From the NCBI GenBank assembly GCA_900199655.1, contig FZRE01000008.1, positions 1 to 64,000 of the forward strand: a DNA stretch of 64,000 bases, given 5' to 3'. The first letter of the stretch is position 1. Each line of letters starts with the position of its first letter. This DNA is from Prevotellaceae bacterium KH2P17. Lineage in GTDB: Bacteria; Bacteroidota; Bacteroidia; Bacteroidales; Bacteroidaceae. Below the pieces are notes generated by a model. That model saw nothing but the letters and a program-made list of their open reading frames with translations. It did no database searches and was not told the DNA's origin. This document shows positions 1-64,000 of this stretch, piece by piece. The position numbers were made by a program, and so were the translations under genes.

Positions 1-165
1 GTGCGTCCGCACCAGAGTCTGGACATGCGCACGCCCTTGGAAGAGATGCAGCGGCTCCTTTCCCTGGCCGCATTACAGCCACAGAGGCTCCCGGGGGCTG
101 CGAGCCCCCGGCCGCAAGGCCGCCCCCCGGTGTTTTTCATCAATTCAACGTTCCACTTAAAATAA
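1..165 (+). CDS. C-terminal end of an IS transposase (integrase-core type), partial
   Basis: An open frame enters from the left edge and stops at 163-165. It begins with the residues RPHQSLDMRTPLEEM, which resemble the end of rve/DDE integrase-core transposases of the IS3 and IS481 kind. The remaining 30 or so residues are Pro/Arg-rich and may be read-through past the conserved core. The catalytic DDE residues are outside the window, so the IS family and intactness cannot be judged. The neighbouring serine recombinase gene makes this end of the window an accessory patch. Confidence 0.5.
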   Translation: MRPHQSLDMRTPLEEMQRLLSLAALQPQRLPGAASPRPQGRPPVFFINSTFHLK

Positions 166-363
166 GGAGGTCAAAGAGTCCGCAGAAAACAGAAAATGAT
201 TAACTTTGCACCCGGAAGACAGCTGTCAACCTAAAGTGCACTTAACAGAAAAACCTGACAACCAGATTTCCACATAAGAAATATATTGTCAACCTAAAGA
301 ACATTTAACTACTAAAACTGTCAACTAAATCCAGGACAGGACAGCGTCGGAGTGCTGAAGGCA
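166..363. repeat. Non-coding stretch with three TGTCAAC direct repeats
   Basis: No gene is visible. Three direct copies beginning TGTCAAC start at 224, 287 and 319. The first two extend over 23 bp with only three differences (224-246 and 287-309). A TAACTTTG element at 200-208 matches the Bacteroidetes -7 box. The repeats lie just after the transposase stop and may belong to an insertion-sequence end or to a binding region, but no matching inverted copy is seen. Confidence 0.45.
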
Positions 364-443
364 TGCTTCGGGAACTTTCGACACTTGTCGCACGATTGTT
401 TGACACTTGTCGCACATATCTTCGACAAGTGTCAAAACTTCCC
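364..443. repeat. GACA-TGTC triple palindrome array, copy 1
   Basis: Three 10-bp palindromes of the form GACA-NN-TGTC start at 380, 402 and 424, an exact 22-bp period. The 12-bp spacers are themselves near-palindromic. The array is bounded by inverted arms (TGCTTCGGGAACTTT on the left, AAACTTCCC on the right). Four more copies occur in this window, all between genes. Confidence 0.85.
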
Positions 444-520
444 ACAGTTTATATATCATCCACTTGGCAACCAGTTTCCGGAGCCTGCCTTCAGCGGCTC
501 ATCACTTCTGCAACCATCAA

Positions 521-2182
521 TCACCGTCCCATTTTTCCGCACATCAATACCTTATGAATTACAGTCAAACTCGTTTTGCCAATCCCGGCGCAAGTACCGA
601 TGTAGTTGTTGATAAGAAAAGAAGGGAGAGGAAAGAAAAGGGACCCTGAATTGAACTTTTCAGGTTCCCTTTTTCTTTTCTCTCCCCTTAACTTGTTGGT
701 TTCCATACATATTACATCAAGAACCCGGTTGTACATCGTGGTTCGAAGTACATCGCCGGATAGCTGGATGCCTACATCGAACAAAGCTCCCAATATCTTT
801 ATCTTTAAATCTACCGGCGCATCGGTAAGATGTATTCTCAGATGGGACAACAGACAGAAGGCATAATCCAGCATGGGCTCTATGTCGGTATCTCTCTGAT
901 TTCGTAGCATCTCCATCTCGTCCTGTGTCTGCAACATCTCCTGCCGGTACCTGCCGTTCATCCGCTGATACTGGTCATCGGATAACTTACCCGACATGTA
1001 TTTGTCATCTATAACGTCTAACTTTGCTTGTATCTCTTTCAGGAACGCTGCCTTGTCTCTCATCTTACAGTCTATCTTACCTATCCCTTCGGCATAGATG
1101 TCCTTGATTGTTGTCTTGAACAGTGTCAGGATATCCGGATTGGGTGTAATGGAGCACGCGTAGTCTATAAATAGGCTGTTGGCTTTCTCTGCACGGATAT
1201 TGATATGCTTCTTGTCCTGTGAACAGCAATAATAAGTATAATAGCCGCCATTGCCCTTGCAGGTGTAGCCCGTAAGATGTCTGCCGCATTTGGGACACAG
1301 CAGGTACCTTTTGAGGAACAGGTCCGGATTCTCCGCCTTGCTTATCTTTATCTGTGGCTTGTATGCAATCCTTTCCTGTACGGCCTTGAAGATAACGGGA
1401 TTGATGATGCCCTCATGCTGCCCTTCCACTATCTGTTCCGGTTCATCATTATAGGCGGGCACGAGTATCTTGCCGATGTAGAAGACATTACGGAGCATAT
1501 ACATGAAAGCGTTTTTGTTGATATGCAGATGATACCGCTTGTTGTACTTCCTGCAAATGGCATTGGGCGCAAGAGGAGAATAGGCAACCTCATAGAAGAT
1601 GTCCTGAATGACGGGTGCCGTCTTCTTGTCTATCTCTACCCGTGTGTTGTGCTTGCCGTCCCTTACGTTCCTGTATCCGCGTGGGGCATGATTGGAACAT
1701 TTGCCTTTCAGCAGCGTGCCGTGTATGCCTTCAAGGGTTCTTCTGGATATCTTGTTATCTTCAGTATGCGCCATGCCACAGTGCAGGGCAAGCATGAGAC
1801 TCCATTCCGTGCTCCTGAAGTCTATCGGTGATTCAAGGGCATTGATTTCTATGCCGAGTTCATCCGTTATCTTCCGCTTATAGACAAAGGCAAACTCCGT
1901 GTTCCTGGTATATCTGTCCCATCTTAGGAACAGTATCTTGGCAATCAGGTGCCTGTGCAGTTTACAATACGCATACATCTCTCCGAACATCGGCCTGCGC
2001 CGGATGTCGTTGTACTTGGCCGAGGAGTCGTCCTTATATACTTTCAGCACGTTCATCTTGAGAGATGCGCAGTACATGCGGAGCCTTCGCTCCTGTTCGT
2101 CCAGACTGCTGCCTTCTGCCTGCTCATCACTGCTTACACGGCAGTACAGTACCACGTTTATCCTATCTTCCATCATCTTCAT
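521..2182 (-). CDS. Serine site-specific recombinase
   Basis: This is a 553-residue serine recombinase with an N-terminal resolvase domain. The motif YCRVSSDEQ at residues 13-21 places the catalytic serine at about residue 17. A recombinase domain follows, then a zinc-ribbon part with CPKC and a CC pair, then a Lys/Glu-rich C-terminal helix region. Such proteins catalyse integration, excision or inversion through a Ser-DNA link. The start is the ATG at 2182, just ahead of the conserved strand. Residues of about 467-515 are encoded by a 145-bp sequence that also occurs inverted next to tRNA-Leu, so the last 39 residues are unique to this copy. No cargo genes are visible, so this may be a minimal element or the end of a larger one. 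Base composition is more AT-rich than that of neighbouring genes, which fits acquisition by transfer. Confidence 0.9.
   Translation of the reverse strand: MKMMEDRINVVLYCRVSSDEQAEGSSLDEQERRLRMYCASLKMNVLKVYKDDSSAKYNDIRRRPMFGEMYAYCKLHRHLIAKILFLRWDRYTRNTEFAFVYKRKITDELGIEINALESPIDFRSTEWSLMLALHCGMAHTEDNKISRRTLEGIHGTLLKGKCSNHAPRGYRNVRDGKHNTRVEIDKKTAPVIQDIFYEVAYSPLAPNAICRKYNKRYHLHINKNAFMYMLRNVFYIGKILVPAYNDEPEQIVEGQHEGIINPVIFKAVQERIAYKPQIKISKAENPDLFLKRYLLCPKCGRHLTGYTCKGNGGYYTYYCCSQDKKHINIRAEKANSLFIDYACSITPNPDILTLFKTTIKDIYAEGIGKIDCKMRDKAAFLKEIQAKLDVIDDKYMSGKLSDDQYQRMNGRYRQEMLQTQDEMEMLRNQRDTDIEPMLDYAFCLLSHLRIHLTDAPVDLKIKILGALFDVGIQLSGDVLRTTMYNRVLDVICMETNKLRGEKRKREPEKFNSGSLFFPLPSFLINNYIGTCAGIGKTSLTVIHKVLMCGKMGR
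638..782. repeat. 145-bp inverted repeat, left copy
   Basis: This segment inside the 3' part of the recombinase gene is the reverse complement of 2321-2465. The two are the same length, have no indels and show about 7 substitutions. It contains the same hairpin (about 638-671) that terminates tRNA-Leu at the other end. Confidence 0.9.
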
Positions 2183-2320
2183 GACATTACAAGTTGAATG
2201 ACTAAGATAAGGGATATGGTCGCAACTATAACAGAGATTTGGCGAAGAACAGCATTTTTCAACTATTATTAAGAGATAAGAACCAAGTTATCAGAAAAGA
2301 AGCACCAAATGATGGACATG

Positions 2321-2465
2321 GTTCGATGTAGGCATCCGGCTATCCGGCGATGTACTTCGAACCACTGTGTACAACCGAGTGCTTGACGTAATATGTATGG
2401 AAACCAATAAGTTAAGGGGAGAGAAAAGAAAAAGGGAACCTGAAAAGTTCAATTCAGGGTCCCTT
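2321..2465. repeat. 145-bp inverted repeat, right copy next to tRNA-Leu
   Basis: This is the inverted counterpart of 638-782, about 95% identical. Read on the plus strand it keeps the recombinase reading frame (DVGIRLSGDVLRTT and onward), so it encodes a piece of a recombinase C-terminus with no gene in front of it. Its outer end stops one base from the 3' end of tRNA-Leu. Confidence 0.9.
2421..2465 (-). terminator. Terminator hairpin after tRNA-Leu
   Basis: Arms at 2432-2444 and 2453-2465 pair over 13 bp with one mismatch. On the minus strand a T-rich stretch follows. It lies directly after tRNA-Leu and fits an intrinsic terminator. Confidence 0.6.
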
Positions 2466-2466
2466 G

Positions 2467-2548
2467 TACCCAGAGCCGGGGTCGAACCGGCACGGATTGC
2501 TCCACTGGTGTTTGAGACCAGCGCGTCTACCGATTCCGCCATCTGGGC
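2467..2548 (-). tRNA. tRNA-Leu (anticodon CAA)
   Basis: On the minus strand the acceptor arm GCCCAGA pairs with TCTGGGT. The anticodon stem CTGGT/ACCAG encloses the loop CTCAAAC, giving anticodon CAA. A long variable arm typical of class II tRNAs is present. The T arm is GCCGG-TTCGACC-CCGGC. The discriminator base is A, and CCA is not encoded. The gene is 82 nt long. Confidence 0.93.
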
Positions 2549-2560
2549 TTAATACGGATG

Positions 2561-2591
2561 CAAAGGTACGGGTTTTTTCTGAAAGCGCAAA
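2561..2591 (-). promoter_or_regulatory. Promoter of tRNA-Leu
   Basis: The minus strand reads TACCTTTG at 2561-2568, a match to the Bacteroidetes -7 box TAnnTTTG. A TTTG element lies 19 bp further upstream (2588-2591). The distance to the tRNA 5' end at 2548 is right for a short leader. Confidence 0.7.
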
Positions 2592-2754
2592 CAAATCCGT
2601 CGAAAACTTTCAAAGGGTAGCAGCGGGGCGTTTGTTTTCGTGGAGCGGTGGGGTGAAGAGGTTTTAACGATTTAGTCATTTAAAAGATGATAAAATCTTG
2701 TTGGTGTCATATTTAATGCGTATATTAGCGTGCTGTATTTTAAATCTGTAAGCT

Positions 2755-3843
2755 ATGACAATAAAAACAAATAACTACTGCGTGATCCTTGCCGGCGGAA
2801 AAGGTCGCAGGCTGTGGCCGTGCAGCCGCGACCGATACCCTAAACAGTTCATAGATTTCTTTGGCACCGGCCGTACTCAGCTGCAGCAAACCTATGACCG
2901 CATGGCAAAAATCCTGCCGCCCGACCATATCTACGTGAACACCAACGTAAGCTATCTGTCTTTAGTGCAGGAGCAACTGCCCGAAATGCCGGCCGACAAC
3001 ATCATGGCCGAACCCATCCACCGCAACACGGCTCCGAGTGTGGCGTGGGCTACGCACCGCATCAACAGGCTGAACCCTGACGCCAACCTGATTGTTACGC
3101 CCTCTGATCAGATTGTGTTGAACGAGGAAGCATTCCGCCAGAACGTGGAAGAGGGCTTCGACTTCGTGGATCGGCGCGACTGCCTGCTCTCCATGGGCAT
3201 TAAACCTACGCGTCCCGAGCCCGGCTACGGCTATATCCAGCTGGGCGACGAGGCGGCCCACGACGTTTACCGCGTGCAGTCGTTCACGGAAAAGCCCGAA
3301 CGTGAGTTTGCCAAAATGTTCATGAGCAGCGGTGAATTCTACTGGAACACGGGCATATTCCTTTCCAACACCCACTTTCTCGGCCGCAGTTTCTTTTCCA
3401 TTCTGCCCTCGGTGCTGCGCAATCTCGATGCCGTGAAACCCGACTGGACGATTGAGGAGGAGAGCAAGTTCGTACATGAGAACTTCCCCTCGTACCCCAA
3501 TCTCTCCATCGACTACGGCATTCTGGAGAAGTCGGAAGATGCCTACGTGATGAAATGCGATTTTGGCTGGGCCGATATAGGCACCTGGCACAGCATCTAC
3601 GAGGCCATGCGCAAGGGCCCGGACGACAATGTCGTGATAGACTCCGACGTGATGATTGAGGATTCGAGCAACAATGTCATCAAGCTGCCCAAGGGCAAAT
3701 TTGCCGTCATCAACGGTCTCGAAGGCTTCATCGTGGCCGAGAAGGACAACGTGCTGCTCATCTGCAAGAAAGAGGACTCGTCGGCTTTGGTGCGCAAGTA
3801 CGTGAATGAAGTGCAGATGAAGAAGGGCGACGACTACATCTGA
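2755..3843 (+). CDS. manC: Mannose-1-phosphate guanylyltransferase
   Basis: This 362-residue cytoplasmic enzyme makes GDP-mannose from GTP and mannose-1-phosphate, the precursor of GDP-fucose and mannose-containing glycans. The nucleotide-binding signature ILAGGKGRRLWPCSR lies at residues 11-25, followed by YPKQF. TPSDQ, the FTEKP motif and GWADIGTW are all in the expected order. The length fits the single-domain guanylyltransferase form without the mannose-6-phosphate isomerase domain found in longer ManC/AlgA proteins. The start is the ATG at 2755. A lipoprotein gene follows after 39 bases on the same strand. Confidence 0.93.
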   Translation: MTIKTNNYCVILAGGKGRRLWPCSRDRYPKQFIDFFGTGRTQLQQTYDRMAKILPPDHIYVNTNVSYLSLVQEQLPEMPADNIMAEPIHRNTAPSVAWATHRINRLNPDANLIVTPSDQIVLNEEAFRQNVEEGFDFVDRRDCLLSMGIKPTRPEPGYGYIQLGDEAAHDVYRVQSFTEKPEREFAKMFMSSGEFYWNTGIFLSNTHFLGRSFFSILPSVLRNLDAVKPDWTIEEESKFVHENFPSYPNLSIDYGILEKSEDAYVMKCDFGWADIGTWHSIYEAMRKGPDDNVVIDSDVMIEDSSNNVIKLPKGKFAVINGLEGFIVAEKDNVLLICKKEDSSALVRKYVNEVQMKKGDDYI

Positions 3844-3882
3844 GCCGCCTCCCACGAACCCGAAACCAATACAGTAAAGACC

Positions 3883-4779
3883 ATGAGAAAGTTACAACTG
3901 ATGGGCGTCCTGCTCCTCCTGGCGTCCTGTGTGTGTTCATCCTGCGAGAAGGCGAACCTCGGCGACGACGGCGATGAGCCCGAACCGGAGAATGGGGTGA
4001 GGATAGAGCTCCGGATATCACGCTTTGAACAGATAGCCTTCGACGGCGCCCAGGCCAAGTCGCGCGCCGCAACCGAGGTGAGTGAGCTCTGCTCGCGCCT
4101 TACGTTTGCCATCTTCGATGCCGGCGGCAGCAGGGTGAAGAGCGTCTCGCAGACATCGACCGATAAATCTTTCGGCACCTTCGGCGTGTCGCTGCCGCAA
4201 GGTTCTTACCGCGTGGTGGTGATAGCCCACAACGGCAACGGCTCCGTTTCAGTTACCGACCCGGAAAAAATAAAGTTCCCCGACAACAAAGTTACCGATA
4301 CCTTTTACTGCTGTGAGGACATCGAGGTGACCGATGCCAGGAGCTACGCGCTGGAGTTGAAGCGTGCCGTAGCCATGTTCCGCCTCGTGATAACCGATGA
4401 TGTGCCGGCCAGCGTGAAGCAGTTCAAGTTCTACTATACTGGCGGCAGTTCCACCCTCAATGCCATTACGGGGCGCGGATGTGTGGACTCCCGTCAGACG
4501 GAATACCGCGGGGTGACGGCCGAGATGGCCGGTAAGCCGTGCCAGTTCGACGTGTTCACCTTCCCCCATGCCGACGAGGGAGAACTCAAGATGACCGTAA
4601 CGGCCCTTGATGCCGCCGGCACCACGGTGGCCGAAAAGCTGTTCGAGGCCGTTCCCGTACAGCTGGGATGGATTTCAAAGTACAGCGGCCAGTTCTTTGA
4701 CGGCACCACCCAGACCGGCGACATCACGTTTACACTCTCGGCTGACGGCAACTGGCAGGAGATAACGCATAGTTATTGA
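3883..4779 (+). CDS. Lipoprotein, possibly FimB/Mfa2 fimbrial-accessory type
   Basis: This 298-residue protein has a lipoprotein signal peptide (hydrophobic residues 6-13, lipobox LASC with the acceptor Cys at about 16). A Glu/Asp-rich linker (DDGDEPEPEN) follows, which is common in surface-exposed Bacteroidales lipoproteins. The rest is predicted mostly beta. The pattern of a conserved F..FDA segment, an LPQGSYRVVVIAHN strand and a second beta domain resembles FimB/Mfa2-type anchor proteins, but no fimbrillin genes are adjacent. It probably shares a transcript with manC. The family assignment is an inference from architecture; the lipoprotein call is firm. Confidence 0.6.
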   Translation: MRKLQLMGVLLLLASCVCSSCEKANLGDDGDEPEPENGVRIELRISRFEQIAFDGAQAKSRAATEVSELCSRLTFAIFDAGGSRVKSVSQTSTDKSFGTFGVSLPQGSYRVVVIAHNGNGSVSVTDPEKIKFPDNKVTDTFYCCEDIEVTDARSYALELKRAVAMFRLVITDDVPASVKQFKFYYTGGSSTLNAITGRGCVDSRQTEYRGVTAEMAGKPCQFDVFTFPHADEGELKMTVTALDAAGTTVAEKLFEAVPVQLGWISKYSGQFFDGTTQTGDITFTLSADGNWQEITHSY

Positions 4780-4950
4780 ACCCCTCCCCGGCCCTCCCCG
4801 AAGGGGAGGGAGGACTTTCTCTTTGGCTCTGCACACAAGTGGAAAACCCCTCCCTGGCCCTCCCCGAAGGGGAGGGGGGTATTATCCTTGGCTCTGCACA
4901 TAGGTGGAAGAACCCCTCCCCGGCCCTTTCAGAAGGAGTGGGAGGGTGGG
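4778..4950. repeat. Three copies of GC-rich stop-codon palindrome (family A) in tandem
   Basis: The unit ACCCCTCCCCGG-CCCTCCCCGAAGGGGAGGG begins on the last base of the lipoprotein stop codon. It recurs near 4849 and, more degenerate, near 4913. Each unit contains the strong hairpin CCCTCCCC-GAA-GGGGAGGG. The spacers contain a shared GGCTCTGCACA sequence, so the whole block is a roughly 65-70 bp tandem repeat. Confidence 0.8.
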
Positions 4951-4986
4951 ACCGTGGCATTGCCTGCTCCCTATATATAATAAGGT

Positions 4987-5027
4987 AGAGCCACGCCAAA
5001 GTCTTTAAGTTGCTTTGGCGTGGCTCT
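4987..5027 (+). terminator. Hairpin terminator between convergent genes
   Basis: A perfect 15-bp stem (arms 4987-5001 and 5013-5027, 11-nt loop) is followed by TCTCTTTT. It sits between the plus-strand lipoprotein gene and the minus-strand HIT gene and could act for the former. Confidence 0.75.
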
Positions 5028-5120
5028 TCTCTTTTCATCCGCTCCTTTGGGCGGGCAGGGGTAGCTTCTTCGTTCCCTCCCAAAGGGAGGGTTAGGGGAG
5101 GCTTTTTTACTGTCAGACCC

Positions 5121-5516
5121 CTATGGCAGGCTCTCCTCAATCTTTTTGGCGATAGCCTTGAATTCCTCGTCCGAGAATTTGAGATGCTCCTTGCGGAAGT
5201 CCACATCGGCCTCGCTGTTCATGGGGATGAGGTGGATGTGGGCGTGCGGAACTTCGAGTCCAAGCACTACCTGGGCCACTTTCCTGCACGGAAAAGCCGC
5301 CTTCAGCGCCGTGGCCACCTTCTTGGCAAAGAGCTGGAACTCAGCCAGGTCGTTGTCGTCCATATCAAAGAAGTAGTCAACCTCTTTGCGCGGAATGACG
5401 AGCGTGTGGCCTTTGGCCACCGGGTTGATGTCGAGAAAAGCGTAAAACTTGTCGCTCTCGGCGCACTTGTAGCTGGGAATTTCGCCAGCGGCAATCTTCG
5501 AAAACACTGTACTCAT
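5121..5516 (-). CDS. HIT-family nucleotide hydrolase
   Basis: This 131-residue protein carries the histidine triad HAHIHL, with His 91, 93 and 95, preceded by GLEVPH. The N-terminal SKIAAGEIPSYK segment is typical of the Hint/PKCI branch. Members hydrolyse nucleoside phosphoramidates and adenylylated compounds in the cytoplasm, but the physiological substrate is usually unknown. The gene lies 56 bases downstream of greA on the same strand, so co-transcription is likely. The order greA-HIT is common in Bacteroidetes (recalled, not checked). Confidence 0.92.
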   Translation of the reverse strand: MSTVFSKIAAGEIPSYKCAESDKFYAFLDINPVAKGHTLVIPRKEVDYFFDMDDNDLAEFQLFAKKVATALKAAFPCRKVAQVVLGLEVPHAHIHLIPMNSEADVDFRKEHLKFSDEEFKAIAKKIEESLP

Positions 5517-5572
5517 GGTTCTCTTGTTTTGTTCCTCGGGCTCTTGTTGCGGGTGGCAAGGGCTCGGGAGGT

Positions 5573-6043
5573 TTAACCTTCTATGCTTATCTTGTCAATG
5601 CGCAGCTTTGTTGTGCCGCGCGGTATCTGTATCTCGACGATGTCGCCCACCTTCTTGTTCAGCAGTCCCTGTGCGATAGGCGTCTTGATAGATATCTTGC
5701 CTTCGCGCAGGTTGGCCTCGTTCTCGCTCACGATGGTGTAGGTCATCTTCTTGCCGGTAGCCATGTTGGTCATTTCCACCTTCGAGAGTATCTGCACGGC
5801 GTCCGTCTTCAGGCGCGATACGTCAACAATCTTGGCCTCGGCTATGGCCAGTTTGATGTTGTTGATTTTATCTTCGAGGTGGGCCTGTGCCTCTTTGGCG
5901 GCGTCATATTCTGAGTTTTCGCTCAAATCGCCCTTGTCGCGAGCCTCTGCGATGGCGGCCGATGCCTTGGGGCGTTCAACTGTTTCGAGCTCACGGAGCT
6001 CAGCCACGAGCTTGTCGTAGCCTTCTTGTGACATGTAAGCCAT
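5573..6043 (-). CDS. greA: Transcription elongation factor GreA
   Basis: This 156-residue protein has the two GreA domains: an N-terminal coiled coil (residues 1-75) containing ARDKGDLSENSEYDAAKE with the acidic tip residues, and a C-terminal FKBP-like domain ending in strands around residues 110-155. GreA enters the secondary channel of RNA polymerase and stimulates cleavage of backtracked RNA. The length is normal. A strong -7 box lies 130 bases upstream, and the leader carries a perfect 11-bp hairpin. Confidence 0.96.
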   Translation of the reverse strand: MAYMSQEGYDKLVAELRELETVERPKASAAIAEARDKGDLSENSEYDAAKEAQAHLEDKINNIKLAIAEAKIVDVSRLKTDAVQILSKVEMTNMATGKKMTYTIVSENEANLREGKISIKTPIAQGLLNKKVGDIVEIQIPRGTTKLRIDKISIEG

Positions 6044-6099
6044 AATTGTTATTGTTTTAAACTGTTTGTAACCGTTTTTCGTCGGACATGAAAAATGAA

Positions 6100-6132
6100 G
6101 AATTCCGACAGCTTTCGGTGTTGTCGGAATTC
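6100..6132 (-). promoter_or_regulatory. Perfect hairpin in the greA leader
   Basis: The arms GAATTCCGACA (6100-6110) and TGTCGGAATTC (6122-6132) are perfectly complementary, with an 11-nt loop. The hairpin lies between the greA promoter and its start codon, in the transcribed leader. No U-tract follows, so it does not look like a standard terminator. It may be a binding site or RNA structure. Confidence 0.5.
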
Positions 6133-6175
6133 CGTATCCTATTTCTTATGTCTGATTAATGTCCTTATTCGTCTG

Positions 6176-6183
6176 CAAAGATA
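6176..6183 (-). promoter_or_regulatory. greA promoter -7 box
   Basis: The minus strand reads TATCTTTG followed by C, a full match to TAnnTTTG. It is correctly oriented and about 130 bases ahead of the greA start. Confidence 0.6.
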
Positions 6184-6481
6184 GGCATTATTTTAATACG
6201 GAGCAACTTTTCGGCTAAAATTCTTCGCCTTGGCTTGATTTATGTCAAGAAATGAACAAAACTGCCGTTTTTTCTTTCTGTTTGTTTGGTTGTTTGCGCT
6301 AACATGTTTATATTTGCAATGTGTTTTTCATAGTATTAGATTTAAGGTTAACAAGGTTGGGACTCGGCGGAGCCCCATTTTTTTTGCCCTGAAGTGTGGT
6401 GCGCCGCCTTTTCTGCTTGTTTTCTCCACCCTTTATCGTCCCCCTCATCATTCCCGAACCACTGCCGCACTGCCGCTGCAG

Positions 6482-6672
6482 GTTAGCTGCTGCTGATGAA
6501 AGACAGAGTAACAGCGTAATTTTTCAGCTGCTTCGAGCTTGCTGCCAGTTAGCTGTTGCTGATGAAAGACAGAGTAACAGAGTAATTTTTCAGCTGCTTC
6601 GAACTTGCTGCCAGTTAGCTGTTGCTGATGAAAGACAGAGTAACAGCGTAATTTTTCAGCTGCTGTTTGGTT
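6482..6672. repeat. Three 66-bp tandem repeats
   Basis: Units begin at 6482, 6548 and 6614 (GTTAGCTG...GATGAAAGACAGAGTAAC...) with few differences. Because 66 is divisible by three, an open frame runs through with a 22-residue repeat. The frame lacks a sensible start or context and is probably not a gene. Confidence 0.85.
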
Positions 6673-6716
6673 GTCTGTTAGTAGATATGTGTAAGCAGCG
6701 GTTTGCAGAAGGACTA

Positions 6717-7045
6717 ACTGGTATCCTCCCCTTGGAAAGGGGAGGCGGAGGAGGGGATGACCTGATAGCAGGAAATAGCAAAGCTGCAAGGAAAATCATC
6801 CCCTCCTAACCTCCCCTTTCCAAGGGGAGGAACCGCTACGCCACCACCGCCGATAGCAATGAACAAAAAGCAAGGGGGCACCCACAAGGCTAACTGGTAT
6901 CCTCCCCTTGGAAAGGGGAGGCGGAGGAGGGGATGACTTGAAAGCTACAACTTGCCACCTTGAGGAAGAAATCATCCCCTCCTAACCTCCCCTTTCTAAG
7001 GGGAGGAAAAACCAACCCCAGCCCTCCCGAAGGGAGGAAGTACTT
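6717..7045. repeat. Two head-to-head pairs of GC-rich palindromes (family B)
   Basis: Units containing CCTCCCCTT-GGAAAGGGGAGG and a GGAGGGGATGA tail occur at about 6725-6760, 6797-6831, 6899-6936 and 6971-7006, alternating in orientation. The outer flanks read AACTGGTATCC. A looser unit lies at 7013-7043. The paired layout resembles bacterial interspersed mosaic elements. Confidence 0.75.
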
Positions 7046-7235
7046 ATCACATGGATTGAGTTGGGACAAAAACAACAGTCTTTTCTCTTATCCACCTCTT
7101 ATATATCGCAGTGCTCCCTCCCTTTGGGTGGGCAGGGGTAGGCTCCCCCTTTTCCTCTTTTCTCTTACCGGCAGCAGCCTCTCTCCATTGGTAGAGCCGG
7201 GGTGGGTTCCCCCTCTCGCCAGTTTGGAGCTATCC

Positions 7236-7294
7236 TTCAAGCCTCTTGAAGCTATCGTTCGGGCGCCTTGAAGCTATCCTTCAAGCTCCTTGAA
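7236..7294. repeat. TTCAA-TTGAA palindrome array, 22-bp period, locus 1
   Basis: Palindromes of the type TTCAAG-NNN-CTTGAA start at 7236, 7258 and 7280, separated by the 7-bp spacer GCTATCS. The period is exactly 22 bp. Four more loci occur in the window. Confidence 0.85.
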
Positions 7295-7388
7295 CGGCAT
7301 GTCCTGCACAGCCCCCTGCCAGCAGGGGCTCCCGCGGGGGTGGCTGAATATTTTCTGCGTTTCTGTTTCCGCTTTCATTTCTTTATTG

Positions 7389-7397
7389 TATCTTTGC
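7389..7397 (+). promoter_or_regulatory. Promoter -7 box of the beta-galactosidase gene
   Basis: TATCTTTGC matches TAnnTTTG and lies about 80 bases upstream of the start codon at 7478. No clear -33 element was identified. Confidence 0.55.
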
Positions 7398-7471
7398 AAC
7401 AGGTAGCGGCCAACGGGGCGGCTGCCTTGCGCGATGTCTTTGTTAATAAGCATGAAAGTCAAACTATATAG

Positions 7472-10711
<3,240 letters not shown>

Positions 10712-10725
10712 GAAATTGATGAGGC

Positions 10726-10804
10726 AGGAACTTTTGACAGGTGTCGAATAATCGTGCGACAGGTGTCACACCATCGTGCGACAAGTGTCGAAAGTTCCCG
10801 AAGC
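10726..10804. repeat. GACA-TGTC triple palindrome array, copy 2
   Basis: GACA-NN-TGTC palindromes start at 10736, 10758 and 10780 (22-bp period). The outer arms read GGAACTTTT and GAAAGTTCCCGAAGCA. It lies between the convergent lacZ and TonB receptor genes, inside the AT-rich inverted repeat. Confidence 0.85.
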
Positions 10805-10878
10805 ACCCTTTCAGCAACCTGATACGGTGCCTCCGTAACCCACGGATGGCAGTTTCCAACTCCATCCTCATCAAAAAA

Positions 10879-10910
10879 TATCTTTTATCTGATATCTGTT
10901 ATCTATTATC
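10879..10910. repeat. AT-rich repeat, right arm
   Basis: TATCTTTTATCTGATATCTG and the following TTATCTATTATC are complementary to 10672-10711. The arm ends on the stop codon of the TonB receptor gene (minus strand, 10910-10912). Confidence 0.75.
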
Positions 10911-13258
10911 TAAAACTCAATCGGCAGATTGAGTTTTACGCACACGTTGCGCCCCATGTCGTAAACGCCGGTGCGGCCGGTCAGGTTGTTCACGGGCGCA
11001 TACTTCAACCGGCTCAGGTGACTTTGGTAGGCGCGGTCCAAGAGGTTCTCTGCCGAGAGCGTTACCGTGGCCACCGTGCGGCCGTGATGACAGATGTCGG
11101 TGCCTGCGGAGAGGCCAAACAGCGTGTAGCTGGGCGTCGGCGTCTCCGTTCCGTCGGCCGTATAGGCGTGCCGCTGGCGCAGGTTGCACTCCATGCCAGC
11201 CCTCACGTAGGCGTTGTTCAGCGTGCGGCCGTGGCGCAGGAGGTCGTAGCGCACGTCCAAAGTCCACCTCGGAGCGGGCGTGAAGGGCAGGTACTTGCGG
11301 TCTGCCGGCTGGTGCCGCTGCACTGCGTTCACGTAAGAGAAGGCGTTGCCTATGTGCAGCCGCTCCACGGGATGCACGTCCAGCGTGAGCTCTCCGCCCA
11401 TGAGGCGGGCCGAACCCTGCGTGAAGCGGAACACGGGCGTGCCCTCCACCTCCTCTCCCGGCTGTCTGTGGGCAAAGATGTAGTTGTCAATGAAGTTGGC
11501 AAACAGGGCTATGCCGGCCGTCACCTTAGCCGATGTGTAGTCCAGTCCGGCGTCGGCCTGCCAGCTGTATTCGGGCTTCATGTCGGTGTTTCCTACCTCG
11601 TAGCGGAAGGTTCCCTCATGTTCGCCGTTGGCGGCCAGCTCACTGATATTGGGCGCCCGGTAGCCCCGGGCCACGTTGAGGCGCAGGTGCAGGTTGTCGG
11701 CCACATCGTACACGGCGCCCATGCTGCCCGTTACGCCGGTAAAGTTGCGTGAGAAAGCAGCGAACCTGTCGGCCAATGCGAAGCCGTGAACATGCCTGTT
11801 GTCCACGCGCAGACCGCCGCTCACGTTCCAGCGGCCCACCCCGAAGGATGTCGTTACATAGGCCCCGGCGTCAAAGAGCTGGTAATCGGGGATGAGAAAC
11901 TCCTCTCCTTTGTTGACCGAACGCTGGTACATGCCGCTCAGTCCGCCGTTCAGCTTCCACCCGTTGGCCCGAGTAAGGGCGTAGTATATATTATAGGTGC
12001 CCGTGTGCAGCATCATGTCGAGCCCGCTCTCGTTGGGAGTGAGCACCTCCTCGAACTCTCTGCGGCGGTTGTGTTGGTAGCCCAAGGTAACGTTCAGCGT
12101 GCCCGGGCCCACGAAGAAGGCGTTATCAGCAACGGCCTTGTAATGCTTCACGCGTTGGTAAGGCATGCCCCGGCCGTAGGTTTTCAGGTCATCGGCAGTG
12201 GCGATGGCCTCGCTTGCCTCCCCGTTAGTGATGATGGGCTTGAGGAACCGGCCTGTAGTTTCGTCGCGTTCGCCCTCTGTGATGCCCGGTGTAATGGCGT
12301 AGTAGCTAAGATGCAGGCGCGAGTAGCCCCAGCTGCGGTTCACTCCCAGCAGGCCCGAGAGCGCCTGGTCGCGGAACTGTGAGTTCAGTACGCGTCCGTC
12401 GAACTTGTTCTTGTAGGCGTGTGCCAGCTTCTGGCTCCAGCGCCAGTCCCATGCTATACCGTGGCTGTTGCCCGCAAAGTCGAGCGAATAGTTGATGAGT
12501 CCGTTGTTCGTCTGGTACTCTGCGGTGGGCGTGAGGCGCATCTTTCCCTGTGCCAATGTGGGCACATTGTTGAAGATAACCACGCCGGCAATGGCATCGG
12601 AGCCGTACATCAGGCTCGCCGGACCTTTGAGAACCTCGACCGAACCTACGCTGTTGGCGTCGACCTCAATGCCGTGTTCGTCGCCCCATTGCTGTCCTTC
12701 CTGCCTTACGCCGTCGTTAACAACCACGATGCGGTTATACCCCAGTCCGCGTATAACGGGCTTCGAGATGCCGCCACCGGTGGTTATCTGCGCCATGCCG
12801 GGCTTATGGGCGATGGCGTCAATGATGTTGGTGGAGGCCGACTGCCCCAGCTGTGCCGCCGTAATGACGTCAACGGGCGTTGGCATGTGGCTTAGCAGGG
12901 CCTTGCCGTTGGTTCCCGTTACCACCACCTCGTTGATTTGGGCGTTGCTCTCGTGCATGCTGAAGTCCATGCTCGAGGTCGTTGCGAGGTCTATTTGCCG
13001 CATGATGGTCTGGTGGCCAATGTAACTAACCTGTATGGTGACGCTGCGCAGGGGCAGGCCGGCTATGGAGTAGTGTCCTTCTACATCCGTAGTGGTGCCT
13101 GTCTGCAGGTCGGGAAAGTAGATGGTTGCGCCAACCAGCGCGCTTCCGTCTTCTGAATGGGTGACGGTACCCGATAGAGTTGCCGTACGGCTCACCGGCT
13201 CTGCCACTACGGGCAGCAGCGAGCAGGCGAACAGCAACATGACAATTAGCTTTTTCAT
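10910..13258 (-). CDS. TonB-dependent outer-membrane receptor
   Basis: This 782-residue receptor has a signal peptide (1-19), a CarboxypepD-regulatory-like beta domain (about 25-105), a TonB-box-like EVVVTG segment (about 108-113), a plug domain (about 120-240, containing the conserved GLGYNRIVVVNDGVRQ segment and VEVLKGPASLMYG), and a 22-strand barrel ending in a terminal Phe (LPIEF). It lacks the extra length of SusC proteins (about 1000 residues) and no SusD follows, so a metal or siderophore-type ligand is more likely than a glycan. A small His/Cys-rich exported protein gene lies immediately upstream in the same orientation, which supports a metal role by inference. Confidence 0.9.
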   Translation of the reverse strand: MKKLIVMLLFACSLLPVVAEPVSRTATLSGTVTHSEDGSALVGATIYFPDLQTGTTTDVEGHYSIAGLPLRSVTIQVSYIGHQTIMRQIDLATTSSMDFSMHESNAQINEVVVTGTNGKALLSHMPTPVDVITAAQLGQSASTNIIDAIAHKPGMAQITTGGGISKPVIRGLGYNRIVVVNDGVRQEGQQWGDEHGIEVDANSVGSVEVLKGPASLMYGSDAIAGVVIFNNVPTLAQGKMRLTPTAEYQTNNGLINYSLDFAGNSHGIAWDWRWSQKLAHAYKNKFDGRVLNSQFRDQALSGLLGVNRSWGYSRLHLSYYAITPGITEGERDETTGRFLKPIITNGEASEAIATADDLKTYGRGMPYQRVKHYKAVADNAFFVGPGTLNVTLGYQHNRRREFEEVLTPNESGLDMMLHTGTYNIYYALTRANGWKLNGGLSGMYQRSVNKGEEFLIPDYQLFDAGAYVTTSFGVGRWNVSGGLRVDNRHVHGFALADRFAAFSRNFTGVTGSMGAVYDVADNLHLRLNVARGYRAPNISELAANGEHEGTFRYEVGNTDMKPEYSWQADAGLDYTSAKVTAGIALFANFIDNYIFAHRQPGEEVEGTPVFRFTQGSARLMGGELTLDVHPVERLHIGNAFSYVNAVQRHQPADRKYLPFTPAPRWTLDVRYDLLRHGRTLNNAYVRAGMECNLRQRHAYTADGTETPTPSYTLFGLSAGTDICHHGRTVATVTLSAENLLDRAYQSHLSRLKYAPVNNLTGRTGVYDMGRNVCVKLNLPIEF

Positions 13259-13337
13259 GTCCTTATTCTTTAAATACGATGGTTATGGGGCGATGGCGTG
13301 CATCGTCCCGGAAAGGTTGTAATAAGGCTTTCTGCGC

Positions 13338-13694
13338 TTAGCAGAAAGCGGGGAATAAGGGCTCTGTTGGGGGCGCCCGGCCCGACGGAACCAGCCTTGG
13401 ACGGAGCAGCATGCTGCTCTCCACGGCCGGCGGAGCCACGTGGCGGGCTGTGAGGAATACGGCTACAACGGCCGTTGAGACTGCGAGAAACGGCAGCGCC
13501 AGGAACTGACAGAGCAGGCACTCGGCCATGCCGTGGCTCTGGGAGGTGATGTGCGGGGCGTGGTGAACATGGTGCAGGCACTCCACACACGGCACGTTGC
13601 CGGCCTGTTGGCCAGTGTGCACGTGCAGAGAGGCGCCCAGCAGCATGGGCACGAATACCGAAAGGAGTATCCATGCACGCCAAATACGTTTCAT
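13338..13694 (-). CDS. Small exported His/Cys-rich protein
   Basis: This protein of about 118 residues starts at MKRIWRAW (an upstream ATG at 13709 is also possible, but it lies almost at the predicted transcription start). It has a signal peptide or membrane segment (residues 4-22), then a metal-ligand-rich stretch (HVH, CVEC, HHVHH, H, SQSHG, ECLLC), then a second hydrophobic helix (QFLALPFLAVSTAVVAVFL) and a Pro/Arg-rich tail. The paired CxxC motifs and histidines suggest metal binding. It precedes the TonB receptor by 79 bases on the same strand. I do not recognise a named family. A role in zinc or copper homeostasis is inference. Confidence 0.65.
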   Translation of the reverse strand: MKRIWRAWILLSVFVPMLLGASLHVHTGQQAGNVPCVECLHHVHHAPHITSQSHGMAECLLCQFLALPFLAVSTAVVAVFLTARHVAPPAVESSMLLRPRLVPSGRAPPTEPLFPAFC

Positions 13695-13712
13695 CTCCAC
13701 ATGTTTCATCGT

Positions 13713-13721
13713 TGCAAAATT
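13713..13721 (-). promoter_or_regulatory. Promoter -7 box of the His/Cys-rich protein and TonB receptor
   Basis: The minus strand reads TAATTTTGC, matching TAnnTTTG, about 20 bases ahead of the chosen start. Its position argues for the second ATG (13694) as the start of the small protein. Confidence 0.55.
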
Positions 13722-13849
13722 ACTGAATATTCCCCGATTTCCGGTACCTATTGGTAATCTTTAACGATTGGTTTCGGGTGATAGGTGTTGGGTGTTGGGT
13801 GATGATGGAGTGACTTTTGGGGTGATGGGTGTAGGATGTTGAGTATTAG

Positions 13850-14117
13850 AAGCATGCAAATCATTATAGTCAATTATCCATTTTAATTCTCAATTCGGAC
13901 TAATCATAATTATCAATTGTCCATTCTCAATTCTCAATTCGGACTAATCATAATTATCCATTGTCCATTTTCAATTCTCAATTCGAACTAATCATAATTA
14001 TCCATTGTCCATTTTCAATTCTCAATTCGGACTAATCATAATTATCCATTGTCCATTATCAATTCTCAATTCGGACTAATCATAATTATCAATTGTCCAT
14101 TCTCAATTCTCAATTAG
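13850..14117. repeat. 44-bp tandem repeat, five or more copies
   Basis: The sequence TTCGGACTAATCATAATTAT recurs at 13894, 13938, 13982, 14026 and 14070, an exact 44-bp period. The remainder of the unit is CAATTGTCCAT or CCATTGTCCAT plus TCAATTCTCAA. The block fills the gap between divergent promoter DNA of the small metal-type protein and the end of the radical SAM gene. There are no spacers, so it is not a CRISPR array. Confidence 0.92.
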
Positions 14118-14144
14118 CGTCTTCGGAATGCAGACCGGGGGCCG

Positions 14145-15500
14145 TTAGCCGTGCTTGAGCAGGTTCTCGAGCAGGGGGAGGGAGGCATTCAGGGCACCCG
14201 TACGGATGAGGAAGTTCCACAGGGGCTCAAACTTTTTCCAGCCGCCCGTGTAGAGCAGGTGGGCTGTGCGGTGCTCCAGGGTGTCGTCGTGGCGGCAGGC
14301 ACGCCAGATGTTGCTCCACCGGTAGAACTCCGAATAGGCCCAGTCGTAGCCGCGCTTCAACTCTTCGGGCGTCAGACCGCGGGTTTTGTACACCACCGTT
14401 CGCGTGTCGTAGCGGCTCCAGTCGCGGGTCACGATGCGCCCTTCGGCCTCCATCCGCTGGTATAGCCGGGTGCCGGGGTAGGGCGTAAGGATGTGGAAGG
14501 TGGCAGTGGTGATGGCGTGCTCCACCGCCCAGTCTACCGTCCGGCGGAAGGTGTCGGCATCATCATGGTCCATGCCGAACACGAAGCTGCCGTTAATCAT
14601 GATGCCCAAGTCGTGCAGACGGTGGGCACAGGCGGCGTAATCGCGTGCCAGATTCTGGTATTTATGCTCGCTTCGGAGGTTCTCCTGCGAAAAAGTCTCG
14701 AAGCCAACGAATATGCTCCGCAGCCCTGCATCGCGTGCCCGCTCTATCAGGTCGCCCTCAAGGATGGACTTCACCGTGGCTGCTCCCTGGAATACTCGGC
14801 CCATTCCGCGCATACCTTCAAACAGTTGGCGAGCAAAAACGGGGTTACCAAGCAGGTGGTCGTCGAGGAAGTAGAGGTGCCGACCTGGCAGGCTGTCTAT
14901 CTCCTGCAGGGCTCTGTCAACGCTGGTGGTGTAGAAACTGCGTCCTGATGAGTAGAAGGCGTCCTTGTAACAGAAGTCGCAGTGGTGCGGACAGCCCCTG
15001 CTTACCACGAGCGAGTTGGGCACGAAGTAGCGCCGGCGGTGTATGAGGTCGCGCCGAATGGGTGGTATATCGGTTATCTGCCTTACCTGCGCCGTGTAGA
15101 CACGTTGCGGGCAGCGGGCACGGAAGTCGGCCACAAAGCGCGGAAAAGCCTCCTCGCCCGGCCCCGTAACGATGGTGTCGGCATGCTGCAGCGCCTCTTC
15201 GGGCAGCGCCGTTACGTGCAGTCCGCCCATTGCCACATAGCTGCCGCGGCGCCGGTAGTGGTCGGCAATGGCGTAAGCACGGTAGGCGTTGGTGATGTAA
15301 ACCTGCAGGCAAACCAGGTCGGGGCGGTCGTCAAGCTGCAGCTTCTCCACATGCTGGTCAGCTATCTGCACCTCGTCATCGGGCGAGAAGTAGGCAGCCA
15401 GCGTGGCGAGGCCTAAGGGCGGGAAGAGTGAATACTTGATGGGACGGAAGTAAGGACTGTCGGCTTCCTCCAGCGAGGGCAGTATCATCTTGACTTTCAT
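14145..15500 (-). CDS. B12-binding-domain radical SAM protein
   Basis: This 451-residue protein has an N-terminal cobalamin-binding-type Rossmann domain (about 1-150; GGLHVTALPEEAL and VTGPGEEAFPRF are typical) followed by a radical SAM barrel with the cluster motif CPHHCDFC (CxxxCxxC). The C-terminal part has aromatic-rich helices. The class includes BchE-like cyclases and hopanoid and other methyltransferases, and the reaction here cannot be named. The gene begins 15 bases after the histidine kinase gene, in one minus-strand operon with the response regulator. It may act on the molecule handled by the divergent exporter; this is inference only. Confidence 0.8.
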   Translation of the reverse strand: MKVKMILPSLEEADSPYFRPIKYSLFPPLGLATLAAYFSPDDEVQIADQHVEKLQLDDRPDLVCLQVYITNAYRAYAIADHYRRRGSYVAMGGLHVTALPEEALQHADTIVTGPGEEAFPRFVADFRARCPQRVYTAQVRQITDIPPIRRDLIHRRRYFVPNSLVVSRGCPHHCDFCYKDAFYSSGRSFYTTSVDRALQEIDSLPGRHLYFLDDHLLGNPVFARQLFEGMRGMGRVFQGAATVKSILEGDLIERARDAGLRSIFVGFETFSQENLRSEHKYQNLARDYAACAHRLHDLGIMINGSFVFGMDHDDADTFRRTVDWAVEHAITTATFHILTPYPGTRLYQRMEAEGRIVTRDWSRYDTRTVVYKTRGLTPEELKRGYDWAYSEFYRWSNIWRACRHDDTLEHRTAHLLYTGGWKKFEPLWNFLIRTGALNASLPLLENLLKHG

Positions 15501-15515
15501 GGTTACTCGGGCGGG

Positions 15516-16646
15516 TTAATTGAAAGTAAGACGGAAGGTGGTTATCAGGTCCTGGGGCGTTGAAACAAGGTTGATGGAGCCTCCGGAGAGGCGCATAATC
15601 TGGCGGGAGATGGAGAGTCCGATGCCACTTCCGTCCTTTTTGGTCGTAAAGAAGGGCACAAAGATGTGCGTGGCCACGTCGTCCGGTATCGGCGCTCCGT
15701 CGTTGCTCACGTCTATGATAACCTGTTCCTGCTCGTTGGTGTAGGCATGCAGGGCTATGTGTCCGCCGGGGCTGATGGCCTGGCGGGCGTTCTTGAGCAG
15801 GTTGGTAACCACGCGCGCCACCAGCGCTTCGTCGGCATAAACCAGCAGGTCGGCCGGTTCAACCTCCACGGTAATGGCGGCCGTGGGGGGCAACGACTGC
15901 CTGCAGAGGCTCTGCATCCTCTCGATGAAAGGCTTGACGTAGAACAGCTCGGGTTTGGGAACGGGCACGTGAGTGAACTTGCGGTAGTTTTCAACGAAGG
16001 CGATGAGCTCCTTTCCCGTCCGGTTAATGACCTGCAAGCCCTCCTGCTGCTCGCCTTCGGCATGGCTGAGTAGGGTGTCGCTGAGCGATATAATGGGCGT
16101 TACGGAGTTCATAATCTCGTGAGTAAGCACGCGGATGAGCTTCACCCAGCTGTCAATCTCCTGGTTCGCGAGCTCTCCCTTGATGTCGCTGAAGCCTATG
16201 ATGCGCACCCGGCGGCCCTTGAGTACGGTGTGCGACTCGCGGATAGAGAAGCCTTGCAGCGCCTCCTTTATCTGGTTTACGTGGCTGATGGCCTCGCGCT
16301 TGAGCATGCGCAGGGCCGACTGGTTGTGCTGCAGCACGATACCGCGCTCCTCGTCGACCACGAGTATGCCCGTATCTACCGAGTTCAGGATGAGTTCGTA
16401 GTATTTTTCGCGCTCCTTCTGTTCGTCCCTCGCGTGCTGCAAAATCAGCTTCACGCGGTTCAGCGAGGCGTTGAGCAGCCGCTCGTCGCTGTAGGTCTGC
16501 CCCTCTGTAAAGCGGAAAGTGTAGTCTCCGCTGTCAAGAGCATCGAACAGGAAAGCCACCTTGCGGATGTTGCGGTGGTAGCGGCGCCACAGCCTGAAGT
16601 AAGCTATCAGGAGCAGCAGGATGATGAGCAGCAGTACGTAAATCAT
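15516..16646 (-). CDS. Membrane sensor histidine kinase of the NtrB type
   Basis: This 376-residue kinase has one N-terminal membrane helix (residues 1-18), a HAMP-like linker, a PAS-like region (about 85-155), then the dimerisation/phosphoacceptor motif LTHEIMNSV with His176 and a HATPase domain. The N box is NLLKNARQA, and the G boxes are DVSNDGAPIP and GSGIGLS. There is no large periplasmic sensor, so the signal is probably intramembrane or cytoplasmic. It lies 34 bases after its cognate sigma-54 response regulator and 15 bases before the radical SAM gene. Confidence 0.93.
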   Translation of the reverse strand: MIYVLLLIILLLLIAYFRLWRRYHRNIRKVAFLFDALDSGDYTFRFTEGQTYSDERLLNASLNRVKLILQHARDEQKEREKYYELILNSVDTGILVVDEERGIVLQHNQSALRMLKREAISHVNQIKEALQGFSIRESHTVLKGRRVRIIGFSDIKGELANQEIDSWVKLIRVLTHEIMNSVTPIISLSDTLLSHAEGEQQEGLQVINRTGKELIAFVENYRKFTHVPVPKPELFYVKPFIERMQSLCRQSLPPTAAITVEVEPADLLVYADEALVARVVTNLLKNARQAISPGGHIALHAYTNEQEQVIIDVSNDGAPIPDDVATHIFVPFFTTKKDGSGIGLSISRQIMRLSGGSINLVSTPQDLITTFRLTFN

Positions 16647-16680
16647 GAGTCAGCAGATTGTGATGGGCGCTGCGGCGGGT

Positions 16681-18006
16681 TCAGAGGCCGTAACGCTTGA
16701 TTTTGTTGTACAGCGTCTGGCGCGATATACCCAGCCGCGAGGCCACCTGCGAGAGGTTTCCGTCGCAGTCGGCTATGGTCTTCTCGATGAGCCGTTGCTC
16801 CATCTGGTCAATGGTCTGCGCGCCTTCGGGCCGGCCGGAGGTGGCCGGCGTGTCGCCGTCAATGTCGCTTTCGCCTATCTCGGGGCCATCGGTCAGGATG
16901 ACGGCCTTCTCCACCGCGTGCTGCAACTCGCGTATGTTGCCGTACCAGGGCAGCGCGTCAATCTTGCGTTCGGCGGCCGGAGAGAAGCGCATTTGCGACT
17001 TGTTGTACATGCCGGCATAGCGTTCAAGGAAGATGCGGGCCAGCGGCACGATGTCTCCCTGCCGCTCTCGCAGGGCCGGCAGGTGCAGGTGGATGGTGTT
17101 GATGCGGTACAGCAGGTCTTCGCGGAAGCTGCCTTCGCGAACCATCTGCTGCAGGTCGCGGTTGGTGGCGCAGATGAGCCGCACGTTGATAGGTATCTGC
17201 CGCGAGCCTCCCACACGCACGATGCTGCGCCGCTGGAGGGCCGTGAGCAGCTTTGCCTGCAGGTTGTAAGAGAGGTTCCCAATCTCGTCAAGGAAGAGGG
17301 TGCCGCCCTCCGCCAGCTCGAACTTGCCCGGTTTGTCGGCCTTGGCATCGGTAAAAGCGCCCTTCATGTGCCCGAAGAGCTCGCTCTCGAACAGCGTTTC
17401 GCTCACTGCACCCATATCAATGGGCATCAGCCGGGCATCCGAACGCTGCGACAGCAGGTGTATCTCGTTGGCCAGCACCTCCTTTCCGGTGCCGTTCTCT
17501 CCCGTTATCAGGATGTTTGCATCGGTTCCGGCAACCTTCTCCACCATTACCTTTAGGTCGGTCATGGCGGCGCTCGAGCCCCACACCATGTTGCTCTTGC
17601 CCGCCGTCTGTGGCCGTGGCGTAACCTTGTGGTAGGCGTTGAGCAGCGTTTCGCGCATCTTCCGGTTGTCGAAAGGCTTTATCACAAAGTCGGCGGCGCC
17701 CTCCTTGATGCCCGTCACAGCCAGCTCTATGTCGGCATAGGCGGTAAAGAGAACCACCTGCGTCTGCGGTCTCAGGCGCTTGATTTCGCGCAGCCAGTAG
17801 AGCCCCTCGTTACCGTTGTTGATGCCGCTCTGGAAGTTCATGTCCAGCAACACTACGTCCGGGCGGTCTTCGCGCAGCCGTGCGGGGATGTTGTTGGGGC
17901 TGGCGATGGCGGTAATCCGTGCGAAGGTATCCTCCAGAAGCATCTTTACGGTGGTGAGGATGTTGCGGTTGTCGTCTACAATAAGTATGGTTCCTTGTTT
18001 GTTCAT
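16681..18006 (-). CDS. Sigma-54-dependent response regulator (NtrC family)
   Basis: The start is MNKQG at 18006. An upstream in-frame ATG at 18048 lies ahead of a consensus -7 box and is rejected. Domains: receiver (1-120; Asp11/12 acidic pair, phosphoacceptor Asp55), AAA+ (about 140-370; Walker A GENGTGKE at 169-176, sigma-54 loop GAFTDA at 216-221 where GAFTGA is usual, Walker B LFLDEIGNL), and a C-terminal Fis-type helix-turn-helix (GNLSQVASRLGISRQTLYNKI). The receiver is phosphorylated by the adjacent kinase. The protein should bind dyads upstream of sigma-54 promoters, and a good candidate pair lies at 18603-18640, ahead of the divergent export cluster. Confidence 0.95.
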   Translation of the reverse strand: MNKQGTILIVDDNRNILTTVKMLLEDTFARITAIASPNNIPARLREDRPDVVLLDMNFQSGINNGNEGLYWLREIKRLRPQTQVVLFTAYADIELAVTGIKEGAADFVIKPFDNRKMRETLLNAYHKVTPRPQTAGKSNMVWGSSAAMTDLKVMVEKVAGTDANILITGENGTGKEVLANEIHLLSQRSDARLMPIDMGAVSETLFESELFGHMKGAFTDAKADKPGKFELAEGGTLFLDEIGNLSYNLQAKLLTALQRRSIVRVGGSRQIPINVRLICATNRDLQQMVREGSFREDLLYRINTIHLHLPALRERQGDIVPLARIFLERYAGMYNKSQMRFSPAAERKIDALPWYGNIRELQHAVEKAVILTDGPEIGESDIDGDTPATSGRPEGAQTIDQMEQRLIEKTIADCDGNLSQVASRLGISRQTLYNKIKRYGL

Positions 18007-18023
18007 GTGCTTTGCCTTTGCCT

Positions 18024-18032
18024 GCAAAAATA
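18024..18032 (-). promoter_or_regulatory. Promoter -7 box of the regulator-kinase-radical SAM operon
   Basis: The minus strand reads TATTTTTGC, matching TAnnTTTG, 18 bases ahead of the start at 18006. It decides the start codon of the response regulator. Confidence 0.6.
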
Positions 18033-18197
18033 CGTTTTTTTCCCACAAAAACCTAATCGCAGCGCGTAATTTCTGCCTGTTGGGGGTTAAATTGCTGTTT
18101 GTCGGCAGTGCCGGAGAGGCTGTTCGGGCAGTTACCGGTTACCCTTTCAGCTGTTCGTTGCTTACCTCTTTATATATAATAGGTGAGGTTTGGCCTA

Positions 18198-18540
18198 CGT
18201 TTCCTCCCCTTAGAAAGGGGAGGTTAGGAGGGGATGATGCCGCAGCAAGTAATGGTTAGCCTATTGATAGGTCATGGTTGACCTGCTAAGAGGTCATCCC
18301 CTCCTCCGCCTCCCCTTTCCAAGGGGAGGATACCAGTTAGCCTTTTGGCAAGGTATAGGATAACAACTAACTGCTGGCAGCAATGGTGCGCCAGCGTTTC
18401 CTCCCCTTAGAAAGGGGAGGTTAGGAGGGGATGATAACAGCAGGAAATTACCTGCTAACTGCCTACAGATTATCAACAGCTTGCTAAGTGGTCATCCCCT
18501 CCTCCGCCTCCCCTTTCTAAGGGGAGGTTACCAGTTAGCC
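18198..18540. repeat. Two further head-to-head pairs of family B palindromes
   Basis: Units at about 18200-18238, 18292-18340, 18396-18434 and 18491-18540 alternate in orientation and end in ACCAGTTAGCC, as in the 6.7-7.0 kb block. The rest of the stretch 18040-18600 has no visible gene. Confidence 0.75.
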
Positions 18541-18602
18541 TTTCTGCCGGTGGGTGGTTTCCTTTTTATTCATTAATAATAAGGTAGAAAAGTATAAAGG
18601 AG

Positions 18603-18640
18603 TGTCTAAAAATTAGGCAATGGTGTCTAATAATTGGACA
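18603..18640 (+). promoter_or_regulatory. Two phased dyads, candidate response-regulator binding sites
   Basis: TGTCTAAAAATTAGGCA (18603-18619) and TGTCTAATAATTGGACA (18624-18640) are near-perfect inverted repeats whose centres are 21 bp apart, two helical turns. They lie 55-90 bp upstream of the candidate sigma-54 promoter, where NtrC-type activators normally bind. Confidence 0.65.
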
Positions 18641-18694
18641 GTTAGGCAAAGACGCTTTTCCTAAAACATACTGATAACCAGCCTGTTGCGATTT

Positions 18695-18711
18695 TGGCAC
18701 GGCTTTGGCAT
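18695..18711 (+). promoter_or_regulatory. Candidate sigma-54 promoter of the export cluster
   Basis: TGGCAC-GGCTT-TGGCAT has the invariant GG and GC 12 bp apart and differs from the consensus TGGCAC-N5-TTGCAT at one base. The predicted transcription start (about 18721) is only about 3 bases ahead of the ATG at 18724, so the message would be nearly leaderless. That is a point against it. Confidence 0.55.
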
Positions 18712-18723
18712 TGGTATTTGTGT

Positions 18724-20055
18724 ATGAAACAGACCATCAACATCCTTCTGATGAGCATCACCTGCCTCGCTGCCTCGGCCCAGGAGCCGTGGACGATGGA
18801 GCGCTGCATGCAGTACGCCGTGGTTCATTCGGCTGACGTACAGCGCCAAGATATCGAGGCAAAGCAGAAGAAGACCGACTACCGCGCTGCTCTTCTGGGC
18901 TTTCTGCCCACGCTGGAAGCGCAGGTGAGCGGGCAATACAACTGGGGACGTAACATCGACCCGGAAACCAATACCTATAATAATGTAACGACATTCAACA
19001 ACTACTATCAGCTTGCTGCATCGCTGCCGCTCTTCGACGGAGGCCGTACAATCAACGCCTTCAGGCAGGCAAGGCTGGCACGGGCCAACTCCGCCACCGC
19101 CATACAGAAGGTGCAGGACGACAAGGCCATTGAGGTGATGGGCAAGTATGTGGATGCCGTGTACGCCCAACGCAGCATTTCGCTGGCCAGGGAGAAGCTG
19201 ACAGACTCGCAGGCCCTGCTCCGCAAGACGCAGCGACTGTTCGAGCTGGGCGAAAAAAGCCGCCCCGACGTGGCCCAGCTGCAGAGCCAGGTGGCCGAAG
19301 ACGACTACAACCTGCTGCACCAGCAGAACCTGGCCCGCCAGCAGCTGCTGGCACTCAAGGCCGCCATGAACTATCCCGTGGCCGACAGCTTGCAGCTCGA
19401 CACGGCCTCGGTGCCCGCTTTACCGGCTGTGGATATGGTTGCCGACGCTGCTGCCATTTACCAATCGTTTGCACACTTGTCGCCGGCGGTCAAGTCGGAA
19501 GAATTCAACGAGGAGAACGCTCGCCTCACCTGGCTCCAACAACGGGCCTCGCTGTTGCCGCGTCTCAGCCTTGGAGCAGGAGTTGCCACTAATTTCTATA
19601 AAAATCTCTCAGGAGGGGCGGGGGCGCCGTCGTTCGGCTCCCAGTTCCACAACAACATGGGCGAATACGTCTACCTCTCCCTCTCCATTCCTGTCTTCAA
19701 TCCTGCGGCGTGGCGACAGGCCCGCAGGGCCAAGGCCGATTACCGGCTGGCACAGGTCAGCTTGCAGGAAGCAAGGCGCAAACTGCATGACGACATCGCC
19801 CAGGCCGTGATGGACCGCGACGGCTATGCACGCGAGGTGGCGCAGATGGAGCGCAAGACCGAGGCCGATTCCTTGGCCTGGTACCTGAGCCGCCGCAAGT
19901 TCGAGGAGGGCATGCTCTCCACCTTCGACCTGCATACTGCTGCCCAGACGCTGCTCGAAAGTCGCATCCGGCTGCTGCAGATGCAGCTCATGCTCGTGCT
20001 CAAACAGAAACTCGTAAACTATTATAAAGGTGAACCACTATGGACATTAAGATAG
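18724..20055 (+). CDS. TolC-family outer-membrane efflux protein
   Basis: This protein of 443 residues starts at MKQTINILLMSI. It has a signal peptide (about 1-20, cut after ASAQ) and long alpha-helical coiled-coil stretches separated by short beta segments, with the two-fold repeat of the outer membrane efflux protein (OEP) family. TolC homologues form trimeric channels through the outer membrane and periplasm for type I or MacAB-like exporters. It overlaps the next gene (HlyD-like) by 16 bases. The start is supported by the signal peptide; a frame extension upstream runs into the promoter candidate. Confidence 0.9.
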   Translation: MKQTINILLMSITCLAASAQEPWTMERCMQYAVVHSADVQRQDIEAKQKKTDYRAALLGFLPTLEAQVSGQYNWGRNIDPETNTYNNVTTFNNYYQLAASLPLFDGGRTINAFRQARLARANSATAIQKVQDDKAIEVMGKYVDAVYAQRSISLAREKLTDSQALLRKTQRLFELGEKSRPDVAQLQSQVAEDDYNLLHQQNLARQQLLALKAAMNYPVADSLQLDTASVPALPAVDMVADAAAIYQSFAHLSPAVKSEEFNEENARLTWLQQRASLLPRLSLGAGVATNFYKNLSGGAGAPSFGSQFHNNMGEYVYLSLSIPVFNPAAWRQARRAKADYRLAQVSLQEARRKLHDDIAQAVMDRDGYAREVAQMERKTEADSLAWYLSRRKFEEGMLSTFDLHTAAQTLLESRIRLLQMQLMLVLKQKLVNYYKGEPLWTLR

Positions 20056-21293
20056 AACAGAAGAAGTATATCATACCCCGAAAGTACTGGCTCTGGGTAG
20101 GCGGCGGCCTTGTTTTCGTGGCCGCGCTGGTTTGGTTGGCGCTTTCCAACTTCACGTCAACGCTCAGCGTGGAGCGCCGCGGCCTGAGTATAGGCGACGT
20201 GAAGCGTGCCCAGTTCGACGATTACGTGAGCGTCGACGGCTCGGTTGTGCCCATCTCGGTGGTGCAGATATCGCCCCAGGAGGGCGGCGTGGTGCTGCAG
20301 AAGGTGGTCGAAGAGGGCACCCACGTGCGCAAGGGCGATGTCATCGTGCGGCTGGCCAACTCCAATCTCGACCTCGAAATACTGAATGCGGAGAGCGAAC
20401 TGGCCGAGAAGCAGGACATGCTGCGCAACACCCAGATATCAATGGAGCAGGACCAGCTCAACAACCGCAACGAGGCACTGCAGCTGGAGCAGGACGTGGC
20501 GACCAAGAAACGCGCCTACCAGCACCAGAACTCGCTGCAAAAAGAACAGCTGAACTCGCGCGAGGAGTACCTCAAAGCTAAGGAAGACTACGAGCTCTCG
20601 GTGCGTAAGAACGAGCTGATACAGCGCCGCCTGGCCAAAGACAGGCAGCTGCGCCGCTCGCAGATGGACCAGATGAACGACAACCTGGCCTCCATGCAGA
20701 AGAATGTCCAGCTGGTGCGCGAGCGCAAGGCCAAGCTCGAAGTGCGCTCGGCCATAGACGGCGAGGTGGGCCTGCTCGACGTGGAGCTGGGCCAGAGCAT
20801 ATCGCCGGGACAGAAGATAGGCGTCATCAACGACCTGAGCGACTACAAGGTGCAGGCGCAAGTGGATGAGCATTACATCGACCGCGTACATGCAGGCCTC
20901 ACGGCAACCTTCGAACAGAACGGCCACACGTACCGGCTGACCGTTAGGAAGGTATATCCGGAGGTGCGCGACGGCCGCTTCAAGATAGATTTCGTGTTCA
21001 GCGGAGCCCGTCCGCACAACATCCGCACGGGCCAGACCTACTATGTAGACCTGCAGCTGGGCGAGGCCAAGCAGGCCGTCATCATTCCCAAAGGAACCTT
21101 CTACAGCGTTACGGGCGGCAACTGGATATTCGTTGTCGACAAAAGTGGCCGCAAGGCGTACCGCCGCAAGATACGCATAGGCCGCCAGAACCCGCAGTAT
21201 TACGAGGTGCTGGAGGGCCTGGAGCCGGGCGAGAAGGTAATTGTAAGCGGCTACGAGAGCTACAAGGACAACGAAATACTGAAGCTCGAGTAA
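20040..21293 (+). CDS. HlyD/MacA-type periplasmic adaptor
   Basis: This 417-residue adaptor has one N-terminal membrane helix (about residues 18-37), a lipoyl-like half motif (about 65-110), a long coiled-coil hairpin (about 115-225, rich in Gln/Glu/Lys/Arg), the second lipoyl half (about 228-260), a beta-barrel and a membrane-proximal domain. It would link the inner-membrane ABC permeases to the TolC-like channel. Translational coupling to the upstream gene is likely from the 16-base overlap. A family A palindrome starts directly at the TAA stop. Confidence 0.92.
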   Translation: MDIKIEQKKYIIPRKYWLWVGGGLVFVAALVWLALSNFTSTLSVERRGLSIGDVKRAQFDDYVSVDGSVVPISVVQISPQEGGVVLQKVVEEGTHVRKGDVIVRLANSNLDLEILNAESELAEKQDMLRNTQISMEQDQLNNRNEALQLEQDVATKKRAYQHQNSLQKEQLNSREEYLKAKEDYELSVRKNELIQRRLAKDRQLRRSQMDQMNDNLASMQKNVQLVRERKAKLEVRSAIDGEVGLLDVELGQSISPGQKIGVINDLSDYKVQAQVDEHYIDRVHAGLTATFEQNGHTYRLTVRKVYPEVRDGRFKIDFVFSGARPHNIRTGQTYYVDLQLGEAKQAVIIPKGTFYSVTGGNWIFVVDKSGRKAYRRKIRIGRQNPQYYEVLEGLEPGEKVIVSGYESYKDNEILKLE

Positions 21294-21327
21294 ACCTCTC
21301 CCCGTCCCTCCCCGAAGGGGAGGGAGA
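21294..21327. repeat. Family A palindrome directly after a stop codon
   Basis: ACCTCTCCCC then the hairpin CCCTCCCC-GAA-GGGGAGGG begins immediately after the TAA of the adaptor gene. Confidence 0.8.
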
Positions 21328-21423
21328 CCTATTGAGATATAAGGAGTTAGGAATACGAGGCTTGGAGGGAAGTTTCGGCAAAGTGACTCGATAAAAAGCA
21401 AGAGATAATCAGATAAATACAAT

Positions 21424-23814
21424 ATGCAAACTGTAAACAACCCAGGCCGCCGCAGTGCCGGTCTGTTCTCCCTGCGGGGAACGTGGAAGGGCTATTTCGT
21501 GTTCCTTTCGCGCAACAAGGCCTACACGGCCATCAACGTGTTCGGGCTCAGTCTCTCGCTCATGTTCGTCATCCTGATAGGTGTGTACACGTATCAGGAG
21601 TTCTCGGTCAATAAACAATACCCCAAGGCCGGCCGCATCTACGTGTACGGACTCACGCAGAACGGCGAGCCGGCACTGGGAGGCAACTGGCACCTACGTG
21701 AGCATTTTGCCAGCCGATACCCCGAGATTGAGAGCTCGTGTGCCCTTGCTTCGGGCAAGAGACCGCTGCTCATGGCCGACGGTCAGTACGTTCAGTACAT
21801 CACAACCTTTACGGACAGCACCTTCTTCGATATGTTCGACATTCCCTTTGTATGCGGCGACCGCCGCCGGGCGCTTGCCACGAAGCAGCAGGCCGTGGTG
21901 AGCGACGAGTTTGCCCGCAAGGTCTACGGCTCGCCCCAGCAGGCTATGGGCAAGCTGGTGTCGTTCGACGAGCATACCCGTTACCGCATTACGGGCGTGG
22001 CGAAGCGGGTAGAAAACTCCAGTCTCGACCCTACCGACGTCTACCTACGGTTCGAGAACGTGGAACTGTTCAACCCTTCGCTCACCTCCAAGGGCATGAA
22101 CAACGCCACGGGTGCGCACGTGCTGTTCCTCGCCAAGCCCGGTACCAGCCTCATGAGCAAGGTCCGCGACATGGACGCCTACCAGAAGGAGTTCTTCTGG
22201 ATATTCCAACACGAGGACGTGAAGATAAACACCTTCTTCGTTCCCTTCAACAAACTGTACTTCTCGGGCATCCCTCTTGGAACCGATACGCTGCGTGACG
22301 GCGACCTCAAACTGGTGCGTACGCTCGCTGCGGCGGGGCTTGTTATCCTGCTGTTCTCCATCTTCAACTACATTAACCTTACCACCGCGCAGTCCAACAG
22401 GCGTGCCCGCGAGATGGCAACACGCCGTTTGGTGGGCTCGCAGCGTAGCGGCATCGTGGCAAGACTGATTGTAGAGAGCCTCATCCTCTGCCTGTTCTCC
22501 ATGCTGGTGGCCGTGTTGCTGGCCCTTGTGGTGGCTCCCTACGCGGCCAAACTGCTCGATACGGAGCTGCACATGGAGCTCTTGCTGCGGCCTGCAAGCA
22601 TGCTGCTCATCGTGTGCTTCATCTTGGTGGTGGGCCTGCTCTCGGGCGTCGTGCCCGCTACGCTTATCTCCCGTGCCCGCCCCATCGACGTAGTACGGGG
22701 CACGTTCACCAAGGTCAGCCGCCAAAAGTTCAGCAAGCTGTTCATCACCATACAGAATGCAATCACCATCGTGCTTATCTCCGTGGCCTTCATCATGTCC
22801 GCTCAGATACGCCACATGGTAACAGCACCGCGCGGCTTCAACACAGCAGGACTGCTGGAGGTAAGCGGCAGCGCGAACGACAGCGTGATGATGCAGCACT
22901 GGTACAGCGAGTTGGAGCGGCTGCCGCAGGTAACCGCCGTTGCTCCTTGCTGCGGTACGCCCTACGACGGGGGCAATAACAACACCTTCAACGTGAGGGG
23001 CAAGACCATCTCACGCCAGGACCTCGTAGGCGACGAACGGTACATGAAGCTCTTCGGACTGAAGACCACCGGCCCTGCCGATGTAACCCTGCCCGGCAAG
23101 TTGTACGCCAACCGCCAGTTGCTGGCCGAAGAAGGGCTGCCCATAAACAGCAAGTTTGTTTACGACTACGAAGGAAAACGCCTGCCGATAGACGGCGTTT
23201 TGGCCGATTTCCATATCCGCGGGCTCGACAGCGAGCAACATCCGCTCCTGCTGTGGGTCAAGAACCGCAAGGATTTTAGGCCCTGGTCTACCGTTATCGG
23301 CATACAGGGAGACCTCGTGGAGGGCTACGAAGCGGTGCGAAAAGTGTACAAGCAGGTGTTCAACACCACGCTCGACGAGGAGCATCCCTACATCGACCAG
23401 CAGATAGAAGCAGAGTATGAGGCCGAAACGCGCATAGCTACCATCGTGCGGCTCTTTGCTTTCATCGCCATTGTTATTTCGCTCTTGGGGCTCGTGGCCA
23501 TGTCAACGTACTTCATCCAGCAGCGCCGCAGGGAGATTGCCCTGCGCAAGGTGTTCGGCTCCACGGGCCGGCAGATACGCTCAAGGCTCATCCGCTCGTT
23601 CCTTGTTTACGTGGGCGTGGCCTTTGTGGTGGCCGTTCCGGTGGTGTGGTACTTCATGAGCCAGTGGATAAGTCAATACTCCTACCGCATTACGTGGTGG
23701 CCTTTCGTGCCCCTGGCAGGCGCCATCGTGCTGCTCATCAGCTTCTGCGCGGTGGCCGTACAGAGTTATATGGCGGCCAACGAGAACCCGGTGAAGAATA
23801 TCAAGCAGGAGTAA
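21424..23814 (+). CDS. ABC exporter permease, two FtsX modules (paralogue 1)
   Basis: This 796-residue permease has a membrane helix near residues 35-55, a MacB-like periplasmic domain, an FtsX module (about 290-430), then a second membrane helix, periplasmic domain and FtsX module (about 670-790). Such eight-helix duplicated permeases lack their own ATPase and pair with a separate MacB/LolD-type ATPase, found here at 29320. Its C-terminal 125 residues are almost identical to those of the next permease, down to the DNA and beyond the stop codon, which points to gene conversion or recent duplication. Confidence 0.9.
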   Translation: MQTVNNPGRRSAGLFSLRGTWKGYFVFLSRNKAYTAINVFGLSLSLMFVILIGVYTYQEFSVNKQYPKAGRIYVYGLTQNGEPALGGNWHLREHFASRYPEIESSCALASGKRPLLMADGQYVQYITTFTDSTFFDMFDIPFVCGDRRRALATKQQAVVSDEFARKVYGSPQQAMGKLVSFDEHTRYRITGVAKRVENSSLDPTDVYLRFENVELFNPSLTSKGMNNATGAHVLFLAKPGTSLMSKVRDMDAYQKEFFWIFQHEDVKINTFFVPFNKLYFSGIPLGTDTLRDGDLKLVRTLAAAGLVILLFSIFNYINLTTAQSNRRAREMATRRLVGSQRSGIVARLIVESLILCLFSMLVAVLLALVVAPYAAKLLDTELHMELLLRPASMLLIVCFILVVGLLSGVVPATLISRARPIDVVRGTFTKVSRQKFSKLFITIQNAITIVLISVAFIMSAQIRHMVTAPRGFNTAGLLEVSGSANDSVMMQHWYSELERLPQVTAVAPCCGTPYDGGNNNTFNVRGKTISRQDLVGDERYMKLFGLKTTGPADVTLPGKLYANRQLLAEEGLPINSKFVYDYEGKRLPIDGVLADFHIRGLDSEQHPLLLWVKNRKDFRPWSTVIGIQGDLVEGYEAVRKVYKQVFNTTLDEEHPYIDQQIEAEYEAETRIATIVRLFAFIAIVISLLGLVAMSTYFIQQRRREIALRKVFGSTGRQIRSRLIRSFLVYVGVAFVVAVPVVWYFMSQWISQYSYRITWWPFVPLAGAIVLLISFCAVAVQSYMAANENPVKNIKQE

Positions 23815-23852
23815 GAACCTCTCCCCCCGCCCTCCCCGAAGGGGAGGGAGCT
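23815..23852. repeat. Family A palindrome directly after a stop codon
   Basis: GAACCTCTCCCCCC and the hairpin CCCTCCCC-GAA-GGGGAGGG start on the base following TAA. Confidence 0.8.
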
Positions 23853-23900
23853 TTGCTGCTGGTAATCAAGGGGTTAGGAGTGGGAGGCTTGATGATGCCA

Positions 23901-23975
23901 TTCAAGGGGCTTGATGATGCCGTTCAAGAGGCTTGAAGGTATCGTTCAAGAGGCTTAAAGGATAGCTTCAAGAAT
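23901..23975. repeat. TTCAA-TTGAA palindrome array, 22-bp period, locus 2
   Basis: TTCAAG starts at 23901, 23923, 23945 and 23967 with 22-bp spacing. Some TTGAA halves are degenerate. Confidence 0.85.
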
Positions 23976-24017
23976 ACGGACGGACAAAAGACGTGAAACA
24001 ACTAATATATTTTGACT

Positions 24018-26447
24018 ATGCAAACAACAAACAATAACGGGCGCAAAGCTGCCGATTGGCTTTCCCTGCGGGGAGCGGGGAGGAGCTACTTCGTGTTCCT
24101 CTCGCGCAACAAAGGCTACACCGCCATCAACGTCTTCGGTCTTTCGGTCTCGCTGATGTTCGTCATCCTCATCGGTGTTTACAGTTGGCAGGAGTTCAGC
24201 ATCGACCGCCAGCACCGTAAAGCCGACCGTATTTACATGATAGGTACCACCTTCACCGACGAGGGAGTTACCGTCAAGGGCTCTCACCACGCCCTGCTGC
24301 GCCACTTCAGGCAGAGTTATCCGGAGGTGGAACAGACCTGCGGCTTCGTTGTAGGCGAGATGCGGCTGAGCTACAGCGGCCTGTTTCACAACGCAACGGT
24401 CCTGAGAACGGACTCTACTTTTTTCTCCATGTTCGATTTCCCACTCCTGCAAGGCGACCGGAACACGTGTCTGAAAGAGAAGAACAACGCCGTGGTGACG
24501 CAAAGTATGGCCCGCCGCATGTTCGGAACGGATGATGTGCTGGGCCGCGAGATAGTGTGGAACGACTCTGTTCGGTTCCATGTAACGGGCGTGGTGCCCG
24601 ATTTCGACAACACGATAGTTAACTCCGACGTCGAAATGATTATCGACTTCTCGTGGGGGAAGTCCTTTAACTCGGCCGATATGGATGAGTTTTTCCCCCG
24701 TGCCGTGAACTTTACGGGCTCCAGTATCTTCGTTCAGGTGCGCCCGGGCACGCGGATGATGGGGCGCGAGAAGGAGTTCACCAAGTTTGTTAACAGCTTC
24801 TGGCCCACCTTCAACGGCGATGCGTTCCACTGCCAGGTGTGTCTCATACCACTCAACAAGCTCTATTTTACCCGTGGCGAGAGTGGTAACGACAACCTGC
24901 GGCAGGGCAACAGCAAGCTCGTTAACATCCTCTTCGGCGTCGGGTTGGTAATTCTTGTCTTCGCCATCATGAACTACATGAACCTTACTGTGGCGCAGTC
25001 GGGCTACCGTTCGCGCGAGATGGCCACGCGGAGGCTGTTCGGTTCGTCGCGTGGTGGCGTGATGCAGAAGCTCATCCTGGAAAGTACCATGCTCTGCCTG
25101 CTCTCACTCTGCATGGGCGTTGGCTTGGCCCTGGCCTTTGCCCCGGCAGCAGGAAGACTGCTCGACGTGCCCATGCAGATGCACGTTCTGGCCCGTCCGG
25201 CCGTCATTGCATTGATGTTGGGCTTTGCCTTGGCAGTAGGAGTGCTCTCGGGGGTCATTCCCGCCTACGTTATGTCTAAGGCCCGGCCCATTGAAGTGGT
25301 ACGTGGAACCTTCCGCCGGCGTACCAAGATGGTGCTCAGCAAGGTCTTTATCACGCTGCAGAACGCCGTTACCATCGTCATGCTGGCCTGCTCGCTCATC
25401 ATGACTGCACAGATGCTGCACCTCGTCAGGGCACCTCTGGGCTTCCGGACCGATAACCTCATCTGCCTCTATCAGGGCCAGGTGTTCGGCAGCAAGGACT
25501 TTCCCGTCTTCCTGGATCGCCTCCGCCAGTTGCCCGGAGTTAAGCGCGTGGTGCCTTCTAAGGGTGCACCACAGGACGGAGGAAACAACAACACCGTGGT
25601 TGAGAAGGACGTTAAGACCTCGTACCAGATGTTTATCGGCGAGCCGGAGTTCCTGAACATCTACGGCCTTACGCTCAAGACAAACCACCATGTGGCCCAT
25701 CGGCCGGTGGTGTACCTCAACGAAGCGGCCCTCGGACCGCTCAAGATGAAGGCTACGGACAGCCACATGAGCGCCGAATACCAGAAGATTGGCTTCTACG
25801 GGTTCCCCAAGGAAGCCGCTTTCGGCGGTGTGCTGAACGACTTCCACATTCATAACATCACCGATGAAAGTAACGGCCCGATGCTGGTTTGCATCCAGGA
25901 CAAGGTCGAAGAGCCGTGGTCAGTGACCATACAGGTTGAGGGTGACCCCGTTGATGCTTACCGTTCCATCAGCAAGATATATAAAGAGGTGTTCCATGAG
26001 GAGCTTGACCAGCGTCATCCGTTCGTGAGCGAGATTACGCAAGAGGACTTTGAGGACGAGATACGCACATCACGCATCGTGTCGCTCTTTGCTTTCATCG
26101 CCATTGTTATTTCGCTTCTGGGGCTCGTGGCCATGTCAACGTACTTCATCCAGCAGCGCCGCAGGGAGATAGCCCTGCGCAAGGTGTTCGGCTCCACGGG
26201 GCGGCAGATACGCGCAAGGCTCATCCGCTCGTTCCTCGTTTACGTGGGCGTGGCCTTCGTGGTGGCCGTTCCGGTGGTGTGGTACTTCATGAGCCAGTGG
26301 ATTAGTCAGTACTCTTACCGCATTACCTGGTGGCCTTTCGTGCCTCTGGCGGGCGCCATCGTGCTGCTCATCAGCTTCTGCGCGGTGGCCGTACAGAGTT
26401 ATATGGCGGCCAACGAGAACCCGGTGAAGAATATCAAGCAGGAATAA
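24018..26447 (+). CDS. ABC exporter permease, two FtsX modules (paralogue 2)
   Basis: This protein of 809 residues starts at the ATG at 24018; a TTG two codons upstream is rejected. The architecture is the same as the preceding permease: helix at about 35-55, MacB-like periplasmic domain, FtsX module (about 290-435), then a second set ending in an almost identical C-terminus (ending ENPVKNIKQE). The N-terminal halves are clearly homologous but diverged (for example YFVFLSRNK.YTAINVFGLS is shared), while the C-terminal 125 residues differ at only a few positions. This contrast indicates recent gene conversion of the 3' part. Confidence 0.9.
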   Translation: MQTTNNNGRKAADWLSLRGAGRSYFVFLSRNKGYTAINVFGLSVSLMFVILIGVYSWQEFSIDRQHRKADRIYMIGTTFTDEGVTVKGSHHALLRHFRQSYPEVEQTCGFVVGEMRLSYSGLFHNATVLRTDSTFFSMFDFPLLQGDRNTCLKEKNNAVVTQSMARRMFGTDDVLGREIVWNDSVRFHVTGVVPDFDNTIVNSDVEMIIDFSWGKSFNSADMDEFFPRAVNFTGSSIFVQVRPGTRMMGREKEFTKFVNSFWPTFNGDAFHCQVCLIPLNKLYFTRGESGNDNLRQGNSKLVNILFGVGLVILVFAIMNYMNLTVAQSGYRSREMATRRLFGSSRGGVMQKLILESTMLCLLSLCMGVGLALAFAPAAGRLLDVPMQMHVLARPAVIALMLGFALAVGVLSGVIPAYVMSKARPIEVVRGTFRRRTKMVLSKVFITLQNAVTIVMLACSLIMTAQMLHLVRAPLGFRTDNLICLYQGQVFGSKDFPVFLDRLRQLPGVKRVVPSKGAPQDGGNNNTVVEKDVKTSYQMFIGEPEFLNIYGLTLKTNHHVAHRPVVYLNEAALGPLKMKATDSHMSAEYQKIGFYGFPKEAAFGGVLNDFHIHNITDESNGPMLVCIQDKVEEPWSVTIQVEGDPVDAYRSISKIYKEVFHEELDQRHPFVSEITQEDFEDEIRTSRIVSLFAFIAIVISLLGLVAMSTYFIQQRRREIALRKVFGSTGRQIRARLIRSFLVYVGVAFVVAVPVVWYFMSQWISQYSYRITWWPFVPLAGAIVLLISFCAVAVQSYMAANENPVKNIKQE

Positions 26448-26485
26448 GAACCTCTCCCCCCCGCCCTCCCCGAAGGGGAGGGAGC
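26448..26485. repeat. Family A palindrome directly after a stop codon
   Basis: GAACCTCTCCCCCC plus the hairpin begins on the base after TAA, as in the paralogue upstream. Confidence 0.8.
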
Positions 26486-26534
26486 TTTACTACTGGTAAT
26501 CAAGGGGTTAGGAGTGGGGGGCTTGGTGATGCCG

Positions 26535-26593
26535 TTCAAGGGGCTTGAAGGTATCGTTCAAGGGGCTTGAAGGTATCGTTCAACGGGCTTGAA
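26535..26593. repeat. TTCAA-TTGAA palindrome array, 22-bp period, locus 3
   Basis: TTCAA starts at 26535, 26557 and 26579 (22-bp period) with the spacer GGTATCG. Confidence 0.85.
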
Positions 26594-26651
26594 GGACACA
26601 TCCGGGAAAACGACTTGATAGAGAATGAATTTTAACTGATATATAACAACT

Positions 26652-29120
26652 ATGCAAACAACAAACAACAACGGGCGCAAAGGCGCCAACGACGACAACC
26701 AACAACTGCCTGTCAGAGGTCCATCGCCGGGAGGCAGCGGGGGCGGAATGCTCCTCTCGCCCTTCAGCAACCTGCTGCGGCGGGGCCAGCACAACGTGGC
26801 CAAAATCCTGTGTCTGGGCGTGGGACTGGCCATCTCGGCAGTTCTCATCGGCGAGGTGTACTTTGAGCGCACGTTTGATACGTGGTTCCCGGGAGCCGAC
26901 CGCACGTACCGTATCAACGAGGCGTTTATTCAGAACGGCGAATTTCATGAGTATCCGCAAACCAGCGGGGCCATAGCGCCGGGGCTGAAGAAGCTGAGTC
27001 CGCAGATTGAAGCGGCCACCCGGTACACCGGTTTCATCTATGATGGCTGGTTCCGTGTAAACGGCAAGGAGCTGAAAGTGGCCGAAATGGAAGCTGCCGA
27101 CAGCTGTTTCTTCGACGTGTTCCCACAACGCCAGCTGGCCGGAAACCTCAAGCAGGCGCTCAGCAGGGCCTTCTACGTAGCCGTGAGCGAAAGCATGGCC
27201 AAGCGCATAGGCGGCAACGTGGTGGGCATGAAGCTCAAAGGCAGAGACTCGTATGCCGCCGACTTCACCATCGGAGGCGTGTACCAGGACTTCCCCTACG
27301 GCAGTTCGCTGCGCGGAACCGACGTAATCTGCTCCATGAACACGCTGCGAACGGTGCTTAAGGATGATGACTGGTCGACCTTCTGGATAGGCACCGACCG
27401 CTTCCATTCGTACATCCGCCTGCGCAAGGGCACCACGGCAGCCAGCCTGCAGCCCAACGTGAAGAAGATGATGGCGCAGGTGGCGGATTACAAGATGGCC
27501 GATAAGGCGGGCGTGAAGATGAACTACACCTTCACTCAACTCAACAAGGCGTACACTTCCTCGGACCAAATAAAGACCATGACCATCATCCTCTCGGTGC
27601 TTGCCGTGGTGCTCCTGCTGTCCTCGGTCATGAACTATTTGCTCATTATTGTGGGCAATCTGCCCGTCCGCTCACGTGAGATGGCTGTGCGAAAGTGCTA
27701 CGGCGCCGATGCCGGAACTATCCGTCGTATCGTCTTCGGCGAAGCTTTTGCCCACGTGCTGCTGTCCATCGTGCTGGCCGGTTTGCTGCTCTTTGCCAGC
27801 AAGGGGCTGGTGGGTCAGCTCACGTCGGCCCCGCTCAGCGCGCTTCTCTTTAGCCGCGTGGGCTGGATATTGGCCCTCGTGTGCCTCCTCATCCTGCTGG
27901 TGGGCGGCCTGTTACCGGCCTGGCTGTACAACCGGGTGCCCGTGGCAGCGGCCTTCCGCGGCCTGCGCGAGAACCGTCACCGGTGGAAGCTGGCCCTGCT
28001 CTCGGTTGAGTTTGCCTCCGTGAGCTTTCTGCTCTGCCTGCTGCTTACGGTACACAGGCAGTATGACCTCATGGTGAACGACGACCCCGGCTATGCTTAC
28101 GCCAACCTGCTCAAGGTGGGCGTGAACGGTGCTAAACCCGAAGAGCTGGACAAAATGATGCAGGAGCTGCGCCGAATGCCAGAAGTTGACAAGGTATCTT
28201 CATGCAACACCATCCCTCTTTGGGGTGCCAGCGGCAACAATGTGGGGCTGCCGGGCGACGACAAGGAACTCTTCAACGTGGCCGACCTGTACGGCGTAAC
28301 CGACGGTTACTTCGACTTAATGGAGATACCCATCGTTCAGGGCACCGTATTTACTGCCCGCCGGGACAGCGTGCAGGAAGTAATGGTGAGCCAGAAGTTC
28401 GTGGAGAAGATGAAAACCACAGCCCACTGGGATGGCAATGTCATAGGCCGCAAGGTGTGGATAACGGGACACAGCGAATACGGAAAGGGTCAGGTAACCA
28501 TCGTGGGCGTATATAAAGACATCCGCATAGGCGACCTGAACAATACAGACGACCGCCCGTCGGTCATCTTCTACAGCAAACTGCCGTGCATGAACCAGCT
28601 GGTCAAGCTGCACGAACTTACGCCCGAGAACAAGAATAAGGTGCAGGCAGCCATGCAGCGGCTCTTCCCCGACCGCGAAGTAATAGTGCAGGCGTGGCCC
28701 GAAATGATGCACCGCGTGTACACGAACGTGGGCAACTTCCGCAAAGCTATGATGATAGCAGGTGCTGCAACGCTTGTAATTGCCCTCATGGGACTGGTGG
28801 GCTACACCACCGACGAGGTGAACCGCCGCCGCAAGGAGATAGCCCTGCGCAAGGTGAACGGGGCCCACACGCGCGACATCCTGCGCCTCTTCATGGCCAA
28901 CATATCGTGGGTGGCCGTGCCGTCGCTCATCGTTGGCGCCGTGGGAGCTTACGTCGTGGGCGCCCGCATGCTGCAGCTGTTCTCCGAGCGCGTATCGCTC
29001 GGCCCGCTGCCCTTTGTGCTCTGCCTGGCCTGCCTGCTTGCTATCGTGCTGGCGGTGGTGGTTGCCAACTGCTACAGAGTGGCCAACAGCAACCCCGTGG
29101 AGTATCTGAAAGAGGAGTAA
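26652..29120 (+). CDS. ABC exporter permease, two FtsX modules (paralogue 3, diverged)
   Basis: This 822-residue permease starts at MQTTNNNGRKGAN, nearly the same first ten residues as paralogue 2. It then has a Gly/Pro-rich insertion, a helix at about 55-75, a MacB-like domain, an FtsX module (about 310-440) and a second set ending ANSNPVEYLKEE. The conserved RRKEIALRKVNGA segment near the second module matches RRREIALRKVFGS in the other two. Outside the N-terminus and this motif it is much less similar, so it may form a heterodimer with one of the others. A family A palindrome follows the TAA directly. Confidence 0.88.
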   Translation: MQTTNNNGRKGANDDNQQLPVRGPSPGGSGGGMLLSPFSNLLRRGQHNVAKILCLGVGLAISAVLIGEVYFERTFDTWFPGADRTYRINEAFIQNGEFHEYPQTSGAIAPGLKKLSPQIEAATRYTGFIYDGWFRVNGKELKVAEMEAADSCFFDVFPQRQLAGNLKQALSRAFYVAVSESMAKRIGGNVVGMKLKGRDSYAADFTIGGVYQDFPYGSSLRGTDVICSMNTLRTVLKDDDWSTFWIGTDRFHSYIRLRKGTTAASLQPNVKKMMAQVADYKMADKAGVKMNYTFTQLNKAYTSSDQIKTMTIILSVLAVVLLLSSVMNYLLIIVGNLPVRSREMAVRKCYGADAGTIRRIVFGEAFAHVLLSIVLAGLLLFASKGLVGQLTSAPLSALLFSRVGWILALVCLLILLVGGLLPAWLYNRVPVAAAFRGLRENRHRWKLALLSVEFASVSFLLCLLLTVHRQYDLMVNDDPGYAYANLLKVGVNGAKPEELDKMMQELRRMPEVDKVSSCNTIPLWGASGNNVGLPGDDKELFNVADLYGVTDGYFDLMEIPIVQGTVFTARRDSVQEVMVSQKFVEKMKTTAHWDGNVIGRKVWITGHSEYGKGQVTIVGVYKDIRIGDLNNTDDRPSVIFYSKLPCMNQLVKLHELTPENKNKVQAAMQRLFPDREVIVQAWPEMMHRVYTNVGNFRKAMMIAGAATLVIALMGLVGYTTDEVNRRRKEIALRKVNGAHTRDILRLFMANISWVAVPSLIVGAVGAYVVGARMLQLFSERVSLGPLPFVLCLACLLAIVLAVVVANCYRVANSNPVEYLKEE

Positions 29121-29315
29121 GAACCCCTCCCCGACCCTCCCCGAAGGGGAGGGAGGGGGAGCAAAAAGATTGATATAAAATAATCAAAAATGACCTCCAA
29201 CGCCCCCTCTCCTTTGGGGAGGGGCGGGGAGAGGTCCCAAGTTTAACCGTTAGAAAGCCTGCCCATCCCCCTGAAACGGCAGGTACTCCCCTCCTGAAGA
29301 GGGGTTGGGGGAGGT
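29121..29315. repeat. Three family A palindromes between permease and ATPase genes
   Basis: One unit starts right after the permease stop (29121-29155). Inverted units lie at about 29203-29236 and 29288-29315. The last reads CTCCCCTCCTGAAGAGGGG then TTGGGGGAGG and ends 5 bases before the ATPase start codon, so its GGGGGAGG may act as the ribosome-binding sequence. Confidence 0.7.
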
Positions 29316-29319
29316 TTCA

Positions 29320-29982
29320 ATGATTAAAGTAGAGAACCTCAGCAAGTCGTTCCGCACGGAAGAAGTGGAGACTATTGCGCTGAACAACGTGAGTTTTGAA
29401 GTGAAGGACAAGGAGTTCGTGGCCGTCATGGGCCCGTCCGGATGTGGCAAGTCGACCCTGCTCAACATCCTCGGACTGCTCGACAACCCCACCTCGGGCC
29501 GCTACTGGCTCGACGAGAAGCAGGTAGATGCCCTGCGGGAGAAGGACCGCACCGACGTAAGAAAGGGCCAGATAGGCTTCGTCTTTCAGAGTTTTAACCT
29601 CATAGACGAGCTGAACGTGGAGGAAAACATCGAGCTCCCGCTCACTTACCTGGGCATTCCGAAGGCCGAAAGGCGCGAACGCGTGCGCCAGATCATGCAG
29701 CGCATGGCCATTACTCACCGTGCCAAGCACTTCCCCCACCAGCTTTCGGGCGGCCAGCAGCAGCGCGTGGCCATTGCCAGAGCCGTGGTGTTCGGCCCCA
29801 AACTCATCCTGGCCGACGAGCCGACGGGTAACCTCGACTCCAAGAACGGTGCCGAGGTGATGCGCCTGCTCACCGAGTTGAACCAGGACGGAACCACCAT
29901 TGTGATGGTAACTCACAACGAGCACGACGCCTCCATCGCCCATCGCACCATCCATCTCTTCGACGGCGAGATAGTTGACTGA
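29320..29982 (+). CDS. ABC transporter ATPase (MacB/LolD type)
   Basis: This 220-residue ATPase starts at the ATG at 29320 (a TTG at 29305 is inside a palindrome and rejected). Walker A is GPSGCGKST (38-46), the Q loop is in [10 protein letters not shown], the signature is LSGGQQQR, Walker B is LILADEPT, and the H loop is in MVTHNEHDA. This subtype powers FtsX/MacB-like permeases that use mechanotransmission across the periplasm. It is the only ATPase in the cluster and probably serves all three permeases. It follows them on the same strand. Confidence 0.94.
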
Positions 29983-30011
29983 CCCCTCCGGCCGTGCCGG
30001 AGGCCACGTTC

Positions 30012-30085
30012 AGGAACTTTTGACAGGTGTCGCACGATTGTTCGACACCTGTCACACGACCGTTTGACACCTGTCAAAAGTTCCC
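30012..30085. repeat. GACA-TGTC triple palindrome array, copy 3
   Basis: Palindromes start at 30022, 30044 and 30066 (22-bp period) between GGAACTTTT and AAAAGTTCC arms. It lies between convergent genes. Confidence 0.85.
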
Positions 30086-30128
30086 TGAAGCGGCTTTCTG
30101 CACCGCCGTGCGATACTGTAAAGCAATC

Positions 30129-30171
30129 AAAAAAACGGCAGGAAGTGCTCTTGTAGCGCCTTCCTGCCGTT
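30129..30171 (-). terminator. Terminator of glutamine synthetase III
   Basis: A perfect 12-bp stem (arms 30134-30145 and 30160-30171) is followed on the minus strand by a run of seven T residues. It lies 27 bases after the glnN stop. Confidence 0.88.
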
Positions 30172-30198
30172 GTTGTTTCTTTGGTCCGACCCTGCTGC

Positions 30199-32388
30199 TT
30201 ACCTGATGAAGAGCAGCTCGCGGTACTTGGGCAGCGTCCAGAGTTCATCGCTCACGATGAGTTCCAGCTTGTCTATCTGGTACCGTATGTCGTCCATCTT
30301 GGGCGCAACCGTGTCGTGGTAGGCCACTGCCTTGGTGCGGGCATCGTCTATCTTGTTGGCTACGCGGCGGGCGTTAACCAGCTCTTCGACGCCCGTCTCA
30401 ATGATTTGCGTGCGTTCTGCTATCTCCCGGATAATCTTCTTGTTGCGGGCAGTGAGGTTGGAAGCCTCGCTCGGGGTGAAGATATCGTACATGTTCTGCA
30501 CGTTCTTGGCCAGTTGGCTCTGGTAGTGGGTAGCAACGGGGATGACGTGGTTCATGGTCAGGTCGCCCATTACGCGTGCCTCAATCTGTATCTTCTTTGT
30601 ATAAGTGTCCCATTTCACCTCGTTCCGCGCCTCCAGTTCGTTGCGGTTCATCACGTTCATGTCCTCAAACATCTTGATGCTTGCCGGCTTCAGGTAGTTG
30701 TCAAAGATGATGGGGCAGCTCGTTTCGCAGTCCAGTCCGCGCTTGCGGGCCTCCTCTTTCCACTCATCTGAATAGCCGTTGCCGTCGAAGTGAATGGGTC
30801 GGGTGGTGCGGATGTCGTCACGCAGCACGTCGAGAATGGCGCTCAGCTTGTCTTCTCCGCCCTTGATGAGCGCGTCTACGCGCTTCTTGAAGTCGGTGAG
30901 TGCCTCGGCAACGGCGGTGTTGAGCACAATCATGGCCGATGCACAGTTGGCCTCGGAGCCCACGGCGCGGAACTCGAAGCGGTTGCCTGTAAAGGCGAAG
31001 GGGCTCGTACGGTTGCGGTCGGTGTTGTCGATGAGCAGTTCGGGAATTTCGGGGATGTCGAGTTTCATGCCTTTCTTGCCCTTGACGGAGAACAGGTCCT
31101 CCTTGTCGGCCTTCTCGATGTGCTCCAGCAGGTCGCTCACCTGCTTGCCCAGGAACGATGAGATGATGGCCGGCGGCGCCTCGTTGGCCCCCAGTCGGTG
31201 GGCATTGGTTGCGCTCATGATGCTTGCCTTGAGCAGTCCGTTGTGGCGCCAGACGCCCATCAGCGTCTCCACAATGAAGACCACGAAGCGCAGGTTGTCC
31301 TCCGGCGTCTTGCCGGTGCCGTGCAGCAGCACGCCCGTATCGGTAGAGAGGCTCCAGTTGTTGTGCTTGCCGGAGCCGTTGATGCCGTCGAACGGCTTTT
31401 CGTGCAGCAGCACGCGGAAGCCGTGCTTGTGTGCAATCTTCTTCATGAGGCTCATGAGCAGCATGTTGTGGTCTACCGCCAGATTGCATTCCTCGAAGAT
31501 GGGAGCCAGCTCGAACTGGTTAGGAGCCACCTCGTTGTGGCGGGTCTTGCAGGGTATTCCAAGCTCCAGGGCCTGTATCTCGAGGTCTTTCATGTAGGCC
31601 TGCACGCGCTCCGGGATGGTGCCGAAGTAGTGGTCGTCCATCTGCTGGTTCTTGGCAGAGTCGTGGCCCATGAGCGTTCGGCCCGTGAGCATGAGGTCCG
31701 GGCGGGCGAAGAAGAGGCTGTCGTCTACCAGGAAGTATTCCTGCTCCCAGCCCAAGTTGGCCGTCACCTTCCTTACATCGGGGTAGAAGTAGCGGCAAAC
31801 GCCCGTGGCAGCCACGCTCACGGCATGCAGCGAGCGCAGCAGCGGTGCCTTGTAGTCGAGCGACTCGCCCGTATAAGAGATGAAGATGGTGGGAATGCAG
31901 AGCGTATCATCAATGATGAAGACGGGCGAAGTGGGGTCCCAGGCCGAGTAGCCGCGGGCCTCGAAGGTGTTGCGGATGCCCCCGTTGGGGAAGCTACTGG
32001 CATCAGGCTCCTGCTGTACGAGCAGCTTTCCGGAGAACTCTTCTATCATGCCGCCCTTGCCGTCGTGTTCAACGAAGGCGTCGTGCTTCTCGGCCGTGCC
32101 CTCGGTAAGTGGCTGGAACCAGTGCGTGTAGTGGGTAACGCCGTTCTCCTGTGCCCACTGCTTCATGCCTGCTGCTACGGCATCGGCGATGGAACGGTCA
32201 AGCCGGGCGCCGTTGTCGATAACGTCCGTGAGTTTCTCATAGACCTCTACGGGCAGGTACTTGTACATCTTGGCACGGTTGAAAACATACTTCGCGAAGT
32301 ATTCCGACGGCCTCTCGCGCGGTGTCTCCACCTCTACGGGGCGCTTGTGGAATGCCTCGGCCACGACCTCAAATCTTAAATTAGCCAT
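30199..32388 (-). CDS. glnN: Glutamine synthetase, type III
   Basis: This protein of 729 residues starts at MANLRFEVV; an ATG four codons upstream is less likely. GSIII enzymes are about 700-730 residues and form dodecamers that make glutamine from glutamate, ammonia and ATP, the main ammonia-assimilation step in many Bacteroidales. Recognisable pieces are GWEQEYFLVD near the ATP/glutamate site, KTRHNEVAPNQFE, INGSGKHNNWSLST and the adjacent AFTGNRFEFRAVGS. The C-terminal helical region (about 600-729) is normal for this type. The gene is monocistronic, with its own -7 box and intrinsic terminator. Confidence 0.96.
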   Translation of the reverse strand: MANLRFEVVAEAFHKRPVEVETPRERPSEYFAKYVFNRAKMYKYLPVEVYEKLTDVIDNGARLDRSIADAVAAGMKQWAQENGVTHYTHWFQPLTEGTAEKHDAFVEHDGKGGMIEEFSGKLLVQQEPDASSFPNGGIRNTFEARGYSAWDPTSPVFIIDDTLCIPTIFISYTGESLDYKAPLLRSLHAVSVAATGVCRYFYPDVRKVTANLGWEQEYFLVDDSLFFARPDLMLTGRTLMGHDSAKNQQMDDHYFGTIPERVQAYMKDLEIQALELGIPCKTRHNEVAPNQFELAPIFEECNLAVDHNMLLMSLMKKIAHKHGFRVLLHEKPFDGINGSGKHNNWSLSTDTGVLLHGTGKTPEDNLRFVVFIVETLMGVWRHNGLLKASIMSATNAHRLGANEAPPAIISSFLGKQVSDLLEHIEKADKEDLFSVKGKKGMKLDIPEIPELLIDNTDRNRTSPFAFTGNRFEFRAVGSEANCASAMIVLNTAVAEALTDFKKRVDALIKGGEDKLSAILDVLRDDIRTTRPIHFDGNGYSDEWKEEARKRGLDCETSCPIIFDNYLKPASIKMFEDMNVMNRNELEARNEVKWDTYTKKIQIEARVMGDLTMNHVIPVATHYQSQLAKNVQNMYDIFTPSEASNLTARNKKIIREIAERTQIIETGVEELVNARRVANKIDDARTKAVAYHDTVAPKMDDIRYQIDKLELIVSDELWTLPKYRELLFIR

Positions 32389-32456
32389 TGTCTTATACAT
32401 TATATCCTATTGGTTGCACAGCACCGTGGGTGCTGCTGTGGGTTTGCTACGCTTGT

Positions 32457-32465
32457 GCAAAGGTA
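32457..32465 (-). promoter_or_regulatory. Promoter -7 box of glnN
   Basis: The minus strand reads TACCTTTGC (TAnnTTTG match), about 70 bases ahead of the glnN start. Confidence 0.6.
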
Positions 32466-32991
32466 ATGAAAAGATGAGAAACACGTGAGGCGGCGCCCGA
32501 TTTTTTATGCTTCGGCATCTATATTAACGGTATGCGCGCGTGCGGGAACATGAAGTGGCGGGGCTTCATCAGCCCCGGGAGAGCGGGCGCCGCTGTTGGG
32601 GGAGATTGAAGGAGCTATGCTTCAAGGCTCCTGAAGGGCATGTTCAAGGCGCTTGAAGGTATGGTTCAAGAGGCTTGAACGGCACCTCCGGCGCAGCCGC
32701 TGCAGAACTGCCGCAGGCAGGGCGATTGGCGGCAGCGGTGGCAGCGGTGTGCAGCAGTGTGGTGCAAGGCGTGGGGCTGTTGGGCGGTTTCAGGCCTCCG
32801 GCGAGCCGTTCAATAATATACGGCTTTTCCTATTCTGATAAATTATTGTTCCGAAAATGGGCTTGTCGTGTTCAATTAGTAACGACAAGCGGTGTGTTTT
32901 GCCGTCAACAAGCCACTTGTGGTTACTTTTTGTATATTTATAAATGGTATAATAATCGTTAAGAAATTCGTCTTTTTTCTTGTTCTTTTAC
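32466..32991. other. 525-bp divergent intergenic region without a gene
   Basis: The region lies between divergent glnN and the Dcu operon. It holds a TTCAA array (32621-32680) and an inverted repeat with 9-bp arms GCTTGTCGT (32861-32869) and ACGACAAGC (32882-32890). No convincing coding sequence was found. Confidence 0.6.
32621..32680. repeat. TTCAA-TTGAA palindrome array, 22-bp period, locus 4
   Basis: TTCAAG starts at 32621, 32643 and 32665 (22-bp period); the first right half is CCTGAA. Confidence 0.83.
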
Positions 32992-33021
32992 TTTGTGTAT
33001 GCAAATATTGGTTATATTTGC
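32992..33021 (+). promoter_or_regulatory. Dcu operon promoter overlapping a perfect palindrome
   Basis: TATATTTG at 33013-33020 matches the -7 box, with TTTG at 32992-32995 upstream. The palindrome GCAAATAT-TGGTT-ATATTTGC (33001-33021) spans the spacer and the -7 box, a placement expected for an operator of a CRP/FNR-like or other dimeric regulator. Confidence 0.6.
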
Positions 33022-33062
33022 GAACTGCAAACAAGATAACTAACGAATTAAAACAATCTTAA

Positions 33063-34409
33063 ATGGCAACCACCTTGATATTGTTACAGCTCGTCATTGT
33101 ATTGGCTTTCATCTTCATCGGAGCCAGGGTAGGCGGCATCGGCATGGGTATCTACGGCATGGTAGGTACGTTCTTCCTCGTTTTCGTGTTCGGTCTGCCT
33201 CCCGGCAAGGCGCCTATCGACGTGATGCTGATTATAGCCAGCGTTATCGTTGCAGCCGCCGCGCTGCAGGCAACGGGCGGACTGGACTACCTGGTGGGCG
33301 TTACGGGGCGGTTTCTGCGTAACCACCCCGACCACATTACCTACTATGGGCCGCTGGCATGCTGGCTCTTCTGCATCCTGGCCGGCACCGCCCACACCAG
33401 CTACTCGCTGCTGCCCATCATCTCGGAGATAGCGCAGAAGAACAAGATAAGGCCCGAGCGGCCGCTCAGCGTGAGCGTGATAGCGGCCTCGCTCGGAATT
33501 ACGGGAAGCCCGGTGAGCGCTGCCACGGCGGCCATTATCAGCACCGACATACTCGGAGCCAAGGGCATTGGGCTGGCAGACGTCATCCTGGTGTGCGTGC
33601 CTGCATCGCTTATCTCCATCCTGGTGGCAGCTTTCGTGCAGAACCACGTGGGCAAGGAGCTGGCAGACGACCCCGTTTACAAGGCCAAGGTGGCCTCGGG
33701 CGAAATCAATCCGGAGGAAGATGCCAAGCTCGTTGATAATGTAGAGGAGAACGCCAACCCACGTGCAAAGTACGCGGTGCTGGCCTTCCTGCTGGGTGTA
33801 GCCATGGTTGTGGTGTACGGCTTCTTCCCCGAACTGCGCCCGCACTTCATGGTCGACGGCGTGAGGACAACGGTGGCAACGTCGGAGATGATAGAAATCG
33901 TGATGATGTCCGTAGCCGCACTCATCCTGATAGTGGGCCGGGGCAGCGTGAAGGAGGCCGTGAAGGGCAACATCTTTGCCGCCGGCATGAATGCCATGAT
34001 AAGCATCTTCGGCATTGCCTGGATGGGAGACACGTTCTTCAAGGGCAACCAGGAGTTCTTTGTCAACAGCCTGGGCAGCCTCGTGCAGTCGGCTCCGTTC
34101 CTCTTCGCCGTGGTGCTCTTCGTGATGAGTATCATGCTTTTTTCGCAAGCGGCCACCGTTCGCACCATCTACCCGCTGGGCATCATGCTCGGCATCAACC
34201 CGCTCTTCCTGCTTGCCATGTTCCCTGCATGCAACGGATACTTCTTCCTTCCCACCTATCCTACGGAGGTTGCAGCCATCAACTTCGACAAGACAGGCAC
34301 CACGCACATAGGCAAGTACGTGGTGAACCACAGCTTCCAGCTCTCCGGCTTCATCACTACCTTCGTCTCTATCGGCCTGGCTTTCCTGGCCACTCAACTG
34401 TTTTATTAA
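33063..34409 (+). CDS. Anaerobic C4-dicarboxylate transporter (Dcu family)
   Basis: This 448-residue inner-membrane protein has about 10-12 hydrophobic helices. The conserved segment GTAHTSYSLLPIISEIA and the ASLGITGSPVSAATA motif identify the DcuA/DcuB family. These carriers exchange fumarate, aspartate or malate for succinate during fumarate respiration. It heads an operon with asparaginase, a porin and aspartase, so aspartate/succinate or fumarate/succinate antiport is likely. Whether it is DcuA-like or DcuB-like cannot be settled by eye. Confidence 0.93.
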   Translation: MATTLILLQLVIVLAFIFIGARVGGIGMGIYGMVGTFFLVFVFGLPPGKAPIDVMLIIASVIVAAAALQATGGLDYLVGVTGRFLRNHPDHITYYGPLACWLFCILAGTAHTSYSLLPIISEIAQKNKIRPERPLSVSVIAASLGITGSPVSAATAAIISTDILGAKGIGLADVILVCVPASLISILVAAFVQNHVGKELADDPVYKAKVASGEINPEEDAKLVDNVEENANPRAKYAVLAFLLGVAMVVVYGFFPELRPHFMVDGVRTTVATSEMIEIVMMSVAALILIVGRGSVKEAVKGNIFAAGMNAMISIFGIAWMGDTFFKGNQEFFVNSLGSLVQSAPFLFAVVLFVMSIMLFSQAATVRTIYPLGIMLGINPLFLLAMFPACNGYFFLPTYPTEVAAINFDKTGTTHIGKYVVNHSFQLSGFITTFVSIGLAFLATQLFY

Positions 34410-34459
34410 GACATATCGTACCTTAGACAACAATGTTTAACCCCTTAAAACTTAAAATA

Positions 34460-35512
34460 ATGAGACATTTACGAATGACATGGGTCATGTTCTTTGCACT
34501 GTTCATGGCCGTTTCGGTTTCCGCGAAACCAAAGATTAGAATCCTGGCCACGGGCGGCACCATTGCCGGAGTTGCCCAGAGCGCCACTTCCTCGGCCTAT
34601 GCAGCCGGGCAGGTGGGCATCCAGACGCTGATAAATGCCGTGCCCGAAATCAAGAATCTGGCCGATGTGAGCGGCGAGCAGATATGCAACATCGGGTCGC
34701 AGGACATGAACGACGAGGTTTGGCTCAAGCTGGCCAAGCGCATCAACCAGCTGCTCAACGACGAAGGTTACGACGGTGTGCTCATTACACACGGAACTGA
34801 CACGATGGAGGAGACGGCTTATTTCCTCTCTCTTACGGTGCACAGCGACAAGCCGGTGATACTGGTGGGCTCCATGCGCCCCTCTACCGCCATCTCTGCC
34901 GATGGTCCCGGCAACCTCTACAACGGCGTGGCAGCACTCGTGACACCCGAATCGAAGGGCAAGGGAGTGATGGTTTGCATGAACGACCAGCTCTTTGACG
35001 CCAAGTCGGTATTCAAGAGTCACACCACCGACTGCGCCACTTTCAAGGGCGGCATCTACGGCCAGATAGGCAATGTGTACAACGGCAAGGCCTATTACCT
35101 GCAGACTCCGGGCTACCGCCACGGTGCAGCATCGGAGTTCAGTGTCGACAACATCGACCGTCTTCCGCAGGTTGGCATCGTCTATGGCTATGCCAACGCC
35201 TCGGCGCTGCCCATGCAGGCCTTCGTTGATGCAAAGTTCGACGGCATCGTACTGGCCGGAGTGGGCGACGGAAACTTCTACAAGGACGTGTTCGACGTGG
35301 CAGTCAAGGCCCAGAACAGCGGCATCCAGATTGTGCGTGCCAGCCGAGTTCCCACCGGACCGACCAACCAGAACGCCGAGGTTGACGACAACAAGTACCA
35401 CTTCGTGGCTTCCATGAACCTCAATCCGCAGAAAGCACGCGTGCTGCTCATGCTCGCCCTGACCAAGACTCACGACTGGCAGCAAATCCAGAAGTATTAC
35501 GAGCAGTATTAA
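34460..35512 (+). CDS. ansB: Type II (exported) L-asparaginase
   Basis: This protein of 350 residues starts at MRHLRMTW; an in-frame ATG at 34433 is also possible. A signal peptide (to about SVSA, residue 23) predicts a periplasmic location. The first active-site Thr is in ILATGGTIAG, and the second active-site segment is THGTDTMEETAYFL. It hydrolyses asparagine to aspartate and ammonia. With the Dcu transporter upstream and aspartase downstream, it supplies aspartate for conversion to fumarate. Confidence 0.95.
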   Translation: MRHLRMTWVMFFALFMAVSVSAKPKIRILATGGTIAGVAQSATSSAYAAGQVGIQTLINAVPEIKNLADVSGEQICNIGSQDMNDEVWLKLAKRINQLLNDEGYDGVLITHGTDTMEETAYFLSLTVHSDKPVILVGSMRPSTAISADGPGNLYNGVAALVTPESKGKGVMVCMNDQLFDAKSVFKSHTTDCATFKGGIYGQIGNVYNGKAYYLQTPGYRHGAASEFSVDNIDRLPQVGIVYGYANASALPMQAFVDAKFDGIVLAGVGDGNFYKDVFDVAVKAQNSGIQIVRASRVPTGPTNQNAEVDDNKYHFVASMNLNPQKARVLLMLALTKTHDWQQIQKYYEQY

Positions 35513-35550
35513 GGAGACTGCATGCAGATGACAACTAAAACCGAAAAACA

Positions 35551-36750
35551 ATGAAACACATACTATTGACGGCTGCCATGCTTGGCCTGGCGCTGGGCGT
35601 TAACGCCCAGGGAAACAACACGGGGCTTGGCGGCAACGATGGCGACTACCAGTCGCTGGCCGAACGGGTGCTCAAGTTGGAGAAGAAGACCGATGCCTTC
35701 AACGTTTATTTCAACTACGCCGCAAGCGGCCAGGCCATTGATGACGGCAGCCACTGGGGCACGTCCTTCAAGAACAAACAGGCCCGCATAGAAATCAAAG
35801 GCAACCTGACGGACAAGCTGTCGTACCGCTTCCGTCACCGTCTGAACAAGAACAACACGGCTCAAAGCGAAGATAACTTCGCCAAGGCAACCGACATCCT
35901 CATGGTTGGATACCAGTTCAACGACAAGCTGGGCGTACAGGCAGGCAAGATGTGCCAGAACTGGGGCGGCTTTGAATTTGATGAGAACCCGATGTACATC
36001 TACCAGTATTCGGACATGGTGGACAACATGGACAACTTCATGGCAGGTGTGAACATCTCCTTCAAGCCAGTTCCCACGCAGGAGATAAACCTCAACGTGA
36101 CCGATGCCTACAACAACAAGTTCGCCAACGAGTACGGAGACCACCCCGTGGCACTGGCCAATGCCGCTGCCGTACAGCAGCTGGAAGGCAGCCACAATCC
36201 GCTCACGTACATCTTGCTGTGGAACGGCAGCTTCTTCGGCAACAAGCTGCAGACCCGCTGGTCGTGGGGCATCCAGACCCAGGCACGCCACAAGTACAGC
36301 CGCATGTTGGTGCTCGGACAGAAGCTCAACTTGCCTACAGTGCAGTGGTATTTAGACTACATGGGCGCTTTCGACGGCCTCGACAGGCTCCGTATCGCCT
36401 CTTCGGAGGGCGCCGACTTCCTCGCCGCCAACAATGCCGGCTACTTCAGCGATGTTCACTACAACTCTTTCATCACCAAACTCAACTGGCAGTTCGCCCC
36501 TCAGTGGAACCTCATGCTCAAGGGAATGTACGAAACGGCCAGCGTGACCAAGATAGAGCAGTTCAAGAACTACCGCAAGTCGTTCGGCTACATAGGCAGT
36601 GTGGAGTACTATCCGGTGAAGTCGCAGGACTTCAGAGTATTCCTGGCATACGTTGGCCGCAAGTATAACTACAGCGAAAAGAGCGGCCTCGAGGACTACA
36701 ATACCAACCGTATAGAGCTTGGCTTCATGTATCGCATCAAGGTGTTCTAA
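35551..36750 (+). CDS. Outer-membrane porin, OprO/OprP-like
   Basis: This 399-residue protein has a signal peptide (1-20, ending VNAQ), a short coiled-coil-like region (SLAERVLKLEKKTD), then a beta-barrel with alternating hydrophobic and polar strands and a terminal aromatic residue (Phe). The pattern (YFNYAASG..., FRHRLNKNN..., YIGSVEYYP...) fits the phosphate-selective porin O/P-like superfamily. Given its place between asparaginase and aspartase, it may admit asparagine or dicarboxylates across the outer membrane. That substrate is inferred from the operon only. Confidence 0.8.
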   Translation: MKHILLTAAMLGLALGVNAQGNNTGLGGNDGDYQSLAERVLKLEKKTDAFNVYFNYAASGQAIDDGSHWGTSFKNKQARIEIKGNLTDKLSYRFRHRLNKNNTAQSEDNFAKATDILMVGYQFNDKLGVQAGKMCQNWGGFEFDENPMYIYQYSDMVDNMDNFMAGVNISFKPVPTQEINLNVTDAYNNKFANEYGDHPVALANAAAVQQLEGSHNPLTYILLWNGSFFGNKLQTRWSWGIQTQARHKYSRMLVLGQKLNLPTVQWYLDYMGAFDGLDRLRIASSEGADFLAANNAGYFSDVHYNSFITKLNWQFAPQWNLMLKGMYETASVTKIEQFKNYRKSFGYIGSVEYYPVKSQDFRVFLAYVGRKYNYSEKSGLEDYNTNRIELGFMYRIKVF

Positions 36751-36768
36751 CCAACCAATAGTCAACAG

Positions 36769-36786
36769 GCTCCCCTCCGGGGGAGC
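36769..36786 (+). terminator. Hairpin between porin and aspartase genes
   Basis: GCTCCCC-TCCG-GGGGAGC is a perfect 7-bp stem with a 4-nt loop followed by ATTTTC. It lies within the operon, 35 bases ahead of aspA, and may act as a partial terminator or 3'-end stabiliser. Confidence 0.55.
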
Positions 36787-36820
36787 ATTTTCATCATTAA
36801 CATAAAGCAAAAGAAAGAAA

Positions 36821-38242
36821 ATGGCAAACGAAGAAAAGAAATTCAGAACCGAGTCTGACCTGCTGGGCGAACTCCAAGTGCCCGCAGCAGCCTACTACGG
36901 CGTGCAGACCCAGCGCGGTATCAACAACTATCAGATATCCAATACGAAGATGAAAGACTATCCGGACTTCATCATCTCCTTCGGTTATGTGAAGAAGGCA
37001 GCCGCCATGGCCAATGCAGAAGCAGGCGCGCTCGACCCCAAGATAGCCGACGCTATCTGCAAGGCAGCCGACGATGTGATAGCAGGAAAGCTGAATAACG
37101 AGTTCCCCATCGACATGATGCAGGGCGGCGCAGGCACTTCGGTGAACATGAATGCCAACGAGGTGATAGCTAACCGCGCCCTGGAAATCATGGGCTACGA
37201 GAAGGGTGACTACCAGCACTGCTATCCCAACGACCATGTAAACTGCGGACAGTCTACCAACGACGCTTATCCTACGGCCATACGCTACGCCATCATCCGC
37301 ATGAACAAGACCCTGATAAAGAGCCTGGAGCAGCTGATTGAGGCTTTCCGCAAGAAGGGAGTGGAGTTTAAGGACGACGTGAAGATGGGTCGCACGCAGT
37401 TGCAGGATGCCGTTCCCATGACGTCGGGGCAGGAGTTCAACGCCTTTGCCAATAACCTGGAGGAGGAGATTGCCAACATCGGCCGCAACGAGAGGCTGCT
37501 CCACGAAATCAACATGGGCGGAACGGCCATCGGAACGGGGCTGAACGCCGCGCCGGGATATGCCGACCTGTGCACACGCTACTTGTCGGAACTCACCGGC
37601 GACGAGTTCGAAAAGGCTTCTGACATGATAGAGGCAACCCCCGATACGGGTGCCTACGTAAGCTACAGTGCCGCCCTGAAGCGCCTGGCCGTTAAGCTCT
37701 CCAAGATTTGCAACGACCTCCGGCTCATGGCATCGGGCCCCCGTTGCGGCCTGCACGAAATCAACCTGCCGGCTATGGCGCCCGGTTCGTCCATCATGCC
37801 GGGCAAGGTGAACCCCGTCATACCAGAGGTTACGAACCAGGTTTGCTTCAAAGTAATAGGCAACGACAATACCGTCTGCTTTGCCGCCGAGGCCGGACAG
37901 CTGCAGCTCAACGTGATGGAACCCGTCATTACCGAGTGCCTCTTCGAGAGCATTACATGGCTCTCGCGGGCTATGGACACGCTTCGGGAGAAGTGCGTTG
38001 ACGGCATCACCACCAACACCGGCCACAACCTGGCCATGGTGAAGAACTCCATCGGCATCGTGACGGCGCTCAATCCCTACATCGGATACAAGAACAGCAC
38101 CAAGATAGCCAAAGAAGCATTGGAGACGGGCAAGAGCCTCGAGGACGTTGCTCTGGAGAAAGGGCTCCTTACCAAGGAACAGCTTGACGAGATACTCGAC
38201 CCCAAGGCCATGCTGCAGGTACACAAGAAGTTCGACAAGTAA
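36821..38242 (+). CDS. aspA: Aspartate ammonia-lyase (aspartase)
   Basis: This 473-residue enzyme of the fumarase/aspartase superfamily converts aspartate to fumarate plus ammonia. The family signature GSSIMPGKVNP carries the catalytic Ser in the flexible loop. SGQEFNAFANN, YYGVQTQRGINNY near the N-terminus and GQSTNDAYPTA are all in place. The Dcu-asparaginase-porin context favours aspartase over fumarase C. The fumarate produced would feed fumarate reductase, and the ammonia could feed the nearby glutamine synthetase. A clear terminator follows. Confidence 0.94.
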   Translation: MANEEKKFRTESDLLGELQVPAAAYYGVQTQRGINNYQISNTKMKDYPDFIISFGYVKKAAAMANAEAGALDPKIADAICKAADDVIAGKLNNEFPIDMMQGGAGTSVNMNANEVIANRALEIMGYEKGDYQHCYPNDHVNCGQSTNDAYPTAIRYAIIRMNKTLIKSLEQLIEAFRKKGVEFKDDVKMGRTQLQDAVPMTSGQEFNAFANNLEEEIANIGRNERLLHEINMGGTAIGTGLNAAPGYADLCTRYLSELTGDEFEKASDMIEATPDTGAYVSYSAALKRLAVKLSKICNDLRLMASGPRCGLHEINLPAMAPGSSIMPGKVNPVIPEVTNQVCFKVIGNDNTVCFAAEAGQLQLNVMEPVITECLFESITWLSRAMDTLREKCVDGITTNTGHNLAMVKNSIGIVTALNPYIGYKNSTKIAKEALETGKSLEDVALEKGLLTKEQLDEILDPKAMLQVHKKFDK

Positions 38243-38264
38243 ACCGCACTATCGCTATAAATGG

Positions 38265-38303
38265 AAGTTCCCGGCCGGCTGCATGCTGGTCGGGAACTTT
38301 TTT
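38265..38303 (+). terminator. Terminator of the Dcu-aspartase operon
   Basis: The arms AAGTTCCCG and CGGGAACTT, extended internally by GCCGGC/GCTGGT pairing, are followed by a run of T residues. Confidence 0.88.
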
Positions 38304-38364
38304 GTCTGTACCCTTCGGCGCAGAATGTAGGATGTGCCTGCGCGGTAACAGTCCGTTCGCAGCT

Positions 38365-39330
38365 TCAGGAGGCGTGCTCCATCCCGCGCTTGCGGTAGTG
38401 CCATATCTCCACCGAATTGATGATGTTCTGCCACAGAATGTAGCATCCCGGCCCCACGGAGCTGAGCGGGTTGAGGTACGTGTAGGCTATCCAGATGGCG
38501 AAAGCCGTGTTCTTCTGCCCCAGAGCCTGCCCTGCCTCGGTGGTGGCATCAAAGTAGTGACCGATGAAGCGGCCCGTAGCAAACTGCACGATGCAGAGCA
38601 GCAGCCCCAGCAGAGCGATGAGGGCGAGGAACCAGGCCGATGTTTCGGCGTGCACGATGTTCTTTACCGTGGTGCCCGTTACTATCATGAGCGAGCAGCC
38701 CCAGAGGTAGTACGACAGGTCCTTGACGCCCGTCACCCACCGGTGGAACCTGTGGAAGCCGTGCTTCACGATGTAGGCCAGCAGCATGGGCAGCAGCAGT
38801 ACCACGCACACCTCATAGAGTATCTGCAGAAAAGCGGCCCCGAAGGAGATGTCGGCCGCCTTGTCTATCATCGGGAAACACACCGGAATGAGCAGCGCCG
38901 TGATGAAGTTGGACAGGAAGGTGTAGGTGGTCATCTGCTCCAGATTGCCCCCCAGCTTCGATGTCACCACGGGAGCGGCGGCCGCGCAGGGGCCGATGAT
39001 GCAGGTCAGTATGGCCTCCATGAGCACCAGGTGCTGCCCCCGCATGCCGAAACCCAGTACCAGCGCCACGATGGCAAACACGAACACCACCTGCTGCACG
39101 CCCACCCACAGGTGCCACCTTACGGGTATGAGCTTGCGGAAATCGACCTTGCAGAAGGTAACGAAGAGTATGAGAAACATGAAAAGCGGCAGGATAGCAT
39201 CAAAGAAAGGTGCCATGGCCGTGGCTGCCGGGCCCAGTGCGGGCGTAAAAGCGAAAAGAAGATAAAGGCCGGCACCCGTGCCCATGGAGACGGGAAGGGT
39301 CCAGTCCTTGATAAATCTAATGATATCCAT
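38365..39330 (-). CDS. BASS-family transporter (bile acid:Na+ symporter superfamily)
   Basis: This 321-residue protein has about nine or ten hydrophobic helices. The conserved GPCAAAAPVVTSKLGGN segment and the NTAFAIWIAYTYLNPLSSVGPG segment correspond to the two discontinuous-helix regions of the BASS fold. Members move bile acids, pantoate, pyruvate-type acids or arsenite, and the substrate here is unknown. It is a single gene, convergent with the aspartase operon. Confidence 0.75.
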   Translation of the reverse strand: MDIIRFIKDWTLPVSMGTGAGLYLLFAFTPALGPAATAMAPFFDAILPLFMFLILFVTFCKVDFRKLIPVRWHLWVGVQQVVFVFAIVALVLGFGMRGQHLVLMEAILTCIIGPCAAAAPVVTSKLGGNLEQMTTYTFLSNFITALLIPVCFPMIDKAADISFGAAFLQILYEVCVVLLLPMLLAYIVKHGFHRFHRWVTGVKDLSYYLWGCSLMIVTGTTVKNIVHAETSAWFLALIALLGLLLCIVQFATGRFIGHYFDATTEAGQALGQKNTAFAIWIAYTYLNPLSSVGPGCYILWQNIINSVEIWHYRKRGMEHAS

Positions 39331-39355
39331 TCATCCGAACTTTATAATACCACAG

Positions 39356-39364
39356 GCAAAGGTA
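39356..39364 (-). promoter_or_regulatory. Promoter -7 box of the BASS transporter
   Basis: The minus strand reads TACCTTTGC, about 26 bases ahead of the start codon. Confidence 0.55.
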
Positions 39365-39503
39365 CTGCAAATATCCGACACGGGCAAGCAATCAGCCGCC
39401 CGGCTTCTCAAAAACAGTGCCGGCAAAGGCTTCCAGACCCGTTTCGGGAAGTGCCTGACGAGGGTGGCGGAAGTCCTTGCCCCGGTAATGAAAAGGTGAA
39501 GCG

Positions 39504-39583
39504 AGGAACTTTTGACAAGTGTCGCACATATCTGCGACAGGTGTCACACAATCGTGCGACAAGTGTCGAAAGTTCCCGAAGCA
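39504..39583. repeat. GACA-TGTC triple palindrome array, copy 4
   Basis: Palindromes start at 39514, 39536 and 39558 (22-bp period), flanked by AGGAACTTTT and GAAAGTTCCCGAAGCA. It lies between divergent promoters of the BASS transporter and the GH3 gene, the only copy placed upstream of genes on both sides. Confidence 0.85.
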
Positions 39584-39708
39584 TAGCTTCGGCACTTTTT
39601 CAGGTGGCTGCATGATACCCTGCCGGTGCCCTTTCCGCCCGTTTGAGAGCCGGCTGACGGCGGCGGAAGCATTTGGTCGGAAATGTTGTATAACCGGAAA
39701 AATCTTTT

Positions 39709-39717
39709 TATCTTTGC
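39709..39717 (+). promoter_or_regulatory. Promoter -7 box of the GH3 gene
   Basis: TATCTTTGC lies 30 bases ahead of the ATG at 39747. It rules out the longer open frame that starts at 39519. Confidence 0.65.
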
Positions 39718-39746
39718 AGTCAGAGTTACCTAATACACAGAAACCA

Positions 39747-42068
39747 ATGAAAAAGAAAACCATCCTAACGGCGGCTCTGTCGGCATGCGTCGGCATGGCA
39801 GCGGCGCAGCAGCCCGTCATCAGCCGCGACTCCAAGATTGAAGAGCAGATAGAGAAGCAGCTGGCCAAGATGACCCTCGAGGAGAAGATTGGGCAGATGA
39901 CGGAGCTGACGATTGACGTCATCCTCGACCCCAACGTCAAGCAGGGCTTCAAGGTCAGCCAGGCCATGCTCGATACCGTCATCGGCAAGTACAAGGTAGG
40001 CTCCATTCTCAACGTGCCCCACGGTGCAGCCGTTACGCGGCAGGAGTGGCAGGAGCTCATCACCGTTATCCAGAAAAAGAGCATGAAGGAGATTGGCATC
40101 CCCTGCGTGTACGGCGTCGACCAGATTCACGGCACCACTTACACCCAGGGGGGCACGCTTTTCCCGCAGGGCAACAACATGGGCGCCGCCTTCAACCGGA
40201 CGCTTACGCGCGAGGGGAGCCGCATATCGGCCTACGAAACCAAGGCCGGCAGCATTCCCTGGGTTTATGCCCCGGTGGTTGACTTGGGCCGAGAGCCGCG
40301 CTGGCCGCGTATGTGGGAGAACTTCGGAGAGGACGCCTACCTGAATGCCGAGATGGGTAGAGAGTCGGTGCTGGGCTTCCAGGGCGACGACCCTAACCAC
40401 ATAGGCAAGTACCATGTGGCTGCCTGCATGAAGCACTTCATGGGCTACGGCGTGCCCGTATCGGGCAAAGACCGCACTCCCTCGCAAATACCGGAGACCG
40501 AGATGCGGGAGAAACACTTCGCTCCTTTTCTCGAGGCGCTGCGCAACGGGGCGCTTACCATCATGGTGAACTCGCAGAGCAATAACGGCATGCCGCTGCA
40601 CGCCAACTACGAATACTTAACCCGGTGGGTGAAAAACGACCTGGGCTGGGACGGCATGATTGTGACCGACTGGGCCGACATCGTGAACCTGTGGAACCGT
40701 GACCACATAGCCCGCGACAAGAAAGACGCCATCCGCATAGCCATCAACGCCGGTATCGACATGTCGATGGATCCCTACAGCTGGGACTTCTGCGTCCTGC
40801 TGAAGCAGCTGGTGGATGAGGGAGCGGTGAAGATGGAACGCATAGACGACGCCGTGCGCCGCGTGCTGCGCCTCAAGTACAGGCTCGGACTGTTCAAGAC
40901 TCCTTATTATAATTGGAAAGACTACCCGCTCTTCGGCTCCCGTGAGTTCGCACTCAAGGCGCTGGATGCAGCCGAGCAGTCCCTGGTTCTGCTCAAGAAC
41001 CAGGACGGCCTGCTGCCCCTGCGGCAGGGAACGAAGATACTCGTAACCGGCCCCAACGGCAATTCCATCCGCACACTCAACGGAGGCTGGACCATGACGT
41101 GGTCGGGGCAGGGGCAGGAACGGTTCCTCCAGGGCAAGCACACCATCTTTGAGGCCATGCAGCAGAAGTTCGGCAAGGACAACGTGAACTACGTGGCAGG
41201 CGTGACTTACAATCACCAGGGCCTTTACTACGAGGAGAATGCGCCCCGTATAGACGAGGCCGTGGCGGCTGCTGCACATGCTGACGTCATCGTGGCCTGC
41301 GTAGGAGAGAACACGTATGCCGAGACTCCGGGCAATCTCGACGACCTGGCGCTCTCCGAAAACCAGCGTCGGCTGGTCAAGGAGCTTGCCAAGACGGGCA
41401 AGCCCATTGTGCTGGTGCTCAACGAAGGGCGTCCGCGCATCGTGAGCGACATTGTTCCGCTGGCGCAGGCTGTGGTAGACATTATCCTGCCAGGCAGCGA
41501 GGGAGGCGACGCACTGGCCAATCTGCTGGCCGGCGACCGCAACTTCAGCGGCCGGCTGCCGTTCACTTATCCCAAGTCGCAGGCATCACTCATCAAGTAC
41601 GACTATAAACCCAGCGAGCAGGTAACGACCATGACGGGAGCCTACAACTACAGTGCCGATGCCTCGGCGCAGTGGCCTTTCGGCTTCGGGCTCAGCTATA
41701 CCACCTTCAGATACGCCAATCTGCGGGTAGACAAAGCGCAGTTTACGGCCTCTGACGAGCTTACCTTCAGTGTCGACGTGACCAATACGGGCAACCGAGA
41801 GGGCATGGAGAGCGTGCTGCTGTTCAGCTCCGACCTTGTTGCTTCGCTCACTCCGGATAACCGCAGGCTGCGGGCGTTCGAGAAAATAGACCTCAAACCG
41901 GGCGAAACCAAGACCGTTACGCTCCGGTTGCGCGGCTCCGACCTCGCCTTCGTAGGCGCCGACGGGCACTGGATTCTGGAGGAGGGCGACTTCCGCATGC
42001 AGGCCGGTGACCAGGTAACAACCGTTACCTGCACGCAGACCAAGCGCTGGGAAGAGGCAAATAAATAA
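39747..42068 (+). CDS. bglX: Exported GH3 beta-glucosidase/xylosidase-type enzyme
   Basis: This protein of 773 residues starts at [17 protein letters not shown], and a signal peptide ends at about AAAQ (21). The GH3 N-terminal barrel contains IGQMTEL, the KHFMGYG substrate-binding motif and the nucleophile Asp308 in MIVTDWADI. The C-terminal alpha/beta domain and the fibronectin-III-like domain (about 660-760) are complete. Such enzymes remove terminal beta-linked glucose or xylose in the periplasm. The gene sits alone with its own promoter and ends in a family A palindrome and a strong hairpin. The exact linkage specificity is not readable from sequence. Confidence 0.9.
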
Positions 42069-42104
42069 GACCTCCCCCGGCCCCTCCGAAGGAGGGGAGG
42101 GGGC
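42069..42104. repeat. Family A palindrome directly after a stop codon
   Basis: GACCTCCCCCGG then CCCCTCC-GAA-GGAGGGG begins on the base after the GH3 stop codon. Confidence 0.78.
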
Positions 42105-42111
42105 AAGCCAC

Positions 42112-42172
42112 ATATAACGACTGAAGCCGGACGGTACCTTGGGGGTTACTCGTCCGGCTTCAGTCGTTATAT
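42112..42172. terminator. Perfect 22-bp-arm hairpin between convergent genes
   Basis: The arms 42112-42133 and 42151-42172 are perfectly complementary over 22 bp, with a 17-nt loop. It lies between the convergent GH3 and rseP genes and is probably a bidirectional terminator, though the T-tract is weak. Confidence 0.75.
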
Positions 42173-42205
42173 ATAAATAAGGTGGAGGTGGCGCTTACGG
42201 CTTTT

Positions 42206-43597
42206 TTACATGTAGCCGAGCCAGCGCAGGATGTCGTTCAGATTGGCTACAACCATCAGCAGCAGCAGGATGCCGATGCCAACGTACTCTGCCCGTATCA
42301 TGAAAGTTTCGCTCGGCTTGCGCCGGGTAATCATCTCATAGAGCAGGAAGAGTACATGTCCGCCGTCTAAAGCAGGTATGGGGAGGATGTTCATGAAAGC
42401 AAGAATGATGCTGAGGAAGGCCGTCATCATCCAGAACATGTGCCAGTCCCACGTTGGGGGGAACAGACTTCCGATGGCGCCGAAGCCTCCCAGGCTCTTT
42501 GCTCCGTCGGCCGAGAACACGTAACGCATGTCGCTCACGTAGCCGCCCAGTACGTTTACGCCGTATTTAACGCCTGCCGGGAAGCTCTCGAGGAAGCCGT
42601 AACTGATGTGAGTCTGCTTGTACGAGGCCAGTACATTAACGGGTCGGTAGCCTATCTTGATGCTGTCGGTAAGCGTAACCATGGCCGAATCGGCCTTTGC
42701 TGCACCGGCATGCTGGAATACGATGGGCATGGTGAGGATGTCGATACTGTCCTGCCGGGTCATGCCTTTGTTGAGATCTTGGCTCTTGAGCTTCAGTATG
42801 TCGGTGAAATCGCTGTGCGATGTGATGGCTTTACCGTTGAAGGAGAGGATGCGGTCGCCCTTCCTGATGCCAATCTTGTCGGCCGGCGAGCCGGGTACAA
42901 CATCCTCTACCGTGGCCGGAATGTAGGGACGCACAAACTGGGGGGTGCTTTTCAGCATGTCCAGCAGGTTGATGTCGCCGGGCAGGCTGATGCGTACTTT
43001 CCTGCCGCCACGCATCACGTCGCACCACAGAGCTTCGGAGATATCGCGGTAGAGGTCGGCATCAAACTCCTTGAAAGGTCCCTTGTCGGTGCCCAGAAGG
43101 ATGTCATGGTCCTGGAAACCGAGTTTCTTGGCCTCGGTGTTGAAGACCATTCCCTGCGTCATGTCAGACACCTTGGTGTAAGTTTCGCCCCAATAAAAGA
43201 GCACCATGCTGTAGATGAAGAGCGCCAGAAGAAAGTTTACGAGCACGCCACCCGTCATGATGAGCAGGCGTTGCCAGGCCGGCTTGGAGCGGAACTCCCA
43301 CGGTTCTGCGGGTTTCTTCATCTGTTCGGTGTCGAAACTCTCGTCTATCATGCCGGCAATTTTGCAGTAGCCACCCAGTGGCAGCCATCCCATGCCGTAC
43401 TCGGTATCGCTGTTTTTGGGTTTGAAATGGAAAAGGCTGCCTTTCCATTTGCCGATACCCACATCGAAGAAAATAAAGAATTTCTCAACTCTTACACCGA
43501 AGAGCTTGGAGAAAAACATGTGTCCTCCCTCGTGCAGGAGAACCAGTAAGGAGATTGCCAGAATGAACTGGAGCAGTCTGATGAGAAATATTTCCAT
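42206..43597 (-). CDS. rseP: Site-2 intramembrane metalloprotease RseP
   Basis: This 463-residue protease has the zinc motif HEGGH in the first membrane helix (about residues 22-26), a PDZ domain (about 215-290, with VVPGSPADKIGIRKGDRILSFNG), and the C-terminal motif LDGGH that provides the Asp ligand. RseP cleaves anti-sigma factors and signal-peptide remnants inside the membrane. The extra sequence before the PDZ domain fits the longer Bacteroidetes form. It ends the six-gene minus-strand operon. Confidence 0.95.
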   Translation of the reverse strand: MEIFLIRLLQFILAISLLVLLHEGGHMFFSKLFGVRVEKFFIFFDVGIGKWKGSLFHFKPKNSDTEYGMGWLPLGGYCKIAGMIDESFDTEQMKKPAEPWEFRSKPAWQRLLIMTGGVLVNFLLALFIYSMVLFYWGETYTKVSDMTQGMVFNTEAKKLGFQDHDILLGTDKGPFKEFDADLYRDISEALWCDVMRGGRKVRISLPGDINLLDMLKSTPQFVRPYIPATVEDVVPGSPADKIGIRKGDRILSFNGKAITSHSDFTDILKLKSQDLNKGMTRQDSIDILTMPIVFQHAGAAKADSAMVTLTDSIKIGYRPVNVLASYKQTHISYGFLESFPAGVKYGVNVLGGYVSDMRYVFSADGAKSLGGFGAIGSLFPPTWDWHMFWMMTAFLSIILAFMNILPIPALDGGHVLFLLYEMITRRKPSETFMIRAEYVGIGILLLLMVVANLNDILRWLGYM

Positions 43598-43674
43598 TAT
43601 TGTTGACTGTTGTTGGCCGGCCGCCGGGGCTCATCTGCCTGCTGCGGCCTACCGAATTAAATGCTTGATAATCG

Positions 43675-44844
43675 TTAACGGGTGGTTTGTCTGCCATTCA
43701 TGAGTTCGGCGGCTATGCGTCGCGCCTCGGCGTCGGTCTGTATGTAGACCTCGTAGTCGGGGTTAGCATCGAAAGTGGCCTGGGCCATCGTCTGCTCTAT
43801 CACATCGGCCATGCCGAGGAAAGAACAGTCTCCCCGGCGGAAACCGGCATTCACCACCTCGTTGGCAGCGTTGAGTATGCAGGGCATGTTGCCGCCTCTG
43901 TTGATGGCATCGTAGGCCAGTGAGAGGCATTTGAACTTGCTCATGTCGGGTTCCAAGAACTCCAGCGGCTGCCTGAACAGGTCGAGCCGGTCGCCGTCTA
44001 AGTGCAGTCGCTTGGGGAAAGTGAGTGCATACTGGATGGGCAGGCGCATGTCCGGCACGCCCAGTTGCGCCTTCACGCTGCCGTCCATGAACTGAACGGC
44101 GCTGTGTACGATGCTCTGCGGGTGGATGAGTACCTGTATCCTGTCGGCCGGAACGCCGAAGAGCCACTTGGCTTCCATGACCTCGAAGCCCTTGTTCATG
44201 AGCGTTGCCGAGTCGATGGTTATCTTTGCACCCATCTCCCAGGTGGGATGCTTGAGCGCGTCGGCCGCCGTCACGCGTTCCAACTGCTCGTGGCTGCAGA
44301 GGCGGAAAGGCCCTCCGGAGCAGGTGAGAAGTATCTTGTCAATCTCGTTTTGGTCTTCGCCGACCAGGCTCTGGAATATAGCACAGTGCTCGGAGTCAAC
44401 TGGCAGGATGTCTACATGGTATTGCAGAGCCAGCTGGCAGATGAGTTCACCCGCCACGACGAGCGTCTCCTTGTTGGCCAGAGCAATCTTCTTACGGGCG
44501 CGGATGGCGTGAATGGTAGGCGAAAGGCCTGCAAATCCCACCATTGCAGTGAGCACTATGTCGATAGGGTCGGCCTCAACAATCTGGTCGAGGGCATCTT
44601 TGCCGGCGTAGACCTTTACTTCCGGCATGTCGCTCATGAGCTGTTGCAGTGGCTGGTAGTGGGCTTCGTTGGCAATGACGATGGCTGCCGGGCGAAACGC
44701 ATGGGCCTGTGCGGCCAGTTCCTCATAGCGGTCGTTGGCCGTGAGGCAGTAGACTTCGAACAGGTCGGCATGCTGTCGGATGACGTCGAGCGCCTGTGTT
44801 CCGATGGAGCCTGTGCTGCCCAATATACAAACTTGTTTCTTCAT
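43675..44844 (-). CDS. dxr: 1-deoxy-D-xylulose 5-phosphate reductoisomerase
   Basis: This 389-residue enzyme catalyses the NADPH-dependent step from DXP to MEP in isoprenoid synthesis. The nucleotide-binding GSTGSIGTQALD lies at residues 9-20, and the substrate and metal segment LPVDSEHCAIFQ is present. TCSGGPFR and HPTWEMGAKITIDSATLMNK are intact. Length is normal. Another MEP-pathway gene, ispF, lies in this window at 60815. Dxr followed by rseP is a common bacterial order. Confidence 0.97.
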   Translation of the reverse strand: MKKQVCILGSTGSIGTQALDVIRQHADLFEVYCLTANDRYEELAAQAHAFRPAAIVIANEAHYQPLQQLMSDMPEVKVYAGKDALDQIVEADPIDIVLTAMVGFAGLSPTIHAIRARKKIALANKETLVVAGELICQLALQYHVDILPVDSEHCAIFQSLVGEDQNEIDKILLTCSGGPFRLCSHEQLERVTAADALKHPTWEMGAKITIDSATLMNKGFEVMEAKWLFGVPADRIQVLIHPQSIVHSAVQFMDGSVKAQLGVPDMRLPIQYALTFPKRLHLDGDRLDLFRQPLEFLEPDMSKFKCLSLAYDAINRGGNMPCILNAANEVVNAGFRRGDCSFLGMADVIEQTMAQATFDANPDYEVYIQTDAEARRIAAELMNGRQTTR

Positions 44845-44873
44845 GTTCTCTGTGTTAGCCGGAGCAGGCCTCG

Positions 44874-45395
44874 CTATAGGTCGAGGATGCCCTCCGGCAG
44901 ATTGATTCTGATTTCCTTGTTGGCGGCATCCACGCCCTCGATAAGCTCCAGATGAGCGGGTATCAGCAGGGTTTTGCCGTCGGGAGTTTCTGTTTCAAAG
45001 AGGATGTTGAGCGTGGAATCATCTACGTGCCTGATGATTCCGACGGCGTTGCCACTATGGGTATCGACAAGTTGGAAGCCTGTTATCTCGGCCCAGGAAA
45101 TGTCCTCCGGCGTGCTGTCCGACAGTTGGCGGGGGAAATAAACATCGCATCCCGTCAGCTCCCGGGCCTGCTCCTGGGTGTCGATATCGCAGAACTTGAC
45201 CAGTGCAGTCTCGCTTCCGCGGAAGCGATATTCCTCTATAAAGAAAGGTACAAGTATGCCTTCGACTTCCAGAAACAAGTATTCGGCGTCGGTTCTGTCA
45301 AATACATCGTCCTCGAAGAGGAAGGTCAGCTCTCCTTTCACGCCGTGTGGCTTGCCTATGCGGCCTATTCTGTAAACGTCGGTGTCCCTTACCAT
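44874..45395 (-). CDS. rimM: Ribosome maturation factor RimM
   Basis: This 173-residue protein has an N-terminal RimM beta-barrel (IGRIGKPHGVKGELTF at about residues 10-25) and a C-terminal PRC-barrel-like domain (about 95-170, ending EGILDL). It assists 30S subunit maturation near the 16S head. The gene overlaps murA by one base (45395), so translational coupling is likely. Confidence 0.95.
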   Translation of the reverse strand: MVRDTDVYRIGRIGKPHGVKGELTFLFEDDVFDRTDAEYLFLEVEGILVPFFIEEYRFRGSETALVKFCDIDTQEQARELTGCDVYFPRQLSDSTPEDISWAEITGFQLVDTHSGNAVGIIRHVDDSTLNILFETETPDGKTLLIPAHLELIEGVDAANKEIRINLPEGILDL

Positions 45396-46705
45396 CAGTT
45401 CTGTACGCGTTTGATGTTGGCTCCTAAGGCATTGAGACGGTGCTCGATGTCCTGATAGCCGCGGTCTATCTGGGCGATGTTGTCAATGCGGCTGGTGCCG
45501 TTGGCACTCATGGCAGCTATCAGCAGGGCGATGCCTGCACGGATATCGGGGCTCGTCATGCGGCCAGCGCGGAGCCTGAGCTTATGGTCATGGCCGATGA
45601 CTACGGCACGGTGGGGGTCGCAGAGAATAATCTGCGCACCCATGTCGATGAGCTTGTCGACGAAGAAAAGCCTGCTTTCAAACATCTTCTGGTGTATAAG
45701 CACGCTGCCGCGGCATTGCGTGGCCACGACGATAAGCACCGAGAGCAGGTCGGGGGTGAGCCCAGGCCAGGGCGCGTCGGCCAGAGTCATGATGGAGCCA
45801 TCGATGAAAGAGTCGACCTCGTAATGAGGCAGGCGGGGCACGAGGAGGTCGTCGCCCTCCGTGATAATCTTGACTCCGAGGCGCCGGAAGGCTTCCGGGA
45901 TGAGCCCGAGGTTATTCACCGAGGCGTTCTTAATCCTGATGCCGTCGCCTACCATGGCTGCCATGCCGATGAAGGAGCCTACCTCTATCATATCGGGCAG
46001 AATGGTGTGGCGGGCAGCGTGCAGTTCCTTGACGCCCACGATGGTCAAAAGATTGGAGGCGATACCGCTGATGTTGGCTCCCATTGCATTGAGGAGATGG
46101 CACAACTGCTGGATGTAAGGTTCGCAGGCAGCGTTGTAGATGGTGGTTGTTCCACGTGCCATTACGGCTGCCATGATGATGTTGGCCGTGCCGGTGATGG
46201 AGGCTTCGTCGAGTAGCATATAGCTTCCGCGCAGCTGCTTGGCCTGAATCTCGAACACGTTGCGGTCGGCTACGTGCACAAACTTGGCTCCCAGGTTCTT
46301 GAAACCAAGGAAGTGGGTGTCCAGTCGGCGGCGTCCAATCTTGTCGCCACCGGGCTGTGCCACCGTTGCCTTGCCGAAGCGGCCCAGCAGCGGGCCTATC
46401 ATGAGGACGGAACCACGCAGTGACGAGCAGCTCTTCACAAACTCATCGCTGTCCAGATAGTCAAGATTCAGCTCGTCGGCCTGGAAAGTGAAGTCGCCGG
46501 GGGCGTGCTTCGTCACCTTTACGCCAATGTCCTTGAGCAACCGGATGAGGTTGTTTACATCCAAGATATCGGGGATATTGGCAATACGGACAGGCTCTCG
46601 GGTGAGGATAGAGGCACAGATAACCTCCAGGGCTTCGTTCTTCGCGCCCTGTGGTGTGATTTCACCGTGCAGCTGATGGCCGCCCTCGATGATGAATGAT
46701 TCCAT
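45395..46705 (-). CDS. murA: UDP-N-acetylglucosamine 1-carboxyvinyltransferase with Asp in place of the fosfomycin Cys
   Basis: This 436-residue MurA catalyses the first committed step of peptidoglycan synthesis. The N-terminal GAKNEALEV, the catalytic loop at about 114-125 and the C-terminal dyad-related domain are complete. In the loop the sequence is QPGGDKIGRR. The residue equivalent to Cys115 of E. coli is Asp121, the change known to give intrinsic fosfomycin insensitivity in other bacteria. It abuts the DUF4290 gene by two bases and overlaps rimM by one. Confidence 0.96.
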   Translation of the reverse strand: MESFIIEGGHQLHGEITPQGAKNEALEVICASILTREPVRIANIPDILDVNNLIRLLKDIGVKVTKHAPGDFTFQADELNLDYLDSDEFVKSCSSLRGSVLMIGPLLGRFGKATVAQPGGDKIGRRRLDTHFLGFKNLGAKFVHVADRNVFEIQAKQLRGSYMLLDEASITGTANIIMAAVMARGTTTIYNAACEPYIQQLCHLLNAMGANISGIASNLLTIVGVKELHAARHTILPDMIEVGSFIGMAAMVGDGIRIKNASVNNLGLIPEAFRRLGVKIITEGDDLLVPRLPHYEVDSFIDGSIMTLADAPWPGLTPDLLSVLIVVATQCRGSVLIHQKMFESRLFFVDKLIDMGAQIILCDPHRAVVIGHDHKLRLRAGRMTSPDIRAGIALLIAAMSANGTSRIDNIAQIDRGYQDIEHRLNALGANIKRVQN

Positions 46706-46707
46706 GT

Positions 46708-47316
46708 CTATTTTCTTTTCTTCTTCTTCTCGGTCTCAGCCGCCGGCATCTTCTCGAAGGTAAACGAGTTGAGGTCGAGCTGTACCTTGCCGTCAGTGAA
46801 GCGGGCGAGGTCGTTGGCCACTTTCTCGTCATCTGCCGAGCCGTGGCTCCATTGGCGCAGGTTGCGCTTCATCTGGTTGGCAGCCAGCTTTACAAGTTGG
46901 TCGCGTTCCTGGCCCGGCTCCATGGCTTTCAGCTTGTCGAAGATTTCAAACAGCATCTTGCCATAATGCCTTACGGGAATTTGAGTCATGGGGTAGGCCA
47001 GCGGTTCGGGCTTGGTGGCTATCTTCTTAGCCTCGTCGATGTCGAAAGGCCAGTCGATGTCGAACTCGAAGTTGCTCATAATGGCCAGGTGATCCCACAG
47101 CTTCTGCTTGTAGTCACCGTTCTCCTTGTTCTGCGGAAACATGCGGGCCATGATGGCAACGATGCTTTCGGCACAGCGTTGGCGCTCTGCCTTGCTCTCC
47201 AAGCCTATGGCATGGTCCACCATCTTCTGCACTTCCCTCCCGTATTCGGGCAGCACCAGCTTCTCGCGCTGGGTGTTGTAGTCCAATCCTTCTATATTCA
47301 TTTGCGTTGTGTTCAT
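46708..47316 (-). CDS. DUF4290 family protein
   Basis: This 202-residue protein of unknown function is found in Bacteroidetes just upstream of murA (recalled). It begins MNTTQMNIEGLDYNTQREKL, is mostly alpha-helical, contains the stretch LPEYGREVQKMVDHAI and HYGKMLFEIF, and ends in a Lys-rich tail (KKKKRK). There is no signal peptide or membrane segment. It lies two bases from murA and 22 bases from tsaB, so it is part of the housekeeping operon. No function can be read from the sequence. Confidence 0.85.
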   Translation of the reverse strand: MNTTQMNIEGLDYNTQREKLVLPEYGREVQKMVDHAIGLESKAERQRCAESIVAIMARMFPQNKENGDYKQKLWDHLAIMSNFEFDIDWPFDIDEAKKIATKPEPLAYPMTQIPVRHYGKMLFEIFDKLKAMEPGQERDQLVKLAANQMKRNLRQWSHGSADDEKVANDLARFTDGKVQLDLNSFTFEKMPAAETEKKKKRK

Positions 47317-47338
47317 AATCAGTTGTGTAGTGTCTGCA

Positions 47339-48031
47339 TCACAGCATCTTGCGCGGGAGCTTGGCCACGAAGTCTTTCAGATAGAAAGGCACAAAGTAGG
47401 CCACGTCTTCGAATTGTTCTGTTGCAATGCGTTTCTCGGCCAGGGGGAACATGTTCTTGGCCAGCGGTTCAATGTTCTTGATGAAGTGAGCATTGGGATG
47501 GTTGATGGTTTCCATGCACTTTTCGGCTCCGTTGCCGAAGAAGTAGATCGGTCGTTCGTCCAGATATTCCTTGTAGGTGTCGCCGTCAACCACGTCGGCA
47601 TGGATAGGCCGCACTTCTTTCAGCGAGCGGTCGAAGAGCTGCGCGTACACTTCCATCCTGCGTGCGTCGAGCATCGGGCAGAGCAGGGCATCCTCCTCGG
47701 CTGCTATTTCGCGCAGCAACACGGGCACGCAGAGCAGCTCCAGCGTGGGCACGCCAATGAGTTTCAGGTTGCGGCCGTAGCAGATGCCCTTGGCCATCGA
47801 GATGCCTATGCGCAGTCCTGTGTAGGAACCGGGCCCGCAGCTCACGGCAACATAGTCTACGGGAATGGCGTGATTGTCGACAAACGACAGCGCCTCGTCC
47901 ACGTACACGCCAAGTTTCTCATTGTGATTGGGCCCCGAATGGTCTTCCTTATTGAAGATGCACTCGGCATCATTGCTTACTGCCACGGAGCACACCTTGG
48001 TACTCGTCTCAATATTTAATATGCACGACAT
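47339..48031 (-). CDS. tsaB: tRNA threonylcarbamoyladenosine biosynthesis protein TsaB
   Basis: This protein of 230 residues starts at MSCILNIETSTKVCSVAV; an in-frame ATG ten codons upstream lies close to the promoter and is rejected. The ASKHA-type N-terminal lobe includes NIETST and the central GPGSYTGLRIG motif. TsaB acts as scaffold with TsaD and TsaE in making t6A at position 37 of ANN-decoding tRNAs. It is the first gene of the operon and is divergent from yicC across about 90 bases. Confidence 0.94.
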   Translation of the reverse strand: MSCILNIETSTKVCSVAVSNDAECIFNKEDHSGPNHNEKLGVYVDEALSFVDNHAIPVDYVAVSCGPGSYTGLRIGISMAKGICYGRNLKLIGVPTLELLCVPVLLREIAAEEDALLCPMLDARRMEVYAQLFDRSLKEVRPIHADVVDGDTYKEYLDERPIYFFGNGAEKCMETINHPNAHFIKNIEPLAKNMFPLAEKRIATEQFEDVAYFVPFYLKDFVAKLPRKML

Positions 48032-48057
48032 GAGCTGATATATTCTATTAATAAAGT

Positions 48058-48097
48058 GCAAATTTACTCTTTTCTCCCTTATTTTTCGTACTTTTGC
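48058..48097. promoter_or_regulatory. Divergent promoters of tsaB and yicC
   Basis: On the minus strand TAAATTTGC (48058-48066) faces tsaB. On the plus strand TACTTTTGC (48089-48097) faces yicC. Both match TAnnTTTG. Confidence 0.65.
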
Positions 48098-48121
48098 AGA
48101 AATTTAACGCGAAAGAAAGTT

Positions 48122-48997
48122 ATGATACAATCAATGACAGGTTACGGAAAGTCGGTAGCAACTTACCGGGACAAGAAGATCAACGTCGAAATTAAGTCGC
48201 TCAACAGCAAGGCCGCAGACCTTTCTACACGCATAGCGCCCCTGTACAGGGAGAAGGAAATCGAGATCCGGCAGCTGGTAACCAAGGCTCTGGAACGGGG
48301 AAAAATAGACGTTTCCGTCTGGATTGACAAGGGTGAAGCCGTTGATGCCACACCTGTTAACGCGCAACTCGTGGAGAATTACTACCGTCAAATTAAGGAG
48401 ATAGCTGCCCGCACGGGCATTCCGGAGCCGCAGGACTGGTTCTACACGCTGCTCCGCATGCCCGATGTTACCACCAAGACAGAGGTCGAGGTGCTGGACG
48501 ATGAGGAGTGGCAGGTGGTGCGCCAGGCCGTTATGCAGGCGCTGGATGCCGTCGTTGCCTTCCGCCGGCAGGAGGGAGCGGCGCTCGAAAAGAAGTTCAA
48601 TGAGAAGATAGACAACATTGCCGCCCTGCTCGCCGGCATCGAGCCGTACGAGAAGAGCCGCGTACCCAAGATACGCGAGCAGATTGTCAAGGGCTTGCAA
48701 CAGATACCCGAGGCCGACTACAACCAAAACCGACTGGAGCAGGAGCTCATCTACTACATCGAGAAACTCGACATCAGCGAGGAGAAGCAACGACTGGCAA
48801 ACCACTTGAAGTACTTCCGCGAAACGATGGCAGAGACCCGTCCCAACGGCAAGAAACTTGGTTTCATTGCCCAGGAGATGGGCCGCGAAATCAACACCAC
48901 AGGCTCCAAGAGCAACAATGCAGACATGCAGAACATCGTGGTGAAGATGAAGGACGAGCTCGAACAAATCAAGGAACAGGTGCTCAACGCACTGTGA
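48122..48997 (+). CDS. yicC: YicC family protein (stress-linked endoribonuclease family)
   Basis: This protein of 291 residues starts at MIQSMTGYGK, the family's typical N-terminus. The YicC-like N-terminal domain (1-155) and the DUF1732 C-terminal domain (about 205-291, with ETRPNGKKLGFIAQEMGREINTTGSKSN) are both present. YicC proteins act on RNA in stationary-phase and stress physiology. In Bacteroidetes yicC is usually followed by gmk and nadD; here a DUF559 gene and repeats separate them. A family A palindrome starts at the stop codon. Confidence 0.94.
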   Translation: MIQSMTGYGKSVATYRDKKINVEIKSLNSKAADLSTRIAPLYREKEIEIRQLVTKALERGKIDVSVWIDKGEAVDATPVNAQLVENYYRQIKEIAARTGIPEPQDWFYTLLRMPDVTTKTEVEVLDDEEWQVVRQAVMQALDAVVAFRRQEGAALEKKFNEKIDNIAALLAGIEPYEKSRVPKIREQIVKGLQQIPEADYNQNRLEQELIYYIEKLDISEEKQRLANHLKYFRETMAETRPNGKKLGFIAQEMGREINTTGSKSNNADMQNIVVKMKDELEQIKEQVLNAL

Positions 48998-49028
48998 ACC
49001 TCCCCCGGCGCCTCCGAAGGAGGGGAGT
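48997..49028. repeat. Family A palindrome at the yicC stop codon
   Basis: ACCTCCCCCGGCGCCTCC-GAA-GGAGGGGAG begins on the last base of the TGA. It is inverted relative to the copies in the 88-bp repeats downstream, so the DUF559 gene sits between inverted palindromes. Confidence 0.8.
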
Positions 49029-49148
49029 GCCTGGCGGTTCAGGTTTCCTGTTGGGGCGGGATAGGGTAATGAGGTGGACTTGGGGAGAAAGCGGGAGATT
49101 TCTTTTTTCTCTGCAAGTGATAAGAATTTGAAGCTAAAAACGTGTTAT

Positions 49149-49622
49149 ATGGAAGAAGAGGATGAAGGACATGGCTACTTTGGCAACTACCATTACCAAA
49201 CCAGCGAAGCCTCTACTTACACTTTGCTGAGGCGTAACGCCAAAAGCAACCGGCGTTATCCGACCGAAGCCGAGGCACTTCTCTGGGAGCGGTTAAAGGG
49301 CAAACAGTTAGGTGTACGCTTCCGTCGCCAGCATCCGGTTTATGGTTACATCCCCGATTTCGTCTGCTTGTCCCTCAACATCGTTATCGAAATTGACGGT
49401 GGCTACCACACTTCTGCCGCCCAGCAGCAGGCCGACATGGAGCGCACCCACTACTTAGAGTCCTTCGGTTTCCGCGTAGTAAGGTTCACCAACGACCAAA
49501 TCCTTTACGATACTGACAAGGTAATAGAAAAAATAAAACAAACAATGACCAAACAATCAGCCCCAACCCCGCAAGGCACCCCCCTCCTTCGGAGGGGCCG
49601 GGGGAGGTTAAAAATTAAATAA
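49149..49622 (+). CDS. DUF559 endonuclease-fold protein
   Basis: This protein of 157 residues starts at MEEEDEGHGYFG; an open frame upstream to 49074 lacks conservation features. The core LLRRNAKSNRRYPTEAEALL, VRFRRQHPVYGYIPDFVC and IVIEIDGGYH matches DUF559, a PD-(D/E)xK fold related to very-short-patch repair endonucleases. Candidate catalytic residues are the Glu in TEAEALLW, the Asp in PDFVC and the Glu in IEIDGGYH. The last 25 residues (MTKQSAPTPQGTPLLRRGRG and after) are encoded by the first 88-bp repeat unit. The gene interrupts the usual yicC-gmk order and is bracketed by inverted palindromes, which suggests it moved in as a unit. Confidence 0.82.
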   Translation: MEEEDEGHGYFGNYHYQTSEASTYTLLRRNAKSNRRYPTEAEALLWERLKGKQLGVRFRRQHPVYGYIPDFVCLSLNIVIEIDGGYHTSAAQQQADMERTHYLESFGFRVVRFTNDQILYDTDKVIEKIKQTMTKQSAPTPQGTPLLRRGRGRLKIK

Positions 49623-49965
49623 CAATCACCCAATGACCAAACAATCAGCCCCAACCCCGCAAGGCACCCCCCTCCTTCGGAGGGGCCGGGGGAGGTTAAA
49701 AATTAAATAACAATCACCCAATGACCAAACAATCAGCCCCAACCCCGCAAGGCACCCCCCTCCTTCGGAGGGGCCGGGGGAGGTTAAAACTAAAATAAAA
49801 AGAACCCAATGACCAAACAATCAGCTCCAACCCCGCAAGGCACCCCCCTCCTTCGGAGGGGCCGGGGGAGGTTAAACATTAAATAGCCCATCCACAATGA
49901 CCAAACAATCAGCACCAATCCCGCAAGGCACCCCCCTCCTTCGGAGGGGCCGGGGGAGGTTAATC
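49541..49965. repeat. Five 88-bp tandem repeats, each with a start codon and a TTCG hairpin
   Basis: The same ATG (in CAATGACCAAACAATCAGC) falls at 49545, 49633, 49721, 49809 and 49897, an exact 88-bp period. Every unit contains the hairpin CCTCC-TTCG-GGAGG-type stem (CCCCTCCTTCGGAGGGG) followed by CCGGGGGAGGTTAA. Units 2-4 encode free 25-residue peptides. Unit 1 forms the end of the DUF559 protein. Unit 5 forms the start of Gmk. Confidence 0.95.
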
Positions 49966-50517
49966 ATCTTCTCCGCCCCCAGTGGCAGCGGAAAAAGCAC
50001 CATCGTACAGTGGCTCATGAAGGAGCATCCGGAGCTCCGACTGGCCTTCTCCATCTCCTGCACCAGCCGCCAGCCGCGCGGCACCGAGCGTGATGGAGTG
50101 GAGTATTTCTTCCTCACTCCCGCCGAGTTCAGGCACAAGATAGAGGCTGGGGAGTTCCTGGAATACGAGGAAGTGTACGAAGACCGCTTCTACGGAACGT
50201 TGAAGTCGCAGGTCGAAACACAGGCTGCAAAGGGCGAGAACGTTGTCTTCGACGTCGATGTAAAGGGCGGTTGCAACATCAAGCAGCACTATGGCGACCG
50301 CGCCCTGAGCATCTTCATCCAGGCGCCATCCATCGAAGAACTGCGGCGCCGACTCGTGGCACGCGCCACGGATACGCCCGAGGCCATCGAAGACCGGCTG
50401 GCCAAGGCCTCGTACGAGATGACGTTTGCCCCGCGCTTTGACCATGTTGTCGTGAACGATAACCTGGAGCAGGCAGAGCAACAAACCCTGCAGCTCATCC
50501 GCGACTTCCTGAAATAA
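49897..50517 (+). CDS. gmk: Guanylate kinase with a repeat-derived N-terminus
   Basis: This 206-residue enzyme phosphorylates GMP and dGMP. The P loop SAPSGSGKST is at about residues 26-35. SRQPRGTERDGVEYFFL, the GMP-binding YGTLKSQVE segment and VDVKGGCNIK are normal. The first 21 residues come from the fifth 88-bp repeat (MTKQSAPIPQGTPLLRRGRG). No ATG, GTG or TTG occurs in frame between 49897 and the P loop, so translation must start inside the repeat. Homologues usually have only a few residues before LIIFSAP (recalled), so this is an extension of about 17 residues containing an Arg/Gly run. nadD follows 49 bases later. Confidence 0.93.
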   Translation: MTKQSAPIPQGTPLLRRGRGRLIIFSAPSGSGKSTIVQWLMKEHPELRLAFSISCTSRQPRGTERDGVEYFFLTPAEFRHKIEAGEFLEYEEVYEDRFYGTLKSQVETQAAKGENVVFDVDVKGGCNIKQHYGDRALSIFIQAPSIEELRRRLVARATDTPEAIEDRLAKASYEMTFAPRFDHVVVNDNLEQAEQQTLQLIRDFLK

Positions 50518-50566
50518 CCCGCACCGGCGGTTCCTCCGCCCCTCTGCCCGGCAAATCCTACAGTCT

Positions 50567-51223
50567 ATGAACACGCAACCCAAACGCACCCCTGCCGCTG
50601 CACGCCATGCAGAAAGCCTTGCCCGAGCCCTCAGCGGCGCCTCCGTGGTGGGCCTCTACGGCGGCTCCTTCAACCCCATCCACGTGGGTCACGTGGCTTT
50701 GGCGCGCCAGATGCTGCGCGCGGCCGGCCTCGACAGCATTCTTTTCATGGTCTCGCCGCTCAATCCCTTCAAGCAGGCAGCGCCCGACCTGCTTGACGAT
50801 GACCTCCGCCTTGCCCTCGTTCGCAAGGCCCTCACGGGCGAACCAAGGCTCATAGCGTCCAACTATGAGTTCCGTCTTCCCAAGCCTTCGTACACCTGGC
50901 AGACGCTTCAGGCGCTGGCCAAGGACTTCGCCGGCGTGGAGTTCGTGCTCCTCATCGGCGCCGACAACTGGCTGGCCTTCGACCGATGGGGCCACTATCA
51001 GGACATTCTCGCTACCCACCGCATTGCCATCTATCCGCGTGCCGGCTACCCGATAGAGGCCGCCACGCTGCCCGAGGGTGTGATGCTGATGGAAACGGAG
51101 CTGTACAATGTGAGCAGTTCCGACATCCGCCGCCGCGCTGCCACCGGTCAGCCGATAGCCGGCATGGTGCCTCCCGCCATCGAGAACGATGTGATGAGGA
51201 TGTACGGAAGTGCGAATGGATAG
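50567..51223 (+). CDS. nadD: Nicotinate-nucleotide adenylyltransferase
   Basis: This 218-residue enzyme makes deamido-NAD from nicotinate mononucleotide and ATP. The adenylyltransferase motif GGSFNPIHVGH lies at about residues 32-42, and the C-terminal VSSSDIRRRAATGQPI motif is intact. A 25-residue N-terminal extension precedes the usual start region (an internal start cannot be excluded, but none fits well). It follows gmk in the conserved order. Confidence 0.94.
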   Translation: MNTQPKRTPAAARHAESLARALSGASVVGLYGGSFNPIHVGHVALARQMLRAAGLDSILFMVSPLNPFKQAAPDLLDDDLRLALVRKALTGEPRLIASNYEFRLPKPSYTWQTLQALAKDFAGVEFVLLIGADNWLAFDRWGHYQDILATHRIAIYPRAGYPIEAATLPEGVMLMETELYNVSSSDIRRRAATGQPIAGMVPPAIENDVMRMYGSANG

Positions 51224-52002
51224 GCTGACGGATTGTAATGTACTGGTTTCGCAGCCTCTTGTGAGCCTCTTGACAACATGACCGTAGAACTTGCGGACGC
51301 AGGAGAAAGCAGGCCGGAGATTGCCGGATGCCAGCCCGCAATCCTGTCCAAACACGCTGATAACCTGCTTGCAGAATTGTTAAAAACCAGGTTATAAGTT
51401 GACAAACACCCCTTCCTGTTTTGCGACAGAAGCCAACAAAGCCACAGCAGGGGCGAAAAACGCGCTGTTTTCCGTATTTTCATAAAGCTCTGATAATCAG
51501 CTGTTTGTATTTCTTTCGTATTCTTTTGACGGCTTGAAAACAGTCTTTGGGGATGTTGGAAGATAGTTTTTGGGGGCTTAAAGCATGTAAATTGCATTGC
51601 GAAAGCACAGCTTCGGCCCCGTTGATGCTATCCTTCAACGGGCTTGAAGCTATCTTTCAACGAACTTGAAGCAATCCTTCGGCGGGCTTGAAGCATGCCT
51701 TATGGCGCCTGAAGCATAGCAACGGGAAGCTGAAGGGCGTGTTTCGGGCTGTTTGGCAGTCTCTTTCAACGGTTCAGGAAGTGTTAAATAACGGTCATAT
51801 TTTATGACAATTTCCGCCTTGAAACAACAGTGGCTTACTGTTGCTTCACAGTCTCAAGGTTCCGGGAGCCTAAGACCGAAACGGCTGCTTGCAGCAGTCG
51901 GCGGCTCTGCTACCGGGCTGTGGCTGCGCCAAAAGAGCGGAAGGCAAGCGGGCGCAAGTGTTAATTCGCCTCGCGAACCTTGTTATATCCGGAAAAAAAG
52001 AG
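51224..52002. other. 780-bp region without a convincing gene
   Basis: The region contains one TTCAA array (51634-51714). An open frame on the minus strand (51148-51597) overlaps nadD antisense and has no family features. Otherwise I see nothing to annotate. Confidence 0.6.
51634..51714. repeat. TTCAA-TTGAA palindrome array, 22-bp period, locus 5
   Basis: Units start at 51634, 51656, 51678 and, degenerate, 51700 (22-bp period). The spacers read GCTATCT and GCAATCC. Confidence 0.85.
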
Positions 52003-52011
52003 TAATTTTGC
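52003..52011 (+). promoter_or_regulatory. Promoter of the envelope operon
   Basis: TAATTTTGC matches TAnnTTTG, with TTG at 51980-51982, 20 bp upstream. The first gene starts about 20 bases downstream, and no further consensus -7 box was noticed ahead of the following seven genes. Confidence 0.65.
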
Positions 52012-52032
52012 TGCATTATAAAGGTGTTGCGA

Positions 52033-53895
52033 ATGAAGATATTAACGATTCTGGGAAAGATAATTGACAAGCTTTTCCGCCCCATCAAGGAGAATGCGCC
52101 ATTCTTCGTATTCATGTATGCCCTCGGCGTTCTGTGCGCCTGGCTTACGCAACCCGATGGTAAACCGCTCTACGAACACCTTTATTCCGAACTTTTTGTC
52201 GATGTTTACCTGCTCTGCCTGGTGCTTGTGCTCATTCCGCGCAAGGCGAGGCGGTGGGTCAAGGCAGTGCTCTACGTGGCGTTGTACGGTGTGGCCATCG
52301 TCGATGTGTACTGCTGGGTGAAGTTTGAGTCGACCCTCACGCCCACCATGTTGCTGTTAGTAGGCGAAACGGACACCCGAGAGGCGGGCGAGTTTCTGCG
52401 CACTTATCTCTCTCCCGACGTCATTTTCTCGCCCGTGGGGTGGGTAGTTCTGCTCCTGCTTGTGCACGTATTCTGGACGCTGAGGCCGCAGATAGAGGAG
52501 CATCTCACCTACCGCCAGCGCGTGTTCCTGGGCTATCGGCTCCGTAAGGGGCGCGAGTGGCTGCGGCGTGCAGAGCCGTTTCTCGGTGTGGTAGTGCTGG
52601 TGACGTTCTGCTTCAGCTGGAGTGCAAGCTACGCGAACAAGAAAGCCTTCTGGCGCATCATGCACCAGCAGACGGTTGGGGACGTAGAGCATGCGCTCAC
52701 GCAGCGCGGTCATGCCAACTTCTATACGCCCGTTAACAGGCTACTCTTTAGTCTGCGGGCCAACTCACTGGCTGCGGAACAGATAGACAAGCTCATCTCC
52801 GCCGCCGACAAGGTGCAGGTTGACAGCTGCTCGTTCCGCTCACCCAACATCGTGCTCATCATCGGCGAGAGCTACGGCAAGCAGCACTCGGCGCAGTACG
52901 GCTACTTTATGCCCACCACGCCGCGCCAGAGCCGGCGCGAGAAAAGTGGCCTGCTGGTCAAGTTCACCGACGTGGTGTCGCCCTGGAACCTGACGAGCTA
53001 CGTGTTCAAGAACGTGTTTTCCATGCACGTAGTGGGCCAGCAGGGCGAGTGGTGCGACTATCCGCTCTTCCCGGAGGTGTTCCGCAAGGCCGGCTATCAC
53101 GTCACCTTCCTGACCAACCAGTTTCTGCCCAAGGCCAAGGAGGAGGTGTACGACTTCAGCGGAGGCTTCTTCCTGAACAACCCGACGTTGAGTAAGGCGC
53201 AGTTCGATACGCGCAACAGCCAGGTGTTCCGCTACGACGCGGGCCTGCTGAGCGAGTACCGGCGGCTGCGGAAGGAGGACGGGGAGCACCAGCTAACCAT
53301 CTTCCACCTCATTGGTCAGCACGTTAGCTACCGTCAGCGCTCGCCCCGCGACCGCTGGAAGTTCAAGGGCTCCGACTATGCCGACCACCGGCCGGAGCTC
53401 AACGACAAGCAACGGCAAACGGTGGCCGACTATGATAACGCCGTACTTTACAACGACTCCGTGGTAGACCAGATATGTAGGCTCTACGAACACACCAACA
53501 CCGTGGTTATCTACATGCCCGACCACGGCGAGGAGTGCTATGAGGGAACGCGCGGCATCACGTGCCGTTTGCACTCTGCCCGGGTGGACTACGACCTGGC
53601 CCGCTATGAGTTCGAGATTCCGTTCTGGATATGGTGCTCGCACGAGTACGTGGTGCGCCATCCCGAAATATACCGTGAAATCATCCAGGCACGCCGCCGC
53701 CGGTTCATGACCGATGCCCTGCCGCACCTGTTGTTGTACTTGGCAGGCATCTCGGCGCCCAGCTATCACGCGGAGTACAACGTGCTGAGCCCCGACTACA
53801 ACGAGCTGCGGCCGCGCCTGCTGAAGAAGTCGGTCGATTACGACAAGCTGCGTGAGGCCCACGAAGCCAAGGAAAAAACAATGCGACATGAATGA
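52033..53895 (+). CDS. Phosphoethanolamine-transferase-like membrane sulfatase-fold protein
   Basis: This protein of 620 residues starts at the ATG at 52033 (a GTG at 52024 is possible). Five or so N-terminal membrane helices (to about residue 200) are followed by a periplasmic alkaline-phosphatase-fold domain. Motifs are NIVLIIGESYGKQHSAQYGY (metal-binding Glu), SPWNLTSYVFKNVFS (candidate nucleophile Thr), IFHLIGQHVSY and YMPDHGEECYE (metal-binding Asp/His). This is the EptA/CptA/Mcr pattern, in which phosphoethanolamine is moved from phosphatidylethanolamine to lipid A or another glycan. The acceptor here is unknown. It heads the envelope operon and overlaps the next gene by 8 bases. Confidence 0.85.
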   Translation: MKILTILGKIIDKLFRPIKENAPFFVFMYALGVLCAWLTQPDGKPLYEHLYSELFVDVYLLCLVLVLIPRKARRWVKAVLYVALYGVAIVDVYCWVKFESTLTPTMLLLVGETDTREAGEFLRTYLSPDVIFSPVGWVVLLLLVHVFWTLRPQIEEHLTYRQRVFLGYRLRKGREWLRRAEPFLGVVVLVTFCFSWSASYANKKAFWRIMHQQTVGDVEHALTQRGHANFYTPVNRLLFSLRANSLAAEQIDKLISAADKVQVDSCSFRSPNIVLIIGESYGKQHSAQYGYFMPTTPRQSRREKSGLLVKFTDVVSPWNLTSYVFKNVFSMHVVGQQGEWCDYPLFPEVFRKAGYHVTFLTNQFLPKAKEEVYDFSGGFFLNNPTLSKAQFDTRNSQVFRYDAGLLSEYRRLRKEDGEHQLTIFHLIGQHVSYRQRSPRDRWKFKGSDYADHRPELNDKQRQTVADYDNAVLYNDSVVDQICRLYEHTNTVVIYMPDHGEECYEGTRGITCRLHSARVDYDLARYEFEIPFWIWCSHEYVVRHPEIYREIIQARRRRFMTDALPHLLLYLAGISAPSYHAEYNVLSPDYNELRPRLLKKSVDYDKLREAHEAKEKTMRHE

Positions 53896-54994
53896 TAACG
53901 AACTCCTGACGCGAGCCGAGTGCAACGCCCTTCGGGGTCTGGCAATCGTCGGAATATTCCTGCACAACTACTGTCATTGGCTCGGTCCCGTTGTCAAGGA
54001 GAACGAGTATCAGTTCTCCGAGCGTAATGTGGCCTGGCTGCACCGGGTGGTCATGGCCCCCGACGGCAGCCTGCCGCTGCATCTGCTGTCGTTCTTCGGC
54101 CACTACGGCGTACCGGTGTTCCTCTTCCTGAGTGCCTTCGGGCTGGTGCGCAAGTACGAGCAGAGCCCGCGCCACGTGCAGCCGGGAGCGCCGGAGGTGG
54201 GCGCGTGGGCCTTTGTGAAGTACCATTTTCTCAAGCTCTTCAAGATGATGATGGTGGGGTTTGTGTGCTTCACCGTGGTTGATGCCGTCACCCCGGGCAG
54301 CTGGCACTACACGGTAACGCAGGTGGTGGCCCAGCTCGGCATGCTGAACAACCTGCTCCCGAACCCCGACAGGCAGATATGGCCCGGCCCGTATTGGTTC
54401 TTCGGGCTCATGTTGCAGCTCTATGTAGTCTATCGGCTGCTGCTCTACCGCCGCCACTGGGGCTTTACGGTGGCGCTCATGGTGGCGTGCGTGGCGGTGC
54501 AACTGCTGCTCCAGCCCGATGGCGAGGCCATGAACCGCTACCGATACAACTTCATGGGCGGCATGCTTCCGTTCGGTTTGGGACTCCTCTTCGCCCGTTT
54601 CGGCACCCGCTTCTTCAAGGTCAACACGGGCAGGGCTGTGCTGCTGGCGGGCTTCCTGGTGGCTTCGGCCCTCGTGGTGTTCCTTGGCGAGAGCTTTGTG
54701 GGGTGGACTTTCGTGCCTCTTTTCATCTGTCTGGCCTCCGTCTATGCCGTCAAGCTCATCGGGCGAGTGCACATTCCGCACGTTACTCCGGCCGTGTTCG
54801 GCCTCTTGGAGTGGATGGGCGGCATCAGCGCTGCACTCTTCGTTATCCATCCGGTGTTGCGAAAGATATTCATTCCCATCAGCCGCGGCGGCGATGTATG
54901 GACGGGTCTGCTGCTCTATGTCATTGCTTCGGTGGCCGTGGCGTGGCTCGTCAGGGAGGTGATGAGGAAGATACCGGACCCGAAACTGAAGTGA
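53888..54994 (+). CDS. Membrane acyltransferase 3 family protein (1)
   Basis: This protein of 368 residues starts at MNDNELLTRAECNALRG, where the ATG overlaps the upstream stop region. It has about ten membrane helices. The early LAIVGIFLHNYCHW contains the conserved His of the acyltransferase-3 fold, and VPVFLFLSAFGLVRKYE matches the second family motif. Members O-acylate cell-surface glycans, often adding acetyl or succinyl groups. The substrate is unknown; the neighbours suggest a surface polysaccharide or glycolipid. Confidence 0.85.
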   Translation: MNDNELLTRAECNALRGLAIVGIFLHNYCHWLGPVVKENEYQFSERNVAWLHRVVMAPDGSLPLHLLSFFGHYGVPVFLFLSAFGLVRKYEQSPRHVQPGAPEVGAWAFVKYHFLKLFKMMMVGFVCFTVVDAVTPGSWHYTVTQVVAQLGMLNNLLPNPDRQIWPGPYWFFGLMLQLYVVYRLLLYRRHWGFTVALMVACVAVQLLLQPDGEAMNRYRYNFMGGMLPFGLGLLFARFGTRFFKVNTGRAVLLAGFLVASALVVFLGESFVGWTFVPLFICLASVYAVKLIGRVHIPHVTPAVFGLLEWMGGISAALFVIHPVLRKIFIPISRGGDVWTGLLLYVIASVAVAWLVREVMRKIPDPKLK

Positions 54995-55026
54995 ATGGCA
55001 ACCCGAGAAACCGCAAACCATAGACT

Positions 55027-56034
55027 ATGAGCTGGAAAATACCCGATATAGAGCTGGTTAACATCAGCAAGTACAGAGGCGAACTGATGGGTGCCGCCAT
55101 GCTTTTCATCATCCTCTTCCACGTGGGCCTGCCCCGCGAAGACCTCTTCTTCGGCCTGCGCCGCATGGGTAACGTGGGCGTGGACATCTTCCTCTTCCTC
55201 AGCGGTGTGGGCCTTTGGTTCTCCTGGACCAAACGACCGGACCTGCGGCACTTCTTCGCCAACCGCTACTGGCGCGTGTACCCGGCCTGGCTCATCATGG
55301 CTTCGGCTTTCTACATACCCGACTATCTCAACGGCGGAGGCCACAGCACGAGCCTTGTGGACTTGGCAGGAGACATCTTGATTAACTGGGATTTCTGGCT
55401 GCATGATGAGCTCACGTTCTGGTACATACCTGCAACGATGATGCTGTACCTCTTTGCACCGGCCTACATGCAGCTCATCATCAGGCATCCCGTGTACCGC
55501 TGGCTGCCCGTCATCATGCTTATGTGGTGCATACTCACGCAATACGTTACGCCCATACACCATGCCGTGGGCCATCTGGAGATATTCTGGAGCCGCGTGC
55601 CCATCTTCTTCATCGGCATCAACTGCGGCGAGATGGTGCGGCGAAAGCAGACAATGGACGGCGCGTCGATATGGATGATCATCGTCATGTTCCTCATGTC
55701 GCTCCTTTCAAGCATCTTTCTGGAGCAGGTCAAACACGGCGAGTTTCCCCTCTTCCTGGAGCGTATGCTCTACATACCGCTTACCGTCAGCTCCATCCTT
55801 CTGCTCAACCGGCTGTTCCGCAGGCTGCCGGCATGGCTCAACAAGGCCATCAGTTTCGTGGGCGGAGTGAGCCTGGAAGCCTATCTCATACACAGTCAGT
55901 TCGTGCTGAGGTACATCGAACGGTGGAATCTAAGCTACTGGCCTACGTTCTTTATTTGCGTTGTGATAACCCTGCCGCTGGCGTGGCTGCTCCATGAAGG
56001 AGTGACACGGGCGGTTGACAAGATAAGAAGATGA
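55027..56034 (+). CDS. Membrane acyltransferase 3 family protein (2)
   Basis: This 335-residue polytopic protein has the family motifs MLFIILFHVGLP (conserved His), VDIFLFLSGVGLWFSW and FFANRYWRVYPAW. About ten membrane helices are predicted. It is only distantly similar to the preceding acyltransferase, so the two probably modify different positions. Its stop overlaps the UbiA-like start by 4 bases (ATGA). Confidence 0.88.
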   Translation: MSWKIPDIELVNISKYRGELMGAAMLFIILFHVGLPREDLFFGLRRMGNVGVDIFLFLSGVGLWFSWTKRPDLRHFFANRYWRVYPAWLIMASAFYIPDYLNGGGHSTSLVDLAGDILINWDFWLHDELTFWYIPATMMLYLFAPAYMQLIIRHPVYRWLPVIMLMWCILTQYVTPIHHAVGHLEIFWSRVPIFFIGINCGEMVRRKQTMDGASIWMIIVMFLMSLLSSIFLEQVKHGEFPLFLERMLYIPLTVSSILLLNRLFRRLPAWLNKAISFVGGVSLEAYLIHSQFVLRYIERWNLSYWPTFFICVVITLPLAWLLHEGVTRAVDKIRR

Positions 56035-56909
56035 AGACATACCTTAAACTCATACGGCCCCAGCAGTGGATGAAGAACCTCATCGTACTGGTTCCCCTGT
56101 TCTTTGGCGGCGAGCTTTTCAACCCTCACTCGCTGTATGCCGGCCTCGTGACCATGATGGCCTACTGCTTTGCAGCATCGTCTATCTACTGTCTGAACGA
56201 TATTATAGACGTGGAAGCCGACCGCAGGCATCCCGTGAAATGCCACCGGCCGATAGCCTCGGGGCAAGTTTCAATGGCCCAGGGCTATGGCTTCATGGTG
56301 TTCATGTTTGTGCTCTCCATGCTCACACCGCTCCTGTTGACGGCCCACAAGGTCGAGACCGGGGGCGTCATCCTGTTCTATTACCTTCTCAACGTGGCCT
56401 ATTGCAAGAAGCTGAAGGAGTATGCCATCGTTGATGTCTGCATCGTTGCGTTCGGCTTTGTGCTGCGTTTGCTGGCCGGAGGTGTGGCCACGGAGATTGC
56501 GTTAAGCAACTGGATAGTGCTCATGACGTTTCTCCTGATGCTCTTCCTGAGCTTTGCCAAGCGCCGCGACGACGTGCTCCGCATGAACCAAACGGGCGAT
56601 GCACCCCGCAAGAACACCATCCGCTACAACCTCACCTTCATCAATCAGGCCATCACCATCACGGCTTCGGTTACGCTGGTGTGCTACATCATGTACTCCG
56701 TATCGCCCGATGTGGTGAGCCGGTTCAACACCCCGTACCTCTATCTCACGAGCGTATTCGTGCTTGTGGGGCTGCTTCGCTACATCCAACTCACGGTTGT
56801 AGACGCAAAGAGCGGCGACCCCACGAAGGTCATCCTGCACGATCGCTTTACCCAACTCATCGTGCTGGCCTGGGGATTGTCGTTCCTCGTAATCATCTAC
56901 CTGCTATGA
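56031..56909 (+). CDS. UbiA-family prenyltransferase, decaprenyl-phosphate phosphoribosyltransferase-like
   Basis: This 292-residue protein has about eight or nine membrane helices. The first aspartate motif is NDIIDVEADRRHPVKCHRPI, and a second charged loop is KRRDDVLRMNQTGDAPRKN. The first motif followed by HPxKxxRPIASG closely resembles the DPPR synthases (mycobacterial Rv3806c type), which transfer phosphoribose from PRPP to polyprenyl phosphate, rather than menaquinone or heme-pathway UbiA enzymes. Adjacent HAD phosphatase and GtrA genes fit that pathway. Substrates are inferred. Confidence 0.85.
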   Translation: MKTYLKLIRPQQWMKNLIVLVPLFFGGELFNPHSLYAGLVTMMAYCFAASSIYCLNDIIDVEADRRHPVKCHRPIASGQVSMAQGYGFMVFMFVLSMLTPLLLTAHKVETGGVILFYYLLNVAYCKKLKEYAIVDVCIVAFGFVLRLLAGGVATEIALSNWIVLMTFLLMLFLSFAKRRDDVLRMNQTGDAPRKNTIRYNLTFINQAITITASVTLVCYIMYSVSPDVVSRFNTPYLYLTSVFVLVGLLRYIQLTVVDAKSGDPTKVILHDRFTQLIVLAWGLSFLVIIYLL

Positions 56910-57592
56910 CGCTCCACGTATTCGACTTTGACGGCACGCTGACCACGCGCGACACGCTGCTCGCCTTTATCCGTTACGCCCGCGGAACCAAGGCTTTTGC
57001 CTTTGGCTTCCTGCGTTACAGCCCCCTGCTGGTGCTCATGAAGCTGCATCTGTATCCCAACTACAAGGCCAAGCAGAAAGTTTTTGCCCACTTCTTCAAG
57101 GGCATGCGCGAGGCCGATTTCAACCGTCTGTGCGCCCGTTTTGCTGCCCACAGCCTCTACCTGCTGCGCCCCGCCGGGTTGGAAGCCCTGCTGCGTGCCC
57201 TCGCCGAGCCCGGTGCAAGGGTGGCGGTGGTGAGTGCCAGCATCGACAACTGGGTGGTCCCGTTCTTCTACGGCACCGTTGCAGATTATGGCGGAGAGCC
57301 CGTGCGCGTGCTCGGAACACGCATCGAGATACGCAACGGCAGGCTTACGGGGCGCTTCCTGACCCCAAACTGCTACGGCGAAGAGAAGCTGAGGCGGCTG
57401 GAGGAGGCCTTCCCTGACAGCCGCAACTGCCGACTGGTGGCCTACGGCGACAGCCGCGGCGACCGCGAACTGCTTGCCCGGGCCGACGAACCGCACTTTC
57501 GACCATTCCGGGAGGCGCCCAAGAGCGCAGCCGAAACAAACGAGCTGCACGCCCGGCTCTTGGCTTTAACCCTACCGACATGCAACAGCTGA
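56906..57592 (+). CDS. HAD-superfamily phosphatase (subfamily IB)
   Basis: This 228-residue hydrolase begins MTLHVFDFDGTLTTRDT. The nucleophile is Asp7 with Asp9 in DFDGT. The second motif is VVSAS, and the acidic motif is GDSRGDRELL. The cap is the helical IB type seen in phosphoserine-phosphatase-like enzymes. Its start overlaps the upstream stop (ATGA). In the proposed pathway it would remove the 5-phosphate from polyprenyl-phosphoryl-phosphoribose. This role comes from context only. A longer upstream open frame is ignored because it runs through the UbiA gene. Confidence 0.88.
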   Translation: MTLHVFDFDGTLTTRDTLLAFIRYARGTKAFAFGFLRYSPLLVLMKLHLYPNYKAKQKVFAHFFKGMREADFNRLCARFAAHSLYLLRPAGLEALLRALAEPGARVAVVSASIDNWVVPFFYGTVADYGGEPVRVLGTRIEIRNGRLTGRFLTPNCYGEEKLRRLEEAFPDSRNCRLVAYGDSRGDRELLARADEPHFRPFREAPKSAAETNELHARLLALTLPTCNS

Positions 57593-58020
57593 AGGCCTAC
57601 ATCAAAGGGATGAGCGAGCAGAAGCGGCAGCAATTGGGCGAAATCCTGCGCTTCGGCATCGTCGGACTGCTGGCTACGGCCGTGCAGTACGGCATCTACT
57701 GGCTGCTCATTCACCTCATCCCCAACGGCATCTCGCCATCCCGCATGCACTTTCTCACTACCGCCGCCATGACCGCAGGCTACCTGGTGAGCTTCGTCTT
57801 CAACTTCATAGCCTCCACGCACTACACCTTCCGCGTGAAAGCCAACGCCCGTCGGGGTGCCGGCTTCGTGCTTTCGCACGCGGTGAACTACCTTCTGCAG
57901 ATGCTCATGCTCAACTTCTTCCTCCTCATTGGCATCAGTAAGGGCTGGGCTCCCATACCTATGTTCTGCGTGTGCGTGCCGGTGAACTTCTTGTTAGTAC
58001 GTTTTTTCCTGAAACGATGA
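57580..58020 (+). CDS. GtrA-like membrane protein
   Basis: This 146-residue protein has four membrane helices. The N-terminal RFGIVGLLATAVQYGIYWLL and YLVSFVFNFIASTHYTFR segments match the GtrA family, associated with translocation of polyprenyl-phosphate-linked sugars. It overlaps the HAD gene by 13 bases and the next gene by 4. In mycobacteria a GtrA-like protein accompanies the DPPR/DPA genes, which supports the pathway idea. Confidence 0.9.
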   Translation: MQQLKAYIKGMSEQKRQQLGEILRFGIVGLLATAVQYGIYWLLIHLIPNGISPSRMHFLTTAAMTAGYLVSFVFNFIASTHYTFRVKANARRGAGFVLSHAVNYLLQMLMLNFFLLIGISKGWAPIPMFCVCVPVNFLLVRFFLKR

Positions 58021-59333
58021 AATCCTTTTTCAACATATTCCGCCTCCGTCGCGACGAACGGTTGCCCGCCCTCGTGGCGCTGGTGGTTATCGTGGCGCTC
58101 AATGCCCTGGTCATCTGTAAGTATTTCGACGTGTTTTCGGTCTACCGGCAGGGCACGTGGGGGCCTTTTCCGAGCAAGTTCCATGTCAGCGGATTCGATG
58201 CCCTCATCTACACGATGATATCCAACTGGACCACCTTCTTTACCATCGTGTTCCGCCATCCGCTGCTGGCGTTCCTGCTCTATCCGCTCTATTGGATTAA
58301 CCAGGGGCTGTTCCAGCTCACCGGACTCAACTGTGTGCAGCTGGTGTGGGCCGTTCCAGCCACGTTCTGCGGGCTCTATTCGTTCGTCTTCCTGTACCGT
58401 ATCCTGCGCCACGTGGTCAGGGTGAGCCGTGCCGACGCGCTGCTGCTCTCGGCCCTCATGCTGTCGTTTGGCTACGTGATGCTTACCCTCTGCACCCCCG
58501 ACCACTTCGTGCTCTCGCTCTTCCTGCTGCTCCTCACACTCTGCATAGCCGGCTGCAGCATGCTCACCGGCCGCAAGCTGCCTACTGCCACCACAGCTTT
58601 GCTCTTTGTGCTCACGGCAGGCGTCACGCTAAGTAACGGCGTGAAGGTGTGGATAGCGCAGCTTTTCGTCAACCGCCGCAGCTTTTTCAGCCCGCGTAAC
58701 CTCGTGCTCGGCGTGCTTGTTCCATTGCTCCTGATGTGGGCAACGTGCCAGCTGGAGTACCGGTACATAGCCCGGCCGGGCGAGATAGCGCGTGCCGAGG
58801 CCAAGGCCAAGAAGAACCACGGCCGCCCGATGGCGAAGAAGAAACCCGCGAAGAAGGACGGCAAGCCAATGGCCGAAGGCACCTTCATGGCTTGGTCGGA
58901 CGTGTCGACGCCGCGACTGCAGTCGGTCGTCGACAATCTCTTTGGCGAAACGCTCCAGCTGCACAGCTCTTACCTGCTGCAGGACGTGCACGGCCGGCGC
59001 CCCGTATTCGTGAGTTACCGCAGCCCCCTGCAGTATGCGGCCGAGGCGCTGGTGGCATTGCTCTTCGTGGCAGGCATCTGGTGCGGCCGCCGCTCGCGGT
59101 TCCTGTGGCTGTGCCTGTCGTTCTTCGGGTTCGACATGCTTATACACCTTGGTCTCGGCTTCGGGCTGAACGAGGTCTACATCATGGCCGCCCACTGGGT
59201 GTTCGTTATCCCCATAGCCATCGGCTTCTTGTTCAAGGCGAGCCCGATGCGGCTGCCCCGCCTGCTTACAGGCCTGCTGGCGCTGTACCTTTTTATCTAT
59301 AACGGATGGCTGATAGCGGATTACATGCTGTGA
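58017..59333 (+). CDS. Polytopic membrane protein, possible GT-C glycosyltransferase (paralogue 1)
   Basis: This protein of 438 residues starts at MKSFFNIFRLRRDERLP (ATGA overlap with gtrA). It has about ten membrane helices and a conserved early loop (WGPFPSKFHVSGFDALIY, then FRHPLLAFLLYPL). A central soluble Lys/Arg-rich stretch (about residues 265-295, ARAEAKAKKNHGRPMAKKK) is absent in paralogue 2. The HPLLAFLLYP loop after the first helix is where GT-C transferases carry catalytic and metal residues, but I cannot place it in a named family. It is about 35-40% identical by eye to the next gene. Use of a polyprenyl-phosphate sugar donor is inference. Confidence 0.7.
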   Translation: MKSFFNIFRLRRDERLPALVALVVIVALNALVICKYFDVFSVYRQGTWGPFPSKFHVSGFDALIYTMISNWTTFFTIVFRHPLLAFLLYPLYWINQGLFQLTGLNCVQLVWAVPATFCGLYSFVFLYRILRHVVRVSRADALLLSALMLSFGYVMLTLCTPDHFVLSLFLLLLTLCIAGCSMLTGRKLPTATTALLFVLTAGVTLSNGVKVWIAQLFVNRRSFFSPRNLVLGVLVPLLLMWATCQLEYRYIARPGEIARAEAKAKKNHGRPMAKKKPAKKDGKPMAEGTFMAWSDVSTPRLQSVVDNLFGETLQLHSSYLLQDVHGRRPVFVSYRSPLQYAAEALVALLFVAGIWCGRRSRFLWLCLSFFGFDMLIHLGLGFGLNEVYIMAAHWVFVIPIAIGFLFKASPMRLPRLLTGLLALYLFIYNGWLIADYML

Positions 59334-60574
59334 GAGAGCTGTTTGCCGTCCGCCGCGACGAGCGCCCCGCCGCCCTTGCAGCACTGTTGGTGTCGGCCGT
59401 CCTGCAGCTGATAGCCAACTGGAGGTACATTCCTCTCTTTGCCGATTACGACGAGCAGTCGTGGCACCGCTTCCAGGCAAACTTCCACCTGTCGGGCTTC
59501 GACCCGCTTACCTACGTCATCCTGACCGACTGGCAGCTGGCTTACGACGAGCTGCGGCACCCGCTGCTGGCCTTCCTGCTCTATCCCTTCTACCTTGTTA
59601 ACCACGGACTGCTGCAGCTCACGGGTGCCAACTTCGCCCCGCTCATCATGAGCGTGCTGCTTGTTTTCTGTGCCACGTACGCCTGCATCTTCCTGTTGCG
59701 CACGCTGCGCCAGGTCATCGGCCTGCCCAAGGCCGACGCCCTGCTGCTCGTGGCGTTGTTTTTCTCCTTCGCCTACATCCTTGTTGCCGTCATTGTACCC
59801 GACCATTTCTGCCTCTCCCTCTTCCTGCTTACGCTCTGCCTGTGGCTCTCCGGGCGCAAGATGCAGCAGGGGCGGCCGTTCACGGTGGGGCAGGCGGCGC
59901 TGCTGTTTGTGCTCACGGCAGGCGTTACACTGAGCAATGGAGCCGTGGTGTTGTTGTGTGTGTGGTTCGTGAACGGGCGCCGCTTCTGGCATCTCAGGCC
60001 GTTGCTGCTGCAGGCGGTGGTGCCTTCGGTGTTGCTGGTGGCCTTTGCCTTGGCCATGAACGACAGTCTGGCGCACGTGGGTTCGCAGAAGGCAGTGGCC
60101 AAGCAGATGGCATGGACGCGGCTGAAAGACAGCCGCAGCGCCATTGTTGCAGAGAACCTGTTCGGCGAGTCGCTGCAGCTGCACCGCCGCTACCTGCTGC
60201 GCGACGTGCTGGTGGAGCGCCCCGTGGTGGTGCCCTATACGTGGCCGGCGCAGTACGGGGTCGAGGCAGCGCTGTTGCTGCTGTTCGCGGTGGGCGTGTG
60301 GTGCGGCCGCCGCAGCCGTTACCTGTGGCTGCTGCTGGCCGTGCTGGGGTTCAACGTGGTGCTGCACGTTGTGCTGGCGTTCGCCATAACGGAGGTTTAC
60401 ATCATGGCGGCGCACTGGGCTTTCGTTATTCCTCTGGCCATGGGTTACGCTTTCCGCGCTGCTCCGCGCCCGCAGCTCATCATGCTCCGCGCCCTCGTAG
60501 CAGTGCTCGCAGCCTGGCTCTGGGGCTACCACCTCTACCAAATCGTGCGTTATCTCTCCTGGCCGCTGCGGTAG
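59330..60574 (+). CDS. Polytopic membrane protein, possible GT-C glycosyltransferase (paralogue 2)
   Basis: This protein of about 414 residues starts at the GTG at 59330, chosen because alignment with paralogue 1 begins there (RRDER motif) and it overlaps the upstream stop. An ATG at 59306 is the alternative. It shares FHLSGFDPLTYVIL, RHPLLAFLLYPFYLVNHGLLQLTG, the PDHF segment, the LTAGVTLSNG segment and the final EVYIMAAHW motif with its neighbour. It is the last gene of the envelope operon, followed by a GACA-TGTC array. Confidence 0.7.
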   Translation: MRELFAVRRDERPAALAALLVSAVLQLIANWRYIPLFADYDEQSWHRFQANFHLSGFDPLTYVILTDWQLAYDELRHPLLAFLLYPFYLVNHGLLQLTGANFAPLIMSVLLVFCATYACIFLLRTLRQVIGLPKADALLLVALFFSFAYILVAVIVPDHFCLSLFLLTLCLWLSGRKMQQGRPFTVGQAALLFVLTAGVTLSNGAVVLLCVWFVNGRRFWHLRPLLLQAVVPSVLLVAFALAMNDSLAHVGSQKAVAKQMAWTRLKDSRSAIVAENLFGESLQLHRRYLLRDVLVERPVVVPYTWPAQYGVEAALLLLFAVGVWCGRRSRYLWLLLAVLGFNVVLHVVLAFAITEVYIMAAHWAFVIPLAMGYAFRAAPRPQLIMLRALVAVLAAWLWGYHLYQIVRYLSWPLR

Positions 60575-60614
60575 CGGGGTGCGAAATATATTCAAAAAAG
60601 GTGTCGGATGTGCC

Positions 60615-60698
60615 TTTCGGGAACTTTCGACAAGTGTCGCACGATTGTGTGACACCTGTCGAACGATTGTGCGACAAGTGTCAAAAGTTCCCGAAGCA
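60615..60698. repeat. GACA-TGTC triple palindrome array, copy 5
   Basis: Palindromes start at 60629, 60651 and 60673 (22-bp period). The spacers are GCACGATTGTGT and GAACGATTGTGC. The outer arms are TTTCGGGAACTTTC and AAAAGTTCCCGAAGCA. It lies between convergent genes. Confidence 0.87.
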
Positions 60699-60814
60699 GC
60701 CCTCCAAGACCGCCGAATACGGCTTATTGCTGCCCGGAAGAGCATGTTCCGGGCAGTAAGGGCATGTAAACTGAAAAGAAATTTTGATTTATTAAGAAAC
60801 AGCCGGCTGTCCAG

Positions 60815-61288
60815 CTATTTCTCTATCAGGCACACGGCGTAGGCCGATATGCCCTCCTGGCGGCCCGTGAAGCCCAGCTGCTCGGTGGTTGTAGCCTTGA
60901 TGCTGACGGCATCTTCACTAACTCCCATGAGCTCGGCCAGGCACGCCGTGATGGCCGGTACGTGCGGGTTAATCTTCGGTTGCTCTGCACAAACGGTGGC
61001 GTCTACGTTGCCCACGCGGTATCCTTTGGTGCCTATGAGCGCTGTGACGCGGCGCAGAATGACCTTGCTGTCCATGTCGAGCGTCTCTGCTGCTGTGTCC
61101 GGGAAGTGGTAACCGATGTCGCGCATGTTGGCGGCGCCCAGCAGCGCGTCGCTGATGGCATGTATCAGTACGTCGGCATCGCTGTGTCCGAGCAGCCCCG
61201 TGGTGTGGGGTATCTTGATTCCTCCAAGCCAGAGGTCGCGTCCGGGCACCAGTTTGTGCACGTCGAATCCAAATCCTACTCTTATCAT
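60815..61288 (-). CDS. ispF: 2-C-methyl-D-erythritol 2,4-cyclodiphosphate synthase
   Basis: This protein of 157 residues starts at MIRVGFGFDVHKLV (upstream in-frame ATG at 61330 rejected). The metal ligands are in DVH and in the HSDADVLIHAISDALLGA motif. TTTEQLGFTGRQEGI is the normal C-terminal signature. It is a trimeric enzyme of the MEP pathway. It follows porV by 38 bases on the same strand. Confidence 0.96.
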   Translation of the reverse strand: MIRVGFGFDVHKLVPGRDLWLGGIKIPHTTGLLGHSDADVLIHAISDALLGAANMRDIGYHFPDTAAETLDMDSKVILRRVTALIGTKGYRVGNVDATVCAEQPKINPHVPAITACLAELMGVSEDAVSIKATTTEQLGFTGRQEGISAYAVCLIEK

Positions 61289-61326
61289 ATATGCTGTTCT
61301 AAGTGTTTGCCGGGGTGCGGCAGCGG

Positions 61327-62499
61327 TCATCTTCGGAAGATATCCTTGATTCCATCCATATCGAACGAGAGGCTGATGCGCAGCGTCTGGTCCAGCGGAT
61401 TGCTCTTGGCGGTGGCTATCACGTAGCCGGCATCGAGCGAGAAGACGCTCATCTTGAAGCCTGCACCTACGGTAAAATACTTGCGGTTGCCCTTGTTCTC
61501 ACTCTCGTGGTGGTAACCCGCGCGGATGGAAAACTTGTCGTTGTACGTGTACTCGGCACCTACGCTCCAGTAGATTTCCTGTAGTTCCTCCGAAAAACCG
61601 CCCGGTGCATCGCCGAAACTCTTGAAGATGCCGCCGATGGACGATACGTCGTAGTAGTCTTTCTGCACGCGTTGCTGGTAGTCTTCCAGTGTTTCGCCGT
61701 CCTCCTGCTTGGGCATCGTGGGCACTAACAGCTTGTTGGCGTCGGCTGCTATGGTCACTTTGTTGTACTCGTCGACAGGTATCATGAGCGCGGCGCCCAC
61801 CCTCAGGTTGGTTGGTATGAAGTAGCTGTCGTCGCTCCCGCCAAAAGTTATCTTGCTGCCTATGTTCGATATGTTGACGCCAAGCCCCAGCTGGCACTCG
61901 CGCTGGCCCAGGGTAACGTAGTTCTGGTAGTACGCCGCCAGGTCTGCTCCAAAGGCCGAGCCTGGCGAGGTGTCGTCGCTGAAGTTGTAGGTAAGGTCGG
62001 AATAAATCCATCGAACGGCCGCTGCGAGCGAGAACTTCTCGCTTAGCATGAGCGAGTAGGCCACGTCGAGCGACATCTCATAGGGGCTTATGGTGGTGCT
62101 GTTGTCGTCCATGTTGCCCATGTTGGTGTACACCTTGCCCATTGAGAAGTAGCGCAGCGAGCCCGATACGGCCGAGTAGTCGCCTATGCGGTAGTAGCCG
62201 GCGAGGTAGGCCAGGTCCATGTCGTTTACTATCTGGCGCAGCCAGGGCGTGTAGTTCAGTGCTACGCCGGCGCGGGAGATGGTGAAGGGGTACTTTGCCG
62301 GGTTCCAGTACTGCGAGTTCACGTCGGGGTCGGTGGCGGCGCCGGCGTCACCCAGTCCGGCCGCACGTGCGTCGGGAGCTATCATCTGCGATGTTACTTC
62401 CGTGCGGACGGGGTTGAAGATGTCTTCCTTCTGTGCCCTTGCGGTCAGCGAAAGGAGTGCCAACAGGGCCGTGAAGGTTATTTTCAGGGGTTTGTTCAT
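61327..62499 (-). CDS. porV: Type IX secretion outer-membrane protein PorV
   Basis: This protein of 390 residues starts at MNKPLKITFTALLALLS; the signal peptide ends near ARAQ (21). The FadL-like 14-strand barrel starts with SQMIAPDARAAGLGDAGAATDPDVNSQYWNPAKY, a highly characteristic PorV segment. PorV shuttles CTD-bearing cargo from the translocon to the PorU attachment complex. It follows porU by 71 bases and precedes ispF. The short overlap region to an upstream ATG (62535) is ignored. Confidence 0.95.
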   Translation of the reverse strand: MNKPLKITFTALLALLSLTARAQKEDIFNPVRTEVTSQMIAPDARAAGLGDAGAATDPDVNSQYWNPAKYPFTISRAGVALNYTPWLRQIVNDMDLAYLAGYYRIGDYSAVSGSLRYFSMGKVYTNMGNMDDNSTTISPYEMSLDVAYSLMLSEKFSLAAAVRWIYSDLTYNFSDDTSPGSAFGADLAAYYQNYVTLGQRECQLGLGVNISNIGSKITFGGSDDSYFIPTNLRVGAALMIPVDEYNKVTIAADANKLLVPTMPKQEDGETLEDYQQRVQKDYYDVSSIGGIFKSFGDAPGGFSEELQEIYWSVGAEYTYNDKFSIRAGYHHESENKGNRKYFTVGAGFKMSVFSLDAGYVIATAKSNPLDQTLRISLSFDMDGIKDIFRR

Positions 62500-62570
62500 T
62501 ACTATCTGTTTGGTCAGGAAATCACGGACTTGCATCTCAAGTCATTGTTCTAAACGTTCAAAAGGCTCGG

Positions 62571-64000
62571 TTATTGCCTGATGACGACGAGTTTCTTGGC
62601 TTTTGAAGCTTTTTTGCTGCCGTCGCTGCCCACACGTACACGGTAGAGATAAACGCCCGTAGTGAGGCGTCGACCGCCGTCTACGGTCAGGTCCCAGCTA
62701 ACAGTATAGGCGCCGTCGGTGGGCACTCCGCTCTCTGAATGGGTCCAGATGTGGCGGCCGCTGACGTCAAAGATGTCGATGTCTACATCCATCAGACTGC
62801 CCGTGCGGTCGTGGTTGATGATGAAAGTGGTGCTGCTGCGGGCCGGATTCTCGGTCACGTCGACGCTGAAGAGGTTGGGTTCGAGCCCCTGCACCACGTT
62901 GAACGTGAGCTCGGCCACGGCTGAATTGTTCTTCACATCCCATGCCCGGAACTGCAGCTTGTGGCGGCCGGGTGCCAGCGGAGGCAGGTTGTACCAGGTG
63001 GAACCGGAGGTGTAGCTGCCGAAGTCGTAGCTGAAGTGGTCGTTGAGCACGTAGGTTGTTGCCATTTCTCCGTCAATGCAGAGCTGCAGGTCGTGGCCAA
63101 TGCCGTTGCCGGTGGTGTTCACGCCGTCCTCATCCGTTATCTTGGCAACGAAGTAGGGGGTAGTGTTTACGTTGCCGCCGTTGGCAAACGAGGGCGAGTT
63201 AAGGTAGCAGTAGATGGACGGACCGATGGAGTCGTTGGCCAGAATGCCGCCACCGGCGATGGTGAAGTTGGCGAACGAGCCGTGTGCCGATTGCAAGTGG
63301 TCGGCGCTCACGGCATGAAGATTGATGAGTCCGGTGCCGCCCGAGTAGCTGATGTCGCGCGGAACGGCGAACGAGAAGGCAAACCGGCCGTTGCTGATGC
63401 TGTCGGTTCCGTTGAACAAAGTCTTGGTCCGGTCGTAGAACTCGAAAGCATCGTCGGTCTCGGAGGTGTCGTTGCGCTTGCACACAATGCGCTCCTCGGC
63501 ATCGCGAACGGTAGCCGTCACCACGCCGCTGAAGTCGTTGGCGCCCTCAATATGCCCTTCCACCTTCACCACGGAGCCTGCCTTGAGCGTGCTGACCTGC
63601 GTGGCAGGGGCGCCGTTTACGGCATCTACCACCACTTCGAGTGCCGGCAGGTGGAGTGCGAGGGCCGGGTCGCCGAGCAGCGAGTATTGCAGTTTGTTGG
63701 TTGTATTGTCGAGTCGGGAGGTCAGCAGCTCGTTCTTGGCCATGCGCTGGGCCTCGCCCAAGGTCATTGCCTGGCCGCCCGGGCGGCTCAGCACATAGCG
63801 CAGATAGGCCATGTTGATGAGCTTGTTGTAGTACGCATATACCGTGCGGGTGGTGCCGAACATGGCAACGGCGCCGCCCTTGGGGTTGAGTACGGCCGCC
63901 TCACCTATGGTTGCAGCGGTTCCGTCGAATGGCATGATGTCGCAGGAGGCCGTTATCCACAGTGGCAGATTGGTGTTGGAGAACTGCTGGAAGTCGCTCA
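62571..64000 (-). CDS. porU: Type IX secretion C-terminal signal peptidase PorU (5' end missing)
   Basis: This 476-codon stretch runs in from the right edge of the window. The frame continues past the ATG at 63935 to the edge, adding QFSNTNLPLWITASCDIM. The Cys in TASCD is the expected catalytic Cys of the C25 gingipain-like fold. After the peptidase end come Ig-like domains and a type-A CTD (about the last 85 residues, with ending KKASKAKKLVVIRQ). PorU removes the CTD signal of secreted proteins and attaches them to A-LPS. Confidence 0.93.
   Translation of the reverse strand, partial: SDFQQFSNTNLPLWITASCDIMPFDGTAATIGEAAVLNPKGGAVAMFGTTRTVYAYYNKLINMAYLRYVLSRPGGQAMTLGEAQRMAKNELLTSRLDNTTNKLQYSLLGDPALALHLPALEVVVDAVNGAPATQVSTLKAGSVVKVEGHIEGANDFSGVVTATVRDAEERIVCKRNDTSETDDAFEFYDRTKTLFNGTDSISNGRFAFSFAVPRDISYSGGTGLINLHAVSADHLQSAHGSFANFTIAGGGILANDSIGPSIYCYLNSPSFANGGNVNTTPYFVAKITDEDGVNTTGNGIGHDLQLCIDGEMATTYVLNDHFSYDFGSYTSGSTWYNLPPLAPGRHKLQFRAWDVKNNSAVAELTFNVVQGLEPNLFSVDVTENPARSSTTFIINHDRTGSLMDVDIDIFDVSGRHIWTHSESGVPTDGAYTVSWDLTVDGGRRLTTGVYLYRVRVGSDGSKKASKAKKLVVIRQ

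Follow-up and report, generated by a model that had tools for sequence, protein, structure and literature searches.

The locus raises the question of what the tandem repeat is from which gmk, the gene for guanylate kinase, takes its start codon. The window, meaning the whole stretch of 64,000 nucleotides from Prevotellaceae bacterium KH2P17 that was analysed (contig FZRE01000008.1), carries ahead of gmk five direct 88-bp units that span 49529-49968 with a spacing of 88/88/88, as identified by a repeat search of the window and by TRF (period 88, 4.8 copies, 94% matches, 0% indels); the number of units was read from a 440-bp array in a 40-contig draft assembly and is thus provisional. Every unit has an ATG (at 49545, 49633, 49721, 49809 and 49897), and reading of the frames bore out what a first-pass annotation of this DNA had claimed for them. 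Unit 1 forms the C-terminus of a DUF559 protein, the stop of which ends at 49622, units 2 to 4 are separate ORFs for free peptides of 25 residues, with 10 nt between each stop and the next ATG, and unit 5 continues into gmk. The preceding stop in the Gmk frame ends at 49875, and 49897 is the sole ATG, GTG or TTG ahead of the P loop, confirming that the last repeat supplies the Gmk start; the repeat-derived N-terminal extension was confirmed also, since the repeat contributes the Gmk start codon and roughly the first 21 codons. In 15 of the 16 tandem arrays counted in the window (18 TRF rows), the period is divisible by 22 bp (22, 44, 66 or 88); the sole exception is a 7/21-bp array at 10651-10711.

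What the first-pass annotation overlooked is the nature of the repeats. Each unit holds a common stretch of 41 nt, an inverted copy of which, identical at 38 of 41 positions, is located at 48997-49037, where it overlaps the final base of the yicC stop codon. An element that is bounded by terminal inverted repeats (TIRs) and contains the DUF559 gene therefore separates yicC from gmk (Table 1). The element measures 965 bp end to end, from the left TIR through the DUF559 gene to the outermost right TIR, and its TIRs comprise a G/C run on the outside and a palindrome on the inside. The array is a lineage-specific amplification of the 3' end of this nuclease element. Elements that lack DUF559 in the window's genome also show tandem TIRs, for example before der. 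No DUF559 gene lies between the facing left and right TIRs at about 2404-2760 of locus L100 (G000:C37; the argC/argD gap, by reading) and at about 4800-5360 of locus L093 (G000:C10, before der), both ends being tandem in the latter and the right end occurring twice, 88 bp apart; both loci are internally deleted elements. Around position 1027 of locus L101 (G000:C37:15424), a gene ending TSPYPSEGGEL takes both its C-terminus and its stop codon from a palindrome.

Table 1. Features of the yicC-gmk region, in window coordinates.
Feature	Position	Strand	Basis
yicC (upstream gene; stop 48995-48997; start taken as first GTG of ORF)	48056..48997	+	Pfam YicC-like_N and YicC-like_C; ORF list
Left terminal inverted repeat	48997..49037	+	38/41 identical to reversed right repeat
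DUF559 nuclease gene, 157 aa from ATG (GTG at 49074 possible)	49149..49622	+	Pfam PF04480, E 1.3e-32 (ORF from 49074)
88-bp unit 1 (DUF559 tail)	49529..49616	+	Repeat search, unit comparison
88-bp unit 2	49617..49704	+	Repeat search, unit comparison
Free 25-aa ORF of copy 2	49633..49710	+	Reading of units
88-bp unit 3	49705..49792	+	Repeat search, unit comparison
Free 25-aa ORF of copy 3	49721..49798	+	Reading of units
88-bp unit 4	49793..49880	+	Repeat search, unit comparison
Free 25-aa ORF of copy 4	49809..49886	+	Reading of units
88-bp unit 5 (bears Gmk start)	49881..49968	+	Repeat search, unit comparison
gmk, guanylate kinase (codons 1-21 element-derived)	49897..50517	+	Pfam Guanylate_kin, E 1.4e-40; comparison with unoccupied relatives
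Outermost of the five right terminal inverted repeats	49921..49961	+	Inverted pair; ends where conserved LIIFSAPSG starts

The yicC-gmk junction was then compared across the genus. A gmk match was present in 112 of 120 genus genomes (8 without), and 110 junctions were fetched, two contig-edge or partial matches being left out; 107 of the 110 were scored by motif search, while L063, L111 and L115 failed and were dropped. The element occupies 13 of the 107 junctions, the window's own counted, and 94 are unoccupied. In unoccupied junctions the stop is often followed, after some 20-100 nt (much more in some), by a start such as MKGK and then the conserved core. A Met lies within 10 codons before IFSAPSG in 82 of these 94 junctions compared with none of the 13 occupied ones, the 12 unoccupied exceptions (e.g. 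L014, L021 and L036) carrying longer N-termini of other origin. The left TIR of occupied junctions starts at the yicC stop or no more than about 15 nt from it, and the right TIR ends immediately ahead of (L)(I)IFSAPSG or a few codons away. An intact DUF559 is joined in frame to Gmk via a TIR-encoded linker (e.g. PLLGRGRGR) in 9 of the 13, with the remainder having a separate DUF559 ORF (two: the window and L005), a broken DUF559 (L018) or a remnant of it (L027). The locus thus has TIRs, a nuclease gene, an ATG borne by the element and an open frame into Gmk, and lacks the usual start; judged against its relatives, the native short gap and Gmk start have evidently been replaced by the element. 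Initiation of the essential gmk would accordingly depend on foreign sequence, and to this extent the earlier suggestion that an essential gene leans on the repeat for initiation can be retained, but not the part that cast the repeat itself, or how often it recurs, as the device. C-rich stretches that resemble palindromes precede gmk in a few unoccupied loci, L006 and L008 among them, and in the element-free locus L058 (G070) the gmk leader is a short tandem repeat, YSEYSD-like in translation, before the native ATG.

At least 22 named genomes with an in-frame DUF559-Gmk (21 plus P. jejuni) were found among the best 80 matches to the fusion; only these matches were retained, and the sample of named genomes is therefore biased towards occupied junctions. 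Cultured strains that carry the fusion include Hoylesella oralis ATCC 33269, H. timonensis, Segatella baroniae, S. maculosa and Prevotella jejuni, and Prevotella sp. KH2C16 and DNF00663 also have an in-frame DUF559-Gmk. A structural model of the H. oralis fusion, with a weak pTM of 0.47 and with residues 132-152 at pLDDT below 50, hints at a poorly ordered linker joining the DUF559 and Gmk parts. Additionally, in Prevotella sp. RUI122 (L311) and P. jejuni (L277) a gene that reads as nadD, located 3' of gmk, has a palindrome-like N-extension, e.g. YPQGAPLLGRGRGR, ahead of GLFGGSFNPIH, and a solo repeat seems to supply the nadD start in these two genomes too.

The DUF559 protein of the window scored 112.3 bits against Pfam PF04480 (cut-off 20.6), and a Pfam search at E 0.001 with the 157-residue protein returned DUF559 and MTES_1575 only. 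Its structural model (mean pLDDT 81.2) matched the folds of DUF559-like 3hrl (Z 15.0), of the I-Bth0305I catalytic domain 3r3p (Z 11.9 over 96 residues; Foldseek E 8.8e-5) and of E. coli Vsr (Z 9.9), and a profile search gave 3hrl at 5.3e-32 and 3r3p at 1.9e-7. Residues E42, D70, E81, D83 and H87 (window numbering), which we take to be the catalytic residues of the DUF559 nuclease, are among the columns invariant in 21 sequences. The 157 residues are nearly all catalytic domain plus the TIR-encoded tail, with no extended DNA-binding region. Matches in PADLOC and PHROGs were weak, among them one to the PADLOC 'homing endonuclease' model at 1.2e-4.

DUF559 is present in 70 of the 120 genus genomes, and 123 DUF559 loci were examined, with one gene each and the 13 gmk loci included; the matches left out were the weak and partial ones and some others. 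TIRs with a score of 13 or more accompany 110 of the 123 genes, the TIR falling below the threshold in the other 13, compared with control values of 3 in 369 shuffled flank pairs and 2 in 93 gmk flank pairs from unoccupied loci. Flanks paired across different elements reached the same score in 32 of 123 cases because the TIRs form a sequence family, and, since this control shares the family similarity, the shuffles and gene flanks were added as controls. Upstream, 86 of the 110 elements have a codirectional ORF of 90 codons or more whose end lies close to the left TIR (median offset -2 nt). A downstream frame is present in 93 of the 110, with the ATG placed within the element in 40, after the TIR in 21 and in the TIR in 2, the frame fused in 28, and 2 others; the window's own element was tallied as 'ATG after', the aligner having taken TIR copy 1, and by hand its ATG lies inside the element, the tally being kept as printed. 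Elements that provide the downstream start or are fused to the downstream gene thus number 68 of 93, and no ATG occurs within 45 nt past the TIR in 51 of these 68, the other 17 having one. In 22 of the 40 cases, counted from where the DUF559 stop ends, the element's ATG stands at -8, -4 or +1, a geometry familiar from translational coupling.

The host genes, named by reading of translations, include argC, argG, argB, ispF, korB, rnhA, trpB, ilvB, tsaD, aroK, folD and uppS, and hosts with the ATG after the TIR include, by the same means, der and hisS. Within the genus, leuS also bears a DUF559 insertion with TIRs (L185). Phylum-wide, DUF559 was found in 109 of 198 genomes, and of the 30 phylum loci that were read, 21 have TIRs at threshold and 9 do not. 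DUF559 lies within an open frame of more than 300 residues in 11 of the 30, with in-frame hosts, by reading, that include LeuRS (L235 and L238, both of which fall below the TIR threshold), MetH (L255 and L261) and restriction-modification proteins (L239, L241 and L249). A preference of the insertions for the most conserved motif remains an impression: in alignments with extensions, of which several windows were empty, conservation of host sequence beside insertions was not above that of the rest (0.75 versus 0.74-0.80 elsewhere).

The reading preferred here, to which a probability of about two in three is assigned, is that the repeats arose by amplification of the right end of a homing-like DUF559 nuclease element that sits at the yicC-gmk junction and takes over the translation start. 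The element carries an ATG close to its 3' end and a frame open through its right TIR, and translation of the host gene would proceed in one of two ways, as a fusion with DUF559 or by initiation or reinitiation beside the DUF559 stop. In the window's genome, an 88-bp unit with an in-frame stop has been duplicated in tandem, parting DUF559 from Gmk and leaving four steps of stop, 10 nt and ATG ahead of Gmk. Spread among species at the one site could be brought about by the nuclease cutting empty alleles, with repair then copying the element in, and movement of the element may be recent. Points that weigh against this reading are the single short nuclease domain, the DUF559 genes whose TIRs miss the threshold, both LeuRS insertions of the phylum set included, the family likeness among the TIRs, and the host genes with an ATG past the right TIR. 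A wider proposition, which is put forward tentatively and at somewhat less than even odds, is that hairpin-TIR DUF559 elements constitute a widespread homing-type selfish class in the Bacteroidota, members of which would slot between a stop and the next conserved core and swap the native start for their own, such that an essential gene would fall silent if the element were lost, as a kind of 'start-codon hostage'.

The best placed of the other explanations, although an unlikely one, is that DUF559 serves the host as a Vsr-like nuclease for repair or defence, borne on cassettes and flanked by REP- or MITE-like palindromes by chance, and that its presence at gmk reflects ordinary transfer and recombination. 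A Caulobacter protein with a DUF559 domain has been described as Vsr-like (PMC12907096, as far as the portion of that article used here extends). The fold match to E. coli Vsr points the same way, as does the occurrence in the window's genome of palindromes without DUF559. Chance flanking is, however, difficult to reconcile with the finding of TIRs beside 110 of 123 DUF559 genes, and the many replaced starts, or in-frame inserts in other proteins, would be needless for a repair cassette. The copies also group by host gene, judging from a DUF559 tree of 121 rows (2 of the 123 excluded as short domains; the tree has few columns and many weak forks), in which 20 host-gene labels need 25 changes, against a least possible 19 and a shuffled mean of 60.2.

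In the same tree the 12 gmk rows need only 3 changes (shuffled 11.4), making the gmk copies nearly one lineage, as would be expected if a single ancient insertion at gmk had been inherited vertically and lost independently many times. The element is also common to two sister pairs at gmk, L026/L032 and L031/L073, in the tree of yicC plus gmk. Occupancy of the 13 junctions nevertheless amounts to 11 changes over the 107 rows of the latter tree, compared with a shuffled mean of 12.5 (43 of 500 shuffles as low), and is therefore near random over species. An rpoB tree, for which 17 genomes (11 occupied, 6 unoccupied; 5 of 22 requested had no match) were picked so as to contain occupied genomes and close unoccupied ones, interleaves the two states, with 4 occupancy changes, all forced by starred branches. 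Indeed, none of the rpoB bootstrap trees unites the occupied genomes, and the occupied G051 is sister to the unoccupied G067. Each loss would moreover have to rebuild a Met near the P loop, since 82 of the 94 unoccupied alleles have one, presumably via exchange with an empty allele. The ancient insertion is on balance rather less probable than even the repair cassette. In a search for tracts shared around the insertion, the first 120 nt of gmk are more alike among occupied species (2 of 300 shuffles as high), and likewise the stretch at 240-480. Copies that are faithful to their site and scattered over species are what homing would predict, the alternative being repeated loss by exchange with empty alleles.

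Returning to the array itself, the first-pass annotation had proposed that repeat number tunes Gmk translation by ribosome capture at upstream decoy starts, and an identical start does recur in series in the five units. This idea now appears very improbable: the in-frame DUF559-Gmk fusions of 9 of the 13 occupied species are without free peptides, and the chain of stop, 10 nt and ATG suits reinitiation equally well. The hairpin ascribed to each unit is indeed predicted in the isolated unit, but its stability is within the range of 200 shuffles and hence unexceptional, with fold z values of -0.69 for the lone unit (48 of 200 shuffles equally stable), -1.40 for unit 5 with its gmk context (19 of 200) and -1.82 for the left TIR (9 of 200). 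An Rfam scan over 48000-51300 gave no match at E up to 1. An assembly artefact that created or multiplied the units, as might be feared of such an array in a draft and as the first-pass annotation had itself raised, is scarcely credible, because the units differ pairwise at 2-13 of 88 bases and are therefore not a single unit copied by the assembler, and like junctions occur in independent cultured genomes.

If the homing-like reading is correct, a nuclease gene secures its persistence by providing housekeeping genes with their start, constituting a testable kind of mobile element, namely a bacterial invader that, rather than splicing itself out, rewrites where translation of an essential gene begins. 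It would also account for the DUF559 fusions and unusual N-terminal extensions met with in annotated genomes, and would provide a likely role for a domain of unknown function. No account of a DUF559-TIR element, nor of DUF559 paired with guanylate kinase, was found in the open-licence PMC literature, although absence from print is not claimed. The nearest precedent met in print appears to be the Rickettsia palindromic element (RPE) in gmk of R. conorii, the Gmk of which is reported to be translated and active with a changed affinity for substrate (PMC2229807, citing Abergel 2006), and the present case would be a second palindrome insert in guanylate kinase. RPEs, which are 105-146 bp in length, are likewise in-frame palindromic repeats in genes for conserved proteins (PMC2229807), and the TIR-encoded linkers between DUF559 and Gmk are inserts of this sort. 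The portion of PMC2229807 drawn upon mentions no nuclease gene for the RPE, whereas the repeats here form the termini of a 965-bp nuclease element, which takes the place of the gene's start.

I-Bth0305I, a Vsr-like EDxHD homing endonuclease, resembles the present protein in its catalytic domain, by profile and by fold, and in having one site that is occupied or empty among species (here 13 of 107 junctions at gmk, interleaved on rpoB). I-Bth0305I possesses an extended DNA-binding region (PMC3943268), whereas here a lone domain lies between TIRs; because that region is absent, DUF559 is not filed among the EDxHD homing endonucleases. MITEs and small repeats such as BrickBuilt of Porphyromonas and ERIC/RU share with the present family terminal inverted repeats, gene-less copies and ORF fusions (PMC10969869, PMC2759123), BrickBuilt being reported as strictly intergenic (PMC10969869). 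Those repeats are non-autonomous, whereas most of the copies examined here carry DUF559, as follows from the search having been made by DUF559. Finally, fungal mitochondrial endonuclease elements of the Allomyces atp6 type supply part of their host gene by replacing its 3' end, whereas in the present element it is the start of the gene that is replaced.
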